In this document: piece after piece, positions 1 to 64,000 of the stretch
How the letters are laid out: every line of letters begins with the position of its first letter
Position numbering within the stretch: position 1 is the first letter of the stretch
Source: Glycocaulis sp.
GTDB lineage: Bacteria; Pseudomonadota; Alphaproteobacteria; Caulobacterales; Maricaulaceae
Direction: 5' to 3'
Length of the DNA: 64,000 bases
Assembly: GCA_022565665.1 (NCBI GenBank)
Contig: JAIUMI010000002.1
Span: 207,060 to 271,059, forward strand
Program-made: the position numbers and the translations under genes
Notes under the pieces: model-generated
Told to the model about the DNA's origin: nothing
Databases searched by the model: none
What the model saw: the letters and a program-made list of their open reading frames with translations, nothing else

Positions 1-1742
1 GTGTATTCGTGCACCGGACGGTCGCCAAGCGTGACCTTGCCGGTCCTTTCCTCATACCAGGCAAGCGTGTGCTTCATCCATTTCTTGTCGTCGCGCTCGG
101 GGAAGTCCTCGCGCGCATGGGCGCCGCGGCTCTCCGTGCGTGCCGCCGCCGAGTTCACGGTGACGGCGGCCTGCGCGATGAGATTGTCGAACTCCAGCGC
201 TTCGACAAGGTCCGTATTCCAGATCATGGAGCGGTCCTGAATCGCGATATCGCCAGAGCCGGAGATCACCTTGGCGATACGCTCCACGCCCTCGTCCAGC
301 ACGTCCTGCGTGCGGAACACGGCGCAGTTTTCCTGCATGGCACGCTGCATGTCGAGGCGCAGCCTGGCGGTCGGCGTGCCACCACTTGCATTGCGGAAGC
401 GGTCAAAGCGGGCCAGCGTCGCCTCGCCCGCATCTTTCGGCAGTTCGGCCTGATTGGCACCACTCTGAGTGGTTTCCGCGCAGCGCAGACCCGCCGCACG
501 GCCAAATACGACGAGATCGATCAGCGAGTTGGAGCCCAGACGGTTGGCGCCATGGACCGACACACACGCCGCTTCGCCGACGGCCATCAGGCCGGGCACG
601 ACATGGTCAGGATCGCCGCCGACTTTGGTCAGCACTTCGCCGTGATAATTGGTCGGGATGCCGCCCATATTATAGTGGACGGTCGGCAGGACCGGGATCG
701 GCTCGCGTGTCACATCCACGCCGGCAAAGATTTTTGCGCTTTCCGAAATGCCGGGCAGGCGCTCATGCAGCACTTTGGGATCAAGGTGATCAAGGTGCAG
801 GAAGATATGGTCCTTGTTCGGGCCCACGCCGCGCCCTTCACGGATCTCGATCGTCATGGAGCGTGAGACGACATCGCGGCTGGCAAGGTCCTTCGCGGAC
901 GGCGCATAGCGCTCCATGAAGCGTTCGCCTTCGGAATTGGTGAGATACCCGCCCTCGCCGCGCGCGCCTTCGGTGATGAGGCAGCCTGCGCCATAGATGC
1001 CGGTCGGGTGGAACTGGACGAACTCCATGTCCTGCAGCGGCAGGCCAGCCCGCAGGACCATGGCATTGCCGTCGCCGGTGCAGGTGTGGGCGCTGGTGGC
1101 AGAGAAGTAAGCGCGGCCATAGCCGCCGGTCGCCAGAATGGTTTTCTGCGCGCGGAAGCGGTGCAGCGTACCGTCATCGAGCTTCCAGGCGGTGACGCCC
1201 CGGCACACGCCCTCATCATCCATGATGAGGTCGAGCGCGAAATACTCGATGAAGAACTCGGTCGAATGGCGAAGCGACTGGCCGTAGAGCGTGTGCAGGA
1301 TGGCATGGCCGGTACGGTCAGCCGCCGCGCAGGTGCGCTGGACGGGGCCTTCGCCATAATTGCGGGTCATGCCGCCAAAGGCGCGCTGATAGATCTTGCC
1401 CTCTTCAGTGCGCGAGAAGGGCACGCCCCAGTGCTCCAGCTCGTACACGGCGGCGGGCGCCTCGCGGCAGAGATATTCAATCGCGTCCTGATCGCCCAGC
1501 CAGTCCGACCCTTTGACGGTGTCGTACATGTGCCAGCGCCAGTCATCCTCGCCCATATTGCCAAGGCTGGCCGAGATGCCGCCCTGCGCTGCAACCGTGT
1601 GGGAGCGCGTGGGGAACACCTTGGAGATGCACGCGGTTTTCAGGCCCGCCTGCGCCGCGCCCAGCGCGGCACGCAGGCCGGAGCCGCCCGCACCCACCAC
1701 GACAACATCAAACGTATGGTCGATCCACTTGTAGTCAGACAT
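1..1742 (-). CDS. sdhA: succinate dehydrogenase flavoprotein subunit (partial, C-terminus cut by window edge)
   Basis: Catalytic FAD subunit of complex II, oxidising succinate to fumarate in the TCA cycle at the inner face of the membrane. The protein begins [20 protein letters not shown], giving the N-terminal dinucleotide-binding glycine motif. The FAD-attachment region [15 protein letters not shown], the substrate-side HPTGIYGAG and the typical C-terminal KWMKHTLAW block all follow. About 580 residues are present and translation is open at base 1, so only a short C-terminal tail, roughly 12-20 residues by comparison with the family, is missing. It is the third gene of sdhCDA, 13 nt after sdhD; sdhB would be expected to the left of the window. 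No frameshift or unusual residue was seen. Confidence 0.98.
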
Positions 1743-1755
1743 CAGCGTCGAACTC

Positions 1756-2133
1756 CTAGCGCGCGAGCGCGAGTACGGAATAGAGAACAGCGATCCACAA
1801 GCCCGCCGCCACGAAGGTGTTGAGGACCAACAAGGCCGCACGGGTGCCGGCCTTCGAAATGTAGTCCTCAATCACGGTCTGGAGACCGAGGCGCATGTGA
1901 TAAAGCGCCGCAGTCATGGCCAGAAGCGTGAGGATCGCGCCAAAGGGCGAGCCGATCCATGCGGTGGCCGCCTCATAGCCCGCGCCCGTGTTCTTCGCGA
2001 GCTCCACCAAGAAGAGCGGCATGAGCACGACCAGCGCGAGCGCGCTGACACGCTGGGCGATGAAATGGCCGGTACCGGACTTGGCTGAGCCGAGCCCGCG
2101 AACGCGGGCGAGAGGCGTGCGGAAATCGCTCAT
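1756..2133 (-). CDS. sdhD: succinate dehydrogenase membrane anchor subunit SdhD
   Basis: Small hydrophobic anchor (125 aa) that with SdhC binds heme b and the quinone site of complex II. Three membrane segments are visible (about residues 28-45, 60-80 and 100-122). His79 in the segment [15 protein letters not shown] matches the conserved histidine and downstream Asp/Tyr of the family. The ATG overlaps the sdhC stop as TAATG, implying coupled translation. A longer upstream reading in this frame only runs through sdhC and is not the gene. Confidence 0.95.
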
Positions 2134-2528
2134 TAGACCAGCCCTCCCACGATCCAGATAGCCGCGGTGATGATCACCGCGCCGCCAATGATGAGGATGG
2201 AGCGCAGGTTGGAGCCCTTGGCGTCCAGCCCCAGCCCGACATCCCAGGCCAGATGCCTGAGCCCGTTCAGCAGATGATAGACGACGGAGAAGGTGAAACC
2301 GATGAGAGCAAGCGTGATGAGGATGCCAAACGGCCCCGCTTTTACGCCTTCCCACATGCCATAGGCCTCGGGGCCGGAGGCGAGCAGGACCAGCCAGACA
2401 GACACGAGCACCGCGCCGATATAGTTCGCGACGCCCGTTGCCCGGTGGAGGATGGAGGAGGCCATGGTGGGGTGCCAGCGCCAGACCTGAACGTGTGGCG
2501 AGAGGGGCCGGGATGAGTTGGGTGCCAT
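2133..2528 (-). CDS. sdhC: succinate dehydrogenase cytochrome b556 subunit SdhC
   Basis: 131-aa heme b anchor of complex II and first gene of the sdhCDA operon. It opens with the family-typical RPLSPHVQVW, then has the SILHRATG motif (His28-Arg29) at the start of the first membrane helix. YHLLNGLRHLAWD (His85, Arg91, His92) supplies the heme-ligand region. Three membrane segments lie near 35-51, 66-88 and 109-129. The start is the ATG at 2528. The 270-bp gap upstream is shared with a divergent short-chain dehydrogenase gene and should hold both promoters; I could not pick a convincing -35/-10 pair. Confidence 0.96.
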   Translation of the reverse strand: MAPNSSRPLSPHVQVWRWHPTMASSILHRATGVANYIGAVLVSVWLVLLASGPEAYGMWEGVKAGPFGILITLALIGFTFSVVYHLLNGLRHLAWDVGLGLDAKGSNLRSILIIGGAVIITAAIWIVGGLV

Positions 2529-2798
2529 GGCGACAGATCCGCCTTGTTTGAAAGAAGAGGGTATAAGACCAGTCCGGCCGAGAAGGGCGGTGCTTTGCTT
2601 GCCGATGTCTTAACCGGCCTGAAACAGCCGCCATTGGCATCAGGCCCGCCCCTTTGGCCCTTGCGGCGAGACAATAATCCTCAAGCGTTCAAGGTCAATG
2701 TGAGGGGGCTGCTTGTCCCATGATATCTGGCAGCGCCTGCATTGACCGTTCCGCGCCCGCTTGCCACCGTGCGGGTGGAAAAGGCGGGAGGGCGGTTC

Positions 2799-3680
2799 AT
2801 GCAGGATCTTGTACGCAGCGCGGTGGTGACCGGCACGTCCACCGGCATTGGCCGGGCATGCGTAGAGAAATTCGTCGCCGAGGGCTGGCAGGTATTTGCT
2901 GGCATACGCAAAGCCGAGGATGGCGAACGCCTGAAAGCCGAGATCGGCGAGGCGGTCATCCCGCTCATCTTCGATGTCACCGACGGCGAAGCGGTGGCCA
3001 AAGCGGGCGAATATGTGCGCGAGGCGCTGATGGGCTCCACCCTCGGCGCGCTGATCAATAATGCCGGTATCGCCGTTGCAGGCCCGCTGCTTCATCTGCC
3101 CGTCGAGGAGATGGAAAAGCAGATGGATGTGAACGTCACCGGCCAGCTGCGCGCGGTGCAGGCCTTTGCGCCGCTTCTGGGCGCTGACCGGAGCCTGTCC
3201 GGCGCGCCGGGGCGGATCGTGAATATCTCGTCCGTGGCAGGCTTCAGCGCCAATCCGCTGCTTACCCCCTATTCCTGCTCGAAATTCGCGATGGAGGCGT
3301 TCACGCAGGGCCTGCGGCGTGAACTGATGATGTATGGCATTGATGTCGTCGCCATCAATCCCGGCCCCATCGCCACGCCGATCTGGGACAAGGCCGAGGC
3401 GATGGATGCCGAGCAATATGCCCATACCGACTATATCGGCGCGATCAGGCGTATCCTGAGCTACATGCTGGAGCGCGGCCGCAATGGCTTGCCTGCCTCA
3501 AGGGTCGCCGACGCGGTCTGGACCGCGATCACCGCCAAACGGCCAAAGCTCAACACCGTCATCACGCCTGAACCCTTCACCCAGTTTCTGCTGGGCGCTC
3601 TGCCCGGCCGCATGTCTGACCGCCTGATCACCAGGCGCCTCGGCCTGACGCCTGAAGCGCTCGCCAAAACCGCCAAATGA
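2799..3680 (+). CDS. SDR family NAD(P)-dependent oxidoreductase
   Basis: Classical short-chain dehydrogenase/reductase of 293 aa. The cofactor motif TGTSTGIG is at residues 11-18, NNAG at 87-90, the catalytic serine region NISS at 142-145 and the catalytic pair Tyr158-x3-Lys162 in PYSCSK. The start chosen is the ATG at 2799, preceded by a GGGAGGGCGG ribosome-binding site; an in-frame upstream start at 2742 has no such site and adds residues outside the fold. The substrate is unknown. It ends 12 nt before the DUF885 gene on the same strand, so the two are probably co-transcribed. Confidence 0.9.
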   Translation: MQDLVRSAVVTGTSTGIGRACVEKFVAEGWQVFAGIRKAEDGERLKAEIGEAVIPLIFDVTDGEAVAKAGEYVREALMGSTLGALINNAGIAVAGPLLHLPVEEMEKQMDVNVTGQLRAVQAFAPLLGADRSLSGAPGRIVNISSVAGFSANPLLTPYSCSKFAMEAFTQGLRRELMMYGIDVVAINPGPIATPIWDKAEAMDAEQYAHTDYIGAIRRILSYMLERGRNGLPASRVADAVWTAITAKRPKLNTVITPEPFTQFLLGALPGRMSDRLITRRLGLTPEALAKTAK

Positions 3681-3692
3681 GGAGATTACCCC

Positions 3693-5441
3693 ATGCGCCA
3701 GCTCGCTGCCGGTATCGCCGCGACCTTGTTGCTGACCGCCAGCGCGTTGGCGGACGATAACAGCGCCTTTGCCACGCTTGTCGCCGATTACGAGGCCTGG
3801 CATGCCGAGCGCAATCTCTCCGCCCGCGCCCGTGACGGCGATCTGGAAGCCGCCCGGCTCTGGCGCGATGTGTCACCGGAAGGCGTGGCTCAGTATGACG
3901 AGGACATGGCCCGCTTTTACGCGCGGCTGCAGACGATCAGCCTAGACGGGCTGGACCAGACCGAGCGGGCCTCGTTCGCGGTGCTGGAATATCTCCTGCG
4001 CAGCGCCGTCGAGTTGCCGCGCGCGCAATCCATGCTGATGCCCTTCCTCAACGATTCCGGTTTCCACACCGAGGCCGAATATGCCGCCATGGGCGTGCGG
4101 GTGCGCAATGCGGCGGAAGCCGAAGCCTGGATCGACCGGCTGTCGGCCCTGCCGGACTGGCTCGATACGCATATTGGCTGGATGGAGCGTGCGATTGAAG
4201 AGGGCTGGACCCAGCCGCGCATCATCGTCCCCGGTGTGATCAGCCAGATCGACGCCCAGATCAAGGAGAACCCGGAAGAATCCACCTTCTTCATGCCGCT
4301 GGCGAACCTTCCTTCCAGCCTTTCAGCCGACGAACGCGAAGGCCTGCAGGCACGCGGGCGCGCGGCCATTCTCGAAGAGGTCAATCCCGCGCTGGAACGT
4401 CTGAAGAACTGGTTTGAAACGGTCTATCTGCCCGCCGCGCGAGAGAGTACCGGCATTTCCGAGGTGCCGGGCGGGCGGGCCTACTACCGGGCTCTGGTGC
4501 GCCATCACACCACGCTGGACGTGACACCGGAGGAAATCCACCAGACCGGTCTTGCCGAAGTGGCCCGCGTGCGCGCCGAAATGGATGAGGTGATCGCACG
4601 CACCGGGTTTGAGGGCAGTTTTGCCGAGTTCACGCATTACCTGCGCACCGATCCGCGCTTTTATGCGCAGAGCGAGATGGAGCTGATGATGCGCGCCTCC
4701 TATCTCGCCAAGCTCGCCGATGATGCGATGCCGGCCCTGTTCAATCACCTGCCGCGCCTGCCTTATGGCGTACGGCCCGTGCCCGCGGCGCTCGCCCCCA
4801 CCTACACCACGGGGCGCTACTGGGCGGGTGATGCGGCTTCGGGCCGGGCGGGCGCCTATCTGGTCAATACCTATGCGCTCGACCAGCGCCCGCTCTACGA
4901 GCTGCCCGCGCTCACCCTGCACGAAGCGGTGCCTGGCCATCACCACCAGATCGCCATTGCGCAGGAGCTCGAAGACCTGCCCGATTTCCGCCGCCAGACC
5001 TATATCACCGCCTTTGGCGAGGGCTGGGGTCTTTATTCGGAGTTTCTCGGCCTCGATATGGGCTTTTATGAAGACCCGTATGAGGATTTCGGGCGGCTCT
5101 CCTACGAGATGTGGCGCGCCTGCCGCCTCGTGGTGGATACCGGCATCCATTATTTCGGCTGGACACGCGAGGAGGCCGAGGCCTGCTTCCTTGAGAACTC
5201 GGCCCTCTCCCCGCTGAACATCACCAATGAGGTGCTGCGCTATATCTCATGGCCGGGACAGGCGCTCGCCTACAAGACCGGCGAGATCATGCTGCGTCGG
5301 CTGCGCCGCGAAGGCGAGGAACGCCTGGGCGAAAACTTCGATCTGGCTGATTTTCACGACACGATACTCGAAGAAGGCGCCCTGCCGCTCTCCTATCTGG
5401 AAGAGAAGCTGGAAGCCTGGATCGCAGAGCGGGAGGGGTAA
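3693..5441 (+). CDS. DUF885 family secreted putative metallohydrolase
   Basis: 582-aa protein of the DUF885 (PF05960) family, a group of predicted metallopeptidases whose substrates are mostly unknown. A cleavable signal peptide is visible (MRQLAAGIAATLLLTASALA, cut likely before DD), so it acts in the periplasm or outside. The family signature HEAVPGHHHQ begins at His410 and resembles an HExxxH metal site; a second block GEGWGLYSE begins near residue 442 and supplies a likely Glu ligand. It follows the SDR gene by 12 nt. Metal dependence is an inference from the motif. Confidence 0.88.
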   Translation: MRQLAAGIAATLLLTASALADDNSAFATLVADYEAWHAERNLSARARDGDLEAARLWRDVSPEGVAQYDEDMARFYARLQTISLDGLDQTERASFAVLEYLLRSAVELPRAQSMLMPFLNDSGFHTEAEYAAMGVRVRNAAEAEAWIDRLSALPDWLDTHIGWMERAIEEGWTQPRIIVPGVISQIDAQIKENPEESTFFMPLANLPSSLSADEREGLQARGRAAILEEVNPALERLKNWFETVYLPAARESTGISEVPGGRAYYRALVRHHTTLDVTPEEIHQTGLAEVARVRAEMDEVIARTGFEGSFAEFTHYLRTDPRFYAQSEMELMMRASYLAKLADDAMPALFNHLPRLPYGVRPVPAALAPTYTTGRYWAGDAASGRAGAYLVNTYALDQRPLYELPALTLHEAVPGHHHQIAIAQELEDLPDFRRQTYITAFGEGWGLYSEFLGLDMGFYEDPYEDFGRLSYEMWRACRLVVDTGIHYFGWTREEAEACFLENSALSPLNITNEVLRYISWPGQALAYKTGEIMLRRLRREGEERLGENFDLADFHDTILEEGALPLSYLEEKLEAWIAEREG

Positions 5442-5522
5442 TAAGCTCTACCGGCTGTCATGGCCCGGTTTATCCGGGCTCCCCATACCTAAGAGGCTAC
5501 ATTTCGGGCCGCGAAGCGGCCC

Positions 5523-5544
5523 GCAAGGGCGACCGCCCGCCCGC
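5523..5544 (+). repeat. dispersed repeat family B, short copy
   Basis: A 22-bp core (GCAAGGGCGACC followed by GCCCGCCCGC) identical to bases 10019-10040 and closely similar to 43869-43890. Here only the core is kept; the roughly 70-bp tail seen in the other two copies is absent. It lies in the gap between two convergent genes. Confidence 0.6.
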
Positions 5545-5590
5545 GACTTTTCGCGGAACATCGCAACGCGGATGCATTGCGGACCTCAAG

Positions 5591-5631
5591 AGGCATGGGT
5601 CCCCCGGACCGCTTCGCGGCCGGAGGATGAC
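5591..5631 (+). repeat. dispersed palindromic repeat family A (REP-like), copy 1
   Basis: 41-bp unit running from AGGCATGGGT to GGATGAC with a GC-rich inner hairpin (CCGGACCGC / GCGGCCGG). Its reverse complement recurs at 9878-9918 with a single mismatch. Both copies are strictly intergenic. Size, internal palindrome and location resemble REP elements. Confidence 0.7.
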
Positions 5632-5652
5632 GCCCGTGATCCTCCAACAAAG

Positions 5653-5682
5653 AAAACCCCGGACGTTGCCGTCCGGGGTTTT
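5653..5682. terminator. bidirectional intrinsic terminator between DUF885 gene and acnA
   Basis: Perfect 9-bp stem CCCCGGACG (5657-5665), loop TTGC, CGTCCGGGG (5670-5678), flanked by AAAA on the left and TTTT on the right, so it can stop transcription from both strands. It lies 25 bp past the acnA stop on the minus strand. The same stem is used at 32691-32712. Confidence 0.88.
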
Positions 5683-5707
5683 GCATTTCTAAAGGGATAA
5701 ACCCGCC

Positions 5708-8386
5708 TTAGGCCGCAGCGCGCTGGCGCAGCACGTAGTGCAGGATCCCGCCATTGCGGAAGTAATCGAGCTCATTCTCGGTATCGATGGCGGCGCGCAG
5801 AGTCACCGTCTTCACCGAGCCGTCCGCCTTTGTGATGGTCGCCTTGACATCGCCGCGCGGGGTGATGGAGGAGACGCCTTCCAGCGTCACGGTCTCATCG
5901 CCTTTCAGACCCAGCGACTCCCAGCTCTCACCATCCTTGAAGACCAGCGGCAGAACGCCCATCCCGATCAGGTTGGAGCGGTGGATACGCTCGAAGCTCT
6001 CGGTGATGACCGCCTTCACGCCCAGCAGGCGCGTGCCCTTGGCCGCCCAGTCACGCGAGGAGCCCGTGCCGTATTCCTTGCCGCCGAAGACGACCAGCGG
6101 GCGGCCCTCTTCCATGTATTTCATGGCGGCGTCATAGATCGGCATCTGTTCGCCTGACGGGTGATGGACCGTCACCCCGCCCTCAACGCCCGGCACCATC
6201 TGGTTCTTGATGCGGATATTGGCGAACGTGCCGCGCATCATCACATCGTGATGGCCCCGGCGCGCGCCATAAGAGTTGAAGTCCAGCGGCTCGACGCCAT
6301 TGGTCTGCAGCCATTGCCCGGCGGGGCTTGCCGCCTTGATGGAGCCGGCCGGCGAGATGTGGTCGGTGGTGATGCTATCGCCAAACAGGCCCAGAATACG
6401 CGCGCCCTTCACATCACCGGGCGCGGTCACGTCGGTGGACATGCCCTCAAAGAAGGGCGGGTTGGCGACATAGGTGGAGTCCGGCCAATCGTAAGTGAGG
6501 CCCGCACCGGCCTCGATTTTCTGCCAGTAGGTATCGCCCTTGAAGACGTCGGCATATCGGCTGGCAAACATCTCCGGCGTCACGGCCGAGCGGACCACTT
6601 CGGCGATCTCTGCCGAAGTCGGCCAGATGTCTTTCAGATAAACCGGCTCATTGGCGTCATCATAGCCGATCGGGTCTTCGGTGAGGTTGATATTCATCGT
6701 GCCGGCGAGCGCATAGGCGACGACCAGAGGCGGGCTCGCCAGATAGTTGGCGCGCACGTCCGGATTGACCCGGCCTTCGAAATTGCGGTTACCCGACAGG
6801 ACAGAGCAGGCCACCAGGTCGCCGGTCGAGATCGCCTTGGAGATCTTCTCGGGCAGCGGGCCGGAATTGCCGATACAGGTCGTGCAGCCATAGCCGACAA
6901 GGTTGAAGCCCAGCGCGTCAAGATCGTCCTGCAGACCGGCGCGCAACAGATAGTCGGTGACGACTTGGCTGCCGGGAGCCAGTGAAGTCTTCACCCAGGG
7001 CTGCACCTTGAGGCCACGCTTGACGGCATTGCGGGCCAGAAGCCCCGCACCCAGCATGACAGACGGGTTGGAGGTATTGGTGCACGAGGTGATCGCCGCG
7101 ATCACGACACTGCCATGGCCGACCGAGTATTCTTCACCCTCGACGCGCACCTGACGGGCACCGTCTTCCAGTTTCTTGAACTCGGAATCGAGCACCTTGG
7201 CGAATTCGTCAGCCGCATCGGCGAGCGCGACGCGATCCTGCGGACGCTTCGGTCCGGCCAGAGACGGTTCAACCGAGGCCAGATCAAGGTGCAGCGTATC
7301 GGTATAGACAGGATCGTCCTTGCGCTCGGGGCGGAACATGCCCTGCGCCTTGGAGTACTGCTCCACCAGCTTCACGCGCGCGGCGTCGCGGCCGGTGGAG
7401 GCAAGGTAGGCGAGCGTTTCGTTGTCTACGGGGAAGAAGCCGCAGGTCGCGCCGTATTCCGGGGCCATATTGGCGATAGTGGCCGCGTCTTCCAGTGACA
7501 GGCTATCAAGGCCCGCACCATAGAATTCCACGAACTTGCCGCCCACGCCCTTCTTGCGCAGCATCTGCACTACGGTGAGCACGAGGTCTGTCGCCGTCGC
7601 GCCCTCGGGCAGCTTGCCGGTCAATTTGAAGCCGATCACTTCCGGGATCAGCATGGAGACAGGCTGGCCGAGCATGGCCGCTTCAGCCTCGATGCCGCCC
7701 ACGCCCCAGCCGAGCACCGCAAGACCGTTGATCATGGTGGTGTGGCTGTCGGTGCCGACCAGCGTGTCGGGGAAAGCGTAGGTGACGCCGTCCTCATCCT
7801 TCGTCCAGACGGTCTGGGCGAGGTATTCAAGGTTCACTTGGTGGCAGATGCCCGTGCCCGGCGGGACGACGCGGAAATTGTCAAACGCGCTCGCGCCCCA
7901 TTTGAGGAACTTGTAGCGCTCGCCATTGCGCTCGTATTCGCGCTCCACATTGCGCTGGAAGCTGTCAGCGCCACCGAAATAGTCCACCATCACCGAGTGG
8001 TCGATCACCAGATCAACCGGCACCAGCGGGTTGACGCTTTTCGGGTCACCGCCCAGCGCCTTCGTGGCGTCGCGCATGGCGGCCAGGTCCACCACCGCCG
8101 GCACGCCGGTGAAATCCTGCATCAGCACGCGCGCCGGGCGGTACTGGATCTCGTGGTCAGACTTGCCGGTCTTCACCCATGCGGCCACCGCCTCGATATC
8201 GGCCCTGGTGACGGTGCGCCCGTCTTCAAAGCGTAGCAAGTTTTCCAGAAGGACTTTGAGCGTATAGGGCAGCTTCGACACGCCGGAGAGGCCGTTTTTC
8301 TCGGCCTCTTTCAGATCGAAATAGACGTAAGTCTTGCCATCAACGCTCATCTCGCGGCGGCATTTGAAGCTGTCCAGGGAAGCCAT
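5708..8386 (-). CDS. acnA: aconitate hydratase A
   Basis: TCA-cycle aconitase (892 aa) interconverting citrate and isocitrate, of the bifunctional AcnA/IRP1 type. Three 4Fe-4S ligands are visible: Cys435 in ITSCTNTSN, and Cys501 and Cys504 in [12 protein letters not shown]. The C-terminal swivel domain shows [15 protein letters not shown] with the catalytic-serine loop. The ATG at 8386 has a GAAGGA site just upstream; in-frame starts further up (to 8506) would add about 40 proline-rich residues unlike the family. Monocistronic, with a strong terminator after it. Confidence 0.98.
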
Positions 8387-8508
8387 GCTTGCATCCTTCA
8401 TCAAGGGGCCGGGCCTGCCTTGAGCCTCCGGCGAAGAGGGAAGCCGGGAGGGCGGGGCAGGTGGAAGTGTGACGGGGCGGGCCAGTGGCGCTACCGGACA
8501 CTGCAAAT

Positions 8509-8529
8509 CCCGCCTTCGGCGGGCCTTTT
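8509..8529. terminator. small hairpin between the divergent acnA and ccmA starts
   Basis: Stem CCCGCC, loop TTC, GGCGGG, followed by CCTTTT on the plus strand and by ATTT on the minus strand. It sits between two divergent start codons, so it would lie in the leader of one of the transcripts or act as an insulator. A terminator-like shape only; function not established. Confidence 0.4.
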
Positions 8530-8602
8530 AGCCCTGTCACGCGCGCGCCGCAATGCCACGCCCCCATTCCGTACACGCGGCTTTCACGCTAGGGCTTTTG
8601 CG

Positions 8603-9202
8603 ATGAGCATGCCTGCCGCCCTCCAAGTCAGCAATCTTGCCCTCTCGCGCGGCGGGCGGACCCTGCTGCGCGGGCTGTCGATTATGCTTGAAGCCGGCGA
8701 GGCGCTGGTGCTGACCGGGCCGAATGGCACCGGAAAAACCACGCTATTGCGCGCCATTGCGGGCCTTGTCCGGCCTGATGAGGGGGACATCATCGCTCCG
8801 CCTCTGGCTTATCTGGGTCACGGCGAGGCGCTCAAACCCTCAGAGACCGTGATCGACGCTATCAGCTTTGCTGCGCGCCTGCACGGCCATGTCTGGGGAG
8901 ACGGCAAGGGCGATGTGCGTATGGATGCGCTGAACGCCATGGGGCTGTCAAAGCGCGTCCTGCACACTTGCGGCCAGCTATCGGCCGGGCAGAAGCGCCG
9001 CCTCGCGATCGCGCGCCTGACCCTGCAGGAAGAGGCGCGCCTTTGGCTGATGGATGAGCCTGCTGCGCCGCTGGACGCTGCTGGCCGCGCCCTGCTCGCT
9101 GATCTGGTGGCGGATTTCCGCAAAGGCGGCGGCATGGTGATCGCGGCAACGCATACCGGTCTTGGCTGGACGGATGCGCAGGCGCTGGAGCTGCGCCCAT
9201 GA
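8603..9202 (+). CDS. ccmA: heme ABC exporter ATP-binding protein CcmA
   Basis: ATPase (199 aa) of the CcmABCDE heme-handling complex of System I cytochrome c maturation. Walker A GPNGTGKTT spans residues 39-47, the ABC signature appears as LSAGQKRR, and Walker B is LWLMDEPAAPLD. The start ATGAGCATG at 8603 is chosen because the fold begins immediately after it; an in-frame extension to 8420 is low-complexity and lacks homology-like features. The last 4 nt overlap ccmB (ATGA). Confidence 0.95.
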   Translation: MSMPAALQVSNLALSRGGRTLLRGLSIMLEAGEALVLTGPNGTGKTTLLRAIAGLVRPDEGDIIAPPLAYLGHGEALKPSETVIDAISFAARLHGHVWGDGKGDVRMDALNAMGLSKRVLHTCGQLSAGQKRRLAIARLTLQEEARLWLMDEPAAPLDAAGRALLADLVADFRKGGGMVIAATHTGLGWTDAQALELRP

Positions 9203-9867
9203 AGGCGCTCCGGGCGGTGTTCGTGCGCGAATGGAGGCTTGCCAGCGCGGGCGGAGGCGGACCGGCCGGTCCTGCCGCCTTCATGCTGGCCGCATTGGCA
9301 CTGGTGCCGCTGGCAATTGGCCCTGACCCGGATATCTTGCGCGCCGCCGCGCCCGGCGTCATCGCCTTTGCCGCGCTGCTGGCGAGCCTTCAGGGCGCAG
9401 AGCGTATGTTCGGCGATGATCTTTCCGACGGCACGCTGGAGCTCTATGCCCTCTCTCCGGTCTCCCTGACCGCCCTCTCCGCCATCAAGGCAGCGGCCTA
9501 TGTCAGCGCCGTGCTCTGGCCCGCGCCGGTGATCGGGTTTGTCGCCGCCATGGCCTATGGCATGGACGGGCCGTCCGCCGGAGCGCTCAGTCTCGGCCTC
9601 GTCCTCGCCCTTCCCGGCCTAGCGCTGGTTTCCGGCTTTGCAGGGGCGCTGGCGGCAGGGGTGAAGCGGGCAGGCCTGCTCATCGCGCTCATCGCCGCGC
9701 CGCTGCAGGTGCCGCTTCTCGTGTTCGTGGCAGGAGTCGGACGTGCCGCGCTGGAAGGCACAGGCCTCGCAGGCGCGAACCTGATGCTGGCGGGGGCCTT
9801 TTCGCTCGCCGCCCTCGCGCTCGCCCCGTTCGGCATGGCGGCGGCGCTGAAAGGGCGGCTGGAATAA
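9199..9867 (+). CDS. ccmB: heme exporter membrane protein CcmB
   Basis: 222-aa polytopic inner-membrane permease partner of CcmA, with about six hydrophobic segments starting near residue 25. The N-terminus (MKALRAVFVREWRLA) and the DLSDGTLELYALSP loop are characteristic of the family. Translation is probably coupled to ccmA through the 4-nt overlap. Unusually, ccmC does not follow directly: a 296-bp stretch filled with dispersed repeats separates them. Confidence 0.94.
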   Translation: MKALRAVFVREWRLASAGGGGPAGPAAFMLAALALVPLAIGPDPDILRAAAPGVIAFAALLASLQGAERMFGDDLSDGTLELYALSPVSLTALSAIKAAAYVSAVLWPAPVIGFVAAMAYGMDGPSAGALSLGLVLALPGLALVSGFAGALAAGVKRAGLLIALIAAPLQVPLLVFVAGVGRAALEGTGLAGANLMLAGAFSLAALALAPFGMAAALKGRLE

Positions 9868-9877
9868 CGCATCACAT

Positions 9878-9918
9878 GTCATCCTCCGGCCGCGTAGCGG
9901 TCCGGGGGACCCATGCCT
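9878..9918 (-). repeat. dispersed palindromic repeat family A, copy 2 (inverted)
   Basis: 41-bp reverse-complement copy of the unit at 5591-5631, with one mismatch in the inner loop (CGTAGCGG against the expected CGAAGCGG). It is paired with copy 3 in opposite orientation, like a two-REP BIME arrangement. Confidence 0.72.
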
Positions 9919-9946
9919 GAGAGGTTTGAGCAAGCGGGCTCTTTGC

Positions 9947-9980
9947 AGGCATGGGTCACCCGCATGAAGCGGGTGATGAC
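9947..9980 (+). repeat. dispersed palindromic repeat family A, copy 3 (different inner stem)
   Basis: Same outer ends as the other copies (AGGCATGGGT ... GATGAC) but a shorter, different inner hairpin, CACCCGC-ATGAA-GCGGGTG. The outer ends face those of copy 2, so the two can also pair with each other. Confidence 0.65.
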
Positions 9981-10018
9981 AATTCAATCGTTCTGCGCTC
10001 ATCCCGGCGTGCAGCGCC

Positions 10019-10107
10019 GCAAGGGCGACCGCCCGCCCGCAGCGATAGCGAGCCTGCGAGCGGCAAGCGAGGACCGGCCCCACGGATGTGGGGACGGACA
10101 AAAGAAA
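10019..10107 (+). repeat. dispersed repeat family B, long copy between ccmB and ccmC
   Basis: The 22-bp core is followed by AGCGATAGCGAGC and a hairpin CCCCAC-GGAT-GTGGGG. The same layout appears at 43869-43960 with more divergence. No open reading frame with a ribosome-binding site was seen inside it. Confidence 0.6.
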
Positions 10108-10163
10108 CGGTGCGGCGCTGCGCCCGCTTGCGGATGATCGATCCTCAGACTAGGTGAACCCCC

Positions 10164-10895
10164 ATGTGGAGCGCCTTTGCCAATCCTGAGCGTTTTGAGC
10201 GTCTGGCCGCGCGGCTGGTGCCGTGGTTCGGCTGGGGCGCGGTGATCCTGTTTGCCATTGGCCTGCCCTGGGCGCTGATCATTTCACCCCCGGACTATCA
10301 GCAGGGTGACACGGTGCGCATCATGTATGTGCACGTGCCATCGGCCTGGCTCTCCATGGCCGCTTATGCGGGGCTGGGCGGGGCAAGCTTTGTCTACTTC
10401 ATCTGGCGGCACAATGTCGCGGATCTGGCCGCGCAAGCGCTCGCGCCCATCGGGGCCGTATTTGCCTTCCTGACGCTTGCCACCGGATCGCTCTGGGGCC
10501 GGCCCATGTGGGGGACGTGGTGGGAATGGGATGCGCGCCTGACCTCCATGCTGGTCCTGTTCCTTCTCTATCTCGGATACATGGCGCTCAGAGCCGCCAT
10601 CGAGGATGAACGCCTGGCCGCACGGGCTGGCGCGATCCTCGCCATGGCGGGCCTCATCAATCTGCCGATCATCAAATTCTCCGTGGACTGGTGGAATACG
10701 CTGCATCAGCCTGCGAGCGTCATCCGCCTTGATGGCCCGACCATTCATGCCAGCCAGCTCTGGCCGCTTCTGGTGATGGCGCTGGCCTTCACCGCGCTGA
10801 TGACCGCGCTCGTCTTCATGAATGTGCGCAATATGAGCCTTGCAAGACGTGCCGAGGCCCGCGCCCGGCGCAAGATTGAAGGGGGAGAGGGCTGA
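10164..10895 (+). CDS. ccmC: heme transporter CcmC
   Basis: Inner-membrane heme-handling protein (243 aa) that loads heme onto CcmE. The tryptophan-rich WWD-type motif WGTWWEWDARLTS is present near residue 115. The two heme-binding histidine contexts, HVPSAWLSM and WNTLHQPAS, flank it. About six membrane segments are seen. It starts after the repeat island, with its own ATG in a short AT-richer leader, so it may have a separate promoter. Its stop overlaps the ccmD ATG (TGATG). Confidence 0.96.
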   Translation: MWSAFANPERFERLAARLVPWFGWGAVILFAIGLPWALIISPPDYQQGDTVRIMYVHVPSAWLSMAAYAGLGGASFVYFIWRHNVADLAAQALAPIGAVFAFLTLATGSLWGRPMWGTWWEWDARLTSMLVLFLLYLGYMALRAAIEDERLAARAGAILAMAGLINLPIIKFSVDWWNTLHQPASVIRLDGPTIHASQLWPLLVMALAFTALMTALVFMNVRNMSLARRAEARARRKIEGGEG

Positions 10896-11050
10896 TGGCC
10901 GAATTTCTCTCCATGGGCGGCTATGCGGTGTTTGTCTGGGGCAGTTATGGCCTCACGCTTGGCGGCGTCGCGCTGATCGTGTGGCTGGCCGCACGCCAGC
11001 GGGCAAAAGCCAAAGCCTGGCAGGCCATGACAGGCGAGGACCAGCCATGA
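10895..11050 (+). CDS. ccmD: heme exporter protein CcmD (small)
   Basis: 51-aa protein MAEFLSMGGYAVFVWGSYG..., with one membrane segment (about residues 10-34) followed by a basic cytoplasmic tail rich in Arg/Lys. This is exactly the CcmD plan, in the expected position between ccmC and ccmG. It stabilises the CcmABC-CcmE complex in known systems. Both ends overlap neighbours: the ATG overlaps the ccmC stop and its TGA overlaps the ccmG ATG (ATGA). Confidence 0.92.
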   Translation: MAEFLSMGGYAVFVWGSYGLTLGGVALIVWLAARQRAKAKAWQAMTGEDQP

Positions 11051-11598
11051 ATCGTATCGTGCTCTGGGCGCCACTGGCCTCAATCGCCGTATTGCTGGCG
11101 GTATTCGCGATTGCGCTTCTGGCCCGGCCCGAAGGCACGCCCGGCGATCCGATGACGGGCCGGGAAGTGCCGCCCATGGCGCTGCAACCTGTCAGCCCGG
11201 ACTTCGTGTTCTTCGATCCGGGGACGATTGAAGGCCCTTACGTGCTGAATATCTGGGCGAGCTGGTGCGCGCCCTGCCGGATCGAGCATCCGTTACTGAC
11301 CGAGCTGTCGCAGAGCGGTATTCCGATACACGGCATCACCTATGCCGACCGGCCGGAAAACAGCCGCGCCTTCCTGCAGCAGCTCGGCAATCCCTTCACC
11401 TCGCTCGCCAGCGATCCTGACCGGCGGGCCTCGCTTGATCTGGGTGTCACCGGCGCGCCGGAAACCTTCGTGGTGGATGGTAATGGCGTGATCCGCGCGC
11501 GCTGGCGCGGGGCAATCACCGAGACGATCTGGGAGCGGCACATGGCCCCGGCCTGGCGGGCCGCCAGCCGGGAATGGGACGAGCGGGCGGGGAGCTGA
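11047..11598 (+). CDS. ccmG: thiol:disulfide interchange protein CcmG/DsbE
   Basis: Membrane-anchored periplasmic thioredoxin-like protein (183 aa) that reduces apocytochrome c cysteines before heme attachment. It has an uncleaved N-terminal anchor (residues about 5-26) and the redox motif WCAPC at residues 73-77 in NIWASWCAPCRIEHP. A cis-proline region GVTGAPETFVVD is also present. The start at 11047 lies inside the ccmD stop. This ends the visible ccm cluster; ccmE, ccmF and ccmH are not in the window. Confidence 0.95.
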   Translation: MNRIVLWAPLASIAVLLAVFAIALLARPEGTPGDPMTGREVPPMALQPVSPDFVFFDPGTIEGPYVLNIWASWCAPCRIEHPLLTELSQSGIPIHGITYADRPENSRAFLQQLGNPFTSLASDPDRRASLDLGVTGAPETFVVDGNGVIRARWRGAITETIWERHMAPAWRAASREWDERAGS

Positions 11599-11614
11599 AG
11601 CACGGTCCGGCCAG

Positions 11615-12127
11615 CTACTTCTTCTTTTTCTTCTTCTTTTTCTTGTCCTTGCCGTCCTTCTTGGACTTCTTGGCCTTCGGATCGGCCTCCGGGTCGAGCG
11701 CCCGGGAAATGCGCATCAGCGCCTCGACGAAATTGGCCCGCTTGTTCTTCGGCAGAGCCGACAGGATGGCTTCATCGGCCGCTGCAGCGCCCGCAATCGC
11801 GGTAGCGTAGAGCGCCCGGCCCTCATCGGTCAGCTTGACGGCATTGGCCCGGGCATCACCGGGCGCGCGTTCGCGTGCAACGAGCCCTTTCGTGGCCATG
11901 CGGCTGACCAGCTCTGCAAGGGTGGACCGGTCGATTCCGGTGCGCTGGACAAGAGCGGTCTGGGTCTGTCCGTCTTCCTCGCTCAGCGCGCTAAGGAGCG
12001 CAAACTGGCGCTGGGTGATCTCCACCCCGCCTGTCGCGGTCGAGAACTGCTCGGACGCAAACTGCTGCGCACGGTGAAGGAGCTGGCCGGGCGAGGCGGC
12101 GAGGTCGAAAGACTTGCTTTCAGCCAT
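11615..12127 (-). CDS. MarR family transcriptional regulator with C-terminal polylysine tail
   Basis: 170-aa winged-helix regulator. The MarR core covers residues about 15-145: TQRQFALLSAL, the recognition helix area QTALVQRTGIDRSTLAELVSRM, and the wing GLVARERAPGDARANAVKLT. After residue about 148 comes a highly basic tail, ending in nine consecutive lysines. This is not part of the normal MarR fold and could give non-specific DNA or envelope contact. It is divergent from the NUDIX gene and faces an inverted-repeat candidate operator. Effector unknown. Confidence 0.88.
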   Translation of the reverse strand: MAESKSFDLAASPGQLLHRAQQFASEQFSTATGGVEITQRQFALLSALSEEDGQTQTALVQRTGIDRSTLAELVSRMATKGLVARERAPGDARANAVKLTDEGRALYATAIAGAAAADEAILSALPKNKRANFVEALMRISRALDPEADPKAKKSKKDGKDKKKKKKKKK

Positions 12128-12178
12128 AACTTTCCCTTCATCCGATGACTGACCTTTCTTTAACCTACACCCGAAATG

Positions 12179-12208
12179 TATCGGTTCAATGTCAGAACCT
12201 TCCCGATA
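12179..12208. promoter_or_regulatory. candidate MarR operator (nested inverted repeats)
   Basis: An outer pair TATCGG (12179-12184) / CCGATA (12203-12208) encloses an inner pair GGTTC (12183-12187) / GAACC (12195-12199). It lies between the divergent marR and NUDIX starts, where an autoregulatory site is expected. Binding is inferred from symmetry and position only. Confidence 0.35.
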
Positions 12209-12248
12209 CGGATTGTGGTATTATGGCCGCGTTTCCCAGGAGATGGTG

Positions 12249-12788
12249 ATGCCCCCAGCCAAGCCCGACTTCCACGCCGCGATCCCCGAAGGCGATAACC
12301 GGGAACGGCGCATCTGCTCCACATGCGGATTCATCGACTATGTGAACCCGAAAATCGTGGCAGGCGCGGTCGTCACCGATTGGGAGGGGCGGGTGCTGAT
12401 GTGCCGGCGCGCGATAGAGCCGCGCTCCGGATTCTGGACGCTGCCCGCCGGCTTCATGGAACAGGGCGAAAGCGTGGAAGAGGCCGCCGTGCGCGAAGCC
12501 TGGGAGGAGGCCCGCGCGCGCATCGAGATCACCGATATTCTCGGCGTTTATTCCGTGCCCCGGATTTCACAGGTGCAGATCTTCTTCCGCGCAAGGCTGA
12601 TGGAGCCCGCCATCAGTGCGGGTCCGGAGAGCCTGGAAGTCGGATTCTTCGCGCTGGATGCGGTGCCGGAAGACGAACTGGCCTTCCCGTCGGTACGCTG
12701 GGCGCTGGATGATCATATGGCCCGGCTGGGCCAGCAGCGCCCCGCCGCGGCTCTGCGCACCCAAACGAAAACCATCACGCCTTACTGA
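12249..12788 (+). CDS. NUDIX hydrolase with short zinc-ribbon-like N-terminus
   Basis: 179-aa hydrolase expected to act on a nucleoside diphosphate linked to another moiety (ADP-ribose-like class). The N-terminal RICSTCGFIDYVNPK carries one CxxC pair typical of the zinc-ribbon subfamily. The NUDIX box is seen as GFMEQGESVEEAAVREAWEE: catalytic Glu residues are intact, but the glycine normally after EEx is Arg (EEARA). ATG 12249 is preferred because AGGAG lies 6 nt before it; an ATG at 12243 is too close to that site and a start at 12189 has none. Confidence 0.88.
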   Translation: MPPAKPDFHAAIPEGDNRERRICSTCGFIDYVNPKIVAGAVVTDWEGRVLMCRRAIEPRSGFWTLPAGFMEQGESVEEAAVREAWEEARARIEITDILGVYSVPRISQVQIFFRARLMEPAISAGPESLEVGFFALDAVPEDELAFPSVRWALDDHMARLGQQRPAAALRTQTKTITPY

Positions 12789-12790
12789 GC

Positions 12791-13924
12791 TTAGAGTCCC
12801 TCATAGGCCGCATTGATCAGGCGTACGGCGCGTTCGTCACCCACCAGCACGTCCATCTGCCGGTTCATGACATAGGCGCCGGACAGGCCTGTCACCGGGT
12901 CTGCAAAGGCGCATGAGCCGCCAAAGCCGTAATGGCCGACCGCGCTCGGTTCCGGCCCGAACCAGCCGCTATCACGGTTCACATTCACGCCCGCGCCAAA
13001 GGCGATGTCGAAGGGCAGGACCCGATCCTCGCCTTCCACCCGTATCGCCATTGCCTCTTTCACGACCGCTTCGCTGATCAGGCGCTCCCCGCGCAAGAGC
13101 CCGCCCGTGGCGAAGACGCTCATCAGCTCAGCAAGACCACGCGCCGTGGCGTGGGCGTTGGCGGCGGGAAACTCGGCCGTGCGCCATTCGGCTGGGCCTC
13201 TGCGCCCGGGCGAGGACCAGGGTTTGAGGAAGGCGGCTTCCTTCTCGGCGTTGATCTTGCCCAGATGCGGGGCGCGCGGCGGCAATACATGCTCGCCCGC
13301 CCGGCCATGCTCGGCCTCGGGAAGGCCGATCCAGACATCAATGCCGCGCGGTCCGGCGATAATGTCTTTCAGGAGCTGACCCACGGTGCGCCCTTGCGGT
13401 TCGGCGCGGCGGACCGCGCCATCCGCCAGAAAGCCGAACGTTATCGGGTGATAGCCGGAGCCCTCACCCAGAGGCCACATGGGCGCCATGGCGGCAAGAC
13501 GCGCCTCGATGAGATCGCGGTCAAACCAGTCACCCGGCTCCATCTGGTCTGTGATGCCCGGCAGGCCCGCCTGATGGGAAAGGGCCTCGGCGAATGTGAC
13601 CCCCGCCTTGCCTGCCGCGCCAAATTCCGGCCAGAGCGAGGCGAGCGGCGTGTCGTAGGACAGCCAGCCCTGATCGACGGCATAGGCGGTCACCAGCGCC
13701 GTGATCGCCTTGCCGGTGGAGAAGACCGGGATCAGCGTATCGGCCTGCCAGTCGCGCTCGCGCTTGCGGTCGGCATGGCCAGCATAAATGTCGATCAGCT
13801 TTTCGCCGTGCCGGTAGAGCGCGAAGGCCGCACCGATCTCGTTGCCGCCTGCGAAATTGGCCTCAAACGCGTCTGCAACCGCGTCAAAGCCGGGGGCAAT
13901 GGTGCCTTGGATGTCTATGGTCAT
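12791..13924 (-). CDS. serine hydrolase, class C beta-lactamase/EstB-like esterase family
   Basis: 377-aa protein of the beta-lactamase-related (PF00144) family. The nucleophile motif SxxK is Ser69-Thr-Gly-Lys72 in PVFSTGKAIT. A second-motif tyrosine lies in GYHPITFGFLADG. The C-terminal HYGFGGSCAFADP replaces the usual KTG-like strand with an HxG-type motif seen in esterases. No signal peptide is visible, so it is probably cytoplasmic and more likely an esterase than an antibiotic-degrading enzyme. It ends 2 nt from the convergent NUDIX gene and starts 11 nt after pdxY. Confidence 0.85.
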   Translation of the reverse strand: MTIDIQGTIAPGFDAVADAFEANFAGGNEIGAAFALYRHGEKLIDIYAGHADRKRERDWQADTLIPVFSTGKAITALVTAYAVDQGWLSYDTPLASLWPEFGAAGKAGVTFAEALSHQAGLPGITDQMEPGDWFDRDLIEARLAAMAPMWPLGEGSGYHPITFGFLADGAVRRAEPQGRTVGQLLKDIIAGPRGIDVWIGLPEAEHGRAGEHVLPPRAPHLGKINAEKEAAFLKPWSSPGRRGPAEWRTAEFPAANAHATARGLAELMSVFATGGLLRGERLISEAVVKEAMAIRVEGEDRVLPFDIAFGAGVNVNRDSGWFGPEPSAVGHYGFGGSCAFADPVTGLSGAYVMNRQMDVLVGDERAVRLINAAYEGL

Positions 13925-13935
13925 GGAAACTGGCC

Positions 13936-14757
13936 CTAGCCCGCTGCCTTCGTCTGATCAAGTGCCTCCATGATCAGATCCTCCGCTCCTGCGGCGAGTG
14001 TGCGGCGGATCACGCGGTCGCAGACCTGCGCCAGATGCCCGGCCATCGGCTCGAACCCCATGCCGCCAAGCCGGGCTGTTAGGGCTTCGGCGGCGAGAAG
14101 GTCGCCCGTGCCGTGCGGCACGCCCTCAAGCCTGTCCACCTCGCTGGTGACCACCGCGTTGCCATCCACTGCGACCACAGCCAGACGCCCCGGCCCGGCG
14201 GGCACCGAAGTGGCGATGACCGGCTTGTTCAGGGTGCGGGCCGCAACCGCCGCCTCATCCGGGCGGGCAGCAGACCGGCCCGCCAGAAAGGCCAGCTCGA
14301 ACGCATTGGGTGTGAGACAGTCCGCCAGCGGCACCAGACGAAGTTTGAGCGCCTGCGCGGTATCCGGGTGGATATAAAGCCCGTGCGCACTGCCATCGGG
14401 CACACCATCCCCGCAGATCGGATCAACCAGTACGAAGATGCCGGGCGCGCGCTCGCGCCCGCCTTCAATGAAACGCGCGGCCGCCTCCACCTGTGCGGGA
14501 GAGGCGAAATAGCCGGTCAGTATGGCGGTACAGGCGTCTATACTGCCGGAGCGGAGCAGTCCGTCGAGCGCACTCTGGAACACATCATCACTTACCGCCC
14601 CGCCACCGGGCGCGCCGAGTCCCGGATGGCGGCCGAACACTACCGTGGGCACATGGGCAGGGGTGAAGCCTGCCCGCGAGAGCACATGCGCACTCACCCC
14701 GCCGCCGACCCGGCTGCCGGCGACCAGCGAGCTGAGAACAATGATGGTCTTGTCCAT
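13936..14757 (-). CDS. pdxY: pyridoxal kinase
   Basis: 273-aa kinase of the ribokinase-like PdxK/PdxY/ThiD superfamily, phosphorylating pyridoxal in the B6 salvage pathway. It begins MDKTIIVLSSLVAGSRVGGG, with the family's SxVAxGxVG-type substrate loop. It carries the phosphate-binding and catalytic motif PHGTGDLLAAE, with the Asp base, near residue 230, and VDPICGDG upstream. It lies between the lipoprotein gene (8-nt gap) and the esterase gene (11-nt gap), so all three are likely one transcript. Gene symbol chosen by overall resemblance; pdxK is the alternative. Confidence 0.82.
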   Translation of the reverse strand: MDKTIIVLSSLVAGSRVGGGVSAHVLSRAGFTPAHVPTVVFGRHPGLGAPGGGAVSDDVFQSALDGLLRSGSIDACTAILTGYFASPAQVEAAARFIEGGRERAPGIFVLVDPICGDGVPDGSAHGLYIHPDTAQALKLRLVPLADCLTPNAFELAFLAGRSAARPDEAAVAARTLNKPVIATSVPAGPGRLAVVAVDGNAVVTSEVDRLEGVPHGTGDLLAAEALTARLGGMGFEPMAGHLAQVCDRVIRRTLAAGAEDLIMEALDQTKAAG

Positions 14758-14765
14758 TGCGACGG

Positions 14766-16271
14766 TCAGTTCGCCCGTTCCACACGGACCGAGAGGCCCA
14801 GCCGGTCAATATCGAAATCCCCCGACGGGCTGGTCAGCGTGTTCATCGGAACCGGCGCAGGCGGATCGAGGGTGAGCACCAGACTGCCCCCGTCACGGAC
14901 AAACTCCGATAGGGGCATGGCGATGGCGTTCAGGAAGCTGCGTGGCACTTCGCGCGGAGCGGCTGACAGGCCCAGCGTGACAAGGGCGGAGGCCTGCAGC
15001 CGCGCCTGAGCCGGGTTCATCCCCAGCATGGCACCATAGGCGGTGAAGCTGCGTTCCAGCAGGGACTGGTCCTCCAGCCGCATTTCGAAACTGTGCAGCA
15101 GCAGGTGGCGGTCAAGCCCTTCCATCACGGCATCGCCGGTCTTGCCGGCGGCCTGTGCGGCCGCTACCGCCTCGCCATAGGCGGCGACACCGGAAATCTC
15201 CTGCCGGAAATCCAGCGTCAGCCCGTCACGCCAGATGAAGCGGTTGGTGTTCTGGGTACGGGCAGTATCGCTTGCCGGATCATAGATCGAGTCGGATTCC
15301 AGGCTGAGCACCACGTCCTCATAGCCGAGAAAGGCCAGCGCACCCTCGATCTGGGCCCCGGCATCGCTATTGCGCTGAGCGGACAGGGTAAGCTCGGGCA
15401 TGTGGATGCGGGTGCGGGTGCCCTCGCGCACATCGCTGACATCGACCCGGAAGGTTTCCATCGCGAAGGCAAGTCCGCTGGCCGTGCCCGCCAGCCCGTC
15501 AAGCCGCAGGGCGCGGTAAAAGTCCGCCGGGTTGGCCGATACGGCAAGATTGAGCGGATTGGCCGCCTCGCCCGCCACAAGGGCAGCGATGAAGCGCGCG
15601 CCTGCGCCATCAATACGGGCCTGTTCGATCGCCAGTTCCAGCGGTTCATCCCCATGGGACTCCATCCGTAGCCCCTCGATACGCGCGCTTTCCAGCCCGT
15701 CGGCATCCAGCTGTTCCAGAATGATGGCCCCGGCCTGCATGACCCCGTCGAACTCGCCGCCCGACAGGGAGAACCCCGTCAGGGAGAGTTCGCGGAAGCT
15801 ATAGGCGTCCAGATTGCCTGCCAGATCGGGCAGCGCAGCCTCCTCAACGGTGAAAGACGCCGCCACGGAGCGGGACAGTTCCGGCCCCGGCCGGTCGATC
15901 ACCAGGCGTTCAAAACGCGCCTCAGCCCCGTCTTCGCTAGGCAGGGTGCCGTTCTCCAGCACCAGCCTGTCAAACCGGACGATCCCGTCCTCAAGGCGCG
16001 GGGCAGCAATTTCCATCGCGTCTGCGGTGATGACCAGCTCACCGGCCTCATCCAGCACAAGCGAGAAACCGGTGAAGCGGTAGATACCCCCGGAGAAGCT
16101 GCGTTCCTCCCAGCTGGCCCGGCCCGGCTCCTCAAGGCCTAGCAGAGCCGCGCCTTCAGCCGCCTCGTCGGCGGTGACGCGCGTGGGCTGGGGCGCATCG
16201 GTCCGCTCTCCGCATGCGGCCAGCAACAGCGCGGCAAGGGCGCACAGCACACTCGTGCGAACAAACAGCAT
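14766..16271 (-). CDS. large predicted lipoprotein of unknown function
   Basis: 501 aa. The N-terminus MLFVRTSVLCALAALLLAAC has a clear lipobox with Cys20, so it should be lipid-anchored in the envelope. The rest is acidic and built of alternating strand-like segments such as RFDRLVLENGTL, FRELSLTGFSLSGG and IEGLRMESHGDEPLELAIEQ. Their recurring layer-like spacing resembles repeated beta layers, as in bacterial AsmA/DUF945-like proteins; this resemblance is only an impression. No catalytic motif was recognised. It is first of a three-gene run with pdxY and the esterase. The start is the ATG at 16271, just before the lipoprotein signal; an upstream in-frame start at 16310 is less likely. Confidence 0.75.
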   Translation of the reverse strand: MLFVRTSVLCALAALLLAACGERTDAPQPTRVTADEAAEGAALLGLEEPGRASWEERSFSGGIYRFTGFSLVLDEAGELVITADAMEIAAPRLEDGIVRFDRLVLENGTLPSEDGAEARFERLVIDRPGPELSRSVAASFTVEEAALPDLAGNLDAYSFRELSLTGFSLSGGEFDGVMQAGAIILEQLDADGLESARIEGLRMESHGDEPLELAIEQARIDGAGARFIAALVAGEAANPLNLAVSANPADFYRALRLDGLAGTASGLAFAMETFRVDVSDVREGTRTRIHMPELTLSAQRNSDAGAQIEGALAFLGYEDVVLSLESDSIYDPASDTARTQNTNRFIWRDGLTLDFRQEISGVAAYGEAVAAAQAAGKTGDAVMEGLDRHLLLHSFEMRLEDQSLLERSFTAYGAMLGMNPAQARLQASALVTLGLSAAPREVPRSFLNAIAMPLSEFVRDGGSLVLTLDPPAPVPMNTLTSPSGDFDIDRLGLSVRVERAN

Positions 16272-16355
16272 GGACAGCTCTCTCCGTGAAATCTTGCAGC
16301 CTTGCTGCAACCCTAGCCGCTCGCCCGTTGAGGGGCGAGTCCCGCAACGCCGCGA

Positions 16356-18374
16356 TCAGTCGCCCGACTGCCCCGGCAGGCGCGCCAGAAGCCCCGCAAT
16401 CGGGTCATCCCCCGCTGCCGGCTCGTCCGTTGCAGCCTCGTCCGGCGTGCCGGCCACTTCTGAAGGCGGCGGGGCAAACAGGGTCTCATCTTCCAGCGCC
16501 GCGAGCAGGCCGGCCAGCCGGTCAGGATCCGGCGCGGGCGGTGTAGCGGCATCACCCGGCGGGGCAATCACCGGCGCAGCAGCAATGAAGCTGGAGAAGA
16601 TGCGGGCAGGGCCTGTACCGCCAGAGCCCGCCTCGGTCGGCCGGTTATCATCATTGCCGGTCCACACCACGGCCGTCAGGCCATCCGTCCAACCGGCAAA
16701 CCAGGCATCGCGGAAGCTGTTGGTGGTGCCGGTCTTGCCGCGCACCTCCCGGCCGGGCACGGCGGCCGCCCGGCCCGTGCCATAGCGCACCGTGGCGGCG
16801 AATATCTGGTCCATCTCGGCAACAACACGCGCGGCCAGAACAACCGGGCCCTGCGTCTCCTCATACTGCCAGACCAGCTCGCCCGATGGTGTTTCCAGCC
16901 GGGTCACAGCATGGGCCTGCACGCTGCGCCCCCCGTTCATGAACGGCACATAGGCGCGGGCAAGTTCCAGAGGTGTCACCTCATAGGCGCCCAGCGTCAG
17001 CGCATAGGTGTTTTCCATCGGGCTTTCCACGCCGAGGCGGCGCGCCGTGCGCATCACATAGGCCCGCCCCGTGGCCTCTGCGAGCTGGACCGCGATGGAG
17101 TTGGAGGAGCGGGCAAAGGCGCGCTCCAGCGTCATCTCGCCCTCATACCGGTTTTCCCAGTTGGCGGGAGACCAGTTCCCGTAGCTGACCGGCTGATCGG
17201 TCATCATATCGGCGGGCGACCAGCCGGCCTCGAAGGCAGAGGCATAGACAAAGGGCTTGAAAGCAGAACCCGGCTGGCGGCGGGCCTGCGTGGTGCGGTT
17301 GAAGGGCGAGCGCGTGTAGTCGGTCCCGCCCGCCATGGCCGCGATCCCGCCCTGCCCGTCCAGCGCCACGACCGCGCCATTGCCCGCACCGCGCGCGATA
17401 TCAGGATCTGCAAGCCCGCTGGCAAGGGCCCGTTCCGCCGCGCGCTGCACCTCCACATCCAGCGTGGTGCGCACTACCAGATCGCCTTGATAGTCCGGCG
17501 CGTAACGGGCCAGAATGGCGCGCACCTCGGTGGAGGCGTGATCGGCAAACCAGCCCGCGCCGGGGCTGGACGAACCGCGCGACACCCGGATTGGAGCGGA
17601 GGCGGCGGCATGGCGTTCGGCCTCCGTGATGCGTCCGGTGGCCAGCATCAGGTCCAGCACGACGGTGGCCCGCACGGCGGCACGCGTCGTGTCATTGGCC
17701 GGAGAATAGCGCGAGGGGGCTTTCAGAAGGCCCGCCAGCAGGGCGGCCTCGCCGATATCAAGCTCATGCACGCCCTTGCCGAAATAGCGCCGCGAGGCGT
17801 TCTCCGCCCCCCACGCACCTGCGCCGAAATAGACGCGGTTGAGATAGAGGGCGAGGATCTCGTCCTTGGAAAAGCGCGCTTCCAGCCAGAAGGCGAGCAT
17901 CATTTCCTGCGCCTTGCGGCGCATCGTCCGGTCTGGCGTGAGGAACAGATTCTTGGCCAGCTGCTGGGTGATGGTGGAACCGCCCTGCACCACCCGGCCT
18001 GCGCGCAGATTGGCCAGCGCCGCGCGCGTGGTGCCGATCAGATCGATCCCGAAATGGCTGTAGAAGCGGCGGTCTTCCACCGCCAGCACGGCATCTGTCA
18101 GCGCCTCGGGCAGGCTGTCTGCCGTGATCACCGCACCTGCCGTGCCGCCCCTGCGGGCGATGACCCGGCCCTCACGGTCGAGAAAGGTCATCGAGCCACT
18201 GGCCGGGGCCATGACGAGGGTGGAGGTGTCGGGCAGGTCGCGCGCCAGATGGATCAGCACTGCGCCTGCCGCGAGCGCGGCCAGCACGCACAGACCCGCC
18301 GCCAGCCGCACCAGGCGGGGCCAGAGGGCGCGTTTGCGCGGCGCGCGGCCGACAGGGATGCGAATGGAGCTCAT
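16356..18374 (-). CDS. class A penicillin-binding protein (PBP1 family transglycosylase/transpeptidase)
   Basis: 672-aa bifunctional peptidoglycan synthase. A cytoplasmic basic stretch and one membrane anchor (about residues 20-42) come first. The GT51 transglycosylase domain has EDRRFYSHFGID with the catalytic Glu and GGSTITQQLAKNLF. The transpeptidase domain has SxxK as QPGSAFKPF, SxN as RSSNS and KTG as KTGTTNSFRDAWFAGW. It ends with an acidic Pro-rich tail. The ATG at 18374 directly precedes the basic anchor region; a longer frame up to 18548 has no family features. Confidence 0.93.
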   Translation of the reverse strand: MSSIRIPVGRAPRKRALWPRLVRLAAGLCVLAALAAGAVLIHLARDLPDTSTLVMAPASGSMTFLDREGRVIARRGGTAGAVITADSLPEALTDAVLAVEDRRFYSHFGIDLIGTTRAALANLRAGRVVQGGSTITQQLAKNLFLTPDRTMRRKAQEMMLAFWLEARFSKDEILALYLNRVYFGAGAWGAENASRRYFGKGVHELDIGEAALLAGLLKAPSRYSPANDTTRAAVRATVVLDLMLATGRITEAERHAAASAPIRVSRGSSSPGAGWFADHASTEVRAILARYAPDYQGDLVVRTTLDVEVQRAAERALASGLADPDIARGAGNGAVVALDGQGGIAAMAGGTDYTRSPFNRTTQARRQPGSAFKPFVYASAFEAGWSPADMMTDQPVSYGNWSPANWENRYEGEMTLERAFARSSNSIAVQLAEATGRAYVMRTARRLGVESPMENTYALTLGAYEVTPLELARAYVPFMNGGRSVQAHAVTRLETPSGELVWQYEETQGPVVLAARVVAEMDQIFAATVRYGTGRAAAVPGREVRGKTGTTNSFRDAWFAGWTDGLTAVVWTGNDDNRPTEAGSGGTGPARIFSSFIAAAPVIAPPGDAATPPAPDPDRLAGLLAALEDETLFAPPPSEVAGTPDEAATDEPAAGDDPIAGLLARLPGQSGD

Positions 18375-18526
18375 GGGCGCGATTGATCCGGGGTCAGTAC
18401 CAGTGCGCGAGCTAACCGGGTTAGCGTTAAGGCCGCGTGAACCCTGCATGCTGGCGCCGCAGGTAATCGGGCCTTGCCAGTGGGCGGCGTGGCGGTGATC
18501 ATGGGGAAAGCCAGAAGGAGCCCGGC

Positions 18527-18736
18527 ATGTCCCATCGATCACGCGCACCGCGCATTGCCACGACTCTTCTGGCCGGTCTTGCGGTCAACGTGCTTGCGGC
18601 CTGTGCCAATATTCCCGATGGCGAAACCGTCTGCCCGGAGCGCGGGCAGGGTTCGGGCAGCTGGCCCTATTGCGCCCCGTCCGATCCCGGCGGCATGCGG
18701 GATGACCGGATAAACCCGGCTGGCGGGCGCAACTGA
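18527..18736 (+). CDS. small predicted lipoprotein
   Basis: 69 aa, MSHRSRAPRIATTLLAGLAV followed by NVLAACANIPDG, giving a lipobox (LAAC) with Cys near residue 26. A good ribosome-binding site AGAAGGAG lies 7 nt upstream, supporting the start. The remaining roughly 40 residues contain two more cysteines and no known domain. The C-terminal codons around 18705-18722 resemble intergenic repeat sequence near 5460-5475 (CCGGGTTTATCCGG-like), so the tail may derive from a repeat. Confidence 0.6.
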   Translation: MSHRSRAPRIATTLLAGLAVNVLAACANIPDGETVCPERGQGSGSWPYCAPSDPGGMRDDRINPAGGRN

Positions 18737-18776
18737 TACGCAAGGCCGCCCGCACTTTTGCTGAAGGCGTCTGGCC

Positions 18777-19013
18777 ATGGCGGCTCTTCCTCCCGAACTA
18801 CAGGTATTTGCAATCGCGCTGGCGGCCAGCCTGATCATTGGCCTGCCGGTGCGCATCGTTGGCTGGCGCGCCAGCGTCATTGCGGCGCGCGGTGTCTGGA
18901 GGCTGACCCGGCGCTACCGCATCTGGATCATGCTGATCGCGCTCATCGGTGTTCTGGCGGGCGCGTGGAGCTTTGACAGCGTACGCAGCCTGGTCTTCGG
19001 CTGGTTCGGCTAA
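18777..19013 (+). CDS. small two-helix inner membrane protein, unknown function
   Basis: 78 aa with two hydrophobic segments (about residues 9-28 and 50-66) joined by a basic loop GWRASVIAARGVWRLTRRYR, consistent with a positive-inside hairpin topology. A GAAGG-type ribosome-binding site is visible upstream. No family recognised. It lies between the small lipoprotein and the glycerophosphodiesterase, all on the plus strand. Confidence 0.6.
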   Translation: MAALPPELQVFAIALAASLIIGLPVRIVGWRASVIAARGVWRLTRRYRIWIMLIALIGVLAGAWSFDSVRSLVFGWFG

Positions 19014-19101
19014 GGCCTGCATCGCCGTCATTGAATTGTCACTGCCATGGCCGGACAAGGCGCGCTAACGTCCGGGCAATACAGCCATATCGGGGGTCAT
19101 C

Positions 19102-20133
19102 ATGCCGTTTCTGCGCACCAGCCTTGCCGCCTTCGCCGCTCTCGCCCTGGCCGGTTGCAGCCCGGCCTCCGAGCCGGAAGCGCCGGAAACACAGCCCGAA
19201 GCGGCCACCCCCTTTCCGACCCTGACCGGTGAGCTGCCGGCCATCGTCGCCCACCGGGGCGCGAGCGGGTATCTGCCTGAACACACCGAAGCGGCCTTCC
19301 AGCTGGCCTTCGACCAGGGCGCGGACATTCTTGAACCCGATCTGATGGTCTCGCGCGATGGTGTGCTGATCGTGCGCCACGACCCCTATCTCTCCACCAG
19401 TTCTGATGTCGCAGACCGGCCCGAATTTGCCGACCGCCGCCGCGAACTCATGGGCCGTGAGGACTGGTGGGTGATCGATTTCACCGCCGGGGAGCTGCAA
19501 TCGCTCAATGCGCGGCAGGTCTTCGAGGACCGCCCGCAGGAATATAATGACCAGTTCCCGATTATGACCTTCGGTGATTTTCTGGACATGGTCGACGCGA
19601 TGCAGGCACGCTGCAATTGCGACATCCCGGTCGAACCGGAAATCAAGCTGCCGGCAGAACATGCGGCCATGGGGCTTGATCCTCTGCCCATCCTGATCGC
19701 GGAGCTGGAGGCGCGCGGCCTCAATACCGAAGACTCGCTGGTTATCATCCAGTCATTCGATGCACCCTTCCTGGAGCGTCTGCGCCCGCTCACCCCGCTG
19801 CCTCTGGCCATGCTGCACTATGGTGATGCGCCGGGCGGGGACATGAACGGCTATTCGCTGGAACAGGTAGCGGAATTTGCCGATGCCATTGGCCCATATA
19901 AGGGCCTGCTGCTCAATCCTGACGGCTCCAGCACCGGCTATGTGGAGCGGGCCCACGCGCTGGGCCTTGTCGTTCATGCCTGGACCCACCGCGATGACCG
20001 GCCTTCAGTAATTGAAGGCGGAACCAGCGATGACGAGCTGCGCGCCCTGTTCGCGCTGGGCGTCGATGGGGTGTTCACCGATTTTCCCGATACGGCGGTG
20101 CGCATCCGCGACGACATGCTGCGCGGGGAATAG
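19102..20133 (+). CDS. glycerophosphodiester phosphodiesterase, lipoprotein
   Basis: 343-aa GDPD-family enzyme releasing sn-glycerol-3-phosphate from deacylated phospholipids. A lipobox ends at Cys19 (LALAGC), anchoring it in the envelope like GlpQ. Catalytic and metal motifs are present: IVAHRGASGYLPEHT with the paired His residues, ILEPDLMVSRDG, and VRHDPYLS. EPEIKLP and a late LVVHAWTHRDD complete the barrel. The start is the ATG after a GGGGG-containing leader. It precedes the Tat-exported oxidase by 60 nt. Confidence 0.92.
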   Translation: MPFLRTSLAAFAALALAGCSPASEPEAPETQPEAATPFPTLTGELPAIVAHRGASGYLPEHTEAAFQLAFDQGADILEPDLMVSRDGVLIVRHDPYLSTSSDVADRPEFADRRRELMGREDWWVIDFTAGELQSLNARQVFEDRPQEYNDQFPIMTFGDFLDMVDAMQARCNCDIPVEPEIKLPAEHAAMGLDPLPILIAELEARGLNTEDSLVIIQSFDAPFLERLRPLTPLPLAMLHYGDAPGGDMNGYSLEQVAEFADAIGPYKGLLLNPDGSSTGYVERAHALGLVVHAWTHRDDRPSVIEGGTSDDELRALFALGVDGVFTDFPDTAVRIRDDMLRGE

Positions 20134-20193
20134 ATTTTTCACGCCTGTGCGGGCAGGCTTCCTGCCGGATAACCGGCAGGGAACGCAAAACGC

Positions 20194-21333
20194 ATGGATC
20201 GCCGCTCGGCACTGAAACTGATCGCGGGCGCGGGGCTGGGCATGGGCGCCGCCCCGCTTGTCTCCGCGCGCACGCCTTCGCTCGATCAACCACCAAACTT
20301 CGTACCTGCCGACATCTCGCCCCGGCGCATTATCCGTCAGGTGGTGGGCCTGCGCCCGTTCCGCGAGCAAGGTTATGTGGTGCGCGCCGAGCGCTTTGAC
20401 CGGCGCAAGACGCTCGTTCACCATTACGGTCATGGCGGAGCGGGCGTGACCATGAGCTGGGGCACCGCCGTTGAGGCTGAGCGCGCACTTCTGGCCGCCA
20501 CCAATGAACGCTCTGTCGCCGTGCTGGGCTGCGGCGTGATCGGGCTGACCACCGCCCTGCTTCTGCGCCGCCGGGGCATGGACGTGACCATCTATGCCGA
20601 CGCGCTGCCGCCACACACCACGTCCAATATCGCAGGCGCGGTGTGGGGGCCGTCCAGCCTCTATCGCCGCCACGCGGTGGACGAGGCGTTTGTGGAGCGC
20701 TTCGTGACGGCGGCGCGCGTCAGCCAGCGCGCCTTCCAGCACTATGCCAACGATCCGCGCTACGGGGTGTACTGGCTGCGCCAGTATGATTTTTCCTTGC
20801 GCACGCCAGAAGGCGAGCGCACCCCATCTGTCCTGGATGATCTCTATCCCGGCCTCATCCGCCATACCGATCCTGACCGCTGGTTCGGCTATCCCAGCGT
20901 GGTTGAAAACCATGTACTGATGATCGATCCGGATATTTATCTGCGTGCCCTGATGGGCGATTTCGAGAATGCGGGCGGGCGCATCGTGACGGCCCGGTTC
21001 GAGGATGCGCGCGACATATCGCGGCTCTCCGAACGCGTGATTGTCAACTGCACCGGGCTCGGGGCACGTGAACTCTTCGGCGATGATGAGCTGCGGCCCA
21101 TGGCAGGCCAGCTGACCATGCTCCTGCCCCAGCCGGAGCTCGATTACGCCTATTCAGCCTTTGAGGGCGGGATACTCTACATGTTCCCGCGCAAGGGCTC
21201 TGTGGTGCTCGGCGGTACGACCGATCTGGATGTGGCCGATACTGTGCCGTCAGCGGAAGAAACCGCCCGCCAGCTGGAAGGCCATGCCCGGATTGCGCGG
21301 CGGCTTGCGGGGCTGGAGCGGGTAGGGGGTTAG
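20194..21333 (+). CDS. Tat-exported FAD-dependent D-amino-acid-oxidase-like protein, apparently circularly permuted
   Basis: 379 aa. A twin-arginine signal ([20 protein letters not shown]) indicates folded export. Residues about 51-98 hold the block that normally ends D-amino-acid oxidases (VGLRPFR..., then [17 protein letters not shown]). Only after this comes the FAD dinucleotide-binding motif [15 protein letters not shown] at about 110-124, followed by [16 protein letters not shown]. The protein stops shortly after [18 protein letters not shown], where the canonical enzyme would continue into its GxRPxR block. I read this as a circular permutation of the DAAO fold. Its stop overlaps the convergent purA stop by 4 nt. 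Confidence 0.85.
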
Positions 21334-22622
21334 GGCGCTTTGAATGGATCCTGCATCAGGATCACGTCCTCGCGTTCCGGGCTGGTGGAGACCATGGCCA
21401 CGGGCGTTTCGATCAGCTCCTCGATCCGGCGCACATACTTGACCGCCTCGGCCGGCAGATCGGCCCAGGAGCGCGCGCCTTTCGTGGAGCCGCTCCACCC
21501 TTCCATCTCTTCATATACGGGCTTCACGCGCGCCTGTTCGGCCGTGGAGGCGGGCAGACGGTCAATGACTTTCCCGTCCAGCTCGTAGGCGACGCAGACT
21601 TTCAGCGTTTCAAAGCCGTCCAGCACATCAAGCTTGGTCAGGACGATGCCATTGAGCCCGTTGATCTTGGCCGACTGGCGCACCAGCACGGCATCGAACC
21701 AGCCGCAGCGGCGCTGACGGGCGGTGACGGTGCCGAACTCGTGGCCCTTCTCCCCGATCAGGCGCCCGGTCTCGTCGGTCAGCTCGGTCGGGAACGGGCC
21801 TTCGCCGACGCGCGTGGTGTAGGCCTTCACAATGCCAAGCACATAGCCCGTCTTGCCAGGGCCGACACCCGTACCGGCAGCGGCCTGACCTGCCACCGTG
21901 TTGGAGCTGGTGACGAAGGGATAGGTGCCATGATCGACATCGAGGAAGGCACCCTGCGCGCCTTCGAACAGCACTTTCTGGCCATCGGCGATCGCCTCGT
22001 CCAGCAGACGCCAGACCGGCGCGGCATAGGGCAGGATTTTCGGCGCGATCTCCAGAAGCGAAGCCACCAGCTCGTCCGCGGAATATTCCGCCTCGCCATA
22101 GCCCCGGCGCAGCGCGTTATGGTGATGGAGCAGGTCGGCAATGCGCGCGCGCAGGCCCTTTTCGTCGGCCAGATCAATGACGCGCACTGCCCGGCGGCCC
22201 ACCTTGTCCTCATAGGCAGGTCCGATACCGCGGCGCGTGGTGCCGATCTTCATGCCGTCATCGCGATTCTCGCGGAAGCCATCAAGGTCGCGGTGGACAG
22301 GCAGGATGAGGGCGGCGGTCTCGGCGATCTTGACCAGGCCGGGCGTGACCGCCACGCCTTGCGCACGGACCTTCTCCACCTCGGCGAGGAAGGCCCAGGG
22401 GTCGATCACCACACCGTTGCCAAGAAGCGAGAGCTTTCCGCGCACCACGCCGGACGGCATGAGCGAGAGCTTGTAGGTGATCCCATCGACAACGAGCGTG
22501 TGGCCGGCATTGTGACCGCCCTGGAAGCGTGCCACCACATCTGCCCTGAGGGACAGCCAGTCCACGATCTTGCCCTTGCCCTCGTCACCCCACTGGGCGC
22601 CGACGACGACTACATTGGCCAT
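21330..22622 (-). CDS. purA: adenylosuccinate synthetase
   Basis: 430-aa GTP-dependent enzyme converting IMP and aspartate to adenylosuccinate in AMP synthesis. It begins [20 protein letters not shown] with the P-loop-like GDEGKGK, then GGHNAGHT with the catalytic His. [13 protein letters not shown] and the C-terminal GTP/aspartate loop [12 protein letters not shown] are also present. The ATG at 22622 is used; codons further upstream to 22682 are outside the family alignment. The TAA stop shares 4 nt with the oxidase gene on the other strand. Confidence 0.98.
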
Positions 22623-22746
22623 GAGAGTAGCTCCGCTGGATTTGCGGAATGATGGCTTAAACGCCCCTTGGCACCGGGGCAAGCCTGCTTGGCCGCTGGC
22701 CCTGAATCAGGTTTGCCTCTTACCCGTGACAGACATGGAGAAAGAT

Positions 22747-23322
22747 ATGAAATTCCGTATCCGGACTATTGTCCCGGCAATCGCAGGCAGCGTGCTGATG
22801 GCGTCAGGGGCCAGCGCGCAGTGCGATACCAGCCAGCTGGAAGAGCTCGCTTTCGTCAATGGCAGCTGGAACGCCTATGCATGGGACGGCAGCTTTGCCG
22901 GTCAGCGCTATTTCGTGCTGGACGCGGATGGCTGCGGCGCGGTGGAACTAGCGGTTGAGGACGAGATGTTCAGCCCGCACCGCAATCTCGGCCTTAACAG
23001 CCAGGAAGGTCTGTGGATCGAGCGCGGCATCATGGATGGTGCCAGCGTGGAGATGTCCGGCCCGCTCGGCGCGGACGGTGTGCTGGCCATGGAGGGCCTG
23101 CTGACCGAAACGGATGGACGCGAGATGCCGGTGCGGGCCAGCTGGGCGGCGCGCGATGACGGCACGATGATCCACAAGCAGGAAATCCGTTATGACAGCG
23201 ACCGGACGTGGAGCATTTTGCGGGCCTATACCTATGTCCGGCCCGGGAACGACCCCAACGGAGCCGAACCCGGCATGAACGCCATGGGGCCGGAGCTGGG
23301 CGAGGACGCGTTCGGGGACTAG
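22747..23322 (+). CDS. secreted protein of unknown function
   Basis: 191 aa with a signal peptide (MKFRIRTIVPAIAGSVLMAS, cleavage likely after GASAQ). The mature part is beta-rich and resembles lipocalin-like or DUF1579-like single-domain proteins: FVNGSWNAYAWDG at the start and VRASWAARDDGTMIHKQEIR near the end. This resemblance is weak. The ATG at 22747 has GGAG 6 nt upstream; a Met four codons earlier has no proper site. The stop overlaps the convergent pagL-like gene through CTAG. Confidence 0.7.
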   Translation: MKFRIRTIVPAIAGSVLMASGASAQCDTSQLEELAFVNGSWNAYAWDGSFAGQRYFVLDADGCGAVELAVEDEMFSPHRNLGLNSQEGLWIERGIMDGASVEMSGPLGADGVLAMEGLLTETDGREMPVRASWAARDDGTMIHKQEIRYDSDRTWSILRAYTYVRPGNDPNGAEPGMNAMGPELGEDAFGD

Positions 23323-23879
23323 CGCCCGAAGCGCCAGGAGATGCGCGCGCCGATCTCGTCGAGGCCCTGATTGCGGCCCTGTCCGAGTATCTGGCCGTTG
23401 GAGAAGTGCTCGTAATACACTCCCACGGCGAGATGGCGCGTCACGGCATAATCCAGCCCGATCTGGGTGTGGAACAGATAGCGTGAACCCAGGAGCGCGC
23501 GCGTCTCAGCCAGCCGGATGCGCACCGGATCGTCGGGCGGCAGGTCGGAGATATCCAGCGCGCCATCGTGATAGGCGATGCCAAGGCCCAGATCGAGCGA
23601 CCAGTTCTCGGTGAAATTGCCCGTCCATAACAGGCCGGCCGCACCCAGATTGGTCAGCCCGTCGGAATTGAACGAACCATAGAGATAAGGGCGCGGTGAA
23701 AAGGCGAAGGAGAGCAGGTCCGGGCTGTCAAGGACGATCTGCCCGGTAATCTGGACGCCCGTCTCGGTATTGTTGTGCAGGTCATGACCCGCCACGCCGA
23801 GCCGCAGCTCGCTGATCTGGGCGTGAGCCGGACCAGCCATCAGCAAAAGGCCCGTACAGGCAAGAAAAGCAGCGCGCAT
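23319..23879 (-). CDS. pagL: PagL-like lipid A 3-O-deacylase (acyloxyacyl hydrolase family)
   Basis: 186-aa outer-membrane beta-barrel with signal peptide (MRAAFLACTGLLLMAGPAHA). The diagnostic catalytic block is near the C-terminus: YYEHFSNGQILGQGRNQGLD, where His and Ser of EHFSN match the PagL dyad and the NxGLD/N part follows as in the family. It ends with ISWRFGR, an aromatic-terminated barrel strand. It would remove the 3-linked acyl chain of lipid A at the cell surface, altering envelope charge and immunogenic properties. Two upstream in-frame starts exist but the signal peptide fixes the ATG at 23879. Confidence 0.85.
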   Translation of the reverse strand: MRAAFLACTGLLLMAGPAHAQISELRLGVAGHDLHNNTETGVQITGQIVLDSPDLLSFAFSPRPYLYGSFNSDGLTNLGAAGLLWTGNFTENWSLDLGLGIAYHDGALDISDLPPDDPVRIRLAETRALLGSRYLFHTQIGLDYAVTRHLAVGVYYEHFSNGQILGQGRNQGLDEIGARISWRFGR

Positions 23880-24184
23880 GGATAATCCCCCAAGGACAAG
23901 CTGCGCGCACCTTATGGCGTAACGCGGATCAGGAAAAGCGGGAGATGCGGGGACGGTGTGGGACCCGCCGCGGAGCCGCGCTGGCGCTCCATCGCCCCCC
24001 TCAGTGCGATTTATGTGCCGCGCTGGGACATCCGGGCGGATCCCGGCCCACACCCCGCAAGAATGATGCTGGCAGAGCGTGTGCCGCCGGGTGGTCAGGG
24101 CCCGGCTCCTACCTGGTTAGGGGCAAAGCGTGGCGGTACGGGTTCACGAATGGGGCAATTGCGCGGCGCGGCAGAAAGCCGGGC
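23880..24184. other. intergenic stretch without a recognised gene
   Basis: 305 bp between the pagL-like start and the DUF3299 stop, both on the minus strand. It should contain the pagL promoter next to 23880. No open reading frame with a plausible ribosome-binding site, no clear hairpin terminator and no repeat copy was found. Confidence 0.5.
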
Positions 24185-24712
24185 TCAGGGCCGGTAGGGC
24201 GTGATGGAGTCAAGCTCGAGCGTATAGGCCACAGCCGCAAGATCGGTGTCCTGACGCTGGATGCGCATGACGCCCTCAGCAAAGACCGGGTCCCACAGGC
24301 CTGCCACCTCTATCGGTTCGGAGGTTTCCACATAGACCAGCTGGTTGGGCGGGGGCGGCGGCACGTGAATGCATGCACCCACATAGGGCACCAGCAGGAA
24401 GCGGCTGACCCGCCCACCGGAGAAGAAATCAAAGGGCAGGATATAGCCGCCAAGGCGCACGCGCTCGCCATCGAGCTCCTCGACCACGGCAAAGCTCATG
24501 ATCTGGGGAAACTGCTCGGTGCCGAAATGATCAAACCCCATCTCGACAGCCTGCATCTGCTGCAGGCGGGCAAGCCTTTGTGCCTCGCCTTCGGGCAGGA
24601 GATCAGCCCAGGTCAGCGAGCGCGCATCACCAGCGTTTCCGGCCGAAGCGGGCGGAGCTGCCAGCGCGATGGCCAGCACCAGACAGGGCAGAAGGGCGCG
24701 CAACAGGGTCAT
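24185..24712 (-). CDS. DUF3299 domain-containing secreted protein
   Basis: 175 aa with signal peptide (MTLLRALLPCLVLAIALAAP) and the DUF3299 signature: LGGYILPFDF, then LLVPYVGACIHVPPPPPNQ with its conserved Cys-His and proline run. The family is often encoded beside zinc-handling genes, and here it follows the zrgA and ZIP genes. It has its own candidate Zur operator 50 nt upstream. A protective or metal-delivery role in the periplasm is inferred from context only. The ATG at 24712 is preferred to the in-frame start at 24748, which would place a basic extension before the signal peptide. Confidence 0.85.
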   Translation of the reverse strand: MTLLRALLPCLVLAIALAAPPASAGNAGDARSLTWADLLPEGEAQRLARLQQMQAVEMGFDHFGTEQFPQIMSFAVVEELDGERVRLGGYILPFDFFSGGRVSRFLLVPYVGACIHVPPPPPNQLVYVETSEPIEVAGLWDPVFAEGVMRIQRQDTDLAAVAYTLELDSITPYRP

Positions 24713-24761
24713 GCGCGCAAATGTGTGGTGCAGGACCTGCCGGAGCAAGTCCCGCTAACAC

Positions 24762-24774
24762 GTTATAGTATAAC
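24762..24774. promoter_or_regulatory. predicted Zur operator upstream of the DUF3299 gene
   Basis: Perfect 13-bp palindrome GTTATAGTATAAC. The GTTATAnTATAAC core matches the known proteobacterial Zur box as I recall it. On the minus strand it overlaps a good -10 (TATACT), as expected for a repressor site. It lies between the zrgA stop and the DUF3299 start. Confidence 0.75.
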
Positions 24775-24781
24775 ACCAATC

Positions 24782-25522
24782 CTAGCGGATGGAGAGCCGC
24801 GAGGCAGACGGCGTTAGCGTTCCCGAGGCCGCACGCGTACCGTCGAAGAACTGCACATTGACCCGCTCAAGACGCTCAAATGCCTCGAACAGGGCAGCAG
24901 TGTCGATGGCGGTCAGGCGCGCCGGGCTGGCGCAGGTGAAGCCCCAGGTCACAAACCCGTCCGAATAACGCCCGCCATGGCTATGGCCGTGATCGTGAGA
25001 GTGCCCGTGGCTGTGCCCATGATCATGGTCATGATCATCGTGCCCGTGATGGTGATCATCACCGGCGCCGTGATGATAATCCTCATGCTCGTGATCATCG
25101 CCGTGATGGTGATGATCATCGTCATGGGCGTGACCGTGGTCGTGATCATGGGGATGATTGTCACCATGCGCACCGTGCTCATCATCTGCGGCAGGCGCAT
25201 CGGCCAGCGGGAAGCCTTCCAGCTCCACGCTGTCAAACACGCATCCCGCTTCCGAATTGAAGGCCGGCCAGGCCCCGTCACGCAGGGCATTCTTGGCCGC
25301 CCTGACCAGCGCCGCTTCGGCCTCGTTGCGCGGTGCGCGCTCGAACCCGGCCAGATTGTAGAGCGGGCTCTCCAGCTCGGCGAGCAGCGTGCCATCAGAA
25401 TCGAGCGCGATGGCCAGCTCGGCAAGGCCGTGCACATGGGCGCCAGCCTGGCGCGGCTCGTCAGCCAGCGCAGCCGGTGCGGCAGAGGCCATGAGAAGGG
25501 CGGCGATGCAAGAGCGTTTCAT
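24782..25522 (-). CDS. zrgA: histidine-rich zinc-binding periplasmic protein, ZrgA family (DUF2796)
   Basis: 246 aa. Signal peptide MKRSCIAALLMASAAPAALA, then the DUF2796 opening QAGAHVHGLAELAIALD. Residues about 105-190 form a long Asp/His/Gly-rich loop (clusters such as DHDHGHAHDDDHHHHGDD) that must bind several zinc ions. The C-terminal part VTWGFTCASPARL is conserved in the family. ZrgA works with zinc uptake in other proteobacteria. Here it lies 41 nt after the ZIP gene rather than beside a ZnuABC transporter. The loop is encoded by imperfect CAT/GAT triplet repeats, so its length may vary between strains. Confidence 0.9.
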   Translation of the reverse strand: MKRSCIAALLMASAAPAALADEPRQAGAHVHGLAELAIALDSDGTLLAELESPLYNLAGFERAPRNEAEAALVRAAKNALRDGAWPAFNSEAGCVFDSVELEGFPLADAPAADDEHGAHGDNHPHDHDHGHAHDDDHHHHGDDHEHEDYHHGAGDDHHHGHDDHDHDHGHSHGHSHDHGHSHGGRYSDGFVTWGFTCASPARLTAIDTAALFEAFERLERVNVQFFDGTRAASGTLTPSASRLSIR

Positions 25523-25563
25523 GACGTATCTCCCTTATCTGAAAAAGGCGCGGGCGACAGTGC

Positions 25564-26418
25564 TCAGTCCGCGCCCTGACGGTTCGATGATGGCCCGCCG
25601 ACAGGGCCGAAATGCGGCGAGAGCCACGCCAGCTCTTCAGAGCCGTGATGATCGTGCTCGTGATCATGATGGTGGTGGTGATGACTATGATGATCATGCC
25701 CGGCTTTGTGCGCGGCTGTCAGGCCGGTTGCCGCTACAATCCCCAGCGCCACCATGGGCGCCGCACGGCGCAGACCGCCGGAGCGGGCATGGCTGAACAG
25801 ATGCGCCGCCGAGACGTGGATCATGACGCCGGCCGCCAGCCCCAGAAGCGCAGCCACCAGGGCGGGCGAGAGCGCACCGGCAAAGGGCGCTGTACCGGCG
25901 GCGAACAGGAGAGTGGAAAGCCCGGCAGCGATCAACGACCAGAGCATGGCGCGCCCGTCAGACAGGCCCGCACGCTGCAGCAGGATGAAGCACACGGCAG
26001 CGTCTGCTGGCTTGTGCAGCAGCAGCCCTGCCCCGGCGGCCAGGCCACTGAAGGAGTCCGAGGCAAACGCGATGGTATAGGTCAGCCCGTCCAGCCCGGC
26101 GTGGATGGCGATGGCGAACACCGGCGCCATGGCTGCGGCCCTGTCGGCGTCTCCGGCAAACCGGCGCACGGCGCGGTGCAGGACGAAGCCGAGGCCGAGA
26201 CCCCCGGCGACCATCCACAGCGCGATCTGTGAGCCTTCCATCGCTTCGGGAATGAGGTGGAGCACTGCAATCGTCAGCAGGAGGCCGGCTGCGAACGCCG
26301 CCATGAGCGGGGAATGCGCGCGCGTGAACCCAGCGGCAAAGCGCAGGCCGAGCAGCGTCGCCATCACCACGCCGGTGGCGAGCAGGGCAAACACGAGGGT
26401 GAGCAGTGCGGGGCTCAA
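25564..26418 (-). CDS. ZIP family zinc/metal transporter
   Basis: 284-aa inner-membrane transporter with about eight hydrophobic segments. The ZIP metal-binding helices are visible: AVLHLIPEAMEGS in one, and IAIHAGLDGLTY with LLLHKPADAAVCF in the next pair. A His-rich stretch near the C-terminus (AHKAGHDHHSHHHHHHDHEH) is likely a metal-capture segment. A predicted Zur site lies 32 nt upstream and zrgA follows, so zinc is the likeliest substrate. The ATG at 26418 starts directly in the first membrane segment. Confidence 0.9.
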   Translation of the reverse strand: MSPALLTLVFALLATGVVMATLLGLRFAAGFTRAHSPLMAAFAAGLLLTIAVLHLIPEAMEGSQIALWMVAGGLGLGFVLHRAVRRFAGDADRAAAMAPVFAIAIHAGLDGLTYTIAFASDSFSGLAAGAGLLLHKPADAAVCFILLQRAGLSDGRAMLWSLIAAGLSTLLFAAGTAPFAGALSPALVAALLGLAAGVMIHVSAAHLFSHARSGGLRRAAPMVALGIVAATGLTAAHKAGHDHHSHHHHHHDHEHDHHGSEELAWLSPHFGPVGGPSSNRQGAD

Positions 26419-26449
26419 GAAGGCTCCAAACCGGCCGCGAGGCCGCAGC

Positions 26450-26462
26450 GTTATTTTGTAAC
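26450..26462. promoter_or_regulatory. candidate second Zur operator upstream of the ZIP gene
   Basis: GTTATTTTGTAAC: the outer GTTA/TAAC half-sites and 13-bp length match the palindrome at 24762-24774, but the centre is not symmetric. It lies 32 bp from the ZIP start, in promoter position. Confidence 0.5.
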
Positions 26463-26544
26463 AAGGTCTGGATTTAGCGGTTCAGCCTCGCCATGGCAAG
26501 GCGGGAAGCAGAAAACCGGCGGAGGCCGCCAGTGCGAGGCGCGT

Positions 26545-28326
26545 CTACTCAGCCGCCATCGCCATTTGCTGCCCGGCGCGGATGAGGCGACCGGGACGGG
26601 CGTCCGTCACCATATCATCGCGCACCACCACCTCGCCGGAAACGATAGTGGCGCGATAGCCGGTCGCGCCCTGTAACAGACGCTGACCGCCCGCAGGCAG
26701 GTCGGCGACCATGTGCGGGGCTTCGAGTTTGAGATTATCGAGATCAATCACATTGAGATCGGCTTTCAGGCTCGGCCTGATCCGGCCCCGGTCGGTGAGG
26801 CCGAGAAAGTCCGCGATATCGCTGGTGAGCATCTGCACGGCGCGGGGAAGGGCAATGCGCTCGCCACGGGTGCGTTCCTGCGTCCAGTATTTCAGAAGAT
26901 AGCTGGGGAAGCTCGCATCGCAGACCGTGCCGACATGCGCGCCGCCATCGGAAAGCCCTATCAGGGCCTGCGGGTGGCGCATCATGGTCAGCACATTCTC
27001 ATAGCTCATCTCGGTGTAGTTATAGATCGGCAGATAGATGAGCTCGTGGCCATCGCGGGCGATGACGATGTCGTACAGCTCCTCCCACACCGATACGCCG
27101 CGCGCACGGGCCTTTGCCGCGATGGATTGCTCGCCGGACTGCTCGTAATCGGGATCGTCGCTCAGCATGAAAAGCTTCTCGGCGACGAACTCCATCGCTT
27201 CGAGCATCACATCGGCTATAGGCGGCACCGAGGAACCCTCCACCGCCACCTTGTCCGGCTTTTCAGAGAGCATCTGCGCTTTGACGGACAGGTCCTTCAT
27301 CCGCGCAACGCGCTCCGCCAGCGGCAGATGCGCGATGGCCTTGTAGGCGGGATGACCCATGAATGGGTGGAAGGTGCATTGCAGGCCCAGAAACACGCCG
27401 ATCGCGCGCGGGGCAACCTGAACGCGCATGTCGAACCCTTGGGCATTGAGGTTCTCGACGCCCTTGAGGATGTCGCGCCACTGATTGGGGGCAAGATCAC
27501 GCTGCATGAGGGAGATGGAGGCCGGGCGTCCGCCGCCGGCCTTCACATATTTCTCCACCACCTCCCATTCCTTCGGGAAAGCCTCTTCGGAGCGCTGAAG
27601 GTCAAAATCGGAGACCGCCTGCAGCACGCCATGGGTGAGGCCGTGGAACGCTTCGGCAATGCCGGTCAACTCCTTGGCGGTGGCTTCGGAAGCCGGCGTC
27701 CACTCGCCATCTGCCGTGCGGTGGAGATCAGACCGGCCGGTGGAGAAGCCGATGGCGCCAGCCTCCAGCGCCTCGCGCACCAGACGGCGCATTTTCGCAA
27801 TGTCCTCGTCGGAGGCCTGGGCATCAAAGCTCGCGCGCTCATCCATCACATAGACGCGCAAAGGGTCATGCGTGATCATCGCGGCGACATCGAGGGTGCG
27901 CGGCATGGCTTCCAGCGCATCGAGATAGTCCGGGAAGCTCTCCCAGTTCCATTTCAGGCCCTCATGCAGGGCGGTGCCGGGAATATCCTCCACTCCCTCC
28001 ATCAGGCGCACCAGCCGGTCATGATCGTTCCTGCGCACAGGCGCGAAACCTACCCCGCAATTGCCGAGAATGGCGGTGGTGACGCCATGGCAGATGGACG
28101 GCTCCATGCGGTCATCCCAGGTGGCCTGCCCGTCATAATGGGTGTGGATGTCGATAAAGCCGGGGGTGACGATGCAGCCTGCCGCGTCAATCACGTCTTT
28201 CGCATCGCCGAGATCTGTGCCCACCGCGCTGATACGGCCACCATCAATGGCAATATCGGCCCGGACCGGCTCAGCTCCAGAGCCGTCGTATACAAGCCCG
28301 TTCACGATTTTCAGCTGATGGGTCAT
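26545..28326 (-). CDS. N-acyl-D-amino-acid deacylase / D-aminoacylase family amidohydrolase
   Basis: 593-aa metal-dependent hydrolase of the amidohydrolase superfamily. The first metal site is [16 protein letters not shown], and [11 protein letters not shown] gives the family's bridging-Cys region. Later conserved pieces include [10 protein letters not shown] and [14 protein letters not shown] with a metal-binding Asp. It would hydrolyse N-acyl-D-amino acids or related cyclic amides; the exact substrate cannot be read. The ATG at 28326 has GGAGGAAC 3 nt upstream. That ATG overlaps the TGA of a remnant of the neighbouring symporter gene, showing the two were once directly coupled. Confidence 0.85.
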
Positions 28327-28394
28327 GGAGTTCCTCCGGCCAGTCTCTTGTCTCGCCAATGGTCGTTCAGGCGGAAGGCGCTGGCAAGGGTCAG
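28323..28394 (-). pseudogene. remnant of the ancestral 3' end of the bile-acid:Na+ symporter gene
   Basis: Read on the minus strand, this stretch encodes LTLASAFRLNDHWRDKRLAG and then GTP and a TGA stop. The first 13 residues equal the C-terminal region of the symporter at 29795-30745. Its TGA overlaps the ATG of the amidohydrolase as ATGA. It therefore looks like the original end of the symporter gene, cut off by the insertion of the metalloprotease gene. Confidence 0.7.
28355..28394 (+). repeat. 40-bp direct repeat, left copy
   Basis: Matches 29836-29875 in the same orientation with 39 of 40 bases identical (single G/A difference at 28373/29854). Together the two copies bracket the metalloprotease gene and its leader. 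Confidence 0.85.
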
Positions 28395-28420
28395 ACGAAT
28401 TTCCCGCACCGCTTGGCTGG

Positions 28421-29752
28421 TCAATCGGGCTGTGGAGCAGGGACGAGGACAGTTTCCCCCCGCCGGGTTCCGGCCTCGAAATGCCAGCCCTCTTCAAGAG
28501 CCAGTGTCCAGCCCGGCCCCTCTACGGTGGAGCTGGCTTCAAGCGTGTCAGGGGCTGCAACCCGGGCCATCGTACGGTCCGCTGGCGCCAGTGCCGCTCC
28601 GTCATGCAGGGTAAGCCGGCCCCAGGGACCCATGAGGATGGCTCCCGGATACACCGTTCCGTGTTCACCTAGCGACAAAACCGTGTTGGGATTGAACAGC
28701 AACAGGCGCTCAGGGAGATTCAGGATAAGCACACTTCCTTCCACGAGCGCCTCACGATAACGCTCCCGCTGGGCCGCAAGGTGTTCTGCCCGTTCCTGCT
28801 CCTCGTCCTGCACCGCGTCCAGCCCATACAGACGCGCGCGGTCAAGAACGGCAGGCCGAGAGACTTCCGCAGGCGCGGACAGAGCCGTGAAGAGTAATTG
28901 CCCCAGATCAATGGCTGCAGGGTCCAGATCGTCACGCCAGCCAGGCTGATACCGGTCCAGCAGGAGGCCGAGAGCCGGTCCTGTGCCATAGCCGAGTGAA
29001 CGGACATAGGTGGGGCGCTGCTCGAACCGTCTGATCAGGTTGGCTGCGCGTCCTTCCCCCTCGCCGGTGGCGTCCATGGCGAACCGGACGCCGGTATACT
29101 CGGCTAGACCTTCATGGGCTTCGAGCTGCCGCTCGACTTCCACCGCTTCGGGATAGAGGCTGTGGCGCATGGCGCGGAACGCCAAAGCGTCCAGTGCCGC
29201 AGCGCGCGCATCATCTTCCGCCGCGTCCAGGGCCTGCGCGTACGCCCTGAGTTCCATACGAAGCCAGATGCGGCCATCCATCTCATCAAGATGGGCTGCC
29301 ATCGGATCGGCCACGGTATGGCCGAGTTCAGGCTGTATGCGGTGAAAGGACTCGTGGGCCAGCAACTGCAACCGGTCGAACCGGTCGCCCCTGAGCGGCA
29401 GCATGACCATCGCCCATTGCTGGCCTTCCCAGGCAAGGGCGGTGTTCGCCACCGGCATGTTGTCGGGCCATTGGCCCAGATACACGCCATTATCGCCTTC
29501 AAACAGGCCATTCGCGTCAGGCTGGTTGGTCACGGCATCACGGGTGGCGGGGTTCACCAGGATAACCGGACCGCACAAGGCTGCAGGCCAAAGCTCCTCC
29601 ACGTGCTGGCATGCGGTTTCCAGCTCCGCCAGCGCCTCGGCGGGGCCTGCGGTGTCCTGCGCGAGGAGAGGCGATGCCAGCGCACTTGTCAGGGTGGCGC
29701 TGACCAGTGAGACGACACATGGAAGCGCGCCGATTTTCAGCTGGAAGGTCAT
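28421..29752 (-). CDS. secreted putative zinc metalloprotease (HExxH, gluzincin/peptidase-MA-like), unknown family
   Basis: 443 aa with an N-terminal signal peptide ending near residue 31 (PLLAQD). HESFH at 133-137 is a clear HExxH zinc site, preceded by hydrophobic RLQLLA. Downstream, HEGLAEYTG (213-221) has the EGLAEY pattern that supplies the third zinc ligand in peptidase-MA-like gluzincins. The rest is alpha-helical with a beta-rich C-terminus. I do not recognise a named family. The gene is bracketed by 40-bp direct repeats and seems to have been inserted between the symporter and amidohydrolase genes. The ATG at 29752 follows GAGGAGAAG. Confidence 0.75.
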   Translation of the reverse strand: MTFQLKIGALPCVVSLVSATLTSALASPLLAQDTAGPAEALAELETACQHVEELWPAALCGPVILVNPATRDAVTNQPDANGLFEGDNGVYLGQWPDNMPVANTALAWEGQQWAMVMLPLRGDRFDRLQLLAHESFHRIQPELGHTVADPMAAHLDEMDGRIWLRMELRAYAQALDAAEDDARAAALDALAFRAMRHSLYPEAVEVERQLEAHEGLAEYTGVRFAMDATGEGEGRAANLIRRFEQRPTYVRSLGYGTGPALGLLLDRYQPGWRDDLDPAAIDLGQLLFTALSAPAEVSRPAVLDRARLYGLDAVQDEEQERAEHLAAQRERYREALVEGSVLILNLPERLLLFNPNTVLSLGEHGTVYPGAILMGPWGRLTLHDGAALAPADRTMARVAAPDTLEASSTVEGPGWTLALEEGWHFEAGTRRGETVLVPAPQPD

Positions 29753-29794
29753 CACTCTTCTCCTCGCTTTGGCCCTCAACCTGCCGGGCGCTTT

Positions 29795-30745
29795 TCATAT
29801 GCCTCCTGAGGCAGGCCTGATCGTCTTTTTCTTCTGCCAATGGTCGTTCAGGCGAAAGGCGCTGGCAAGGGTCAGCCCGGTCAGCAAATGCCACACGCCC
29901 CATAGCGCAATGATGGCCGCTGCTCCGCCCAGCCCGCCGAGCGCGCCCAGCAGGATGACAAGGCCGAGCCCGGCATTCTGGATACCGATCTCGATCGTCA
30001 TGGCCCGCCGCCCGCGCGCATCGAAACGCAACAGCCAGCCCATCGCATAACCCAGCGCCAGTGCCATCGCATTATGCAGGATCACCATCGGCATGACAGT
30101 GAGCGCGCCCAGGGCCAGAATATCGGCATTGCCTGCCAGGCTGGAGACGATGATCAGCACCAGCAGTGCCATGGCGAGCCACGACATGGGCCTGCGCAGG
30201 CGGCGCGCAAACTCCTGCCGGAAATGCGCAATCGCCATGCCGGCTGCCAGCGGCACGGCAAGGATGATCGTGGTCTGCACGATGAAGGGCAGCGCATCGA
30301 CCTCAAGCGTGTCCAGAAGCGCGTCCGTGGGCGCGTAGAGCCCGCTCCAGAACAGGATGGAGACAGGTGTCGCCAGAGCCGCCAGAAGCGAGGAGGTGGC
30401 GGTCAGCGAGACAGAGAGCGCGGTATCGCCGCGCGCCATATGGGTGAATAAGTTGGACATCGACCCACCGGGGCAGCACGCCACCACAATCATCCCCAAC
30501 GCGATGGAGGGCGGTGGATTGACCACCATCACCAGAAGAAGCGTCGCCAGCGGGAGCACGAGTATCTGCGTCGCCGCCGCGCCGAGAAACTGCCAGGGCC
30601 GGTTTTTCAGCGCGATGAAATCGGCCACGCGCAAGGACAGCGCCACCGAGTACATGATCAGCGCCATGATCACCGGCAGCACGCTCTGAAAGCCGGGGCC
30701 CAGGCTGATACGCACACCGTCAAGGCTTGCCGGATCGGTCATCAT
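29795..30745 (-). CDS. bile acid:sodium symporter family (BASS) transporter
   Basis: 316-aa inner-membrane protein with about nine to ten hydrophobic segments. Family landmarks are VVACCPGGSMSNLFTHMARGD (sodium-site region) and IGIQNAGLGLVILLG (second crossover-type segment). The solute could be a bile acid, pantoate or another organic anion. The present C-terminus, LNDHWQKKKTIRPASGGI, seems to be new: the older end survives at 28323-28394. Two adjacent ATG codons at 30745 and 30742 are possible starts; a TTG at 30775 is unlikely. Confidence 0.88.
   Translation of the reverse strand: MMTDPASLDGVRISLGPGFQSVLPVIMALIMYSVALSLRVADFIALKNRPWQFLGAAATQILVLPLATLLLVMVVNPPPSIALGMIVVACCPGGSMSNLFTHMARGDTALSVSLTATSSLLAALATPVSILFWSGLYAPTDALLDTLEVDALPFIVQTTIILAVPLAAGMAIAHFRQEFARRLRRPMSWLAMALLVLIIVSSLAGNADILALGALTVMPMVILHNAMALALGYAMGWLLRFDARGRRAMTIEIGIQNAGLGLVILLGALGGLGGAAAIIALWGVWHLLTGLTLASAFRLNDHWQKKKTIRPASGGI
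29836..29875 (+). repeat. 40-bp direct repeat, right copy (inside the symporter 3' end)
   Basis: Lies within the coding sequence of the symporter, encoding LTLASAFRLNDHW on the minus strand. It is the partner of 28355-28394, 1481 bp away. Confidence 0.85.
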
Positions 30746-30889
30746 GTCTCGCTGGAAAGAGAAGAGAAGGGACAAGGAGAGCTTGGCGGAGAAACGGCGC
30801 CAATGTCGAGGGCGGTGCTCAAGCCTTCCCCATCGGGACCTGAAAGGGCATGTTAGGGGAAACAGCTAAACCCTTGGGAGGGCGTTATA

Positions 30890-32665
30890 ATGTTACGTTT
30901 TGTCACCCTGGCCGCGACAGCCGCATTGCTGGCGGCCTGCGCCGAGCAGGCGGTCGAAGAGGAGGCGTTCGAGACCTCCGGCATGAATGGCGGAGCCGAC
31001 GAAGCCGCCGGCATGATCGATGAAGCCAGTGAAGACACCGCAGAGCCGGAATTCGTCGAGGAGGAAAGCGACTGGCCGCCTGTGGGCGATACCAGTCCGG
31101 AGATTACCGAAGAGGACCTCCATTTCCGCATCCGTGTGCTGGCCGATGACCGGTTCGAGGGCCGTGCGCCCGGCACCGAGAGCGGCGAACGCTCCGCACA
31201 GTGGATTGCCGATGAGCTGGCCCGTGTGGGCGTGCAGCCCGGCGGGGTGGACGGCACCTGGTATCAGCCCGTGCCATTGATCGAGGCCATTCTCGATGAA
31301 GAGACCTCCAGCCTCGACATCAGTATCAATGGCGAACCGATGGGCCTGATGATGGGCCGCGACACGGTGTACTGGACAGAAAATCCCGAAGAGCGCGTCG
31401 CCATTTCCGACACCGATCTGGTCTTTGTCGGCTATGGCGTGGTCGCGCCGGAATATGGCTGGAACGATTATGAGGGGATCGACGTCACCGGCAAGACGGT
31501 GGTGATCCTCGTCAATGATCCGGGCTATGCCCACCCTGATGCCGGCCGCTTCAATGGCGAAGCCATGACCTATTATGGCCGCTGGACCTACAAGTTCGAG
31601 GAAGCTGGCCGTCAGGGCGCTGCGGGTGCCATCATCGTCCACCAGACCGAACCGGCAAGCTATGGCTGGGACGTGGTGGCGTCTTCATGGCGCGGCCCGC
31701 AATTCACGCTCGACATGCCGCCCTCTGATCTGGTGCCCGTTCAGGGCTGGGTGCAGCTGGACGTGGCACGCCGCCTGTTTGAAGCCACGGGTCATGATTT
31801 CGATGCGCTGGCTGAAGCCGCGGCCCTGCCGGGCTTTGAGCCGGTGGCGCTCGAAGGCGCGCAGATGAGCGCGGAGCTGCACACCGCGCTCGACCGGCTG
31901 ACCTCCAACAATGTGATCGGGCTGATCGAAGGCTCCGAAGCGCCGGATGAATACGTGCTGCTGATGGCGCACTGGGACCATCTGGGCGTGCGGCTGAACT
32001 TCGCCGCCGACAATGACATCTATAACGGGGCGGTGGACAACGCGACCGGGACAGCCGCCATCATGGAGATGGGCGAGGCCTTTGCTCTGGGTGAGCAGCC
32101 GCGCCGCTCGGTGCTGGTCGTGGCCGTGACGGCAGAGGAGCAGGGCCTGCTGGGCTCGGCCTGGTTTGCCGCCAACCCGACCGTGCCCTTAAGCTCGATT
32201 GTCGGCGGTCTCAACATCGATGCCGAACTGCCCGTGGGCCGCACCGAGGACGTGGTCGTGGTCGGCTATGGCGCATCCGAGCTGGAAGACATTCTGCGCG
32301 AGGAGGCCGCTGCCCAGGACCGCTATCTCACCCCTGACCCGAACCCTGAGGCCGGGTATTTCTACCGCTCCGACCATGTGAGCCTGGCCCGCGTCGGCGT
32401 GCCGATGATCTATGCCGGTGGCGGCTCGGTGCACCGCGAATATGGGCGCGAATATGTCGAGCGCGCGGCGCTGGCCTACCGGGTGAACCGCTATCACCAG
32501 CCGGCTGACGAATATAACCCCGACTGGGATCTCTCCGGCATGGAGGAAGATATCCGCCTGCTCTATGCCGTCGCCCGGCGCCTGGCTGACAGCGATGAAT
32601 GGCCGAACTGGTATGAAGGCAATGAGTTCCGCGGCCTTCGTGACGCGATGATGGCGGGCCGCTAG
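30890..32665 (+). CDS. M28 family zinc metallopeptidase, lipoprotein
   Basis: 591-aa aminopeptidase-like enzyme. A lipobox at the N-terminus (TAALLAAC) is followed by an acidic linker of about 55 residues, so the catalytic part is held off the membrane. A PA-like insert lies around residues 170-300. Zinc ligands of the M28 fold are visible: LMAHWDHLG (His, Asp), YNGAVDNATG (Asp), TAEEQGLLGS (catalytic Glu and ligand Glu) and a late NRYHQPADEY (His). The ATG at 30890 follows GGGAGGG by 8 nt. It is monocistronic with a strong terminator. Confidence 0.93.
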   Translation: MLRFVTLAATAALLAACAEQAVEEEAFETSGMNGGADEAAGMIDEASEDTAEPEFVEEESDWPPVGDTSPEITEEDLHFRIRVLADDRFEGRAPGTESGERSAQWIADELARVGVQPGGVDGTWYQPVPLIEAILDEETSSLDISINGEPMGLMMGRDTVYWTENPEERVAISDTDLVFVGYGVVAPEYGWNDYEGIDVTGKTVVILVNDPGYAHPDAGRFNGEAMTYYGRWTYKFEEAGRQGAAGAIIVHQTEPASYGWDVVASSWRGPQFTLDMPPSDLVPVQGWVQLDVARRLFEATGHDFDALAEAAALPGFEPVALEGAQMSAELHTALDRLTSNNVIGLIEGSEAPDEYVLLMAHWDHLGVRLNFAADNDIYNGAVDNATGTAAIMEMGEAFALGEQPRRSVLVVAVTAEEQGLLGSAWFAANPTVPLSSIVGGLNIDAELPVGRTEDVVVVGYGASELEDILREEAAAQDRYLTPDPNPEAGYFYRSDHVSLARVGVPMIYAGGGSVHREYGREYVERAALAYRVNRYHQPADEYNPDWDLSGMEEDIRLLYAVARRLADSDEWPNWYEGNEFRGLRDAMMAGR

Positions 32666-32684
32666 GCCTGCTCTCACCGGCCAC

Positions 32685-32720
32685 AAAAAACCCCGGACGG
32701 TGACGTCCGGGGTTCTTCTT
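32685..32720. terminator. intrinsic terminator between the M28 gene and pnp
   Basis: Stem CCCCGGACG (32691-32699), loop GTGA, CGTCCGGGG (32704-32712), with AAAAAA before and TTCTTCTTTT after. The stem is identical to that at 5657-5678. The genes on both sides converge on it, so it serves both. Confidence 0.9.
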
Positions 32721-32740
32721 TTCAAGCTTGAGAGAGACGC

Positions 32741-34867
32741 TTAGGCCGCGTCATCCCCGGCGATTTCCTCGCCGCTATCCTGGTTCACGACTTTCATGGA
32801 AAGTTTCACCTTCCCGCGATCGTCAAAGCCCATCAGCTTCACCCATACGAGGTCGCCTTCCTTGACGACATCGTTGGGGTGATTGACGCGCTCGGCTTTG
32901 AGCTGCGAGACGTGCACAAGGCCGTCACGCGCACCGAAGAAGTTCACGAAGGCGCCAAAATCCATGACCTTGACCACCTTGCCCTGATAGATTGCGCCCT
33001 GTTCGGGCTCGGCCGTCAGGGAGTGGATCCAGTCGCGCGCCGCCTTGATCGAGGACGCGTCGGCCGAGGCGATCTTGATCGTGCCATCGTCTTCGACATT
33101 CACCTTGGCGCCGGTCTTCTCCACGATCTCGCGGATCACCTTGCCGCCCGTGCCGATGACGTCCCGGATCTTGTCGACCGGGATCTTCATCTGCTCGATG
33201 CGCGGCGCGGTTTCGGCGAGCTCGGTGCGGGCACCAGTGAGCGCCTTGTTCATCTCCTCGAGAATGTAAGCGCGCCCGGCATGAGCCTGATTGAGCGCGG
33301 TTTCCATGATCTCGCGGGTGATGCCGGCGATCTTGATATCCATCTGCAGCGAGGTGACGCCCTTTTCGGTGCCGGCCACCTTGAAGTCCATGTCACCCAG
33401 ATGGTCCTCGTCACCGAGGATATCCGACAGTACGGCCACGCCTTCAGGATCCTTGATCAGGCCCATGGCAATACCCGAAACCGGGCGCGCGATCGGCACA
33501 CCGGCATCCATCAGCGCCAGCGAGGCGCCGCACACGGTCGCCATGGAGGACGAACCGTTGGACTCGGTGATCTCCGATACCAGACGGATGGTGTAGGGGA
33601 ATTCCTCTGCGCTCGGCAGAACCGCGCGCATGGCCCGCCAGGCCAGCTTGCCGTGACCGATTTCGCGGCGGCCCGGAGCCAGACGGAAGGAGGTCTCGCC
33701 GACCGAATAGGGCGGGAAGTTGTAGTGGAGCATGAAGCGCTCCTTATACGTCCCGGTCAGGTCGTCGATCATCTGCTCGTCTTCACCGGTGCCGAGCGTG
33801 GCGACCACGAGGGCCTGCGTCTCGCCGCGGGTGAAGAGGGCCGAACCGTGCGTGCGCGGCAATATGCCCGCTTCGGACACGATGGCGCGCACATCATCCA
33901 GCTTGCGGCCGTCAATGCGCTTGCCGGTCTTGATGATGCCGCCGCGCACGACAGACGCTTCCACGTCTTTGAGCACGCCCTTTAGCACCACCGGGTCCGC
34001 ACCGTCAGGATTGGCTTCCGAGACGGCGAGTTCAGCAATGGCCTTTTCCTTGGCCGCGCCAACTGCCGCATAGCGCTCCGTCTTGTCCTTGATGGTGTAG
34101 GCCTTGGCAATGTCCTTGCCGACCAGCTTCTGGACCTTGGCTTCCAGCGCGGAATGGTCTTCCGGCACGAAGTCCCACGGCTCTTTCGCCGCTTTTTCGG
34201 CCAGACGGATGATCATGTCGAGCACGGGCTGGAACGCCTCGTGACCAGCCACAACCGCGCCGAGCATGATTTCTTCGGTCAGTTCCCTGGCTTCGGATTC
34301 CACCATCATCACCGCATCGGAGGTGCCGGCGACAACGAGATCAAGCTCGGAGTCTTCCATCTCCACGACGGTCGGGTTGATGATGTACTCGCCGTCCTTG
34401 TAGCCCACGCGCGCAGCGCCGATCGGGCCAAGGAAGGGCAGGCCGGAAATGACCAGAGCGGCAGACGCGCCGACCATGGCAACGATATCGGGATCGTTTT
34501 CCATGTCGTGCGACAGCACGGTCAGCATGACCTGGGTGTCGTTTTTGAAGCCCTTGGGGAAGAGCGGGCGGATCGGCCGGTCGATCAGGCGCGAGGTCAG
34601 CGTCTCTTTCTCGGTCGGACGGCCTTCGCGCTTGAAGAAGCCACCGGGGATTTTCCCGGCTGCGAAGTATTTTTCCTGATAGTTCACGGTCAGCGGGAAG
34701 AAATCGATGCCTTCCTTGACCTGTTTCATCGCCACGGCGGTCGCGAGCACTGTCGTGTCGCCGTAAGTGACGAGGACGGCCCCGTCTGCCTGGCGGGCCA
34801 TGCGGCCGGTTTCAATGGTGAGCTGGCGTCCAGCCCATTCGATCGTCTCTTTGTGGATATTGAACAT
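32741..34867 (-). CDS. pnp: polyribonucleotide nucleotidyltransferase (PNPase)
   Basis: 708-aa 3'-5' phosphorolytic exoribonuclease and degradosome component. Two RNase PH domains are seen: the first begins [20 protein letters not shown], the second holds [23 protein letters not shown] domain ([20 protein letters not shown]) and an S1 domain ([20 protein letters not shown]) form the C-terminus. It is the last gene of the translation operon, 92 nt after rpsO, with a hairpin between. PNPase commonly autoregulates through its leader. Confidence 0.98.
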
Positions 34868-34917
34868 GTTCTCTCGTACGTACGGACAGGGCCATGACCA
34901 TCACGGCCCATAGGAAA

Positions 34918-34945
34918 ACGCCGGTCACCTGATGGCGACCGGCGT
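34918..34945 (-). terminator. hairpin between rpsO and pnp (weak terminator or RNase III site)
   Basis: 9-bp stem ACGCCGGTC / GACCGGCGT with a 10-nt loop. On the minus strand it is followed by GTTTTCC, a short and imperfect T-run that would allow readthrough into pnp. In E. coli the same position carries a terminator and an RNase III processing site. Confidence 0.6.
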
Positions 34946-34959
34946 GAAGGGTACAAAGC

Positions 34960-35229
34960 CTAGCGGCGCAGGCCGAGCTTTGCGATGAGGACCCGGTAAC
35001 GCGGTTCGTCAATCCGGGCCAGATAGTCAAGAAGGCGGCGGCGCTGGGAGACGAGCTTGAGCAGGCCCCGGCGCGAATGATTGTCCTTCTTGTGGGTCTT
35101 GAAATGCTCGGTGAGGTTGGCGATGCGCTCGGAGAGCACGGCCACCTGGACCTCCGGCGAACCGGTGTCGTTGGCCTCACGGGCATATTCCTTGATGAGC
35201 GCAGCCTTGCGCTCGGCAGTGATAGACAT
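34960..35229 (-). CDS. rpsO: 30S ribosomal protein S15
   Basis: 89 aa, the standard length. It begins [16 protein letters not shown] and carries [20 protein letters not shown] and [20 protein letters not shown], the 16S rRNA-binding helices. The ATG at 35229 is the family start; a longer frame to 35286 is spurious. It lies between truB and pnp, the common order in proteobacteria. Confidence 0.99.
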
Positions 35230-35351
35230 GGATGTCATCTCCACGGTGCCGGTAAGAGCCGGCCTTGCCAGGGCACCGTCCAGCAAGGTCGGCAGTCAAT
35301 GCGCGGTGCTTATGACCGCAAAGTGCGCCAATAGCAAGGCAGAGCGTGCGA

Positions 35352-36305
35352 TCAGGCGCTCACGAAGACGCGCCAGGGCGAGAGCTTGCCCGCCTGCAGA
35401 TCGCCAATGGCCACCGGTTCCTCGCCATCCAGCGCCAGCACCGAGCGCGAGCAGTCCCGGTCCCCGATCCAGCGCTCCTGACGCAAGGCCCGCAAGGCAT
35501 CGGCCCGGCGCGGCGGCACGACAATAGCCCGGCCCTGCCGCAAGTATGCCGCCTGATCGGGCGTCACATCGAGAACCGGCAGATCGCTGGCCGCGGCGTG
35601 AAGCGGGCGCAGGGCCTCGCCCTGACGGCCCTCTTCCTTCAAGGCGTCGAGGTCTGCCAGGGTGATCGCATCTTCGATCGCAAACGGACCGACCCCGATC
35701 CGGCGCAGGGCCGCGACATGACCCTCAGCGCCCAGCCGGGCGGCCAGGTCGCGTGCCAGTGAGCGCACATAGGTGCCCTTGCCGCACACCATTTCCAGCA
35801 CGCTCAGATCGGCTGACGGGGTGGATACGAGCGTAAGTGCATCAATGCGCACCTTGCGCGCTTCAAGCTCCACGGTCTCGCCCGCGCGAGCCAGATCATA
35901 GGCGCGCTCGCCATCAATACGGATCGCGGAGAAGACGGGCGGCACCTGCTCCACATCGCCGACGAAGGCGGGCAAAGCGGCCTCGATATCGGAAGGTGAA
36001 GGACGCACATCGCTGGTGGCGGTCTCTTCGCCTTCCGCGTCCAGCGTATCGGTGGAGATGCCCCAGCGAATGGTGAAGCGATAGGTCTTGGTACCGTCCT
36101 GCGCAAACGGCACGGTCTTGGTGGCTTCACCCAGCGCAATCGGCAACAAGCCCGTGGCCAGCGGATCGAGCGTGCCGGCATGACCGGCTTTTCGCGCATT
36201 GAAGATGCGCCGCACCGCAGAGACCGCCTGCGTGGACGTCATCTCGGCCGGCTTGTCGAGCAGGACCCAGCCATCGACCGGATCACCCTTTTTCCTGCGT
36301 GCCAT
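35352..36305 (-). CDS. truB: tRNA pseudouridine(55) synthase
   Basis: 317-aa enzyme making pseudouridine 55 in the T-loop of tRNAs. It shows [20 protein letters not shown] at the start and the catalytic-Asp loop [20 protein letters not shown]. The C-terminal PUA-like portion ends [12 protein letters not shown]. It follows rbfA by 6 nt, so the two are co-translated from one transcript. There is a 122-bp gap before rpsO that could contain an internal promoter. Confidence 0.97.
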
Positions 36306-36311
36306 TTCCGC

Positions 36312-36680
36312 TCAGTCCAGATCGCGTTTCACGTGCGGGCGGGACAGCACCTCATCGACATGGGCGGCCTCGTCGAACCGGTCATCGGCCTCAAAGCGCA
36401 GCTTCGGGGTGAAGCGCAGATCGATCCGCCGGGCAAGCTCGCGCTGGAGATAGCCCGCCGCATGATCGAGCGCCTTGGCGAGTTTCGCCCGGTCGGCCTG
36501 GCCCATCGCGGCGACAAAGACGGTCGCATGGCGCAGATCCGGGCTCATGCGCGCCTCGGTCACGGTGATGGGCACGCCCGCCATCGCCGGATCATGGATC
36601 GCGCCTTCGGCAATGATATCGGCCAGCGCGCGCCGGACGAGTTCTCCGGCACGCAACTGACGCTGGGACTGAACCTTCAT
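36312..36680 (-). CDS. rbfA: 30S ribosome-binding factor A
   Basis: 122-aa KH-fold maturation factor for the 16S rRNA 5' end, important in cold. Landmarks: QRQLRAGELVRRALADII at the N-terminus and ITVTEARMSPDLRHATVFVA in the core, with RIDLRFTPKLRFEADD near the C-terminus. The ATG at 36680 has GAGG upstream; a TTG two codons earlier is the alternative. Normally this gene follows infB directly, but here a transporter-like gene lies between them. Confidence 0.95.
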   Translation of the reverse strand: MKVQSQRQLRAGELVRRALADIIAEGAIHDPAMAGVPITVTEARMSPDLRHATVFVAAMGQADRAKLAKALDHAAGYLQRELARRIDLRFTPKLRFEADDRFDEAAHVDEVLSRPHVKRDLD

Positions 36681-36782
36681 GGGCAACTACCTCGTTTCCG
36701 TGCAGGACGGGCCGGGATTGAACCGGGACGCCCGTGGAAAGGGGGCGGGTGATACGCGCAGAAGCGCGCGCTGGCAAGCCGC

Positions 36783-37244
36783 TCAACCGCGCACCACCAT
36801 GATGGCACCGGCGACCAGCAAGGCAACACCGGCCAGACGCACCAGATTGGCCGGGCGCACATCAAGGCCCAGAAGACCGAAATGGTCCATGGCCAGCGCC
36901 GCGATCAGCTGGGCGGCGATCAGCACTGAGAAGAAGGCACCCACACCGATCTTCGGTGTTGCCCAGGCGGCTGTCGTCACGAACAGCGCGCCGAGCGCCC
37001 CGCCTGCGATCCACAGATGGGGCGGAACGGCGGCGAGGGTCTCGCGGCCCGGAAGGCCGTTCCTCAGAGCCAGCACGCTCACCACGCTCAGCATGATCAG
37101 TGCCCCGGCGCCGAAATTCACCAGCGCCGCGCGGAAGGGCGATTGCAGCAGCGCTGCAAGCTGGGCGTTGAAGGCGGGCTGCGTTGCCACCGCCGCACCA
37201 GCAATGACGGCCATGAGAATCGGGAAGGCAATGGCGGCGTTCAT
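36783..37244 (-). CDS. DMT superfamily YdcZ-like (DUF606) membrane protein
   Basis: 153-aa protein with five hydrophobic segments, typical of the short YdcZ/DUF606 subfamily of drug/metabolite transporters. Landmarks are AAVATQPAFNAQLAALLQSP near the start and KIGVGAFFSVLIAAQL in the middle. Substrate unknown. The ATG at 37244 has AAGGAAACC upstream; nine codons of extension are possible. It is on the same strand as infB and rbfA but lies after an infB terminator, so it looks like an insertion into the operon. Confidence 0.85.
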   Translation of the reverse strand: MNAAIAFPILMAVIAGAAVATQPAFNAQLAALLQSPFRAALVNFGAGALIMLSVVSVLALRNGLPGRETLAAVPPHLWIAGGALGALFVTTAAWATPKIGVGAFFSVLIAAQLIAALAMDHFGLLGLDVRPANLVRLAGVALLVAGAIMVVRG

Positions 37245-37334
37245 GCGGTTTCCTTGCAATTTGCCAGTCATGCTTCAACCCTGCCGGGCGGGCCGGCGTT
37301 CCATGACCCTTTGCGCCCTCCGGCCGCAAGCGAA

Positions 37335-37362
37335 AGACCCCGGCCGTTGCCGGCCGGGGTCT
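37335..37362 (-). terminator. terminator-like hairpin after infB
   Basis: 11-bp perfect stem AGACCCCGGCC / GGCCGGGGTCT with a 6-nt loop, followed on the minus strand by TTTCGC. The T-run is short, so termination may be partial, which would leave some readthrough to rbfA-truB-rpsO-pnp. Confidence 0.65.
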
Positions 37363-37389
37363 GTTGGTCTGCACTCAGACTGTTGCCCG

Positions 37390-39957
37390 TCAGAGCTTGC
37401 GCTCGATCTCCTCAACGGTGAAGCACTCGATCAGGTCGCCCTTCTGCAGGTCATGATAGCCGACAAAGCCCATGCCGCATTCGGTACCGGCGCGCACCTC
37501 ATTGACCTCGTCCTTGAAGCGCTTGAGCGTGGAGAGCTCGCCTTCATGGATGACGGTATCGTTGCGCAAGAGGCGCACACCGCAACCGCGGCGCACCACG
37601 CCCTCGGTCACGCGGCAACCGGCCACCTTGCCCAGCTTGGTGATGTTGAAGACTTCGAGGATCTCCGCATAGCCGATGAAGGTTTCGCGTTTCTCCGGCG
37701 CCAGAAGGCCTTCCAGCGTCTTCTTCACGTCATCGATCACGTCATAGATGATCGAGTAGTACCGGATCTCGACCTTTTCGGCCTCGGCAAGGTCGCGCGC
37801 CTGCTTGTTGGCACGGACATTGAAGGCGAAGATCGGCGCGCCGGAGGCTTTGGCCAGCTGCACATCAGCTTCGGACACACCGCCCGGTGCAGAGTGGATA
37901 ACGCGGGCGCGCACTTCCTCATTGCCCGCCTTTTCCAGCGCCATGGTCAGCGCCTCCGCAGAGCCCTGAACATCGGCCTTGATGAGGATGGGCAGCTCCT
38001 GCACCTCGCTCTGCTGCAGGCGGGCCATCATCTGTTCCAGCGAAGTGCCGCCACCACCCGTTCCGGCGCTCTTGTTGCGGCGCTGACGCACGCGGTAGTC
38101 GACGATCTCGCGGGCGCGGGCCTCGCTCTCGACAACAGAGAACGCTTCGCCGGGTTCCGGCGCACCATCCAGGCCGAGAATCTCGGCAGGCAGAGACGGG
38201 CCGGCCTCGCTCATCTGCTGGCCGCGCTCATTGGTCAGGGCGCGTACCTTGCCCCACTGCGCGCCGGCTACAACGATATCGCTGCGCTTCAGCGTGCCGC
38301 GCTTGACCAGAACGGTGGCGACCGGGCCGCGGCCCTTGTCGCCCTGGCTTTCAATGACAATGCCTTCAGCGGAGCGGTCCGGATTGGCTTTCAGCTCCAG
38401 CATTTCCGCCTGAAGGCTGATCGCCTCGGTCAGCTCTTCCAGACCCGTGCGCTGCTTGGCAGAGACCGGAACGGCCTGCACGTCACCGCCCATGGATTCC
38501 ACCACGATCTCGTGCTGGAGCAGGTTGTTTAGCACCTTGTCCGGCGTGGCATCCGGCTTGTCGATCTTGTTGATCGCCACGATGATCGGCACACCGGCCG
38601 CCTTGGCGTGATTGATCGCTTCGACCGTCTGCGGCATTACGCCGTCATCGGCGGCCACAACGAGAATGACGATATCGGTCGCCTGCGCGCCGCGGGCCCG
38701 CATGGCCGAGAAGGCCGCGTGGCCGGGCGTGTCGAGGAAGGTGATCTTGTCACCGCTCTTGAGCTGCACCTGATAGGCACCGATATGCTGGGTGATGCCA
38801 CCGGCCTCACCGCCCGCCACGTCGGTTGACCGCAGCGCATCGAGCAGCGAGGTCTTGCCGTGATCGACATGGCCCATGACCGTGACGACCGGCGGGCGCG
38901 GCTTCTTGGTGTCTTCGGGATCATCAGCGGAGATGAAGCCCTCTTCCACGTCGGAGTCGGCAACCCGCCTCACCCGGTGGCCGAACTCTTCCACGATCAA
39001 CTCGGCATCATCGGCATCAAGGAAGTCGACGGCGCGGACCATCTGGCCCTGCTTCATCAGGAATTTCACCACATCGGCGGCGCGCTCGGCCATGCGGTTG
39101 GCGAGCTCCTGCACCGTGATGCTTTCAGGGACGACGACCTCACGCGAGACCTTTTCACGGTCGCTGCCGCCTTGCGTGCGGCGCTGCTTCTCACGCTCAC
39201 GCGCACGGCGCATCGAGGCGAGCGAGCGCTGGCGGTCCTCATCATCCTCGACCAGGTTCTGAATGGTCAGACGGCCCTTGTGCCGGCGTTCACCGGCATC
39301 CTTGGAACGCGCCGGCGCAGCCTTGGCCGCAGGGGCAAGCTTCTTCTTGCCGCGTCCGTCATCCTCGTCGCCATCAGGTGCGCCCTTGGCGCGCGCATCC
39401 TTTTCAGGCGCGGCCTTGCGCTGCGGCTTGGCGGTATCGGGATCGGCCGGCACGGGAATGGCGGCCGGATCGATGACAGGCGTTTCCTCGACCGTACGGG
39501 CCTTGCGCTCCACGGCGGCCTTGCGGGCCTCCTCCTCGCGCTTGCGCTGTTCTTCGAGTGCCTTGCGGTCTTCCTCGGCCTTGCGGGCAAGCTCTTCCTC
39601 TTCCGCCTTGCGCTTGGCATCGCGTTCAGCGGCTTCGGCGCGCGCGCGGGCAATCGCGCGCTGGCGCTTGATCAGCTCTTCTTCCGACAGGCCCAGCTGC
39701 TTGGCCTTGGCGGCAAGGGCGGCACGGGCCTTGTCAGCATCGCTGACAGGCTTGCCGGACGGGCTGGCCGCCGGGGCTGCGCCCGCTGCCGGGGCACCGG
39801 GAGTGCCCGGCGCCACGCGCTTGCGCTTTTTCTCCACCACGACAGCCTTGGAGCGACCGCGCGGGAAGTTCTGCTTCACCGTGCCGGCGCCAGCCGTACG
39901 GCTGCCGAGTGTGAGGGGCTTGCGGCCCGAAGGATTGCGTTCGTCAGCGTCGCTCAT
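37390..39957 (-). CDS. infB: translation initiation factor IF-2
   Basis: 855-aa GTPase that brings fMet-tRNA to the 30S subunit. A long charged N-terminal region (about residues 1-270, Lys/Arg/Glu/Ala-rich helices) is followed by an IF-2N domain ([20 protein letters not shown]). The G domain has G1 GHVDHGKT at 362-369, DTPGHAAF (G3) and NKID (G4). Domains II-IV end with [19 protein letters not shown] 39957 begins [15 protein letters not shown]. It lies 153 bp downstream of ylxR and before the terminator-like hairpin. Confidence 0.98.
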
Positions 39958-40110
39958 AAACGTCTTTCATCGCGGCCTGTCGTCAAAGGCATTCTTGCCG
40001 GAGTGCGCCGCCACACCCTGACTGCCCTGTCCATCACCGGCTCCGGCGAAAGGCCCGCTAAACTAGCGGCCTTGCCTGCCGTTTCAACTCCCCTGGTGCC
40101 CTCGCGCGCA

Positions 40111-40755
40111 TCAGCCGCGCCCGGCACCGCTATCCCTGTCTTCGCCCGCGGGCAGAAAACCCGCCAGCTTGCCGGCCAGCACCGTGATCCGGCGCGCTTC
40201 CGGCCCCTCAGCCAGCACCAGATGCACCACGCCTGACCGTCCCAGTGCCGCGCCCAGCGTTTCCGCGTCGAAGGCCTCCAGAACCGGAAGCCCCGGGGCG
40301 GCGTTGAAGGCCAGCGCGTCTACCTTGCGCCGGCCGTCGCTTGCCCCGTCACTGGCCTCGATGCGCCAGGCCGGTCTGGCTGCCTGTGCCAGCCCCTGCC
40401 TTGCCGCATCATAGCCTATCGCGAGCCGTCCCGCGCGCCTTGCGAGCCCCAGCGTCTGCAAAATCGCTTCACGCAGCTGACGCTCGAACATGCCGGCAAG
40501 GTCTTCCGGCACCTCCACCGGGCCTTCAAACGCCCGGAAAAAAGCCTTCTTGCGCACCGCCAGCTCCACCGCCTCGCGGCTGGCGCTGACCCAGGCACCG
40601 CGTCCGGGCAGCCTTGCGGCCAGATCCGGCACGATCACCCGGTCCGGGCTCAGCGCGACCCGCAAAAGCTGGTCTTCATGGGCGGTTTCACCCGTCACCA
40701 CGCAGCGCCGTTCCCTTGGCGTCTTCATGCGGCTGGCCCTGGCGCCCCGGCTCAC
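40111..40755 (-). CDS. ylxR: YlxR/DUF448 RNA-binding protein fused to an L7Ae-like domain
   Basis: 214 aa. The N-terminal YlxR domain has RERRCVVTGETAHEDQLLRV and the family's GRGAWVSASREAVELAVRK. The second half (from about residue 95, LQTLGLARRAGRLAIGYDA) looks like the L7Ae/L30e-type RNA-binding domain often fused here in alphaproteobacteria. The GTG at 40755 overlaps the nusA stop (GTGA); an ATG ten codons later is an alternative start. Its role in ribosome assembly or RNase P is inferred from other bacteria. Confidence 0.88.
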   Translation of the reverse strand: MSRGARASRMKTPRERRCVVTGETAHEDQLLRVALSPDRVIVPDLAARLPGRGAWVSASREAVELAVRKKAFFRAFEGPVEVPEDLAGMFERQLREAILQTLGLARRAGRLAIGYDAARQGLAQAARPAWRIEASDGASDGRRKVDALAFNAAPGLPVLEAFDAETLGAALGRSGVVHLVLAEGPEARRITVLAGKLAGFLPAGEDRDSGAGRG

Positions 40756-42506
40756 TTGTCCTCGTCTTCCTCCCCGCCGGCCGTCTCGTCACCACCGGCA
40801 TTGATCAGCGTTTCGAGATCGACGCCCAGACGCTCGGCCTCGGCTTCCAGAGCGGCCAGATCGAACTCGCCGGCTTCCGCCTCAAGCTCTTCCTCGCTCA
40901 TCTCTTCCACCGGCGCAGCTTCCTCGGCAGGCGCTTCCTCAACCGGAAGGTCGTCCTCGGAAATCCAGCCTGCGGCCACCCGGGCGCGCATGATCATGCG
41001 TTCGGCATCCGCCGCATCGACATCAAAGCCGTCAAGAATGCCCGGCTCCCGTACGCGCTCGCCATCACGGGTCTCGTACCAGCCGCGCAGATCGTCCGGC
41101 GTCATGCCGGCCAGATCGTCGACCGTGAACACCTCGTGCTCGCCGAACTTGACCGCCATGGGCAGGGTTACACCGGCAATTTCCAGAACAGCGTCCTCGA
41201 CGCCCAGCTCCTTGCGGCGGGCATCCTGCTCGGCGGCCTGACGCTCGAGGAACTCCTTGGCGCGGGTCTGGATCTCTTCGGCTGTCGCATCATCAAAGCC
41301 TTCGATGATGGCAATCTCGTCCAGCTCGACAAAGGCAAGGTCTTCCACATCGGTGAAGCCTTCGGTCGCCAGCAGCTGGGCAATGACCTCGTCCACATCA
41401 AGGGCTTCCATGAAGAGGGCGGTACGCTCGGTGAACTCTTTCTGGCGGCGCTCGCTCTCTTCAACCTCGGTCAGGATGTCGATCGACCAGCCAGTAAGCT
41501 GGCTGGCAAGGCGCACATTCTGGCCGCGCCGGCCAATGGCCAGCGAGAGCTGGTCATCGGGCACAACCACCTCGATGCGCTGGTTCTCCTCATCCAGCAC
41601 GACCTTGGCGACCTCGGCCGGCTGCAGCGCATTGACGATGAAGGTCGCGGGGTCCGGATTCCACGGAATGATGTCGATCTTCTCGCCGGCAAGCTCGTTC
41701 ACCACGGCCTGCACGCGGCTGCCGCGCATACCCACGCAGGCGCCGACCGGGTCGATCGAGTTGTCATTGGAGATGACGGCGATCTTGGCCCGGCTGCCCG
41801 GATCCCGCGCCACGCGCGGGATCTCGATAATGCCTTCATAGACTTCCGGCACTTCCTGCGCGAACAGGGCGGCCATGAAATCGGGGTGCGCGCGCGACAG
41901 GAAGATCTGCGGCCCGCGCACCTCGGTGCGGACATCATAGATATAGGCGCGCACGCGGTCATTGGGCTGGAGAGCTTCGCGCGGAATGGAATCGTTGCGG
42001 CGGATAATGCCTTCGGCCTTGCCCAGATCAATGATGGCATTGCCGTACTCGACGCGCTTGACCACGCCATTGACGATCTCGCCGATGCGGTCCTTGTACT
42101 CTTCGTACTGACGCTCACGCTCGGCCTCGCGTACTTTCTGCGTGATCACCTGCTTGGCGGTCTGGGACGCGACCCGGCCGAACTCGATGGGCGGAAGCTC
42201 TTCCTCGAACACCGTGCCGATCTCGGCAGCCGGGTCGATCGTCTTCGCCTCATCCAGCGTGATCTGCTGGGAGTCGTTTTCCACCTCTTCCACCACCGTG
42301 GTGTGGCGCGTCAGGCGCATCTCGCCGGTCTTGGGGTGGATGGAGCAGCGAATATCCAGCTCGCTGCCATAGCGCGAGCGGGCCGCTTTCTGGATCGCTT
42401 CCTCGATAGCGGCGAGCACGAGCGGCTCATCAATCATCTTCTCCTGCGCAACTGCGCGGGCAATCTGCAGAAGTTCCAGCCTGTTGGCGCTGACCCCGAT
42501 GGCCAT
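40752..42506 (-). CDS. nusA: transcription termination/antitermination factor NusA
   Basis: 584-aa RNA polymerase-associated factor. N-terminal domain [20 protein letters not shown] is followed by an S1 domain ([20 protein letters not shown]) and two KH domains ([40 protein letters not shown]). Two helix-hairpin-type acidic repeats and a very acidic C-terminal extension (about the last 80 residues, Glu-rich) follow. It overlaps ylxR by 4 nt and follows rimP by 35 nt. Because it acts on terminators, it may also control the leader hairpin upstream of rimP. Confidence 0.98.
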
Positions 42507-42541
42507 GAGCGTAAATCCTGTTGTCTGTTGGTCTTGAAAAC

Positions 42542-43117
42542 TTAAGGGTTGGTCTTGTCGGTCGTGTCAGTCTCGTCTGCCGTGTCCGCGCCTTCGGTCC
42601 AGACCGGGGCTTCTCCGCCGCGCCCTTTCAGGGACTCGGTGATCAGCGCATCGGTCAGGATCAGCCGCGCTTCGGCTATCCATTCAAACGGCAGAAGGGC
42701 GGTTTCTTCCTCGCCCTCAAGATCGATAAGCACGTTTTCGCCTTCGATGCCGGCCAGAATGCCGCGGAAACGCTTGCGTCCCTCGACGAGGCGGTCCAGC
42801 TCGATCTTGGCTTCAAAGCCTTCCCAGCGCGCGAAATGCGCCAGCGCGGTCAGCGGCCGGTCAATACCGGGCGAGGACACCTCAAGCGTATACTCGCCGG
42901 AAATGGGATCAGCCGCTTCAAACACTTCAGACAGGGCGCGCGACAGCTTTGCGCAGTCTTCCACATCCATCGTGCCATCGGCCTTCTCGGCCATGATCTG
43001 CACGATCTGACGCTTGCCGCCCTGCACCCGGATACGCACGATCTCATAGCCCAGCGGACCGGCCAGCGGCTCGGCAAGGGCAAGGATCATTTCGTCTTGT
43101 GAGGTGCGGGTCTTCAA
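42542..43117 (-). CDS. rimP: ribosome maturation factor RimP
   Basis: About 191 aa; assists 30S assembly. Core motifs are LGYEIVRIRVQGGKRQIVQI, DCAKLSRALSEVFEAADPI and YTLEVSSPGIDRPLT. A Glu/Thr/Asp-rich C-terminal tail of about 30 residues is extra. The start is uncertain: a TTG at 43117 has GGAG 6 nt before it and gives KTRTSQDEM as the next residues, which I prefer. An ATG at 43090 is the shorter alternative, and an ATG at 43189 would read through the leader hairpin. It is the first gene of the rimP-nusA-ylxR-infB operon. Confidence 0.9.
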   Translation of the reverse strand: MKTRTSQDEMILALAEPLAGPLGYEIVRIRVQGGKRQIVQIMAEKADGTMDVEDCAKLSRALSEVFEAADPISGEYTLEVSSPGIDRPLTALAHFARWEGFEAKIELDRLVEGRKRFRGILAGIEGENVLIDLEGEEETALLPFEWIAEARLILTDALITESLKGRGGEAPVWTEGADTADETDTTDKTNP

Positions 43118-43139
43118 GCAGGGCTCCAAGCAAGCAATG

Positions 43140-43168
43140 AAAAAGGCGGCCCCCGGTAGAGAGCCGCC
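43140..43168 (-). terminator. terminator-like hairpin in the rimP leader (candidate attenuator)
   Basis: On the minus strand: stem GGCGGC, 12-nt loop, GCCGCC, then TTTTT. The stem arms are at 43145-43150 and 43163-43168, the T-run at 43140-43144. It lies between the promoter and the rimP start, not after a gene, since the neighbour thpR is divergent. Confidence 0.6.
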
Positions 43169-43206
43169 CGATAGCGCCATCCAGCGCATCGAACCTGTTG
43201 GGCGGT

Positions 43207-43235
43207 GATATACGCGCTAAGCGGCGGCGATGCAA
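43207..43235 (-). promoter_or_regulatory. sigma-70-type promoter of the rimP-nusA-infB operon
   Basis: Reading the minus strand: -35 TTGCAT (43235-43230), 17-bp spacer, -10 TATATC (43212-43207). Transcription should begin near 43200, leaving a leader of about 80 nt before the TTG start. Confidence 0.6.
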
Positions 43236-43285
43236 TGGGGCAGCACCCTTGACCCCTCACCCCGGCGCATGGCGCATTTCATGTC

Positions 43286-43828
43286 ATGGCCTTACGTGTC
43301 TTTGCCGCCCTGCCTGTGCCTGAGGAAATCGCCGAACGGGTGAGCCCGCTCCTGAAAGGCGTGCCGGGAGCCAAATGGCGTCCTGAGGAGAACTTCCACA
43401 TCACGCTCGCCTTCTATGGCGAGTGGCCGGAAGACATGATCGCGGAGCTTGATCACGAGCTGTCCCTGATCCGTATAGCGCCGTTCGAGCTGCGCCTGAA
43501 AGGCACCGGTCATTTCGGCAAGGCGAGCCCGCATGCGCTATGGCTCGGCGTAGATGGCGGGGAGCCGCTGGAGCGCCTTGCCCGCCATTGCCACCGCGCC
43601 GGGGTGAAATCCGGCATGGATATGGAAAAGCGCAACTACACGCCGCACCTGACAGTGGCCTATCTGAACATGGCCGAGATCGTGCGGGTGCAGAAATTCC
43701 AGGAGCGGCTGAATTTATGGAAGTCGGAACCCTTCCTCGCTGACCGGTTCCATCTCTATTCCAGCCATGCGCGCGGGCGCGGCCCCAATGCCTATGAGAT
43801 CGAGGCGGAATACCCGCTGATGGGGTGA
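43286..43828 (+). CDS. thpR: RNA 2',3'-cyclic phosphodiesterase (2'-5' RNA ligase family)
   Basis: 180-aa 2H phosphoesterase. The two catalytic HxTx motifs are present: HITL at about residue 38 (in ENFHITLAFYGE) and HLTV at about 125 (YTPHLTVAYLN). It opens with LRVFAALPVPEEI and ends with LYSSHARGRGPNAYEIEAEYPL, also typical. It hydrolyses 2',3'-cyclic phosphate ends of RNA in characterised homologues. It is divergent from rimP across a 168-bp gap and alone on its transcript. Confidence 0.93.
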   Translation: MALRVFAALPVPEEIAERVSPLLKGVPGAKWRPEENFHITLAFYGEWPEDMIAELDHELSLIRIAPFELRLKGTGHFGKASPHALWLGVDGGEPLERLARHCHRAGVKSGMDMEKRNYTPHLTVAYLNMAEIVRVQKFQERLNLWKSEPFLADRFHLYSSHARGRGPNAYEIEAEYPLMG

Positions 43829-43868
43829 GGCGCGCTTGGGCGTGAGCGAAAAACCTGGCCACAGGCCT

Positions 43869-43960
43869 GCAAGGGCGATCGACCGCCCGCAGCGATAGCG
43901 AGCTTTAGCTAGTGACAGTCGAGGGCTGACACCACAAATGTGGGGGAGGAGAGAAAGACA
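43869..43960 (+). repeat. dispersed repeat family B, diverged long copy
   Basis: Core GCAAGGGCGATC then GACCGCCCGC and AGCGATAGCGAGC, aligned with 10019-10053. The trailing hairpin region CACCACAAATGTGGGG corresponds to CCCCACGGATGTGGGG in the other copy. It fills the gap between two convergent genes. Confidence 0.55.
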
Positions 43961-43968
43961 ACGCGCGC

Positions 43969-44439
43969 TCACACCCGCTTAATCAGGCCCTCGACGCCCT
44001 TCTCGATCAGGTCGAGCGCATGCTCGAAGGCTTTTTCATCGCCATAATACGGGTCGGGCACGTCCTTGCCGGCCATGCCCACCGACCAGTCGAGCAGCAG
44101 CGAGACGGGCCGTTCGGGCAGGCGGCGCGCATCGCGCGCGGTGAGGAGCCATCTCTTGTGTCCGCCATCAAGGCCCACAATGTAGTTGAAACGCGCAAAA
44201 TCCTCATCGCTGACGGCCCGGGCGCGCTGGTCTGCGATGTCATAGCCGCGCCGTGCGGCAGCAGCAGCCGCACGGGCATCGGGTGCTTCCCCGGCATGCC
44301 AGTCACCGGTGCCGGCAGAATCAAACATCATCGCCTTATTGTGGCGGGCGGCCATGGTCTCGGCAACGCCTTGCGCCATGGGCGAGCGGCATATATTGCC
44401 CGTGCAGACAAACAGCACTGAAACGACACGCTGATTCAT
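43969..44439 (-). CDS. low molecular weight protein-tyrosine phosphatase
   Basis: 156 aa. The P-loop CTGNICRSP begins at Cys12 with the C-x5-R nucleophile motif, and the general acid is Asp in VPDPYYGDEKAFE near the C-terminus. Two start codons are possible; ATG 44439 is preferred since GAGGG lies 7 nt before it, whereas ATG 44445 is too close to that site. It follows acs on the minus strand (81-nt gap), but no functional link is obvious. Such enzymes act on tyrosine-phosphorylated proteins, often in envelope polysaccharide control. Confidence 0.92.
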   Translation of the reverse strand: MNQRVVSVLFVCTGNICRSPMAQGVAETMAARHNKAMMFDSAGTGDWHAGEAPDARAAAAAARRGYDIADQRARAVSDEDFARFNYIVGLDGGHKRWLLTARDARRLPERPVSLLLDWSVGMAGKDVPDPYYGDEKAFEHALDLIEKGVEGLIKRV

Positions 44440-44520
44440 CACCATTCCCTCAAGGCGTCAGGCGCCGGGCGAAGGATATCGCGCCAGACCCATCCTGGTA
44501 ACAGCGCTGTGAAAATGCGG

Positions 44521-46467
44521 TTAACCGCCCGCTTTCGCCCGTCCGGCGATCAGTTCGTCCACCACGCCGGGATCAGCCAGCGTCGAGGTGTCGCCCAGCG
44601 AGGATAGCTCATTCTCGGCGATCTTGCGCAATATGCGCCGCATGATCTTGCCTGAACGGGTCTTGGGCAGGCCGGGCGTAAACTGGATGACATCAGGGCT
44701 CGCCACCGGGCCGATTTCCTTGCGTACCTGGTCTTTCAGTGCCTTTTCCAGCGTGTCGCTGGCCTCGATGCCCGCTTTCAGCGTCACATAGCACCACACG
44801 CCCTGCCCCTTGATGTCGTGCGGATAGCCGACAACAGCGGCTTCCGCGACATCCGCGTGAAGCACTAGCGCGCTTTCGATCTCCGCGGTACCAAGCCTGT
44901 GGCCGGAAACGTTCAGCACGTCGTCTACCCGGCCGGTAATCCACCAATACCCGTCCTCATCGCGGCGCGCGCCATCGCCAGTGAAGTAATAGCCGGGATA
45001 GGTGGAAAAATACGTGTCGAAGAAGCGCTGGTCATCGCCATAGACAGTGCGCATCTGACCCGGCCACGAGCCGGTCAGCACCAGATTGCCCTCCGCCGGG
45101 CCGCTATCGGGCAGGCGCTTGCCCTCATTGTCCACCAATGCCGGCTTCACACCAAACATCGGAAAACTCGCCGAGCCGGGTTTGAGCCCGTGCGCGCCGG
45201 GCAGGGGCGTGATCAGATGGCCGCCGGTCTCGGTCTGCCACCAGGTGTCCACAACGGGGCAGCGCTTCTCACCGACCACTTCGTGATACCAGCGCCAGGC
45301 TTCGGGGTTGATCGGCTCGCCCACGGTGCCGAGCAGGCGCAATGACGAACGATCGTGCGCTGTTACCGGATCATCACCCAGCCGCATCAGGGCACGGATC
45401 GCGGTAGGCGCGGTGTAGAACACGGTAACCTGATGTTTTTCAACAACCTGCCAGAAGCGGGACGCGTCCGGCCAGGTCGGTATGCCCTCGAACATCAGGC
45501 TGGTAGCGCCGTTCGAAAGCGGGCCGTAGACGATGTAAGAATGGCCCGTCACCCAGCCGATATCGGCGGTGCACCAGAAGATGTCCTCCTCCTTCGCGTC
45601 GAAGGTGAGGGCATGGGTCATGTTGGCCCAGAGCAGATAGCCGCCGGTCGTGTGCAGCACGCCCTTGGGCTTTCCGGTGGAACCGGACGTGTAGAGGATG
45701 AAGAGCGGGTCTTCCGCGCCCATCGGCTCGGGCGGGCAGTGGGCATCCACCTGCAGGGAGAGGTCGTGATACCAGTGATCGCGCCCGTCCTCCCAGTGCA
45801 CATCGGCCCCGGTATGGCGCACGCACAGCACGGCCTTGACACCCGGCGCGGTTGTCAGCGCGGCATCGACATTGTCTTTAAGGGGCACCGCCTTGCCGCC
45901 GCGCACGCCTTGATCAGCGGTGATCACATACTCGCTCTCGCAGTCATTGATGCGCCCGGACAGGGCTTCGGGCGAGAAGCCGCCAAACACCACCGAATGC
46001 ACCGCGCCGATGCGCGTGCAGGCGAGCATCGCAAAGGCCGCCTGCGGGATCATCGGCATGTAGAGCGTGACACGGTCACCCTTCTTCACGCCGAGCTTTT
46101 TGAGCACATTGGCAAAACGGCATACATGGTCATGCAGTTGCCGGTAGGTGATCGCATGGTGATGGGCCGGGTGGTCACCCTCCCAGATCAGCGCAGGCTT
46201 GTTCGCGCGCAGCTCCAGATGCCGGTCAATGCAGTTGACCGAAACGTTGAGCACCCCGTCCTCGAACCAGCGAATGCGGAAATCGTCTTTGTCGAAGGAC
46301 ACATCGGAGATCTTTTCCGGGCGCTTTATCCAGTCCAGCCGCCCCAGCTCCTCGCGCCAGAACGCGTCGGGCTCCTTGATGGAGCGGGTATATTGCGCCT
46401 TGTAGCGCTCGGCATTCATGGACGAACCGGCAAACCCTGACGGAACCGGAATGATCTCATCGGTCAT
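44521..46467 (-). CDS. acs: acetyl-coenzyme A synthetase
   Basis: 648-aa AMP-forming ligase making acetyl-CoA from acetate. Motifs: [20 protein letters not shown] (adenylation P-loop), [32 protein letters not shown] and the acetylation-site loop [18 protein letters not shown], where the Lys can be inactivated by acetylation in homologues. ATG 46467 begins [12 protein letters not shown]; a much longer frame upstream to 46647 overlaps the divergent gene and is not real. Acetate assimilation fits with the acnA and sdh genes elsewhere in the window. Confidence 0.98.
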
Positions 46468-46636
46468 GGTGTTAACGCTCCCTGCCGCGCTTCCTCTGAC
46501 TGGAAGGGAGCTTGAACGAAGGGGGTGTGCGGGTGCAAGCGGGCAGGCCATCTGCGCGAACATACTTGCATGCGTGTCCGGGATCGGCTGATCTCCCTCG
46601 CAAATTCCTTCCCCTCCATCCGGGAGACATGCCGAC

Positions 46637-47374
46637 ATGCAGCTCAATCAGGCCAGCTGGCCCGAAGTCGAAGCCTATCTGAAGAAATCAAAGGGCATCG
46701 TCATCCCGATCGGCTCCATCGAGCAGCACGGGCCGAACGGCCTTCTGGGCACCGACGCGATCTGTCCGGAAGTGATCGCGAAGGAAGCTGGTGACGAGGC
46801 AGGCTTCCTTGTCGGGCCGACCTTCAATGTCGGCTCCGCGCAGCATCACTTAGGCTTTACCGGCACGGTCACCCTGCGCCCGACGACGATGATCGCCGCG
46901 CTCAATGACTGGATCGACAGCCTGCACCGGCACGGCTTCAAGCGCATTTTCTTCATCAACGGCCATGGCGGGAATATCACCACCATCGATGCCGCCTTCG
47001 TGGAGAGCTATGCCGCCTGGTCGCTGGATGGCGAGGCCTGCCCCTACAAGCTCAAACAGACCTCCTGGTGGATGTTTCAGGAGGTGGCGCAGGTCTGCAA
47101 GGAGCTCTTCCCCGAAGGCGATGGCAGCCATGCCACGGCCTCGGAAGTCGCCGTCACCTATTACGCCTACCCCGATGCGGTGAAAAAGGTGGATATGAGC
47201 CCGAAAGTAGCGCCCGAAGGCCGGTTCACCGATGCTGCCGACTATCGCAAAGCCTTCCCCGACGGCCGGATCGGCTCCGATCCCTCGCAGGCCACTCCGG
47301 AGAAGGGCAAGCGGATCGTGGAGGTGGCCAAAAAAGCGCTGATCCGCGAGGTCGAAGCCTTTTTCGCCAGCTGA
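46637..47374 (+). CDS. creatininase family protein
   Basis: 245-aa amidohydrolase of the creatininase family (PF02633), which includes creatinine, formamide and F420/PQQ-related hydrolases. Metal motifs: [18 protein letters not shown] near residue 27, [19 protein letters not shown] near 108, and [18 protein letters not shown] near 165. The start at 46637 follows a GGGAG site (CCGGGAGACATGCCGACATG). The specific substrate cannot be deduced. Divergent from acs across 169 bp. Confidence 0.9.
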
Positions 47375-47450
47375 TGCAGCGCACCATCACCAAGCTGTGA
47401 TTCCCGGCCCGGCGGCTTTTGCCGCCATTCTGCCGCCGGGAGGACAGCTC

Positions 47451-48266
47451 ATGACACAGTTCATCACCCCTGCCTGCCTCATGCCTTCGGCGCGCTATGC
47501 CTTTGCTCTCGCGCTGGCAGGGCTGGGCCTGACCGGCATGGCATTCGGGGATTTCGCCCTGCAATGGCAACCGGTGCCCGAAGGCATACCCGGGCGAACC
47601 CTGCTCGCCATCCTGACCGGGGGCGGGCTGGTCATCCTGGCGGGCGGGCTCGCCTTGCGGTCCGCCGCGCCTTTCGCCGCCCTTGTGCTGGTGGCGGTGA
47701 TGGCGGTCTGGACGCTTCTCCTGCACCTGCCACGCGTGGTGATGAATGTGCCATGGGCGTGGCTCGGCTTCTTCGAGTTTGTGGCCATTGCCGGCGCAGC
47801 CCTGATCCTGGCCTCGGCGCTTTGGCAAGGACGCGAGGGTGCGCTGGCGCGCTTCACCGGACCGGGGGTGGCGCGCATCGGTCTCATACTCTTTGCGGTC
47901 TCCACGCCCTTTTTCGGCCTCTCTCACCTGATCTCGGTGGAGGGAGCGGCACGCTTCGTGCCGGGCTGGCTGCCCTTTGCGGAGTTCTGGGCGGTGGCGA
48001 CGGGAATCGGCCATGCCGCAGTTGGTCTGGCCCTGCTTGCCGGCATCCTCACCCGGCTCGCAACGGCGCTATACGGCGTGATGGTCGCAAGCTTCGTCCT
48101 GACCGTGCACGTTCCCGACCTGATCAGCGATCCGGCGCGTCACCAGTTCTGGGTCATGGTCTTCGTGGCCCTGCTGATTTTCGCCGCCGTGCTGACGCTT
48201 GCCGCCCATGTCTGGACGCAGCGGCCCGGGCTGATGGGGCGCGTGCCCGCGGCAGCAGCACAGTGA
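47451..48266 (+). CDS. multi-pass membrane protein, DoxX-like
   Basis: 271 aa with about eight hydrophobic segments. Two similar four-helix halves are suggested: ARYAFALALAGLGLTGMAFG and ARIGLILFAVSTPFFGLSHL, both opening with an Arg-bearing helix, as in DoxX-like proteins. No cofactor motif seen. The ATG at 47451 has GGGAGGAC upstream; an earlier in-frame start is less likely. Function unknown. Confidence 0.72.
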   Translation: MTQFITPACLMPSARYAFALALAGLGLTGMAFGDFALQWQPVPEGIPGRTLLAILTGGGLVILAGGLALRSAAPFAALVLVAVMAVWTLLLHLPRVVMNVPWAWLGFFEFVAIAGAALILASALWQGREGALARFTGPGVARIGLILFAVSTPFFGLSHLISVEGAARFVPGWLPFAEFWAVATGIGHAAVGLALLAGILTRLATALYGVMVASFVLTVHVPDLISDPARHQFWVMVFVALLIFAAVLTLAAHVWTQRPGLMGRVPAAAAQ

Positions 48267-48297
48267 CAATGTAACGGCGCACGCCTATATCGGCGCC

Positions 48298-49332
48298 ATG
48301 AGCGCGCCCGTGACAGAAACCGAAGTGACCAAGCCGCAGGCCGGGCCGGGGCGCATGGATCCGGCTGAGTCCCAGCGTATCAACACGCTGGCGACCGCGC
48401 TGTCGGTCAGCGTGGCGAGCATTCTGGTCGCCGCCAAGCTCTGGGGCTGGTGGGCGTCCGGCTCTATCGCCCTGCTGGCGAGCTTCTTTGACTCGCTTCT
48501 CGACCTTGCCGCCTCGATCACCGCCTTCCTCGCGGTGCGCTATGCGGCCCGGCCGGCCGACAATGAGCACCGCTTCGGCCATGGCAAGGCGGAGGCCTTT
48601 TCCAGCCTGTTGCAGGCCGTTCTGGTAGCTGCCTCGGCCATCTTCCTCTTTGTGGAGGGCACGCGCCGCCTGATCGACCCGCAGCCTGTGGAGGCCGGCG
48701 GCTGGGCGCTGGGCGTGATGGCGCTTTCCCTGGTTCTCACTCTATTTCTGGTGCGCATGCAAACACTGGTCATCCGGCGTACCGGCTCCATCGCAGTGAC
48801 CGGCGACCGGGCGCACTACACCGCCGACATATTGTCAAACCTCGCCGTGATGGGCGGAATCGCGCTGGCAGTCTTTGCCGGGTTTGACTGGGCCGACCCT
48901 GTGCTCGCCCTCTTTGTCGGCTTCCTGCTGGCGAAGTCCGCCTATGAGCTGGGCCGGGATTCGGTGAACCAGCTGCTCGATCGGGAACTGCCCGACGCCA
49001 CGCGCGCCCATATCGAGGCGCTCCTGACCGACGATCCGCGCGTGCTCGGCATTCATGAACTGCGCACGCGCGCGGCCGGGCCCCTCATCCACATCCAGGT
49101 TCATATGGATCTGGAGCCCTACCAGTCGCTGAAAGACGCGCACGATGTGGTAGTGGACGCGGAGAACCGGGTGCTGAAACACTATCCGGCAGCTGATCTC
49201 CTCATCCATTCAGACCCTTATGGCTATGGCGAGGCGCACGGGCGCGGCTTTTTCGACGCCGATCCCGAACCCCATGATGGCGGCACACGCCGGACTGACA
49301 CCGATACGCCAGACGATGGCAAAAGCGCTTAA
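48298..49332 (+). CDS. cation diffusion facilitator (FieF-like metal exporter)
   Basis: 344-aa proton-coupled metal exporter. Six membrane segments with the metal-site residues in LLASFFDSLLDLAASI (Asp pair) and GDRAHYTADILSNLAVM (HxxxD), and the conserved loop NEHRFGHGKAEAFSSL. A cytoplasmic C-terminal ferredoxin-like domain carries IHIQVHMDLEPYQSL and ADLLIHSDPYG, metal-binding positions in FieF. The last 25 residues are acidic. Likely Fe/Zn efflux. It starts 31 nt after the DoxX-like gene. Confidence 0.92.
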   Translation: MSAPVTETEVTKPQAGPGRMDPAESQRINTLATALSVSVASILVAAKLWGWWASGSIALLASFFDSLLDLAASITAFLAVRYAARPADNEHRFGHGKAEAFSSLLQAVLVAASAIFLFVEGTRRLIDPQPVEAGGWALGVMALSLVLTLFLVRMQTLVIRRTGSIAVTGDRAHYTADILSNLAVMGGIALAVFAGFDWADPVLALFVGFLLAKSAYELGRDSVNQLLDRELPDATRAHIEALLTDDPRVLGIHELRTRAAGPLIHIQVHMDLEPYQSLKDAHDVVVDAENRVLKHYPAADLLIHSDPYGYGEAHGRGFFDADPEPHDGGTRRTDTDTPDDGKSA

Positions 49333-49365
49333 AGCGGCCCGCAAAGCGCATTAGAGCGTGGGGTC

Positions 49366-50043
49366 ATGATGATCCTTCACCACTGGCCCCTTGATCCCTG
49401 GTCGCGCCAGGCCCGCCTCGCGCTGGCCGAAAAGAGCTGCAAGGTGGAGCTGCGCTTCCAGCGCTTCTGGGAGCCGGATGAAGAGTTCTACGACCTCAAC
49501 CCGGCCGGTCTCACGCCCGTGCTTGAGGACCGCTCAGGTGATGAGACCATCGTGCTGGTGCAGGCAGACGCGATCCTCGCCCATCTTGAAGAAATCCGGC
49601 CCGAACCGCCGCTACTGCCCGCGAGCCCCGCAGGGCGCGCCGAAGTGCGCCGCCTCGTTACCTGGTTTGACCGCAAGTTCGATGCGGAGGTGAACGCCTA
49701 TCTGCTGCATGAAAAGCTGGAAAAGCGCATGCAGGGGCTCGGCGCGCCCGATGCCGACATGATCCGGGTGGGCCGCGATTATCTGCGCCGTCATGTCGAT
49801 TACATCTCCACCCTGCTGGAATCGCGGGACGGGCTGGCCGGGCCGCGCTACTCGCTGGCCGATCTTGCGGCGGCGGCCCATCTCTCCTGCATTGATTATC
49901 TGGGCGATGTGCCGTGGGACAGCTTCCCTTCGGCCAAGGCCTGGTATGAGCGCATCAAGTGCCGGCCGGCCTTCCGCTCCCTGCTGGATGACCGCCTGCC
50001 GGGCATGCCGCCCGCGCGCTGGTATGCGGATCTCGACTTTTGA
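49366..50043 (+). CDS. glutathione S-transferase family protein
   Basis: 225 aa. N-terminal thioredoxin-like domain: MMILHHWPLDPWSRQARLAL, with Ser13-Arg in the place of the catalytic Ser/Cys, and NPAGLTPVLEDR with the cis-proline. LVQADAILAHLEE gives the glutathione gamma-glutamyl site. The all-helical C-terminal domain includes YSLADLAAAAHLSCIDYLGD, the family's N-capping box. It follows the CDF gene by 33 nt. Substrate unknown; a general detoxification role is likely. Confidence 0.9.
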   Translation: MMILHHWPLDPWSRQARLALAEKSCKVELRFQRFWEPDEEFYDLNPAGLTPVLEDRSGDETIVLVQADAILAHLEEIRPEPPLLPASPAGRAEVRRLVTWFDRKFDAEVNAYLLHEKLEKRMQGLGAPDADMIRVGRDYLRRHVDYISTLLESRDGLAGPRYSLADLAAAAHLSCIDYLGDVPWDSFPSAKAWYERIKCRPAFRSLLDDRLPGMPPARWYADLDF

Positions 50044-50381
50044 CGCAGCTCAGTGTGCTTCGTTAACCACACCTTCTTGCAAACTTACCACAGTTTAATC
50101 TGTTTCGGCTTGGCCTCCCGGACATCGAGGTGTAACAGAAGCGCCCGGCGGCAGCGCGTGTGGGCGCACCGCGTATCAGGAGGTCTCATCAGGCCCATGT
50201 CATTTGAAATCTGGAGCGCCCTTTCGCGCAAGCGGTAGCGTAAAGGGGCACGAGGTCAGCGCGACGCCGGAAGGCCGCCTGCCCGTAACACTCCCCGCTA
50301 TCCGCATCTTAGCCAGCTTTCAGACATTTTCGAGCGCCGTGCAGTTCGCCCGCACGCGCTGACAAGCCTTCGAGACCTATC
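50044..50381 (+). promoter_or_regulatory. 338-bp intergenic region upstream of the ABC exporter gene
   Basis: No convincing protein gene. An AT-richer part (50060-50110) contains GTTAACCAC and GTTTAATC, plausible promoter or CtrA-half-site-like sequence. A perfect AGGAGG at 50179-50184 has no well-spaced start codon; a 13-codon reading frame (ATG at 50197, MSFEIWSALSRKR) lies 13 nt after it. A small RNA or long leader is possible but not shown. Confidence 0.35.
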
Positions 50382-52160
50382 ATGAGCGAGCATTTTGACG
50401 ACGACGCGCAGGGCGCGCGCGTGCTTTCCAACTCCGCTGTTCTGGCCTTTCTGTGGCGGCAATGGCGCCGCCGTCCCTGGCTGTTTGCAGCCCTTGTGGG
50501 CTTCACGCTTGTGGCCACGGCCGTGGACGTGTTCATCCCCGTCGCCGCAGGCCAACTGATCGATACCATGACCGGCGGCAGCGATGGCGGCCACTGGGCG
50601 GCCTTTGCCGTCTTTCTGGGCCTTGCCATCACCTTCCACGCCATGCGCCAGATCGCGGTGCGCTTCGAGATCCGCTTCTCCAGCGCCAACATGGCCGACA
50701 TGACGACTGAGTCCTTCGCCAAGGTGCAGCGTTTCGCGCTGGACTGGCACGCCAACACGTTTGCCGGCTCGGTCGTGCGCAAGATCACGCGCGGCATGTG
50801 GGCCTATGACACGATCACCTCGACGCTCTGGTTCGGGCTGATCCCGTCTGTCCTCGTGATGGTGGGGCTGAGCGCGTACATGCTGTTCACCTGGCCGCTG
50901 GTGGGGGTTTATGCGCTCGTGGTCACGGCCATCTTCATGGTCGCCTCAGTGGCGATGTCCGCATTTTATGTACGTCCGCAAAATCTCCGCTCCAACAGGA
51001 TTGACTCCGAGCTGGGCGGGGCAGTGGCCGACGCCGTGTCGGGGATTGCGACCGTCAAGAGTTTCGGCGCGGAGGCGCGCGAGGACCAGCGCTTCCATAC
51101 GCTTGCCTGGCGCTGGCGGCGCGAGGTGAAGAAGACCTGGCTCAGATTCGTGAACACCTGGCTGGTCCAGATTGTCGCCGTTCTGGCCTTGCAGGCCGGC
51201 CTTACGGGGCTGCTCATCAATCTTTGGCAGCGCGGCGAGGCCAGCCCTGGCGCGGTGGTGTTTGCCATTACCGCCTTCATGCTGATGGCCGGCTATATGC
51301 GCCGCTTCGGCGAGGAGGTGCAGAACGTCCAGCGCGGACTGGACGAAATCCAGGATATCGCTGCCTATGCACAGATGAGCGAGCAGATAGCCGATATCCC
51401 CGGTGCGCCGGACTTCATCCCCGGCGAGGGACGCATCGCGTTCGACGGCGTGCGCTTCACCTATGCCGGCCAGAACCAGCCGCTCTATGAGGATTTCTCG
51501 CTTACAGTCGAGGCGGGCGAGAAAGTCGCTTTGGTCGGGCCCACCGGCTCCGGCAAATCCACTTTCGTGAAGCTGGTCCAGCGTCTTTACGACATTGATG
51601 CGGGCGCGATCCGCATTGACGGGCAGGATGTGCGCGAGGTGACACAGGCAAGCCTTCGCCGTGCGATCGCGCTGGTTCCGCAGGATCCGGCGCTGTTCCA
51701 TCGCACGATTGCGGAGAATATCGCCTATGCCCGCCCGGATGCATCCTCCGCGGAGATTGTGGAAGCGGCAAAACGTGCCCGCGCCCATGACTTCATCATG
51801 CGCCTGCCCGGCGGCTATGACACGCTGGTTGGCGAGCGCGGCGTGAAGCTCTCCGGCGGGGAGCGCCAGCGCGTGGCCATTGCCCGCGCGGTGCTGGCCG
51901 ATGCGCCCATACTCATCTTCGATGAAGCCACCTCCAGCCTCGACAACGAGACCGAGCGTGAGGTGCAAGAGGCCATGGCGGACGTCATGGCGGGCCGCAC
52001 CGCCATCATCATCGCTCACCGCCTGTCCACCATCCGCGATGCAGACCGGATTCTTGTCTTCGATCAGGGCCGTGTGGTGGAGCAGGGCACCCACCGCGAG
52101 CTAAGCGGTCAGGGCGACGGGCTCTATGCGCGCCTTGCCGCACTGGCAGCGGCGGAGTAG
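50382..52160 (+). CDS. ABC transporter, fused permease and ATP-binding domains (exporter type)
   Basis: 592 aa. Six membrane helices occupy residues about 30-320. The ATPase half has Walker A GPTGSGKST (386-394), the signature LSGGERQR (490-497), Walker B ILIFDEATSSLD and the H-loop IIIAHRLSTI. It is a half-transporter that must dimerise, of the MsbA/multidrug exporter class. Substrate unknown. The GNAT gene starts 5 nt after its stop, so the two are one operon. Confidence 0.94.
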   Translation: MSEHFDDDAQGARVLSNSAVLAFLWRQWRRRPWLFAALVGFTLVATAVDVFIPVAAGQLIDTMTGGSDGGHWAAFAVFLGLAITFHAMRQIAVRFEIRFSSANMADMTTESFAKVQRFALDWHANTFAGSVVRKITRGMWAYDTITSTLWFGLIPSVLVMVGLSAYMLFTWPLVGVYALVVTAIFMVASVAMSAFYVRPQNLRSNRIDSELGGAVADAVSGIATVKSFGAEAREDQRFHTLAWRWRREVKKTWLRFVNTWLVQIVAVLALQAGLTGLLINLWQRGEASPGAVVFAITAFMLMAGYMRRFGEEVQNVQRGLDEIQDIAAYAQMSEQIADIPGAPDFIPGEGRIAFDGVRFTYAGQNQPLYEDFSLTVEAGEKVALVGPTGSGKSTFVKLVQRLYDIDAGAIRIDGQDVREVTQASLRRAIALVPQDPALFHRTIAENIAYARPDASSAEIVEAAKRARAHDFIMRLPGGYDTLVGERGVKLSGGERQRVAIARAVLADAPILIFDEATSSLDNETEREVQEAMADVMAGRTAIIIAHRLSTIRDADRILVFDQGRVVEQGTHRELSGQGDGLYARLAALAAAE

Positions 52161-52165
52161 GCGCG

Positions 52166-52687
52166 ATGATGATACGCGCAGAAACACCGGCCGATCATGA
52201 CGCTGTGCGGGAAATTACCCGCGCGGCGTTCGGGCGCGAGCCGGAGGCAAAGCTGGTCGATCTGGCGCGCGCCAAGCTGGGTGACCGGGCAATATCGCTG
52301 GTCGCCGAACAGGCCGGAAACGGGCTGACCGGCCATATCCTCCTGACCCCCGCGAAGATCGAGAGCAAGGCAGGCACGCAGGAAGCGGCCGGCATGGCAC
52401 TGGGGCCGGTCAGTGTTGCCCCTTCGGTACAACGCTCCGGAATCGGCTCGGCGCTCTGCCGCTCGGCCCTGTCTTGCGCGCAGGCGCGCGGAGCACCCTT
52501 CGTGATCGTGCTGGGCCATCCGGCCTATTATCCGCGCTTCGGATTTGTTCCGGCAGCACCGCTGGGCATTGCGTGTCCCTATGAAGGCGTGCCTGAAGCC
52601 GCCTTCATGATCGCACGGCTGGACAGGGCCGCGATGGGCGGTATTGCCGGAACCGCCCGATTTGATCCGCTGTTCGAGACAGTTTGA
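52166..52687 (+). CDS. GNAT family N-acetyltransferase (YhbS-like)
   Basis: 173 aa. GNAT fold: MMIRAETPADHDAVREITRA at the start, ALGPVSVAPSVQRSGIGSAL as the acetyl-CoA-binding V-x-x-x-x-Q/R-G-x-G segment, and VIVLGHPAYYPRFGFVPA as the YhbS-type strand. The acceptor substrate cannot be read. It lies directly after the ABC exporter and overlaps the start of a longer downstream reading frame, not the next real gene. Confidence 0.88.
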   Translation: MMIRAETPADHDAVREITRAAFGREPEAKLVDLARAKLGDRAISLVAEQAGNGLTGHILLTPAKIESKAGTQEAAGMALGPVSVAPSVQRSGIGSALCRSALSCAQARGAPFVIVLGHPAYYPRFGFVPAAPLGIACPYEGVPEAAFMIARLDRAAMGGIAGTARFDPLFETV

Positions 52688-52812
52688 CGTCTGCCCCTGC
52701 CACACACCTGCCGCGTTCATCGCCGATACAGGCGCAAGAGGCGATGGAAAGGGCAATGCAGGTCCGCTACCTTTGCAGGGTGGGACCGCGACGCCTCCTG
52801 GAGACGTGTCAC

Positions 52813-53646
52813 ATGAAACTCAAGCTCACAGCATCCGCCGTCCTCTTGGCGGCCATCATGCCGGCCCTTCCTGCCAGCGCGGACAATAATGCCGTAACGC
52901 GCGCCGATAATGGTGCGCGCATGAGCGCACCGCCCGCGGGACTCGTCGTGCAATATTCCGGCTCGCTGTTCATGATCCCCGTTGCCAATATCGCGATCAG
53001 TGCGGTCTGGCCGGGAGAGACCTATTCGGCGACCGCAGTCTTCCAGTCCGGAGGACTGTTGCGATGGTTTGACGATACCAATATCGAGGCCGGCGTATCA
53101 GGCTACGTCCAGGAGAACGAGCTGGCGCCGTGGCGCTATCAGCACCTTAATCATGCCAGCGGCAAGGGCCGCATTGTCGGCATTGATTTCGTTGAAGGCC
53201 GCGCCGTGCCGGATGTCGAACCACCGTTCGGCTCCATGGGAGATCCGCCCGCCAGCGATGAGGAGCGTGAGGGCGCGGTCGATCCGATTTCCGGCATTCT
53301 CAGCATGATGCTGGCCGCGCCGGCGACCGCCAATGGCAATATCTGTTCAGGCCGTGTGCCAATTTTTGATGGCCGGGCACGATACAATCTGCGGCTTGAA
53401 AATGGTGGCATGTCAGATGTGTCCACCCGCGCCTATCGCGGTGAGGCCATGGTCTGCCGAGCCTATGTGGAACCGATCAGCGGCTATGAGGACGGCAAGC
53501 GCCCTACCGAGGACGATACCGCCCGGCCCGTGACGATGTGGCTTGCACCGATAGAAGGTCTGTGGGTGCCGGTACGCTATCGTGCCAATACGCGGATCGG
53601 CAATCTGACCATTAATGCGGTGCGCCTCAGCGTGGATAACGGTTAG
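52813..53646 (+). CDS. DUF3108 family secreted protein
   Basis: 277 aa. Signal peptide MKLKLTASAVLLAAIMPALP (cleavage after ASA). The mature protein shows the DUF3108 plan: PGETYSATAVFQSGGLLRWF and KGRIVGIDFVEGRAVPDVEP early, then VDPISGILSMMLA and IFDGRARYNLRLE later. It ends WVPVRYRANTRIGNLTINAV. Function of the family is unknown. The ATG at 52813 begins the signal peptide; upstream in-frame codons to 52684 are not family-like. Its stop overlaps vapC by 4 nt on the other strand. Confidence 0.85.
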   Translation: MKLKLTASAVLLAAIMPALPASADNNAVTRADNGARMSAPPAGLVVQYSGSLFMIPVANIAISAVWPGETYSATAVFQSGGLLRWFDDTNIEAGVSGYVQENELAPWRYQHLNHASGKGRIVGIDFVEGRAVPDVEPPFGSMGDPPASDEEREGAVDPISGILSMMLAAPATANGNICSGRVPIFDGRARYNLRLENGGMSDVSTRAYRGEAMVCRAYVEPISGYEDGKRPTEDDTARPVTMWLAPIEGLWVPVRYRANTRIGNLTINAVRLSVDNG

Positions 53647-54011
53647 TCGAGCCTCGGGTTCAGAGCCAATTGATCAAGAACACGCCGCAAGCGTTTGCCG
53701 CGGGTCCAGAGACCGCGCGCTCCGCAAATTAGGGCGGAGGCGGCCAGATGGGCATCGACATAGCCAATCCCGCTGCCGGGCAGGCGGTGCACGTCGATAA
53801 GCCGGCGCACCTCTGTATCCGAAGCGGTAGGCGCCGCCGGAAGGTTCTCAAGATCATTCAATATTGCGGAGCGATTGGTGAGCTGCCCCAACGCCAGCTC
53901 ACCAATGATGAAGGGGTGGCAGAGAACATTCTGCTGAGCCAGCAAGCGCACCAGCTGCTCATCACCGGAGCGCAAATGGTCCACCCACACCGACGTGTCG
54001 ACGAGGATCAC
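53643..54011 (-). CDS. vapC: VapC-type PIN-domain ribonuclease toxin
   Basis: 122 aa. PIN-domain acidic residues are visible: Asp5 in VDTSVWVDHL, Glu38 in IGELALGQL and Asp86 in GYVDAHLAAS. The usual fourth acid of the TRD motif is Gly here (LWTRGKRL), so the metal site is altered. The ATG overlaps the vapB stop by 4 nt, the common toxin-antitoxin arrangement. It would cleave RNA when freed from VapB; the weakened motif makes activity uncertain. Confidence 0.9.
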   Translation of the reverse strand: MILVDTSVWVDHLRSGDEQLVRLLAQQNVLCHPFIIGELALGQLTNRSAILNDLENLPAAPTASDTEVRRLIDVHRLPGSGIGYVDAHLAASALICGARGLWTRGKRLRRVLDQLALNPRLD

Positions 54012-54208
54012 TTCCCGCTGCCAGTTTGACGCCGGGGTGGTGTAACCAGATCCGGCTCGCTACCGCCAAGCGCCGCGAGGCGTTTCGCGCTTTCCCGTTC
54101 TATGAGCGCCTTGAGCGCCTCACGGACCAGCGCAGCGCGTTCGCCAATCCCGGTGAGCCCGACCGCCTTCTCCACAAGAGCATCATCAAGCGTAAGTGTG
54201 GTGCGCAT
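54008..54208 (-). CDS. vapB: VapB-type antitoxin (ribbon-helix-helix)
   Basis: 66 aa. MRTTLTLDDALVEKAV is the classic ribbon strand and first helix of RHH antitoxins (DUF2191 type), followed by GERAALVREALKALIERE and a basic, flexible C-terminus that would wrap the toxin. The ATG at 54208 is preferred; a TTG two codons upstream is weak. A palindromic operator lies 19-44 bp upstream. Confidence 0.9.
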   Translation of the reverse strand: MRTTLTLDDALVEKAVGLTGIGERAALVREALKALIERESAKRLAALGGSEPDLVTPPRRQTGSGK

Positions 54209-54226
54209 GGCCAAATCCTCCTTATC

Positions 54227-54252
54227 GCATCAATTATAGCATCAATTGATGC
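54227..54252. promoter_or_regulatory. candidate VapBC autoregulatory operator
   Basis: A perfect 14-bp palindrome GCATCAATTGATGC (54239-54252) is preceded by another direct half-site GCATCAATT (54227-54235), spaced 12 bp. It sits just upstream of vapB and also in the gap to the divergent helicase gene. RHH antitoxins bind such repeated half-sites. Confidence 0.65.
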
Positions 54253-54332
54253 AGCTAACCATGCCTGCCATCGCCCCTTAAACCTGCCTGCAACGCGGCC
54301 TATCTTGACGGGTACGGCAAGGAAGCACGGCC

Positions 54333-56918
54333 ATGGCCTCTCCGGGCGAGATCACTGCGGTCCTGGGACCGACCAATACGGGCAAGACCCATCTTGCTCT
54401 GACCCGCATGCTGGGGCGCTCCTCCGGCGTGATGGGGCTGCCTTTGCGCCTGCTGGCCCGGGAGCTTTACGACCGGGTCGTGAGGGCCAAGGGGGCTGGC
54501 GCCGCCGCGCTCATCACCGGCGAGGAAAAGATCGTGCCGCCCAAGGCGCGCTATTTCCTGTGCACGGTGGAGGCGATGCCGCTCGACATGCGCCCCGCCT
54601 TCCTGGCGATTGACGAGATACAGCTGGCGGCCGACCCGGACCGGGGCCATGTGTTCACCGACCGGCTGCTTCATGCGCGCGGGCGGGAAGAAACCATGCT
54701 GCTGGGCGCGGCCACCATGGCACCCATGCTGTCCAGGCTGGTGCCCGATGCGCGGCATGAGCAGCGCGAGCGTTTTTCCACCCTCACCTATTCAGGCCCG
54801 AAGAAGCTCTCCAGGCTGCCGCGCCGTTCGGCGATTGTCGCGTTTTCGGCCGAGGATGTTTACGCCATTGCCGAGCTGATCCGGCGCCAGCGGGGCGGAG
54901 CCGCCGTGGTAATGGGGGCGCTCTCTCCGCGTACCCGCAACGCACAGGTCGAGCTCTACCAGTCCGGCGAGGTCGACTATCTGGTTGCGACCGATGCCAT
55001 CGGTATGGGTCTGAACATGGATGTCGACCATGTTGCTTTCGCGGCCCTGTCCAAGTTTGACGGCCACCGCCGGCGCCGCCTCACACCGGCCGAGATCGGC
55101 CAGATTGCCGGGCGCGCGGGCCGTTTCCGCACTGACGGCACGTTCGGCGAGACCGGTGATGCCCGGCCGATGGAGGCCGAAACCGTCGAGGCGGTGGAAA
55201 ACCATGAGTTCGCGCCCGTAGGGTCGCTGGTCTGGCGCAATAGCGCGCTCGATTTCTCCAGTCTTGCTGCCTTGCGCAATTCGCTTGCCGCGCCACCGGG
55301 CATACGCGGATTGAAGCGGGTGCGCGGAGCGGTGGACGAACAGGTGCTCGAGACCCTCGCCCGTGACCGCGATATCCAGGACATGGCCCGCATGACGGGC
55401 GGGCTGGAAAGGCTCTGGGATGTTTGCCGAATCCCCGATTTCCGCAAGACCACCGTGGAGGAGCATGCCCGCCTGGTCCAGCGCATATACACCTATCTGA
55501 TGAGCCCGGACGGCGTGCTGCCCGATGCCTGGCTGGACGCCCAGCTTGCCCGGGTCTCCAAACTCTCCGGTGATGTGCACGCGCTATCGCAGCGCCTCGC
55601 CCATGTGCGCACCTGGGCCTATGCGGCCAACCGCGCGGACTGGACCCGTGATCCGGCCGGCTGGCAGGCTCGCACCCGCGAGGTGGAAGACGCCCTGTCA
55701 GACGCGCTGCACGAAGCCTTGATGAGCCGGTTTGTCGACCGGCGCACCTCCGCTTTGGTGCGGGGCCTGCGCGAAAAGGGCGATCTGGCCGCCGGGGTGG
55801 ACCATCAGGGCGAGGTGACGGTGGAAGGTCATTTCGTAGGCCGTCTGAAAGGCCTTAGCTTCAGCGCGGACGCCGCCGCCACACCCATGGCGAGGCGCGC
55901 CGTTGCCGGGGCAGCCATGAAGGCCGTACGCCCCGAGATCAACCGGCGCCTCGGCATGCTGGCGCGAGCGACGGCAGATACGCTGAGGCTCCAGGAAGAC
56001 GGGCTGGTGCTGTGGGATGGCGAACCGGTGGCCCGGCTGGCCGCCTCATCTGACCCCTTCCGGCCCGCAATCAGTCTGATTGGCGGTGAGCTGGGCGCCA
56101 GCGAGGCCGCTGCGCGTGCCATCACCCGGCTTGAAGCCTTCGTGGCAGAAGAAGCAGCCACGCGCCTGAAACCCTTCCTTGCCTTGCGTGAGGCGCTGGG
56201 CGAAGGCCAGATGGAAGGTCTGGCGCGCGGGATAGCCTTCCGGCTTCTGGAGGCAGGGGGCGCAGCGGCGCGCGCGCCACTGGCCGAGACCCTCTCCCAG
56301 CTTTCCACAAGGGAGCGCCGCCAGCTGCGCGCGGCCGGTGTGCGTATCGGGGAGTATGCGGTCTTCATGCCCGCACTTCTCAAACCCTCCGCAGCGGCGC
56401 TCAACGCCTTGCTGCGCGCCGTCCATGCGGGCGATACGCAAAAGCGGTTTGCGCCCCCACCCGGACGGGTGAGCCTTCCTGCCCCGGGAACGGTGAGCGC
56501 GGCGGATCTGACGGCTGCAGGCTATCGCCGCTGCGGCACGCTGGCGGTGCGCATCGACATGCTGGAACGCCTCGCCGACCTGATCCGGGAGGCACGCAAA
56601 CCTCACAAGCGCGGCTGGTTCACACCCTCGCCGGAGATGATGGCGCTGCTGGGCTGCACGCCTGATGCGCTGGAAGAGGTCTTGAGTGCGCTTGGCTACC
56701 GGCGTGTGCAGAAGGCCGATGAAGACAGCCCGGTCTTCTGGGCCGCAAGGCGCCAACGCAGCCGCCCGGCCGTTGCAGGAACGCCCGCGCCAAAGCCCGC
56801 CGATACACCCTTTGGAGCACTGGCTGAACTTAAACTCGCCACGCCGCGCACACGCCCGGACCCGCGCAAGGCAAAGACGGCTGGCCGGACCCGCCAGCGC
56901 AAGGCGCGGCCACAATGA
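54333..56918 (+). CDS. Suv3-like DExH RNA helicase
   Basis: 861 aa. Walker A GPTNTGKTH at 12-20, motif II as AIDEIQLAADPDRG, then YSGPKKL and the C-terminal RecA half VMGALSPRTRNAQVELY, ATDAIGMGLNMDVDHVAF and GQIAGRAGRF. The C-terminal roughly 300 residues form the accessory domains. It matches the alphaproteobacterial Suv3-type helicase that cooperates with RNA decay enzymes. It overlaps the S4 protein gene by 4 nt, so the two are translationally coupled. Confidence 0.93.
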   Translation: MASPGEITAVLGPTNTGKTHLALTRMLGRSSGVMGLPLRLLARELYDRVVRAKGAGAAALITGEEKIVPPKARYFLCTVEAMPLDMRPAFLAIDEIQLAADPDRGHVFTDRLLHARGREETMLLGAATMAPMLSRLVPDARHEQRERFSTLTYSGPKKLSRLPRRSAIVAFSAEDVYAIAELIRRQRGGAAVVMGALSPRTRNAQVELYQSGEVDYLVATDAIGMGLNMDVDHVAFAALSKFDGHRRRRLTPAEIGQIAGRAGRFRTDGTFGETGDARPMEAETVEAVENHEFAPVGSLVWRNSALDFSSLAALRNSLAAPPGIRGLKRVRGAVDEQVLETLARDRDIQDMARMTGGLERLWDVCRIPDFRKTTVEEHARLVQRIYTYLMSPDGVLPDAWLDAQLARVSKLSGDVHALSQRLAHVRTWAYAANRADWTRDPAGWQARTREVEDALSDALHEALMSRFVDRRTSALVRGLREKGDLAAGVDHQGEVTVEGHFVGRLKGLSFSADAAATPMARRAVAGAAMKAVRPEINRRLGMLARATADTLRLQEDGLVLWDGEPVARLAASSDPFRPAISLIGGELGASEAAARAITRLEAFVAEEAATRLKPFLALREALGEGQMEGLARGIAFRLLEAGGAAARAPLAETLSQLSTRERRQLRAAGVRIGEYAVFMPALLKPSAAALNALLRAVHAGDTQKRFAPPPGRVSLPAPGTVSAADLTAAGYRRCGTLAVRIDMLERLADLIREARKPHKRGWFTPSPEMMALLGCTPDALEEVLSALGYRRVQKADEDSPVFWAARRQRSRPAVAGTPAPKPADTPFGALAELKLATPRTRPDPRKAKTAGRTRQRKARPQ

Positions 56919-57187
56919 GCGAGGCCCGCCAGCGCGTTGATGTCTGGCTGTTCCAGGCCCGCTTCCTGAAATCACGCGCGCTCGCGGCCCGTTTCGTGTC
57001 GGACGGACAGGTGCGTCTGGAACGCGCAGGCCTGATATCACGGCTGGAAAAGCCCGCTCACCCGGTCCAGCCGGGCGACATACTCAGCTTTGCCCATGGC
57101 GGGCTGATCTGCAGGGTGGAAATAAGGGCGCTGGGTGTCCGGCGCGGGCCGGCGGCCGAAGCCCGCCTGCTGTATGAATTGCGCTGA
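56915..57187 (+). CDS. S4 domain RNA-binding protein (Hsp15/HslR-like)
   Basis: 90 aa: RVDVWLFQARFLKSRALAAR followed by SDGQVRLERAGLISRLEKPA, the S4-fold helix-turn and loop. GDILSFAHGGLICRVEI is the final strand. Homologues rescue stalled 50S subunits. Co-expression with a Suv3 helicase suggests work on structured RNA or ribosomes. Overlaps the helicase gene by 4 nt (ATGA). Confidence 0.9.
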   Translation: MSEARQRVDVWLFQARFLKSRALAARFVSDGQVRLERAGLISRLEKPAHPVQPGDILSFAHGGLICRVEIRALGVRRGPAAEARLLYELR

Positions 57188-57280
57188 AACGCCTGCAGGA
57201 CGCACCGCAACAATTGACAAATGCCCGGCCGGGTACCATGTCGCGGTGGCCTGCCCCGTTGAGAAAGCCCGCCCGCCTCC

Positions 57281-57622
57281 ATGACCTATATCGTCACCGA
57301 TGCCTGCATACGCTGCAAGTTCACCGATTGCGTGGAAGTCTGCCCCGTAGACTGCTTCTACGAAGGCGAGAACATGCTCGTCATCCATCCTGACGAGTGC
57401 ATCGATTGCGGCGTGTGCGAACCGGAGTGCCCAGTAGAGGCGATCAAGCCCGACACTGAAGACGACAGTGACGGCAAGTGGCTGGCTCTGAACTCGAAGT
57501 ATGCGGCAGAATGGCCAAACATCACCAAACGCAAAGATGCGCCTGCTGACGCTGCCCAATTTGAAACGGAAACCGGGAAACTGGAGAAGTATTTCTCCGA
57601 TAAACCGGGTTCCGGCGATTAG
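57281..57622 (+). CDS. fdxA: seven-iron ferredoxin FdxA
   Basis: 113 aa. The N-terminal clusters are seen in [20 protein letters not shown] and in [20 protein letters not shown]: one 3Fe-4S and one 4Fe-4S cluster in characterised homologues. The last 40 residues ([14 protein letters not shown] onward) form the usual C-terminal extension. It is a single gene, with TTGACA 63 nt upstream as a possible -35 element, and precedes carD by 239 bp. Confidence 0.96.
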
Positions 57623-57673
57623 ATTTGTAGTTACTTGAAAAAACGCTCTCTTAACGCTTCGCAAACGCAGCAA

Positions 57674-57702
57674 TTGAAATTCTGTCACGTTTATGTTAGC
57701 TT
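57674..57702 (+). promoter_or_regulatory. candidate sigma-70 promoter upstream of carD
   Basis: TTGAAA (57674-57679), 17-bp spacer, TAGCTT (57697-57702), in an AT-rich part of the 239-bp fdxA-carD gap. It would leave a leader of about 150 nt. Supported only by motif and spacing. Confidence 0.35.
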
Positions 57703-57861
57703 AACATTCTTCGATAACCGCGCTTTTGCGGGCCCGTCAGGGAAATTGCGTTGATCTGATCTCTCGTCTTTATGCTGTCCACTCCGGTTTCACCGGTGGG
57801 GGCACTATTGACGGTTTTCCAGCGCCCTGATCGCCCCTCAAGGCTGGCCAAGAGAGTGTCG

Positions 57862-58380
57862 ATGACCAAGAAAACTGCCAATGACAACAAGACCTTCAAG
57901 AAGGGTGACTACATCGTTTATCCGGCCCATGGCGTTGGCCGGGTAACCGGGGTGGAGAAGGAAACCGTCGCAGGCTTCGATATCGAGGTTTATGTGGTGT
58001 CCTTCGAGCAGGACAAGATGACACTGCGCGTGCCGACCGCGAAAGCGATCGCCTCGGGCATGCGGCCGCTGGCCAATGACAAGGTGCTGGCCGATGCGCT
58101 GAAAACCCTGCGCGGCAAGGCCAAGGTGAAGCGCACCATGTGGAGCCGCCGCGCTCAGGAATACGAAGCCAAGATCAATTCCGGCGACCTTATCTCCATC
58201 GCCGAAGTGGTGCGCGACCTGCACCGCCATGAAGATCAGCCCGAGCCCTCCTATTCGGAGCGCCAGCTTTACGAATCCGCGCTGGACCGCATGGTCCGCG
58301 AAGTCGCGGCCGTGGAGAAGGTGGACCGGGAGAAGGCTCTGGAAATCCTGTCCTCCTCACTGCAGAAGAAGGCAGCCTAG
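57862..58380 (+). CDS. carD: CarD family transcriptional regulator
   Basis: 172 aa. The RNA-polymerase-interacting domain is at the N-terminus (KKGDYIVYPAHGVGRVTGVE), with EVYVVSFEQDKMTLRVPTAK, and a C-terminal helical DNA-binding domain includes RAQEYEAKINSGDLISIAEV and QLYESALDRMVREVAAVE. It binds RNA polymerase and stabilises open complexes at rRNA and other promoters in homologues. ATG 57862 is the family-like start; the frame extends upstream to 57772 without homology. It has its own terminator and precedes rpoH. Confidence 0.94.
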   Translation: MTKKTANDNKTFKKGDYIVYPAHGVGRVTGVEKETVAGFDIEVYVVSFEQDKMTLRVPTAKAIASGMRPLANDKVLADALKTLRGKAKVKRTMWSRRAQEYEAKINSGDLISIAEVVRDLHRHEDQPEPSYSERQLYESALDRMVREVAAVEKVDREKALEILSSSLQKKAA

Positions 58381-58412
58381 GGATCAGGCTTTCATGGCCG
58401 ATCTGCTCAAAG

Positions 58413-58441
58413 ACGCCCCGCCCTCACCGGCGGGGCGTTTT
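58413..58441 (+). terminator. intrinsic terminator after carD
   Basis: 10-bp stem ACGCCCCGCC / GGCGGGGCGT with loop CTCACC, then TTTTCG. Located 33 nt after the carD stop. Confidence 0.88.
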
Positions 58442-58561
58442 CGTTCCGCCTGCGCGCCGTGTGCAGGGAATGTGGCGCAAATGTGATCCGGTGAACGGTG
58501 TGCGCGCGTATATCTGACAAATACACAGCAAGCCCCTTCCAGATGCGAAAAGGCGAGCATA

Positions 58562-59461
58562 ATGGCACAGACGTCGCAGACCGCTTCCCGCCGCAGCGTG
58601 GACCCCGACCGGGCCTTCATGAAAACGGCCATGGCCGTGCCGCTTCTCGAACGCGAGGAAGAGCTGGAACTGGCGATTGCGTGGAAGGATGAGCGCGACG
58701 AGCAGGCCCTGCACAAGCTGACCACCGCCTATATGCGCCTCGTCATCGCCGTGGCGGCGAAGTTCAAGCATTACGGCCTGCCCTTCGCTGATCTGGTGCA
58801 GGAAGGCAATATCGGGCTGATGCAGGCGGCCGCCCGCTTCGAGCCGGAGCGCGGCGTGCGCTTTTCCACCTATGCGGCCTGGTGGATCCGCTCCTCCATT
58901 CAGGACTATGTGCTGAGGAACTGGTCCATCGTGCGCACCGGTACGACCGCCGCGCAGAAATCCCTCTTCTTCAATCTGCGCCGCCTGCGCGCCCTGATCC
59001 GCGACACCGGTTCAGGTGCGCTCAGCCCGGAAAACCGCGCCTATGTCGCCCAGGCCCTGAAAGTGGGCGAGGACGATGTGGACTCCATGGCCGCGCGCCT
59101 CTCGGCTGTGGACCGCTCGCTCAACGCGCCCTTTACCGAGGAGGGCGATGGCGAGTGGCAAGACCTGCTGGCCGATGAGCGCCCTGATCCGGAGGCCGCC
59201 GTCATGGATGAGCGTGACACTTCAAGGCGCAAGGCCTGGCTCGCTGATGCGATGGACCGTCTGTCCGCGCGCGAGCGCCATATCATCGCCCAGCGGCGGC
59301 TGACCGACGACTCCGTCACGCTGGAAAAGCTGGGTGAGGAGTTGGGCATCTCGAAAGAGCGCGTACGCCAGATCGAGCATCAGGCCCTCATAAAGCTGAA
59401 AAAGGCGCTCACCGAGATCACCGGCGACCCGGAAGAAGCCGGCCTGATCCCGGCGGGCTAG
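58562..59461 (+). CDS. rpoH: RNA polymerase sigma-32 (heat-shock) factor
   Basis: 299 aa. Sigma-70 regions 2.1-2.4 (LVQEGNIGLMQAAARFEPER, YAAWWIRSSIQDYVLRNW) are complete, and the diagnostic RpoH box QKSLFFNLR is at 132-140. Region 4 ends SKERVRQIEHQALIKLKK. It would direct heat-shock transcription. Alphaproteobacteria often carry two RpoH paralogues; which one this is cannot be told. Its TAG shares CTAG with the convergent nuclease-like gene. Confidence 0.95.
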   Translation: MAQTSQTASRRSVDPDRAFMKTAMAVPLLEREEELELAIAWKDERDEQALHKLTTAYMRLVIAVAAKFKHYGLPFADLVQEGNIGLMQAAARFEPERGVRFSTYAAWWIRSSIQDYVLRNWSIVRTGTTAAQKSLFFNLRRLRALIRDTGSGALSPENRAYVAQALKVGEDDVDSMAARLSAVDRSLNAPFTEEGDGEWQDLLADERPDPEAAVMDERDTSRRKAWLADAMDRLSARERHIIAQRRLTDDSVTLEKLGEELGISKERVRQIEHQALIKLKKALTEITGDPEEAGLIPAG

Positions 59462-60294
59462 CGCCCGGGCAGCGGAGCCGGCTCTGGCGCATCGATAAGT
59501 TCCAGCGCCTGTGGATGATCGAGCGTGATCATCGGCCCGTTCTCCTCATACATCCAGCCGCGTACGCGCACGATCGTGCCCGCAAGCGCGCGCAGATCGA
59601 TGTCCTCAGCCTCGAAGCGGCGCTGATCGCGGCGCATGATCTGAACCGTGAAATCAGTGCGCCAGTCCGTGCCGAAATTGAGATAGATGCGCCCGTCACG
59701 CGCCTGACCGGTGGAAATGACCCGGCCTTGCACGATCTGCACACTGTCAAGATAAGGCGCAAGCGCATTGGGGTCGGTGGTGTGGACCAGAAGATCCCGC
59801 AAGCCCCATGCACCAAGTCCTGCGAGCCTTGCTTCCTCCTCCAGCATCAGGAGCCGGGGGGTGTGGGCGGTGTTGTCGGCATAGCTGTCGACGGCAGCGA
59901 GGCCTTCGGTCACCAGCATTTCCTGCAGGCTGGAGCCGTCGGGCAGGCGGGCGGTGACCAGCCAGACGCCGTGCCGGTTGCGTCCCGGCCCGGCAGGAAC
60001 CAGCTCCAGCGCGCCGCCGACTTCAGCCAGCAAGGCCTCCAGTCGCGCGCGGGCAAGCTCTGCAGACGGCCCCGAGCGCGGCGCGCGGATACCGGCAAGG
60101 CGTACCTCGCTGCGTTCATCTTCCTGCCAGTGGATGAACCGGTCCCCCGAGAGCGTTCTGGCCGCGCCAGGCGCGGTGTCCACAGCCAGAGGCGCAGGCT
60201 CGCTGGCGCGCGGTTCGCCACAGGCCGCGAGCAGCCCTGCCAGAGCCAACCAGATGCCTGCCCGCAAGGCGCACGTCTCCCCGTCCCGCTTCAC
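59458..60294 (-). CDS. thermonuclease-like (SNase-fold) lipoprotein
   Basis: About 278 aa, lipobox LAGLLAAC near residues 18-25. The middle third resembles staphylococcal-nuclease (SNase) folds: VRLAGIRAPRSGPSAELARA, then MLVTEGLAAVDSY and EEEARLAGLGAWG. The catalytic Arg/Glu/Arg set is only partly recognisable, so nuclease activity is doubtful. A C-terminal OB-like portion (VIST...YLNFGTDWRTDF) follows. The start codon is uncertain: GTG at 60294 or a TTG 30 nt on, after CGGGGAG. Confidence 0.75.
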   Translation of the reverse strand: MKRDGETCALRAGIWLALAGLLAACGEPRASEPAPLAVDTAPGAARTLSGDRFIHWQEDERSEVRLAGIRAPRSGPSAELARARLEALLAEVGGALELVPAGPGRNRHGVWLVTARLPDGSSLQEMLVTEGLAAVDSYADNTAHTPRLLMLEEEARLAGLGAWGLRDLLVHTTDPNALAPYLDSVQIVQGRVISTGQARDGRIYLNFGTDWRTDFTVQIMRRDQRRFEAEDIDLRALAGTIVRVRGWMYEENGPMITLDHPQALELIDAPEPAPLPGR

Positions 60295-60348
60295 CCCAGT
60301 CTGGCAAGACGCCGGAGCGGAGTGAAGCGCAAACGGGTGTGAACCCCC

Positions 60349-60729
60349 CTAAAAGAAGATTTCGGCGGCAAAGAAGGCGAAGAAGAAGCCCACCGCCCAG
60401 ACAATGGCGGCCGAGACGAGCACGATACCGCCCCAGCGGCGCATCCGGGCGCAGGCCGCCGCCTGTTTGGGGTCAGCCGGGCAGGGCGCATTGCGGGTGA
60501 ACCAGCGCATGGCGAAGGCTCCCAGCAATAACGCCCCCGACAGGGCAAAGAGCGGCCCCTTCCATGCGGTGAAGGCGACAAGGCCCGGCACATTGGCCAC
60601 CAGCCCTGCCATCACCGCCCCGGCCCCGATGGTGACCAGAAGGGCGGGCAGCGCACAACAGATGAGCGTTGATACGCTGGCAAACAGGGCGATGACCGGT
60701 GCCCCCGCCTCACGCAGGGCAAGGCGCAT
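60349..60729 (-). CDS. MerT-like membrane metal transporter
   Basis: 126 aa with about four hydrophobic segments. A vicinal cysteine pair at 24-25 (LICCALPALL) lies in the first membrane helix, as in MerT, and a second pair Cys83 and Cys93 (APCPADPKQAAACAR) lies in the following loop. This is the MerT pattern for passing Hg(II) or another soft metal inward. The ATG overlaps the preceding HMA-like gene as TAATG, so both are made together. Metal specificity cannot be read from the sequence. Confidence 0.75.
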   Translation of the reverse strand: MRLALREAGAPVIALFASVSTLICCALPALLVTIGAGAVMAGLVANVPGLVAFTAWKGPLFALSGALLLGAFAMRWFTRNAPCPADPKQAAACARMRRWGGIVLVSAAIVWAVGFFFAFFAAEIFF

Positions 60730-61100
60730 TAGCGGGCCTCCGCGCGGCGGATGCCGTTTTCCTGATAGCCAGACCGCCGGATCAGATCGGAGATGGCGGC
60801 ATCTTCCATCTGCGCGCCCTCACGCAGCACGAAGGTCAGCGTCTTGGCATCAAGATCGACCGTGGCCGCCGCCACTTCAGCGCGCCGCTCGAAGGTGCGC
60901 GTCATGGCGAGGGCGCAGAAATCGCACACGGCGCCCAGCACGTCGACGATGACCAGCGAACCGCCTTCATCGAGGGCAGTCTGCATGGCCGGTGTGATCT
61001 GGGCTTCGGACAGCTCTTCCTGGGCCATGGCCAGCGGCGGCGCCATCAGCGGCACCGAAACGGCAAGAGCGACGGCAAGGGCAAGATTGCGGATAGACAT
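60729..61100 (-). CDS. MerP-like periplasmic heavy-metal-binding protein
   Basis: 123 aa with signal peptide (MSIRNLALAVALAVSVPLMA, cleavage near AMAQ). The mature domain reads VDVLGAVCDFCALAMTRTFE, with the CxxC metal site Cys59-Asp-Phe-Cys62 in HMA position, and VDLDAKTLTFVLREG as the next strands, ending ISDLIRRSGY. The residues between the cysteines (DF) differ from the usual GMxCxxC of MerP. Its stop overlaps the MerT-like start. Confidence 0.78.
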   Translation of the reverse strand: MSIRNLALAVALAVSVPLMAPPLAMAQEELSEAQITPAMQTALDEGGSLVIVDVLGAVCDFCALAMTRTFERRAEVAAATVDLDAKTLTFVLREGAQMEDAAISDLIRRSGYQENGIRRAEAR

Positions 61101-61133
61101 GGAATGTCTCCTATTAAATGAGGTTTGACCGCT

Positions 61134-61778
61134 TCAGAAGCGGTACTGGAACTGGAGGAAGGGTTTGTCGTCGGTGACCGACCAGCCGAATTCGGCCATG
61201 AGCGGGCCCTGGAAGAAGCGCACCAGCGGCGTGACGCCAACCGGATTTTCCGCTTGCGGGCTGTGCTCCACCTGCACCATCAGCCAGGTGTGGAGCGCGC
61301 CGTAATTGGCCACGTAAGGGGCAACGCCCAGCCTTGCGGACTGCATGGCCTTCTCCCCCACCGTGTCGCCGGCAAAGCCTCTGGCCATGTAGGAAACGAA
61401 CCAGCGGCGCGTCTCCCAGTCGGCCATCAGCCCCAGCGAGCCGGCCGCACCGGTGCCTGCCGGGTTGTCATCCACGCCATAGGCTAGGCCCGCCGCGCCA
61501 GACAGATAGAGATTGGCCTGATAGTCCGCACCGAACCAGCGTTTGGCGAGCCAGGTAAGCTGGGCGCCGTGAAAGGCGTGATCGTCCTCACGGTGCCACT
61601 CCCCGCGATAGCCGATGGAGTAGCGGTGATGGGGCGTGTAATGCGCCCAGATGGCGCTCATGTCGCGGTCATGCTCGGTGATGAACGTGCGGCCGCCTTC
61701 ATAGGATACCGGACGGGCATCGGCGATGCCGCCGGATGCAAGCGCCAGTGCCGCGCCTGCAAATATGTATTGTTTCAA
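61134..61778 (-). CDS. putative outer-membrane beta-barrel protein of the MerT/P-like cluster
   Basis: 214 aa, starting with TTG at 61778 after AAGGGAAGGA (signal peptide MKQYIFAGAALALASGGIAD). The mature part is strand-rich with Tyr/Trp-bearing alternations (HYTPHHRYSIGYRGEWHRED, RRWFVSYMARGF) and ends in FLQFQYRF, a terminal aromatic as in outer-membrane barrels. His and acidic residues near the start could bind metal. No named family recognised. It lies 33 nt before the MerP-like gene, which fits an outer-membrane entry step for that pathway. Upstream in-frame codons to 61985 are GC-rich and not coding-like. Confidence 0.65.
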   Translation of the reverse strand: MKQYIFAGAALALASGGIADARPVSYEGGRTFITEHDRDMSAIWAHYTPHHRYSIGYRGEWHREDDHAFHGAQLTWLAKRWFGADYQANLYLSGAAGLAYGVDDNPAGTGAAGSLGLMADWETRRWFVSYMARGFAGDTVGEKAMQSARLGVAPYVANYGALHTWLMVQVEHSPQAENPVGVTPLVRFFQGPLMAEFGWSVTDDKPFLQFQYRF

Positions 61779-61846
61779 GGGGTTTTCCTTCCCTTCTGAT
61801 CGTTCCGCCGGACGCGGGCGAGCGCCCGTGCCATCTGCTGGAAGGA

Positions 61847-62212
61847 TCAGGCCCGGGGAGGGGGCGGGTCGTGGGCAGGCGCGAGAGAGAGAGCCGTCTT
61901 CACGGCGAACAGGCGCGGCGCGCCGTGCAAGGCGGTTCCGGCAACCGGAACCATGTCCGCCGTCAGGCCGATGCCGAGCGCACAATCAACACAGGCCGCA
62001 CCGCCCTGACAGGCAGCCTCATCTGTAGCTTCGGCAGGTTGTCCGGCCTCCGGATCAAATCCGGCAGGCCAGTGACAGGGGGGAAGATGGGCGTAAGCAT
62101 GCGCCTGCGCATCTGCCTCGCCCGCACCTGCGCCCGATTGCGCAAGCGCGCAATTGGCGGTGCCGGTGACCGCAAAGGCGAGCATGACAAGGCTGGTGAG
62201 AAGCGCGCGCAT
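61847..62212 (-). CDS. small Cys/His-containing secreted protein (DUF2946-like)
   Basis: 121 aa. Signal peptide MRALLTSLVMLAFAVTGTAN; then a short soluble part with AYAHLPPCHWPAG and DEAACQGGAACVDCALGIG, i.e. several Cys and His residues spaced like the DUF2946 group found beside metal-handling genes. It lies first in the minus-strand run leading to the outer-membrane, MerP-like and MerT-like genes. A metal-binding role is inferred from residues and position only. Confidence 0.55.
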   Translation of the reverse strand: MRALLTSLVMLAFAVTGTANCALAQSGAGAGEADAQAHAYAHLPPCHWPAGFDPEAGQPAEATDEAACQGGAACVDCALGIGLTADMVPVAGTALHGAPRLFAVKTALSLAPAHDPPPPRA

Positions 62213-62278
62213 GGCCCTTTCATATCCGCCTTGCCCGTTCAGGGCCAGTCACAAGCGGGTTACTCCGCGCCGCGCGCG

Positions 62279-62315
62279 AAAAAGAAAGGGCGCGGAAGGT
62301 GTCCCCTCCGCGCCC
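62279..62315 (-). terminator. intrinsic terminator after the TonB-dependent receptor gene
   Basis: 9-bp stem GGGCGCGGA / TCCGCGCCC (62288-62296 and 62307-62315) with, on the minus strand, TTTCTTTTTC after it. Located 30 nt past the stop codon. Confidence 0.8.
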
Positions 62316-62344
62316 CGCTGGCAGTCTTTTGATCGGCTTGGCGC

Positions 62345-64000
62345 CTAGTAGCTGAACCGGGCACCGAGGAAGAGGGTGTAGCCGAACGCTTCGCGCTCAT
62401 AGACGCGCTCGCGCACGCCCTGATACCGGACACCATCGGTATTGGTCAGGTTTTTCGCCTCGAAGAACAATTCGAAGCTGTCGGTAAACTCATAGGCTGC
62501 CGTGAAATCGAGCTGACTGCGGCCTTCCCAGTAGATATCGAAGTCAGGCCCCGACGTGCTCACGCTGTCAAGATAGTCGGACCGGTCATTATAGGACAGG
62601 CGCGCGTTGAAGCGGTCCGTCTCATAAAACAGGGAGACATTGTAGACCGTATCGGACTGACCTTGCAGCGGGAACGCGCTCCGCCCGCCGACCGTGCGGC
62701 CGATATCCATCTCCGAGTCTGTCACCGTCAGGTTTGCGAAGATGCCGGTATTGCCAAGCAGGCCGGGCAGGAAGCTGAAGCCCTGCTGCCAGGTCAGTTC
62801 CACGCCGCGAATATAGCCGTCAGGCGCATTCTCCGCCTGAACGAACGTGGCCGGGAGCCCTTCGAATTCGCCGGGCGTGCGCAGCGTGAATTCGTAGTCC
62901 TCCAGATCCTTGTAGAAGACGTTCACGGCGAGCAGGCCAAGGGTCTCCAGATAATACTCCAGACCCGCGTCCACATTGTTGGCCAAGGTGGGGTTCAGAT
63001 CGGGATTGCCCCGCCTTACCGTCAGCGGCGCGGTGTCGCCGGCAGAGATGCGCGCCACGACATCGGGGTAGTTGGGACGGGAGATGGCGCGGGTCAGCGC
63101 GAAGCGGCCGACCAGGTTCTCGGAAAATTCGTGACGCACAGTCAGGTTCGGGAACCAGTTCGTGTATTGCCGCGAATTGCTGTTCGCCACAGCTTCATCC
63201 GTGTCTTCGTTGAACCGGAACGCCGTGGACGAAAAGTCGGTGTGCTCCACGCGCAAACCGGTGATGACGCTGGTATTGCCGAAGTCGAACTCTGTCATCC
63301 CGTACGCGGCATAGATATTCTCGTCGACAGAATAGTCGCCCGTGATCGATTGCGACGCGCGCACATTGCCCGGCTGCCGGACGGCGGAGCGGAAGCTGCC
63401 GTGCCATTCGCCCTGGCGCCCCTGATCAAATTTATTGCCGAGGAAATAGCCGAAGTTCTGCGAGGGCTGGTCGCCCAGCATACCGGCCAGACCGAGCGGC
63501 GGCGCGAACGAGTTGTCGCGGCTGCGCCAGCGATTCTCGTCCGTGGTGGCGTCGGTCAGACGGGCCGACGCGCCGAACCGGTGCTCTGCAGCCTGGCCGA
63601 ACAGGCCGCCCTGGAAGGTGACATTGGCCCGCGCGGCCCATTCATCCTTGATGGTGTCCTGCTCGCGTTCGTCAAACTGGCGGAAGGCGTAGGCGCCCAG
63701 ATCAAGATGCTCATTGGTCTGGAACAGGCTGATCGCCGGCTCGTCGAAATTGGTGTAGTCGTAGCTGACCTCCGGGCGCAGCGAGGACCGGTACCGCAAC
63801 TGGTAACGCGTGGGATAGGTCTGCTCGGAGCGATTGAAGGACAGTGAATAGTCCAGCTCGAACCCTGAGAAATCGTGCTCGCCCCCGGCAGACATCGTCC
63901 AGATCACGTTCTGGACGATGCGGTGGCGGACTTCCTTCTGGAAGCGTGCCCGATCCCAGGTGGCGGTGGTGTTGTTCGTGGCCGCCAGCAAATTCCCGGC
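62345..64000 (-). CDS. TonB-dependent receptor, C-terminal part (partial, N-terminus cut by window edge)
   Basis: At least 551 residues, open to base 64000. Barrel strands alternate, e.g. FALTRAISRPNYPDVVARIS, the family's typical late-barrel LEYYLETLGLLAVNVFYKDL, and an ending FEAKNLTNTDGVRYQG then GYTLFLGARFSY, with the terminal aromatic. No plug domain is in view, so the substrate (siderophore, carbohydrate, metal complex) cannot be told. It is adjacent, same strand, to the MerT/P-like cluster, but 132 bp with a terminator separate them. Confidence 0.93.
   Translation of the reverse strand, partial: AGNLLAATNNTTATWDRARFQKEVRHRIVQNVIWTMSAGGEHDFSGFELDYSLSFNRSEQTYPTRYQLRYRSSLRPEVSYDYTNFDEPAISLFQTNEHLDLGAYAFRQFDEREQDTIKDEWAARANVTFQGGLFGQAAEHRFGASARLTDATTDENRWRSRDNSFAPPLGLAGMLGDQPSQNFGYFLGNKFDQGRQGEWHGSFRSAVRQPGNVRASQSITGDYSVDENIYAAYGMTEFDFGNTSVITGLRVEHTDFSSTAFRFNEDTDEAVANSNSRQYTNWFPNLTVRHEFSENLVGRFALTRAISRPNYPDVVARISAGDTAPLTVRRGNPDLNPTLANNVDAGLEYYLETLGLLAVNVFYKDLEDYEFTLRTPGEFEGLPATFVQAENAPDGYIRGVELTWQQGFSFLPGLLGNTGIFANLTVTDSEMDIGRTVGGRSAFPLQGQSDTVYNVSLFYETDRFNARLSYNDRSDYLDSVSTSGPDFDIYWEGRSQLDFTAAYEFTDSFELFFEAKNLTNTDGVRYQGVRERVYEREAFGYTLFLGARFSY

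What the first reader, a model, noticed from the sequence alone, without database searches (positions are those of the whole stretch)
20194..21333. D-amino-acid-oxidase-like protein with circularly permuted domain order and a Tat signal
Seen: residues 51-98 carry VGLRPFR and [13 protein letters not shown], which close the usual DAAO sequence; the FAD motif GCGVIG comes after them (112-117); and the protein stops soon after the VVLGGTTD strand that normally leads into GxRPxR. Known: in D-amino-acid oxidases the order is FAD motif first and GxRPxR plus YGHGG last. Inference: the fold has been circularly permuted, so the old C-terminus now lies near the new N-terminus behind a twin-arginine signal.
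Basis: partly seen in the sequence, partly recalled or inferred. Interest (0 to 1): 0.72.

Follow-up and report, generated by a model that had tools for sequence, protein, structure and literature searches.

The report
Circularly permuted, exported D-amino-acid oxidase family
This gene encodes a relative of D-amino-acid oxidase whose two ends appear to have been swapped once in evolution, and the swapped form is shared by many bacteria, usually with an export signal attached to the new front end.

Summary
The 379-aa protein at 20194-21330 carries the closing block of D-amino-acid oxidase (GLRPFR, YGHGG, SWG) before its FAD motif and stops after the LGG strand. All seven PDB alignments printed (six DAAO/DDO chains) show the two blocks in exchanged order. 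It is no isolated oddity: 43 proteins collected here, the window's included, share this order. Relatives lie in twelve family codes of the window's class, one genome of another class and one actinobacterium. With all sequences in one register, one branch separates 41 permuted from 13 canonical proteins (96/92; 100/99 without four long rows), so a single event fits. The window keeps the carboxylate-binding Arg and Tyr. Twin Arg occurs in 35 of 43 and a lipobox pattern in 21 of 43: export is common but separable from the permutation. The AlphaFold model (pLDDT 64) supports helix-joint-FAD-strand continuity but cannot show that the block docks canonically. Activity, substrate and electron acceptor are untested. 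Ten paper searches (partial listings) showed no description. New variant of a known kind.

The parts
20194..21333 (+). permuted D-amino-acid-oxidase-like gene (379 aa plus stop)
   Evidence: Pfam DAO 1.1e-31, best stretch residues 108-362; conserved in genus, order and class
20194..20271 (+). twin-arginine (Tat) signal peptide, residues 1-26 (MDRRSALKL..., ending VSA before R)
   Evidence: sequence; R3 and R4 nearly invariant in alignment A1; RR in the first 25 residues in 35 of 43 proteins (rows); TatC in the own genome; motif and cleavage site judged by eye
20323..20499 (+). translocated old C-terminal block, residues 44-102: GLRPFR strand, HxYGHGG, SWG helix
   Evidence: residues 47-99 match 280-334 of human D-aspartate oxidase and residues 42-108 match 271-339 of pig DAAO; profile match
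20353..20355 (+). Arg54, equivalent of Arg283 (DAAO) and Arg278 (DDO), which bind the substrate carboxylate
   Evidence: aligned Arg in 41 of 41 permuted and 13 of 13 canonical rows; role of the residue from PMC8260693 passages
20500..20511 (+). new joint, residues 103-106, between the old C-terminal helix and the old N-terminal strand
   Evidence: helix 88-102 and strand 107-111 in the AlphaFold model, block means 88-92 pLDDT; near-constant length in 43 proteins
20512..21330 (+). old N-terminal FAD domain and body, residues 107-379, with GCGVIG at 112-117 (20527-20544)
21178..21180 (+). Tyr329, equivalent of Tyr228 (DAAO) and Tyr223 (DDO)
   Evidence: aligned Tyr in 23 of 41 permuted rows including the window, 11 of 13 canonical rows
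21202..21225 (+). VVLGGTTD strand, followed by a last helix and the new C-terminus

Best explanation
The gene encodes a circularly permuted member of the D-amino-acid oxidase / D-aspartate oxidase family. In one ancestral event the closing block of the enzyme (substrate-Arg strand, YGHGG turn, last helix) came to stand in front of the FAD strand; the old ends are joined by about four residues and the new ends lie between the last body helix and the Arg strand. Shown: homology of both blocks, exchanged order, clade-wide conservation, one separating branch on the tree, kept carboxylate-binding Arg and Tyr. Inferred: that the protein folds in the cytoplasm around FAD, is carried by the Tat system to the periplasm (in many relatives as a lipoprotein), and there oxidises free neutral D-amino acids, plausibly released from peptidoglycan, to the 2-oxo acid and ammonia with oxygen or a respiratory carrier as acceptor.
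For: Exchanged two-stretch matches in all seven printed alignments to six DAAO/DDO chains; 16 of 17 DAAO/DDO sequences in the profile search have two matched stretches. Order RPxR, YGHGG, GxGxxG in 42 of 43 proteins (L062 has RPFL in place of RPxR, otherwise the same) against the reverse in 10 of 10 canonical prokaryotic proteins (nine in the table, L111 from its printed sequence). Single separating branch, body and block each agreeing. Arg54-equivalent in 41 of 41 and both histidines of HxYGHGG in 41 of 41. Arg216 and Arg237, which make D-aspartate oxidase acid-specific (PMC8260693 passages), have no equivalents in the window protein, which points to neutral substrates. Tat motif and TatC. 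Foldseek: the first 33 PDB hits are DAAO or DDO (the four 4qfc/4qfd rows by recall, their printed titles being cut).
Against: No activity is known. In the model most of GLRPFR and residues 302-379, which include Tyr329, have pLDDT mostly below 50, so the active site is not seen. Tyr228 and the LGG motif are lost in an 18-row Caulobacter-type branch, so that branch may do other chemistry. Support for one branch falls to 90/80 with the body alone and 87/84 with the block alone. Gene neighbours show no consistent D-amino-acid theme; the Tat signal is absent in part of the clade.
Confidence: 0.78

Rival explanations
1. Same permuted fold, but a periplasmic dehydrogenase that hands electrons to cytochrome c or quinone rather than an oxidase making hydrogen peroxide.
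For: In Kozakia baliensis a cytochrome c gene starts 5 bp after the permuted gene, and hydrolase genes stand before it; a lipobox pattern in 21 of 43 proteins would place many at a membrane.
Against: A CxxCH protein was the next gene at only one of the 30 loci tabulated (rough ORF calls; some loci are copies of one region); family members of known function are oxidases (recalled).
Confidence: 0.35
2. The N-terminal block serves in trans: two chains exchange their blocks, so the protein is a domain-swapped dimer rather than a closed permuted monomer.
For: The model does not fix the block against the body.
Against: Short near-constant joint, 22 residues from W to GxGxxG in 29 of 43; canonical L099 has 12 residues from W to its C-end and 7 before the FAD motif, so only about 3 extra residues bridge the old ends, as expected if they lie side by side.
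Confidence: 0.1
3. The fold is permuted but the substrate is not a D-amino acid (glycine, an N-substituted amino acid or an amine).
For: PMC9844085 passages note that some glycine oxidases also carry GxRPxR and YGHGGxG; the active-site Tyr is lost in 18 of 41 rows.
Against: The window protein keeps both carboxylate-binding residues; the glycine oxidase ThiO model scores 50.1 against a cut-off of 250.8 bits.
Confidence: 0.25
4. Artefact: a mis-assembled, truncated or fused gene.
For: None found beyond the unusual order.
Against: Same order in 43 proteins from independent genomes, plasmids and viral contigs; within the genus four of five other genomes hold it at 87-92% identity and the fifth at 66%.
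Confidence: 0.01

Closest known systems
D-aspartate oxidase, human (PDB 6rkf)
   Same: Best sequence match, both blocks; carboxylate-binding Arg278 and Tyr223 have equivalents Arg54 and Tyr329
   Different: Block order reversed; Arg216 and Arg237 have no equivalents; no bacterial export signal
D-amino-acid oxidase, mammalian and fungal (PDB 1dao, 8hy5, 7ct4)
   Same: Both blocks match in two stretches; FAD motif, GxRPxR, YGHGG
   Different: Block order reversed; no bacterial export signal
Canonical bacterial and archaeal DAAO-like proteins (L050, L074, L098-L102, L111-L113)
   Same: RPx[RS] and [YC][GA]HGG signatures, similar length
   Different: FAD motif starts at residue 7-14 in the nine tabulated and the closing block comes last (L111 from its printed sequence); placed on the other side of one branch
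Glycine oxidase ThiO (NCBIfam TIGR02352)
   Same: DAO superfamily; 2.2e-13
   Different: Far below the family cut-off (50.1 of 250.8 bits)

Membership tests
D-amino-acid oxidase (DAAO/DDO) | GxGxxG FAD fingerprint | tested here: met
   GCGVIG 112-117; present after the block in 43 of 43
D-amino-acid oxidase (DAAO/DDO) | FAD fingerprint at the N-terminus, stated as required in PMC9844085 (passage) | tested here: not met
   Fingerprint follows the closing block in 43 of 43; hence filed as a permuted variant, not as an ordinary member
D-amino-acid oxidase (DAAO/DDO) | GxRPxR with the carboxylate-binding Arg | tested here: met
   GLRPFR 52-57; Arg 41 of 41, Pro 41 of 41
D-amino-acid oxidase (DAAO/DDO) | YGHGGxG bacterial signature | tested here: met
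   YGHGGAG 78-84
D-amino-acid oxidase (DAAO/DDO) | Active-site Tyr228/Tyr223 | tested here: met
   Tyr329 in the window; 23 of 41 permuted rows overall
D-amino-acid oxidase (DAAO/DDO) | Oxidation of D-amino acids | not testable with these tools
   needs protein
D-aspartate oxidase specificity | Arg216 and Arg237 equivalents | tested here: not met
   gap and Thr in the window
Natural circular permutation | Both parts homologous to the parent, each once, in rotated order | tested here: met
Natural circular permutation | Same three-dimensional fold with the old ends adjacent | tested here: inconclusive
   Foldseek's first 33 hits DAAO/DDO with query TM 0.42-0.50; model pLDDT 63.9, pTM 0.69; docking not seen; joint length fits
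Tat substrate | Twin Arg, hydrophobic stretch, Tat system in the host | tested here: met
   export itself not tested
Glycine oxidase ThiO | NCBIfam TIGR02352 cut-off | tested here: not met
   50.1 of 250.8 bits

The most novel reading that the evidence does not exclude
One ancient circular permutation founded the main DAAO lineage of the Alphaproteobacteria; by moving the chain start from the buried FAD strand to a loop before the Arg strand it made the enzyme easy to tether, and the lineage was then used chiefly as a Tat-exported, often lipid-anchored periplasmic D-amino-acid oxidase or dehydrogenase, with a Caulobacter-type branch remodelled for a different substrate.
Probability: 0.3. Interest if true: 0.75.

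Novelty: new variant of a known kind. Interest (0 to 1): 0.6.

Why it matters
DAAO is a textbook flavoenzyme whose FAD motif is said to have to be N-terminal (PMC9844085, passage). A natural, old and widespread rotated form shows that the fold tolerates new ends at a defined place, gives enzyme engineers a ready cut-point, shows why linear family models cover such proteins only in part (Pfam DAO's best stretch is residues 108-362, profile 2-291 of 353; a second stretch is counted but not placed), and suggests an overlooked periplasmic route for D-amino-acid turnover in alphaproteobacteria.

Tried and rejected
Considered and rejected: a truncated or mis-assembled gene (order conserved in 43 proteins); a second closing block downstream (none in the window); a duplication intermediate carrying the block at both ends (none among the 43, each with one YGHGG; not searched for beyond them); a conserved operon partner (neighbours differ between loci; only within the genus is a same-strand gene, GDPD-like by eye, kept upstream, in 5 of 6 genomes).

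Led nowhere: AlphaFold with three near-identical sequences (pLDDT 41); a viral scan with a canonical query (the same three contigs); phage records (no match); a canonical query over 299 genomes of the phylum, whose 8 matches at E 1e-10 are all places of permuted genes; ten paper searches: no paper on a permuted DAAO among the entries listed; five of them held more papers than were listed.

Full report
Observation. The ORF at 20194-21333 on the + strand encodes 379 residues. VGLRPFR (51-57) and [13 protein letters not shown] (78-90) precede the FAD motif GCGVIG (112-117), and the protein ends 35 residues after VVLGGTTD (337-344). Pfam's DAO model takes residues 108-362 as its best stretch, profile positions 2-291 of 353. 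phmmer against the PDB splits the match to human D-aspartate oxidase into two stretches in exchanged order: residues 105-358 on chain 12-261 (2.7e-17) and 47-99 on chain 280-334 (5e-8). A profile of 15 relatives gives two stretches in 16 of the 17 DAAO/DDO sequences listed (1c0i has one). Alignments were printed for six chains over the two calls, seven alignments, all in exchanged order; for the other chains only the best stretch is placed. In all 17 the main stretch starts within the first 23 residues of the chain, so none of these chains is itself permuted.

Clade-wide trait. Of 61 genomes (own, genus, family, order) 27 matched at E 1e-3; 19 of these carry a permuted copy, 6 of 6 in the genus; the other 8 are weaker, partial matches (best E 6.7e-12 to 9.7e-4). 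Of 385 genomes of the class 16 matched at 1e-10: 15 permuted (one, L051, divergent) and one canonical (G295, L050). Of 398 genomes sampled over the phylum 20 matched, all permuted, including one from another class, G626. These samples overlap and must not be added. A profile of six canonical proteins over the same 385 genomes matched 19: 13 permuted genes, one full canonical DAAO (G295), and 5 partial matches that I did not identify; it missed two of the 15 permuted ones. Both thresholds favour strong matches, so the 15 to 1 ratio is indicative only. Permuted copies also sit on plasmids of Rhizobium, Bradyrhizobium, Kozakia and Niveispirillum, in a Mesorhizobium plasmid (frame broken), in the Nonomuraea gerenzanensis record (an actinobacterium), and on three viral contigs that hold two distinct proteins. 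INPHARED phage records had none at E 1e-5.

Geometry of the rotation. The set of 43 is the window plus 42 relatives taken from these searches; some permuted copies seen (for example L012, L015, L043, L072) were left out of it. In 42 of 43 the order is RPxR, YGHGG, GxGxxG; L062 has RPFL in place of RPxR. Ten of ten canonical prokaryotic proteins have the reverse (nine in the table, L111 from its printed sequence). The joint from the W of SWG (Pro in L051) to GxGxxG is 21-28 residues, 22 in 29 of 43. A short canonical DAAO (L099) has 12 residues from W to its C-end and 7 before GxGxxG, so about three added residues bridge the old ends. The new break lies in the stretch that joins LGG to RPxR in canonical proteins (45 residues in 6 of the 8 measured, 51 and 61 in the others).

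One event. Permuted proteins were turned into canonical register, body and block aligned separately, and a tree built of 41 permuted rows (L002 and L003, near-copies, dropped) and 13 canonical rows (10 prokaryotic, 3 eukaryotic assembled from printed PDB stretches). One branch separates the two (96/92). Without four long rows it has 100/99; body alone 90/80 and block alone 87/84 (65 columns), neither of these two reaching the tool's star. Body and block thus tell the same history; nothing suggests that the block was borrowed from another oxidase. The canonical rows were few and taken from plasmid hits, G295 and the PDB. The root is unknown, so which order is older is not shown; that canonical order is found in eukaryotes, an archaeon and other bacteria makes the permuted one the likely derived state (inference).

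Structure. With five sequences (window, L031-L034) the model reached pLDDT 63.9 and pTM 0.69; three sequences gave 41. Helix 88-102, the joint and FAD strand 107-111 are confident (block means 88-92); most of GLRPFR and most of residues 302-379, Tyr329 among them, are not. Foldseek's first 33 hits are DAAO or DDO (query TM 0.42-0.50; four rows by recall). A permutation-aware superposition was not possible (no coordinates; the second aligner was unavailable), so docking of the block remains unproven.

Active site. PMC8260693 (passages) assigns the substrate carboxylate to Tyr223 and Arg278 in D-aspartate oxidase, Tyr228 and Arg283 in DAAO. The window keeps both, as Tyr329 and Arg54. Arg is kept in 41 of 41 permuted rows, Tyr in 23 of 41; the 18 losses are exactly the 18 rows of one branch, here called Caulobacter-type by inference, where the LGG pattern also gave no match. 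Arg216 and Arg237, which make D-aspartate oxidase acid-specific, have no equivalents in the window protein. This favours neutral D-amino acids but is weak evidence.

Export. The window protein starts MDRRSALKL with a hydrophobic stretch and an AxA-like end (by eye); the genome has TatC. RR occurs in the first 25 residues of 35 of 43 proteins, 33 of them with a hydrophobic stretch by my rule; a lipobox pattern occurs in 21 of 43. L016, L034 and L067-L070 have no signal by eye, L051 looks Sec-like (no RR), and the start of L065 is undetermined. Starts were chosen by me, so these counts carry some uncertainty. Export is thus common but separable from the permutation.

Context. Within the genus a same-strand gene (19102-20133, glycerophosphodiester-phosphodiesterase-like by eye) lies upstream in 5 of 6 genomes. 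Elsewhere neighbours vary. Kozakia has hydrolase genes upstream and cytochrome c 5 bp downstream. At L094 (G382) a PLP-dependent enzyme of the PALP family and an MFS transporter precede the gene on the same strand, about 10 bp before it: a lone hint of amino-acid metabolism. The Rhizobium and Bradyrhizobium copies lie between an FAD-binding oxidoreductase gene and a thiamine-diphosphate enzyme gene, and the Nonomuraea copy is followed by a thiamine-diphosphate enzyme.

Known or new. PMC9844085 (passages) says that GxGxxG must be at the N-terminus and gives GxRPxR and YGHGGxG as bacterial signatures; the stem 'permut' does not occur in it. PMC5169069 (passages) treats transfer of DAO genes; 'permut' does not occur there either. 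Ten searches of an open-access library listed no paper on a permuted DAAO; several listings were partial, and most subscription papers and all bioRxiv preprints are outside that library. PMC12502724 (passages) lists a 'D-amino acid oxidase' among proteins released by Asaia bogorensis; whether it is permuted was not checked. I rate this a new variant of a known kind.

Noticed in passing
window 20161-20180: Perfect hairpin CCTGCCGG-N4-CCGGCAGG between the upstream gene and the oxidase start; the 91-nt region 20110-20200 folds with z -4.4. One match in the window with two mismatches allowed (0.14 expected); exact matches among 134 fetched loci only in five copies of this same place. No T run; role unknown.
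   Followed up: partly
L033 1-2454; L034/L035 12-3092: Both distinct viral-contig copies of the permuted gene follow a terminase large-subunit gene (gap 33 bp or more by the start chosen, and about 510 bp); L033 also has ParA-like and portal-like ORFs (by eye), as if inserted in a gene-transfer-agent or prophage cluster.
   Followed up: partly
L017-L019, L038-L042, L044-L048, L059, L061, L062, L065, L071: An 18-row branch of permuted oxidases has lost the active-site Tyr and the LGG pattern but kept Arg and YGHGG: perhaps a different substrate.
   Followed up: partly
L071 1-7526: Kozakia baliensis plasmid cluster: serine hydrolases, a second FAD-dependent oxidoreductase, an alpha/beta hydrolase, the permuted oxidase and a cytochrome c, next to CocE-type hydrolase and TonB receptor genes; perhaps a periplasmic D-peptide or D-amino-acid route.
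   Followed up: no
L068 4518-8744; L069 4363-8690; L070 5929-8679: Signal-less permuted oxidases of Rhizobium and Bradyrhizobium lie between an FAD-binding oxidoreductase and a thiamine-diphosphate enzyme; the Nonomuraea copy is followed by a thiamine-diphosphate enzyme.
   Followed up: no
L094 4982-7217: MFS transporter and PALP-family PLP enzyme genes directly before a permuted oxidase; the PLP enzyme could be a racemase or dehydratase (recalled for the family).
   Followed up: no
L073 5989-7052: Mesorhizobium copy is annotated as two overlapping short genes; the frame breaks near the FAD motif.
   Followed up: no
L098 1477-2655: A haloarchaeal plasmid (Halostagnicola) carries a canonical-order DAAO-like gene beside an asparaginase gene.
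   Followed up: no
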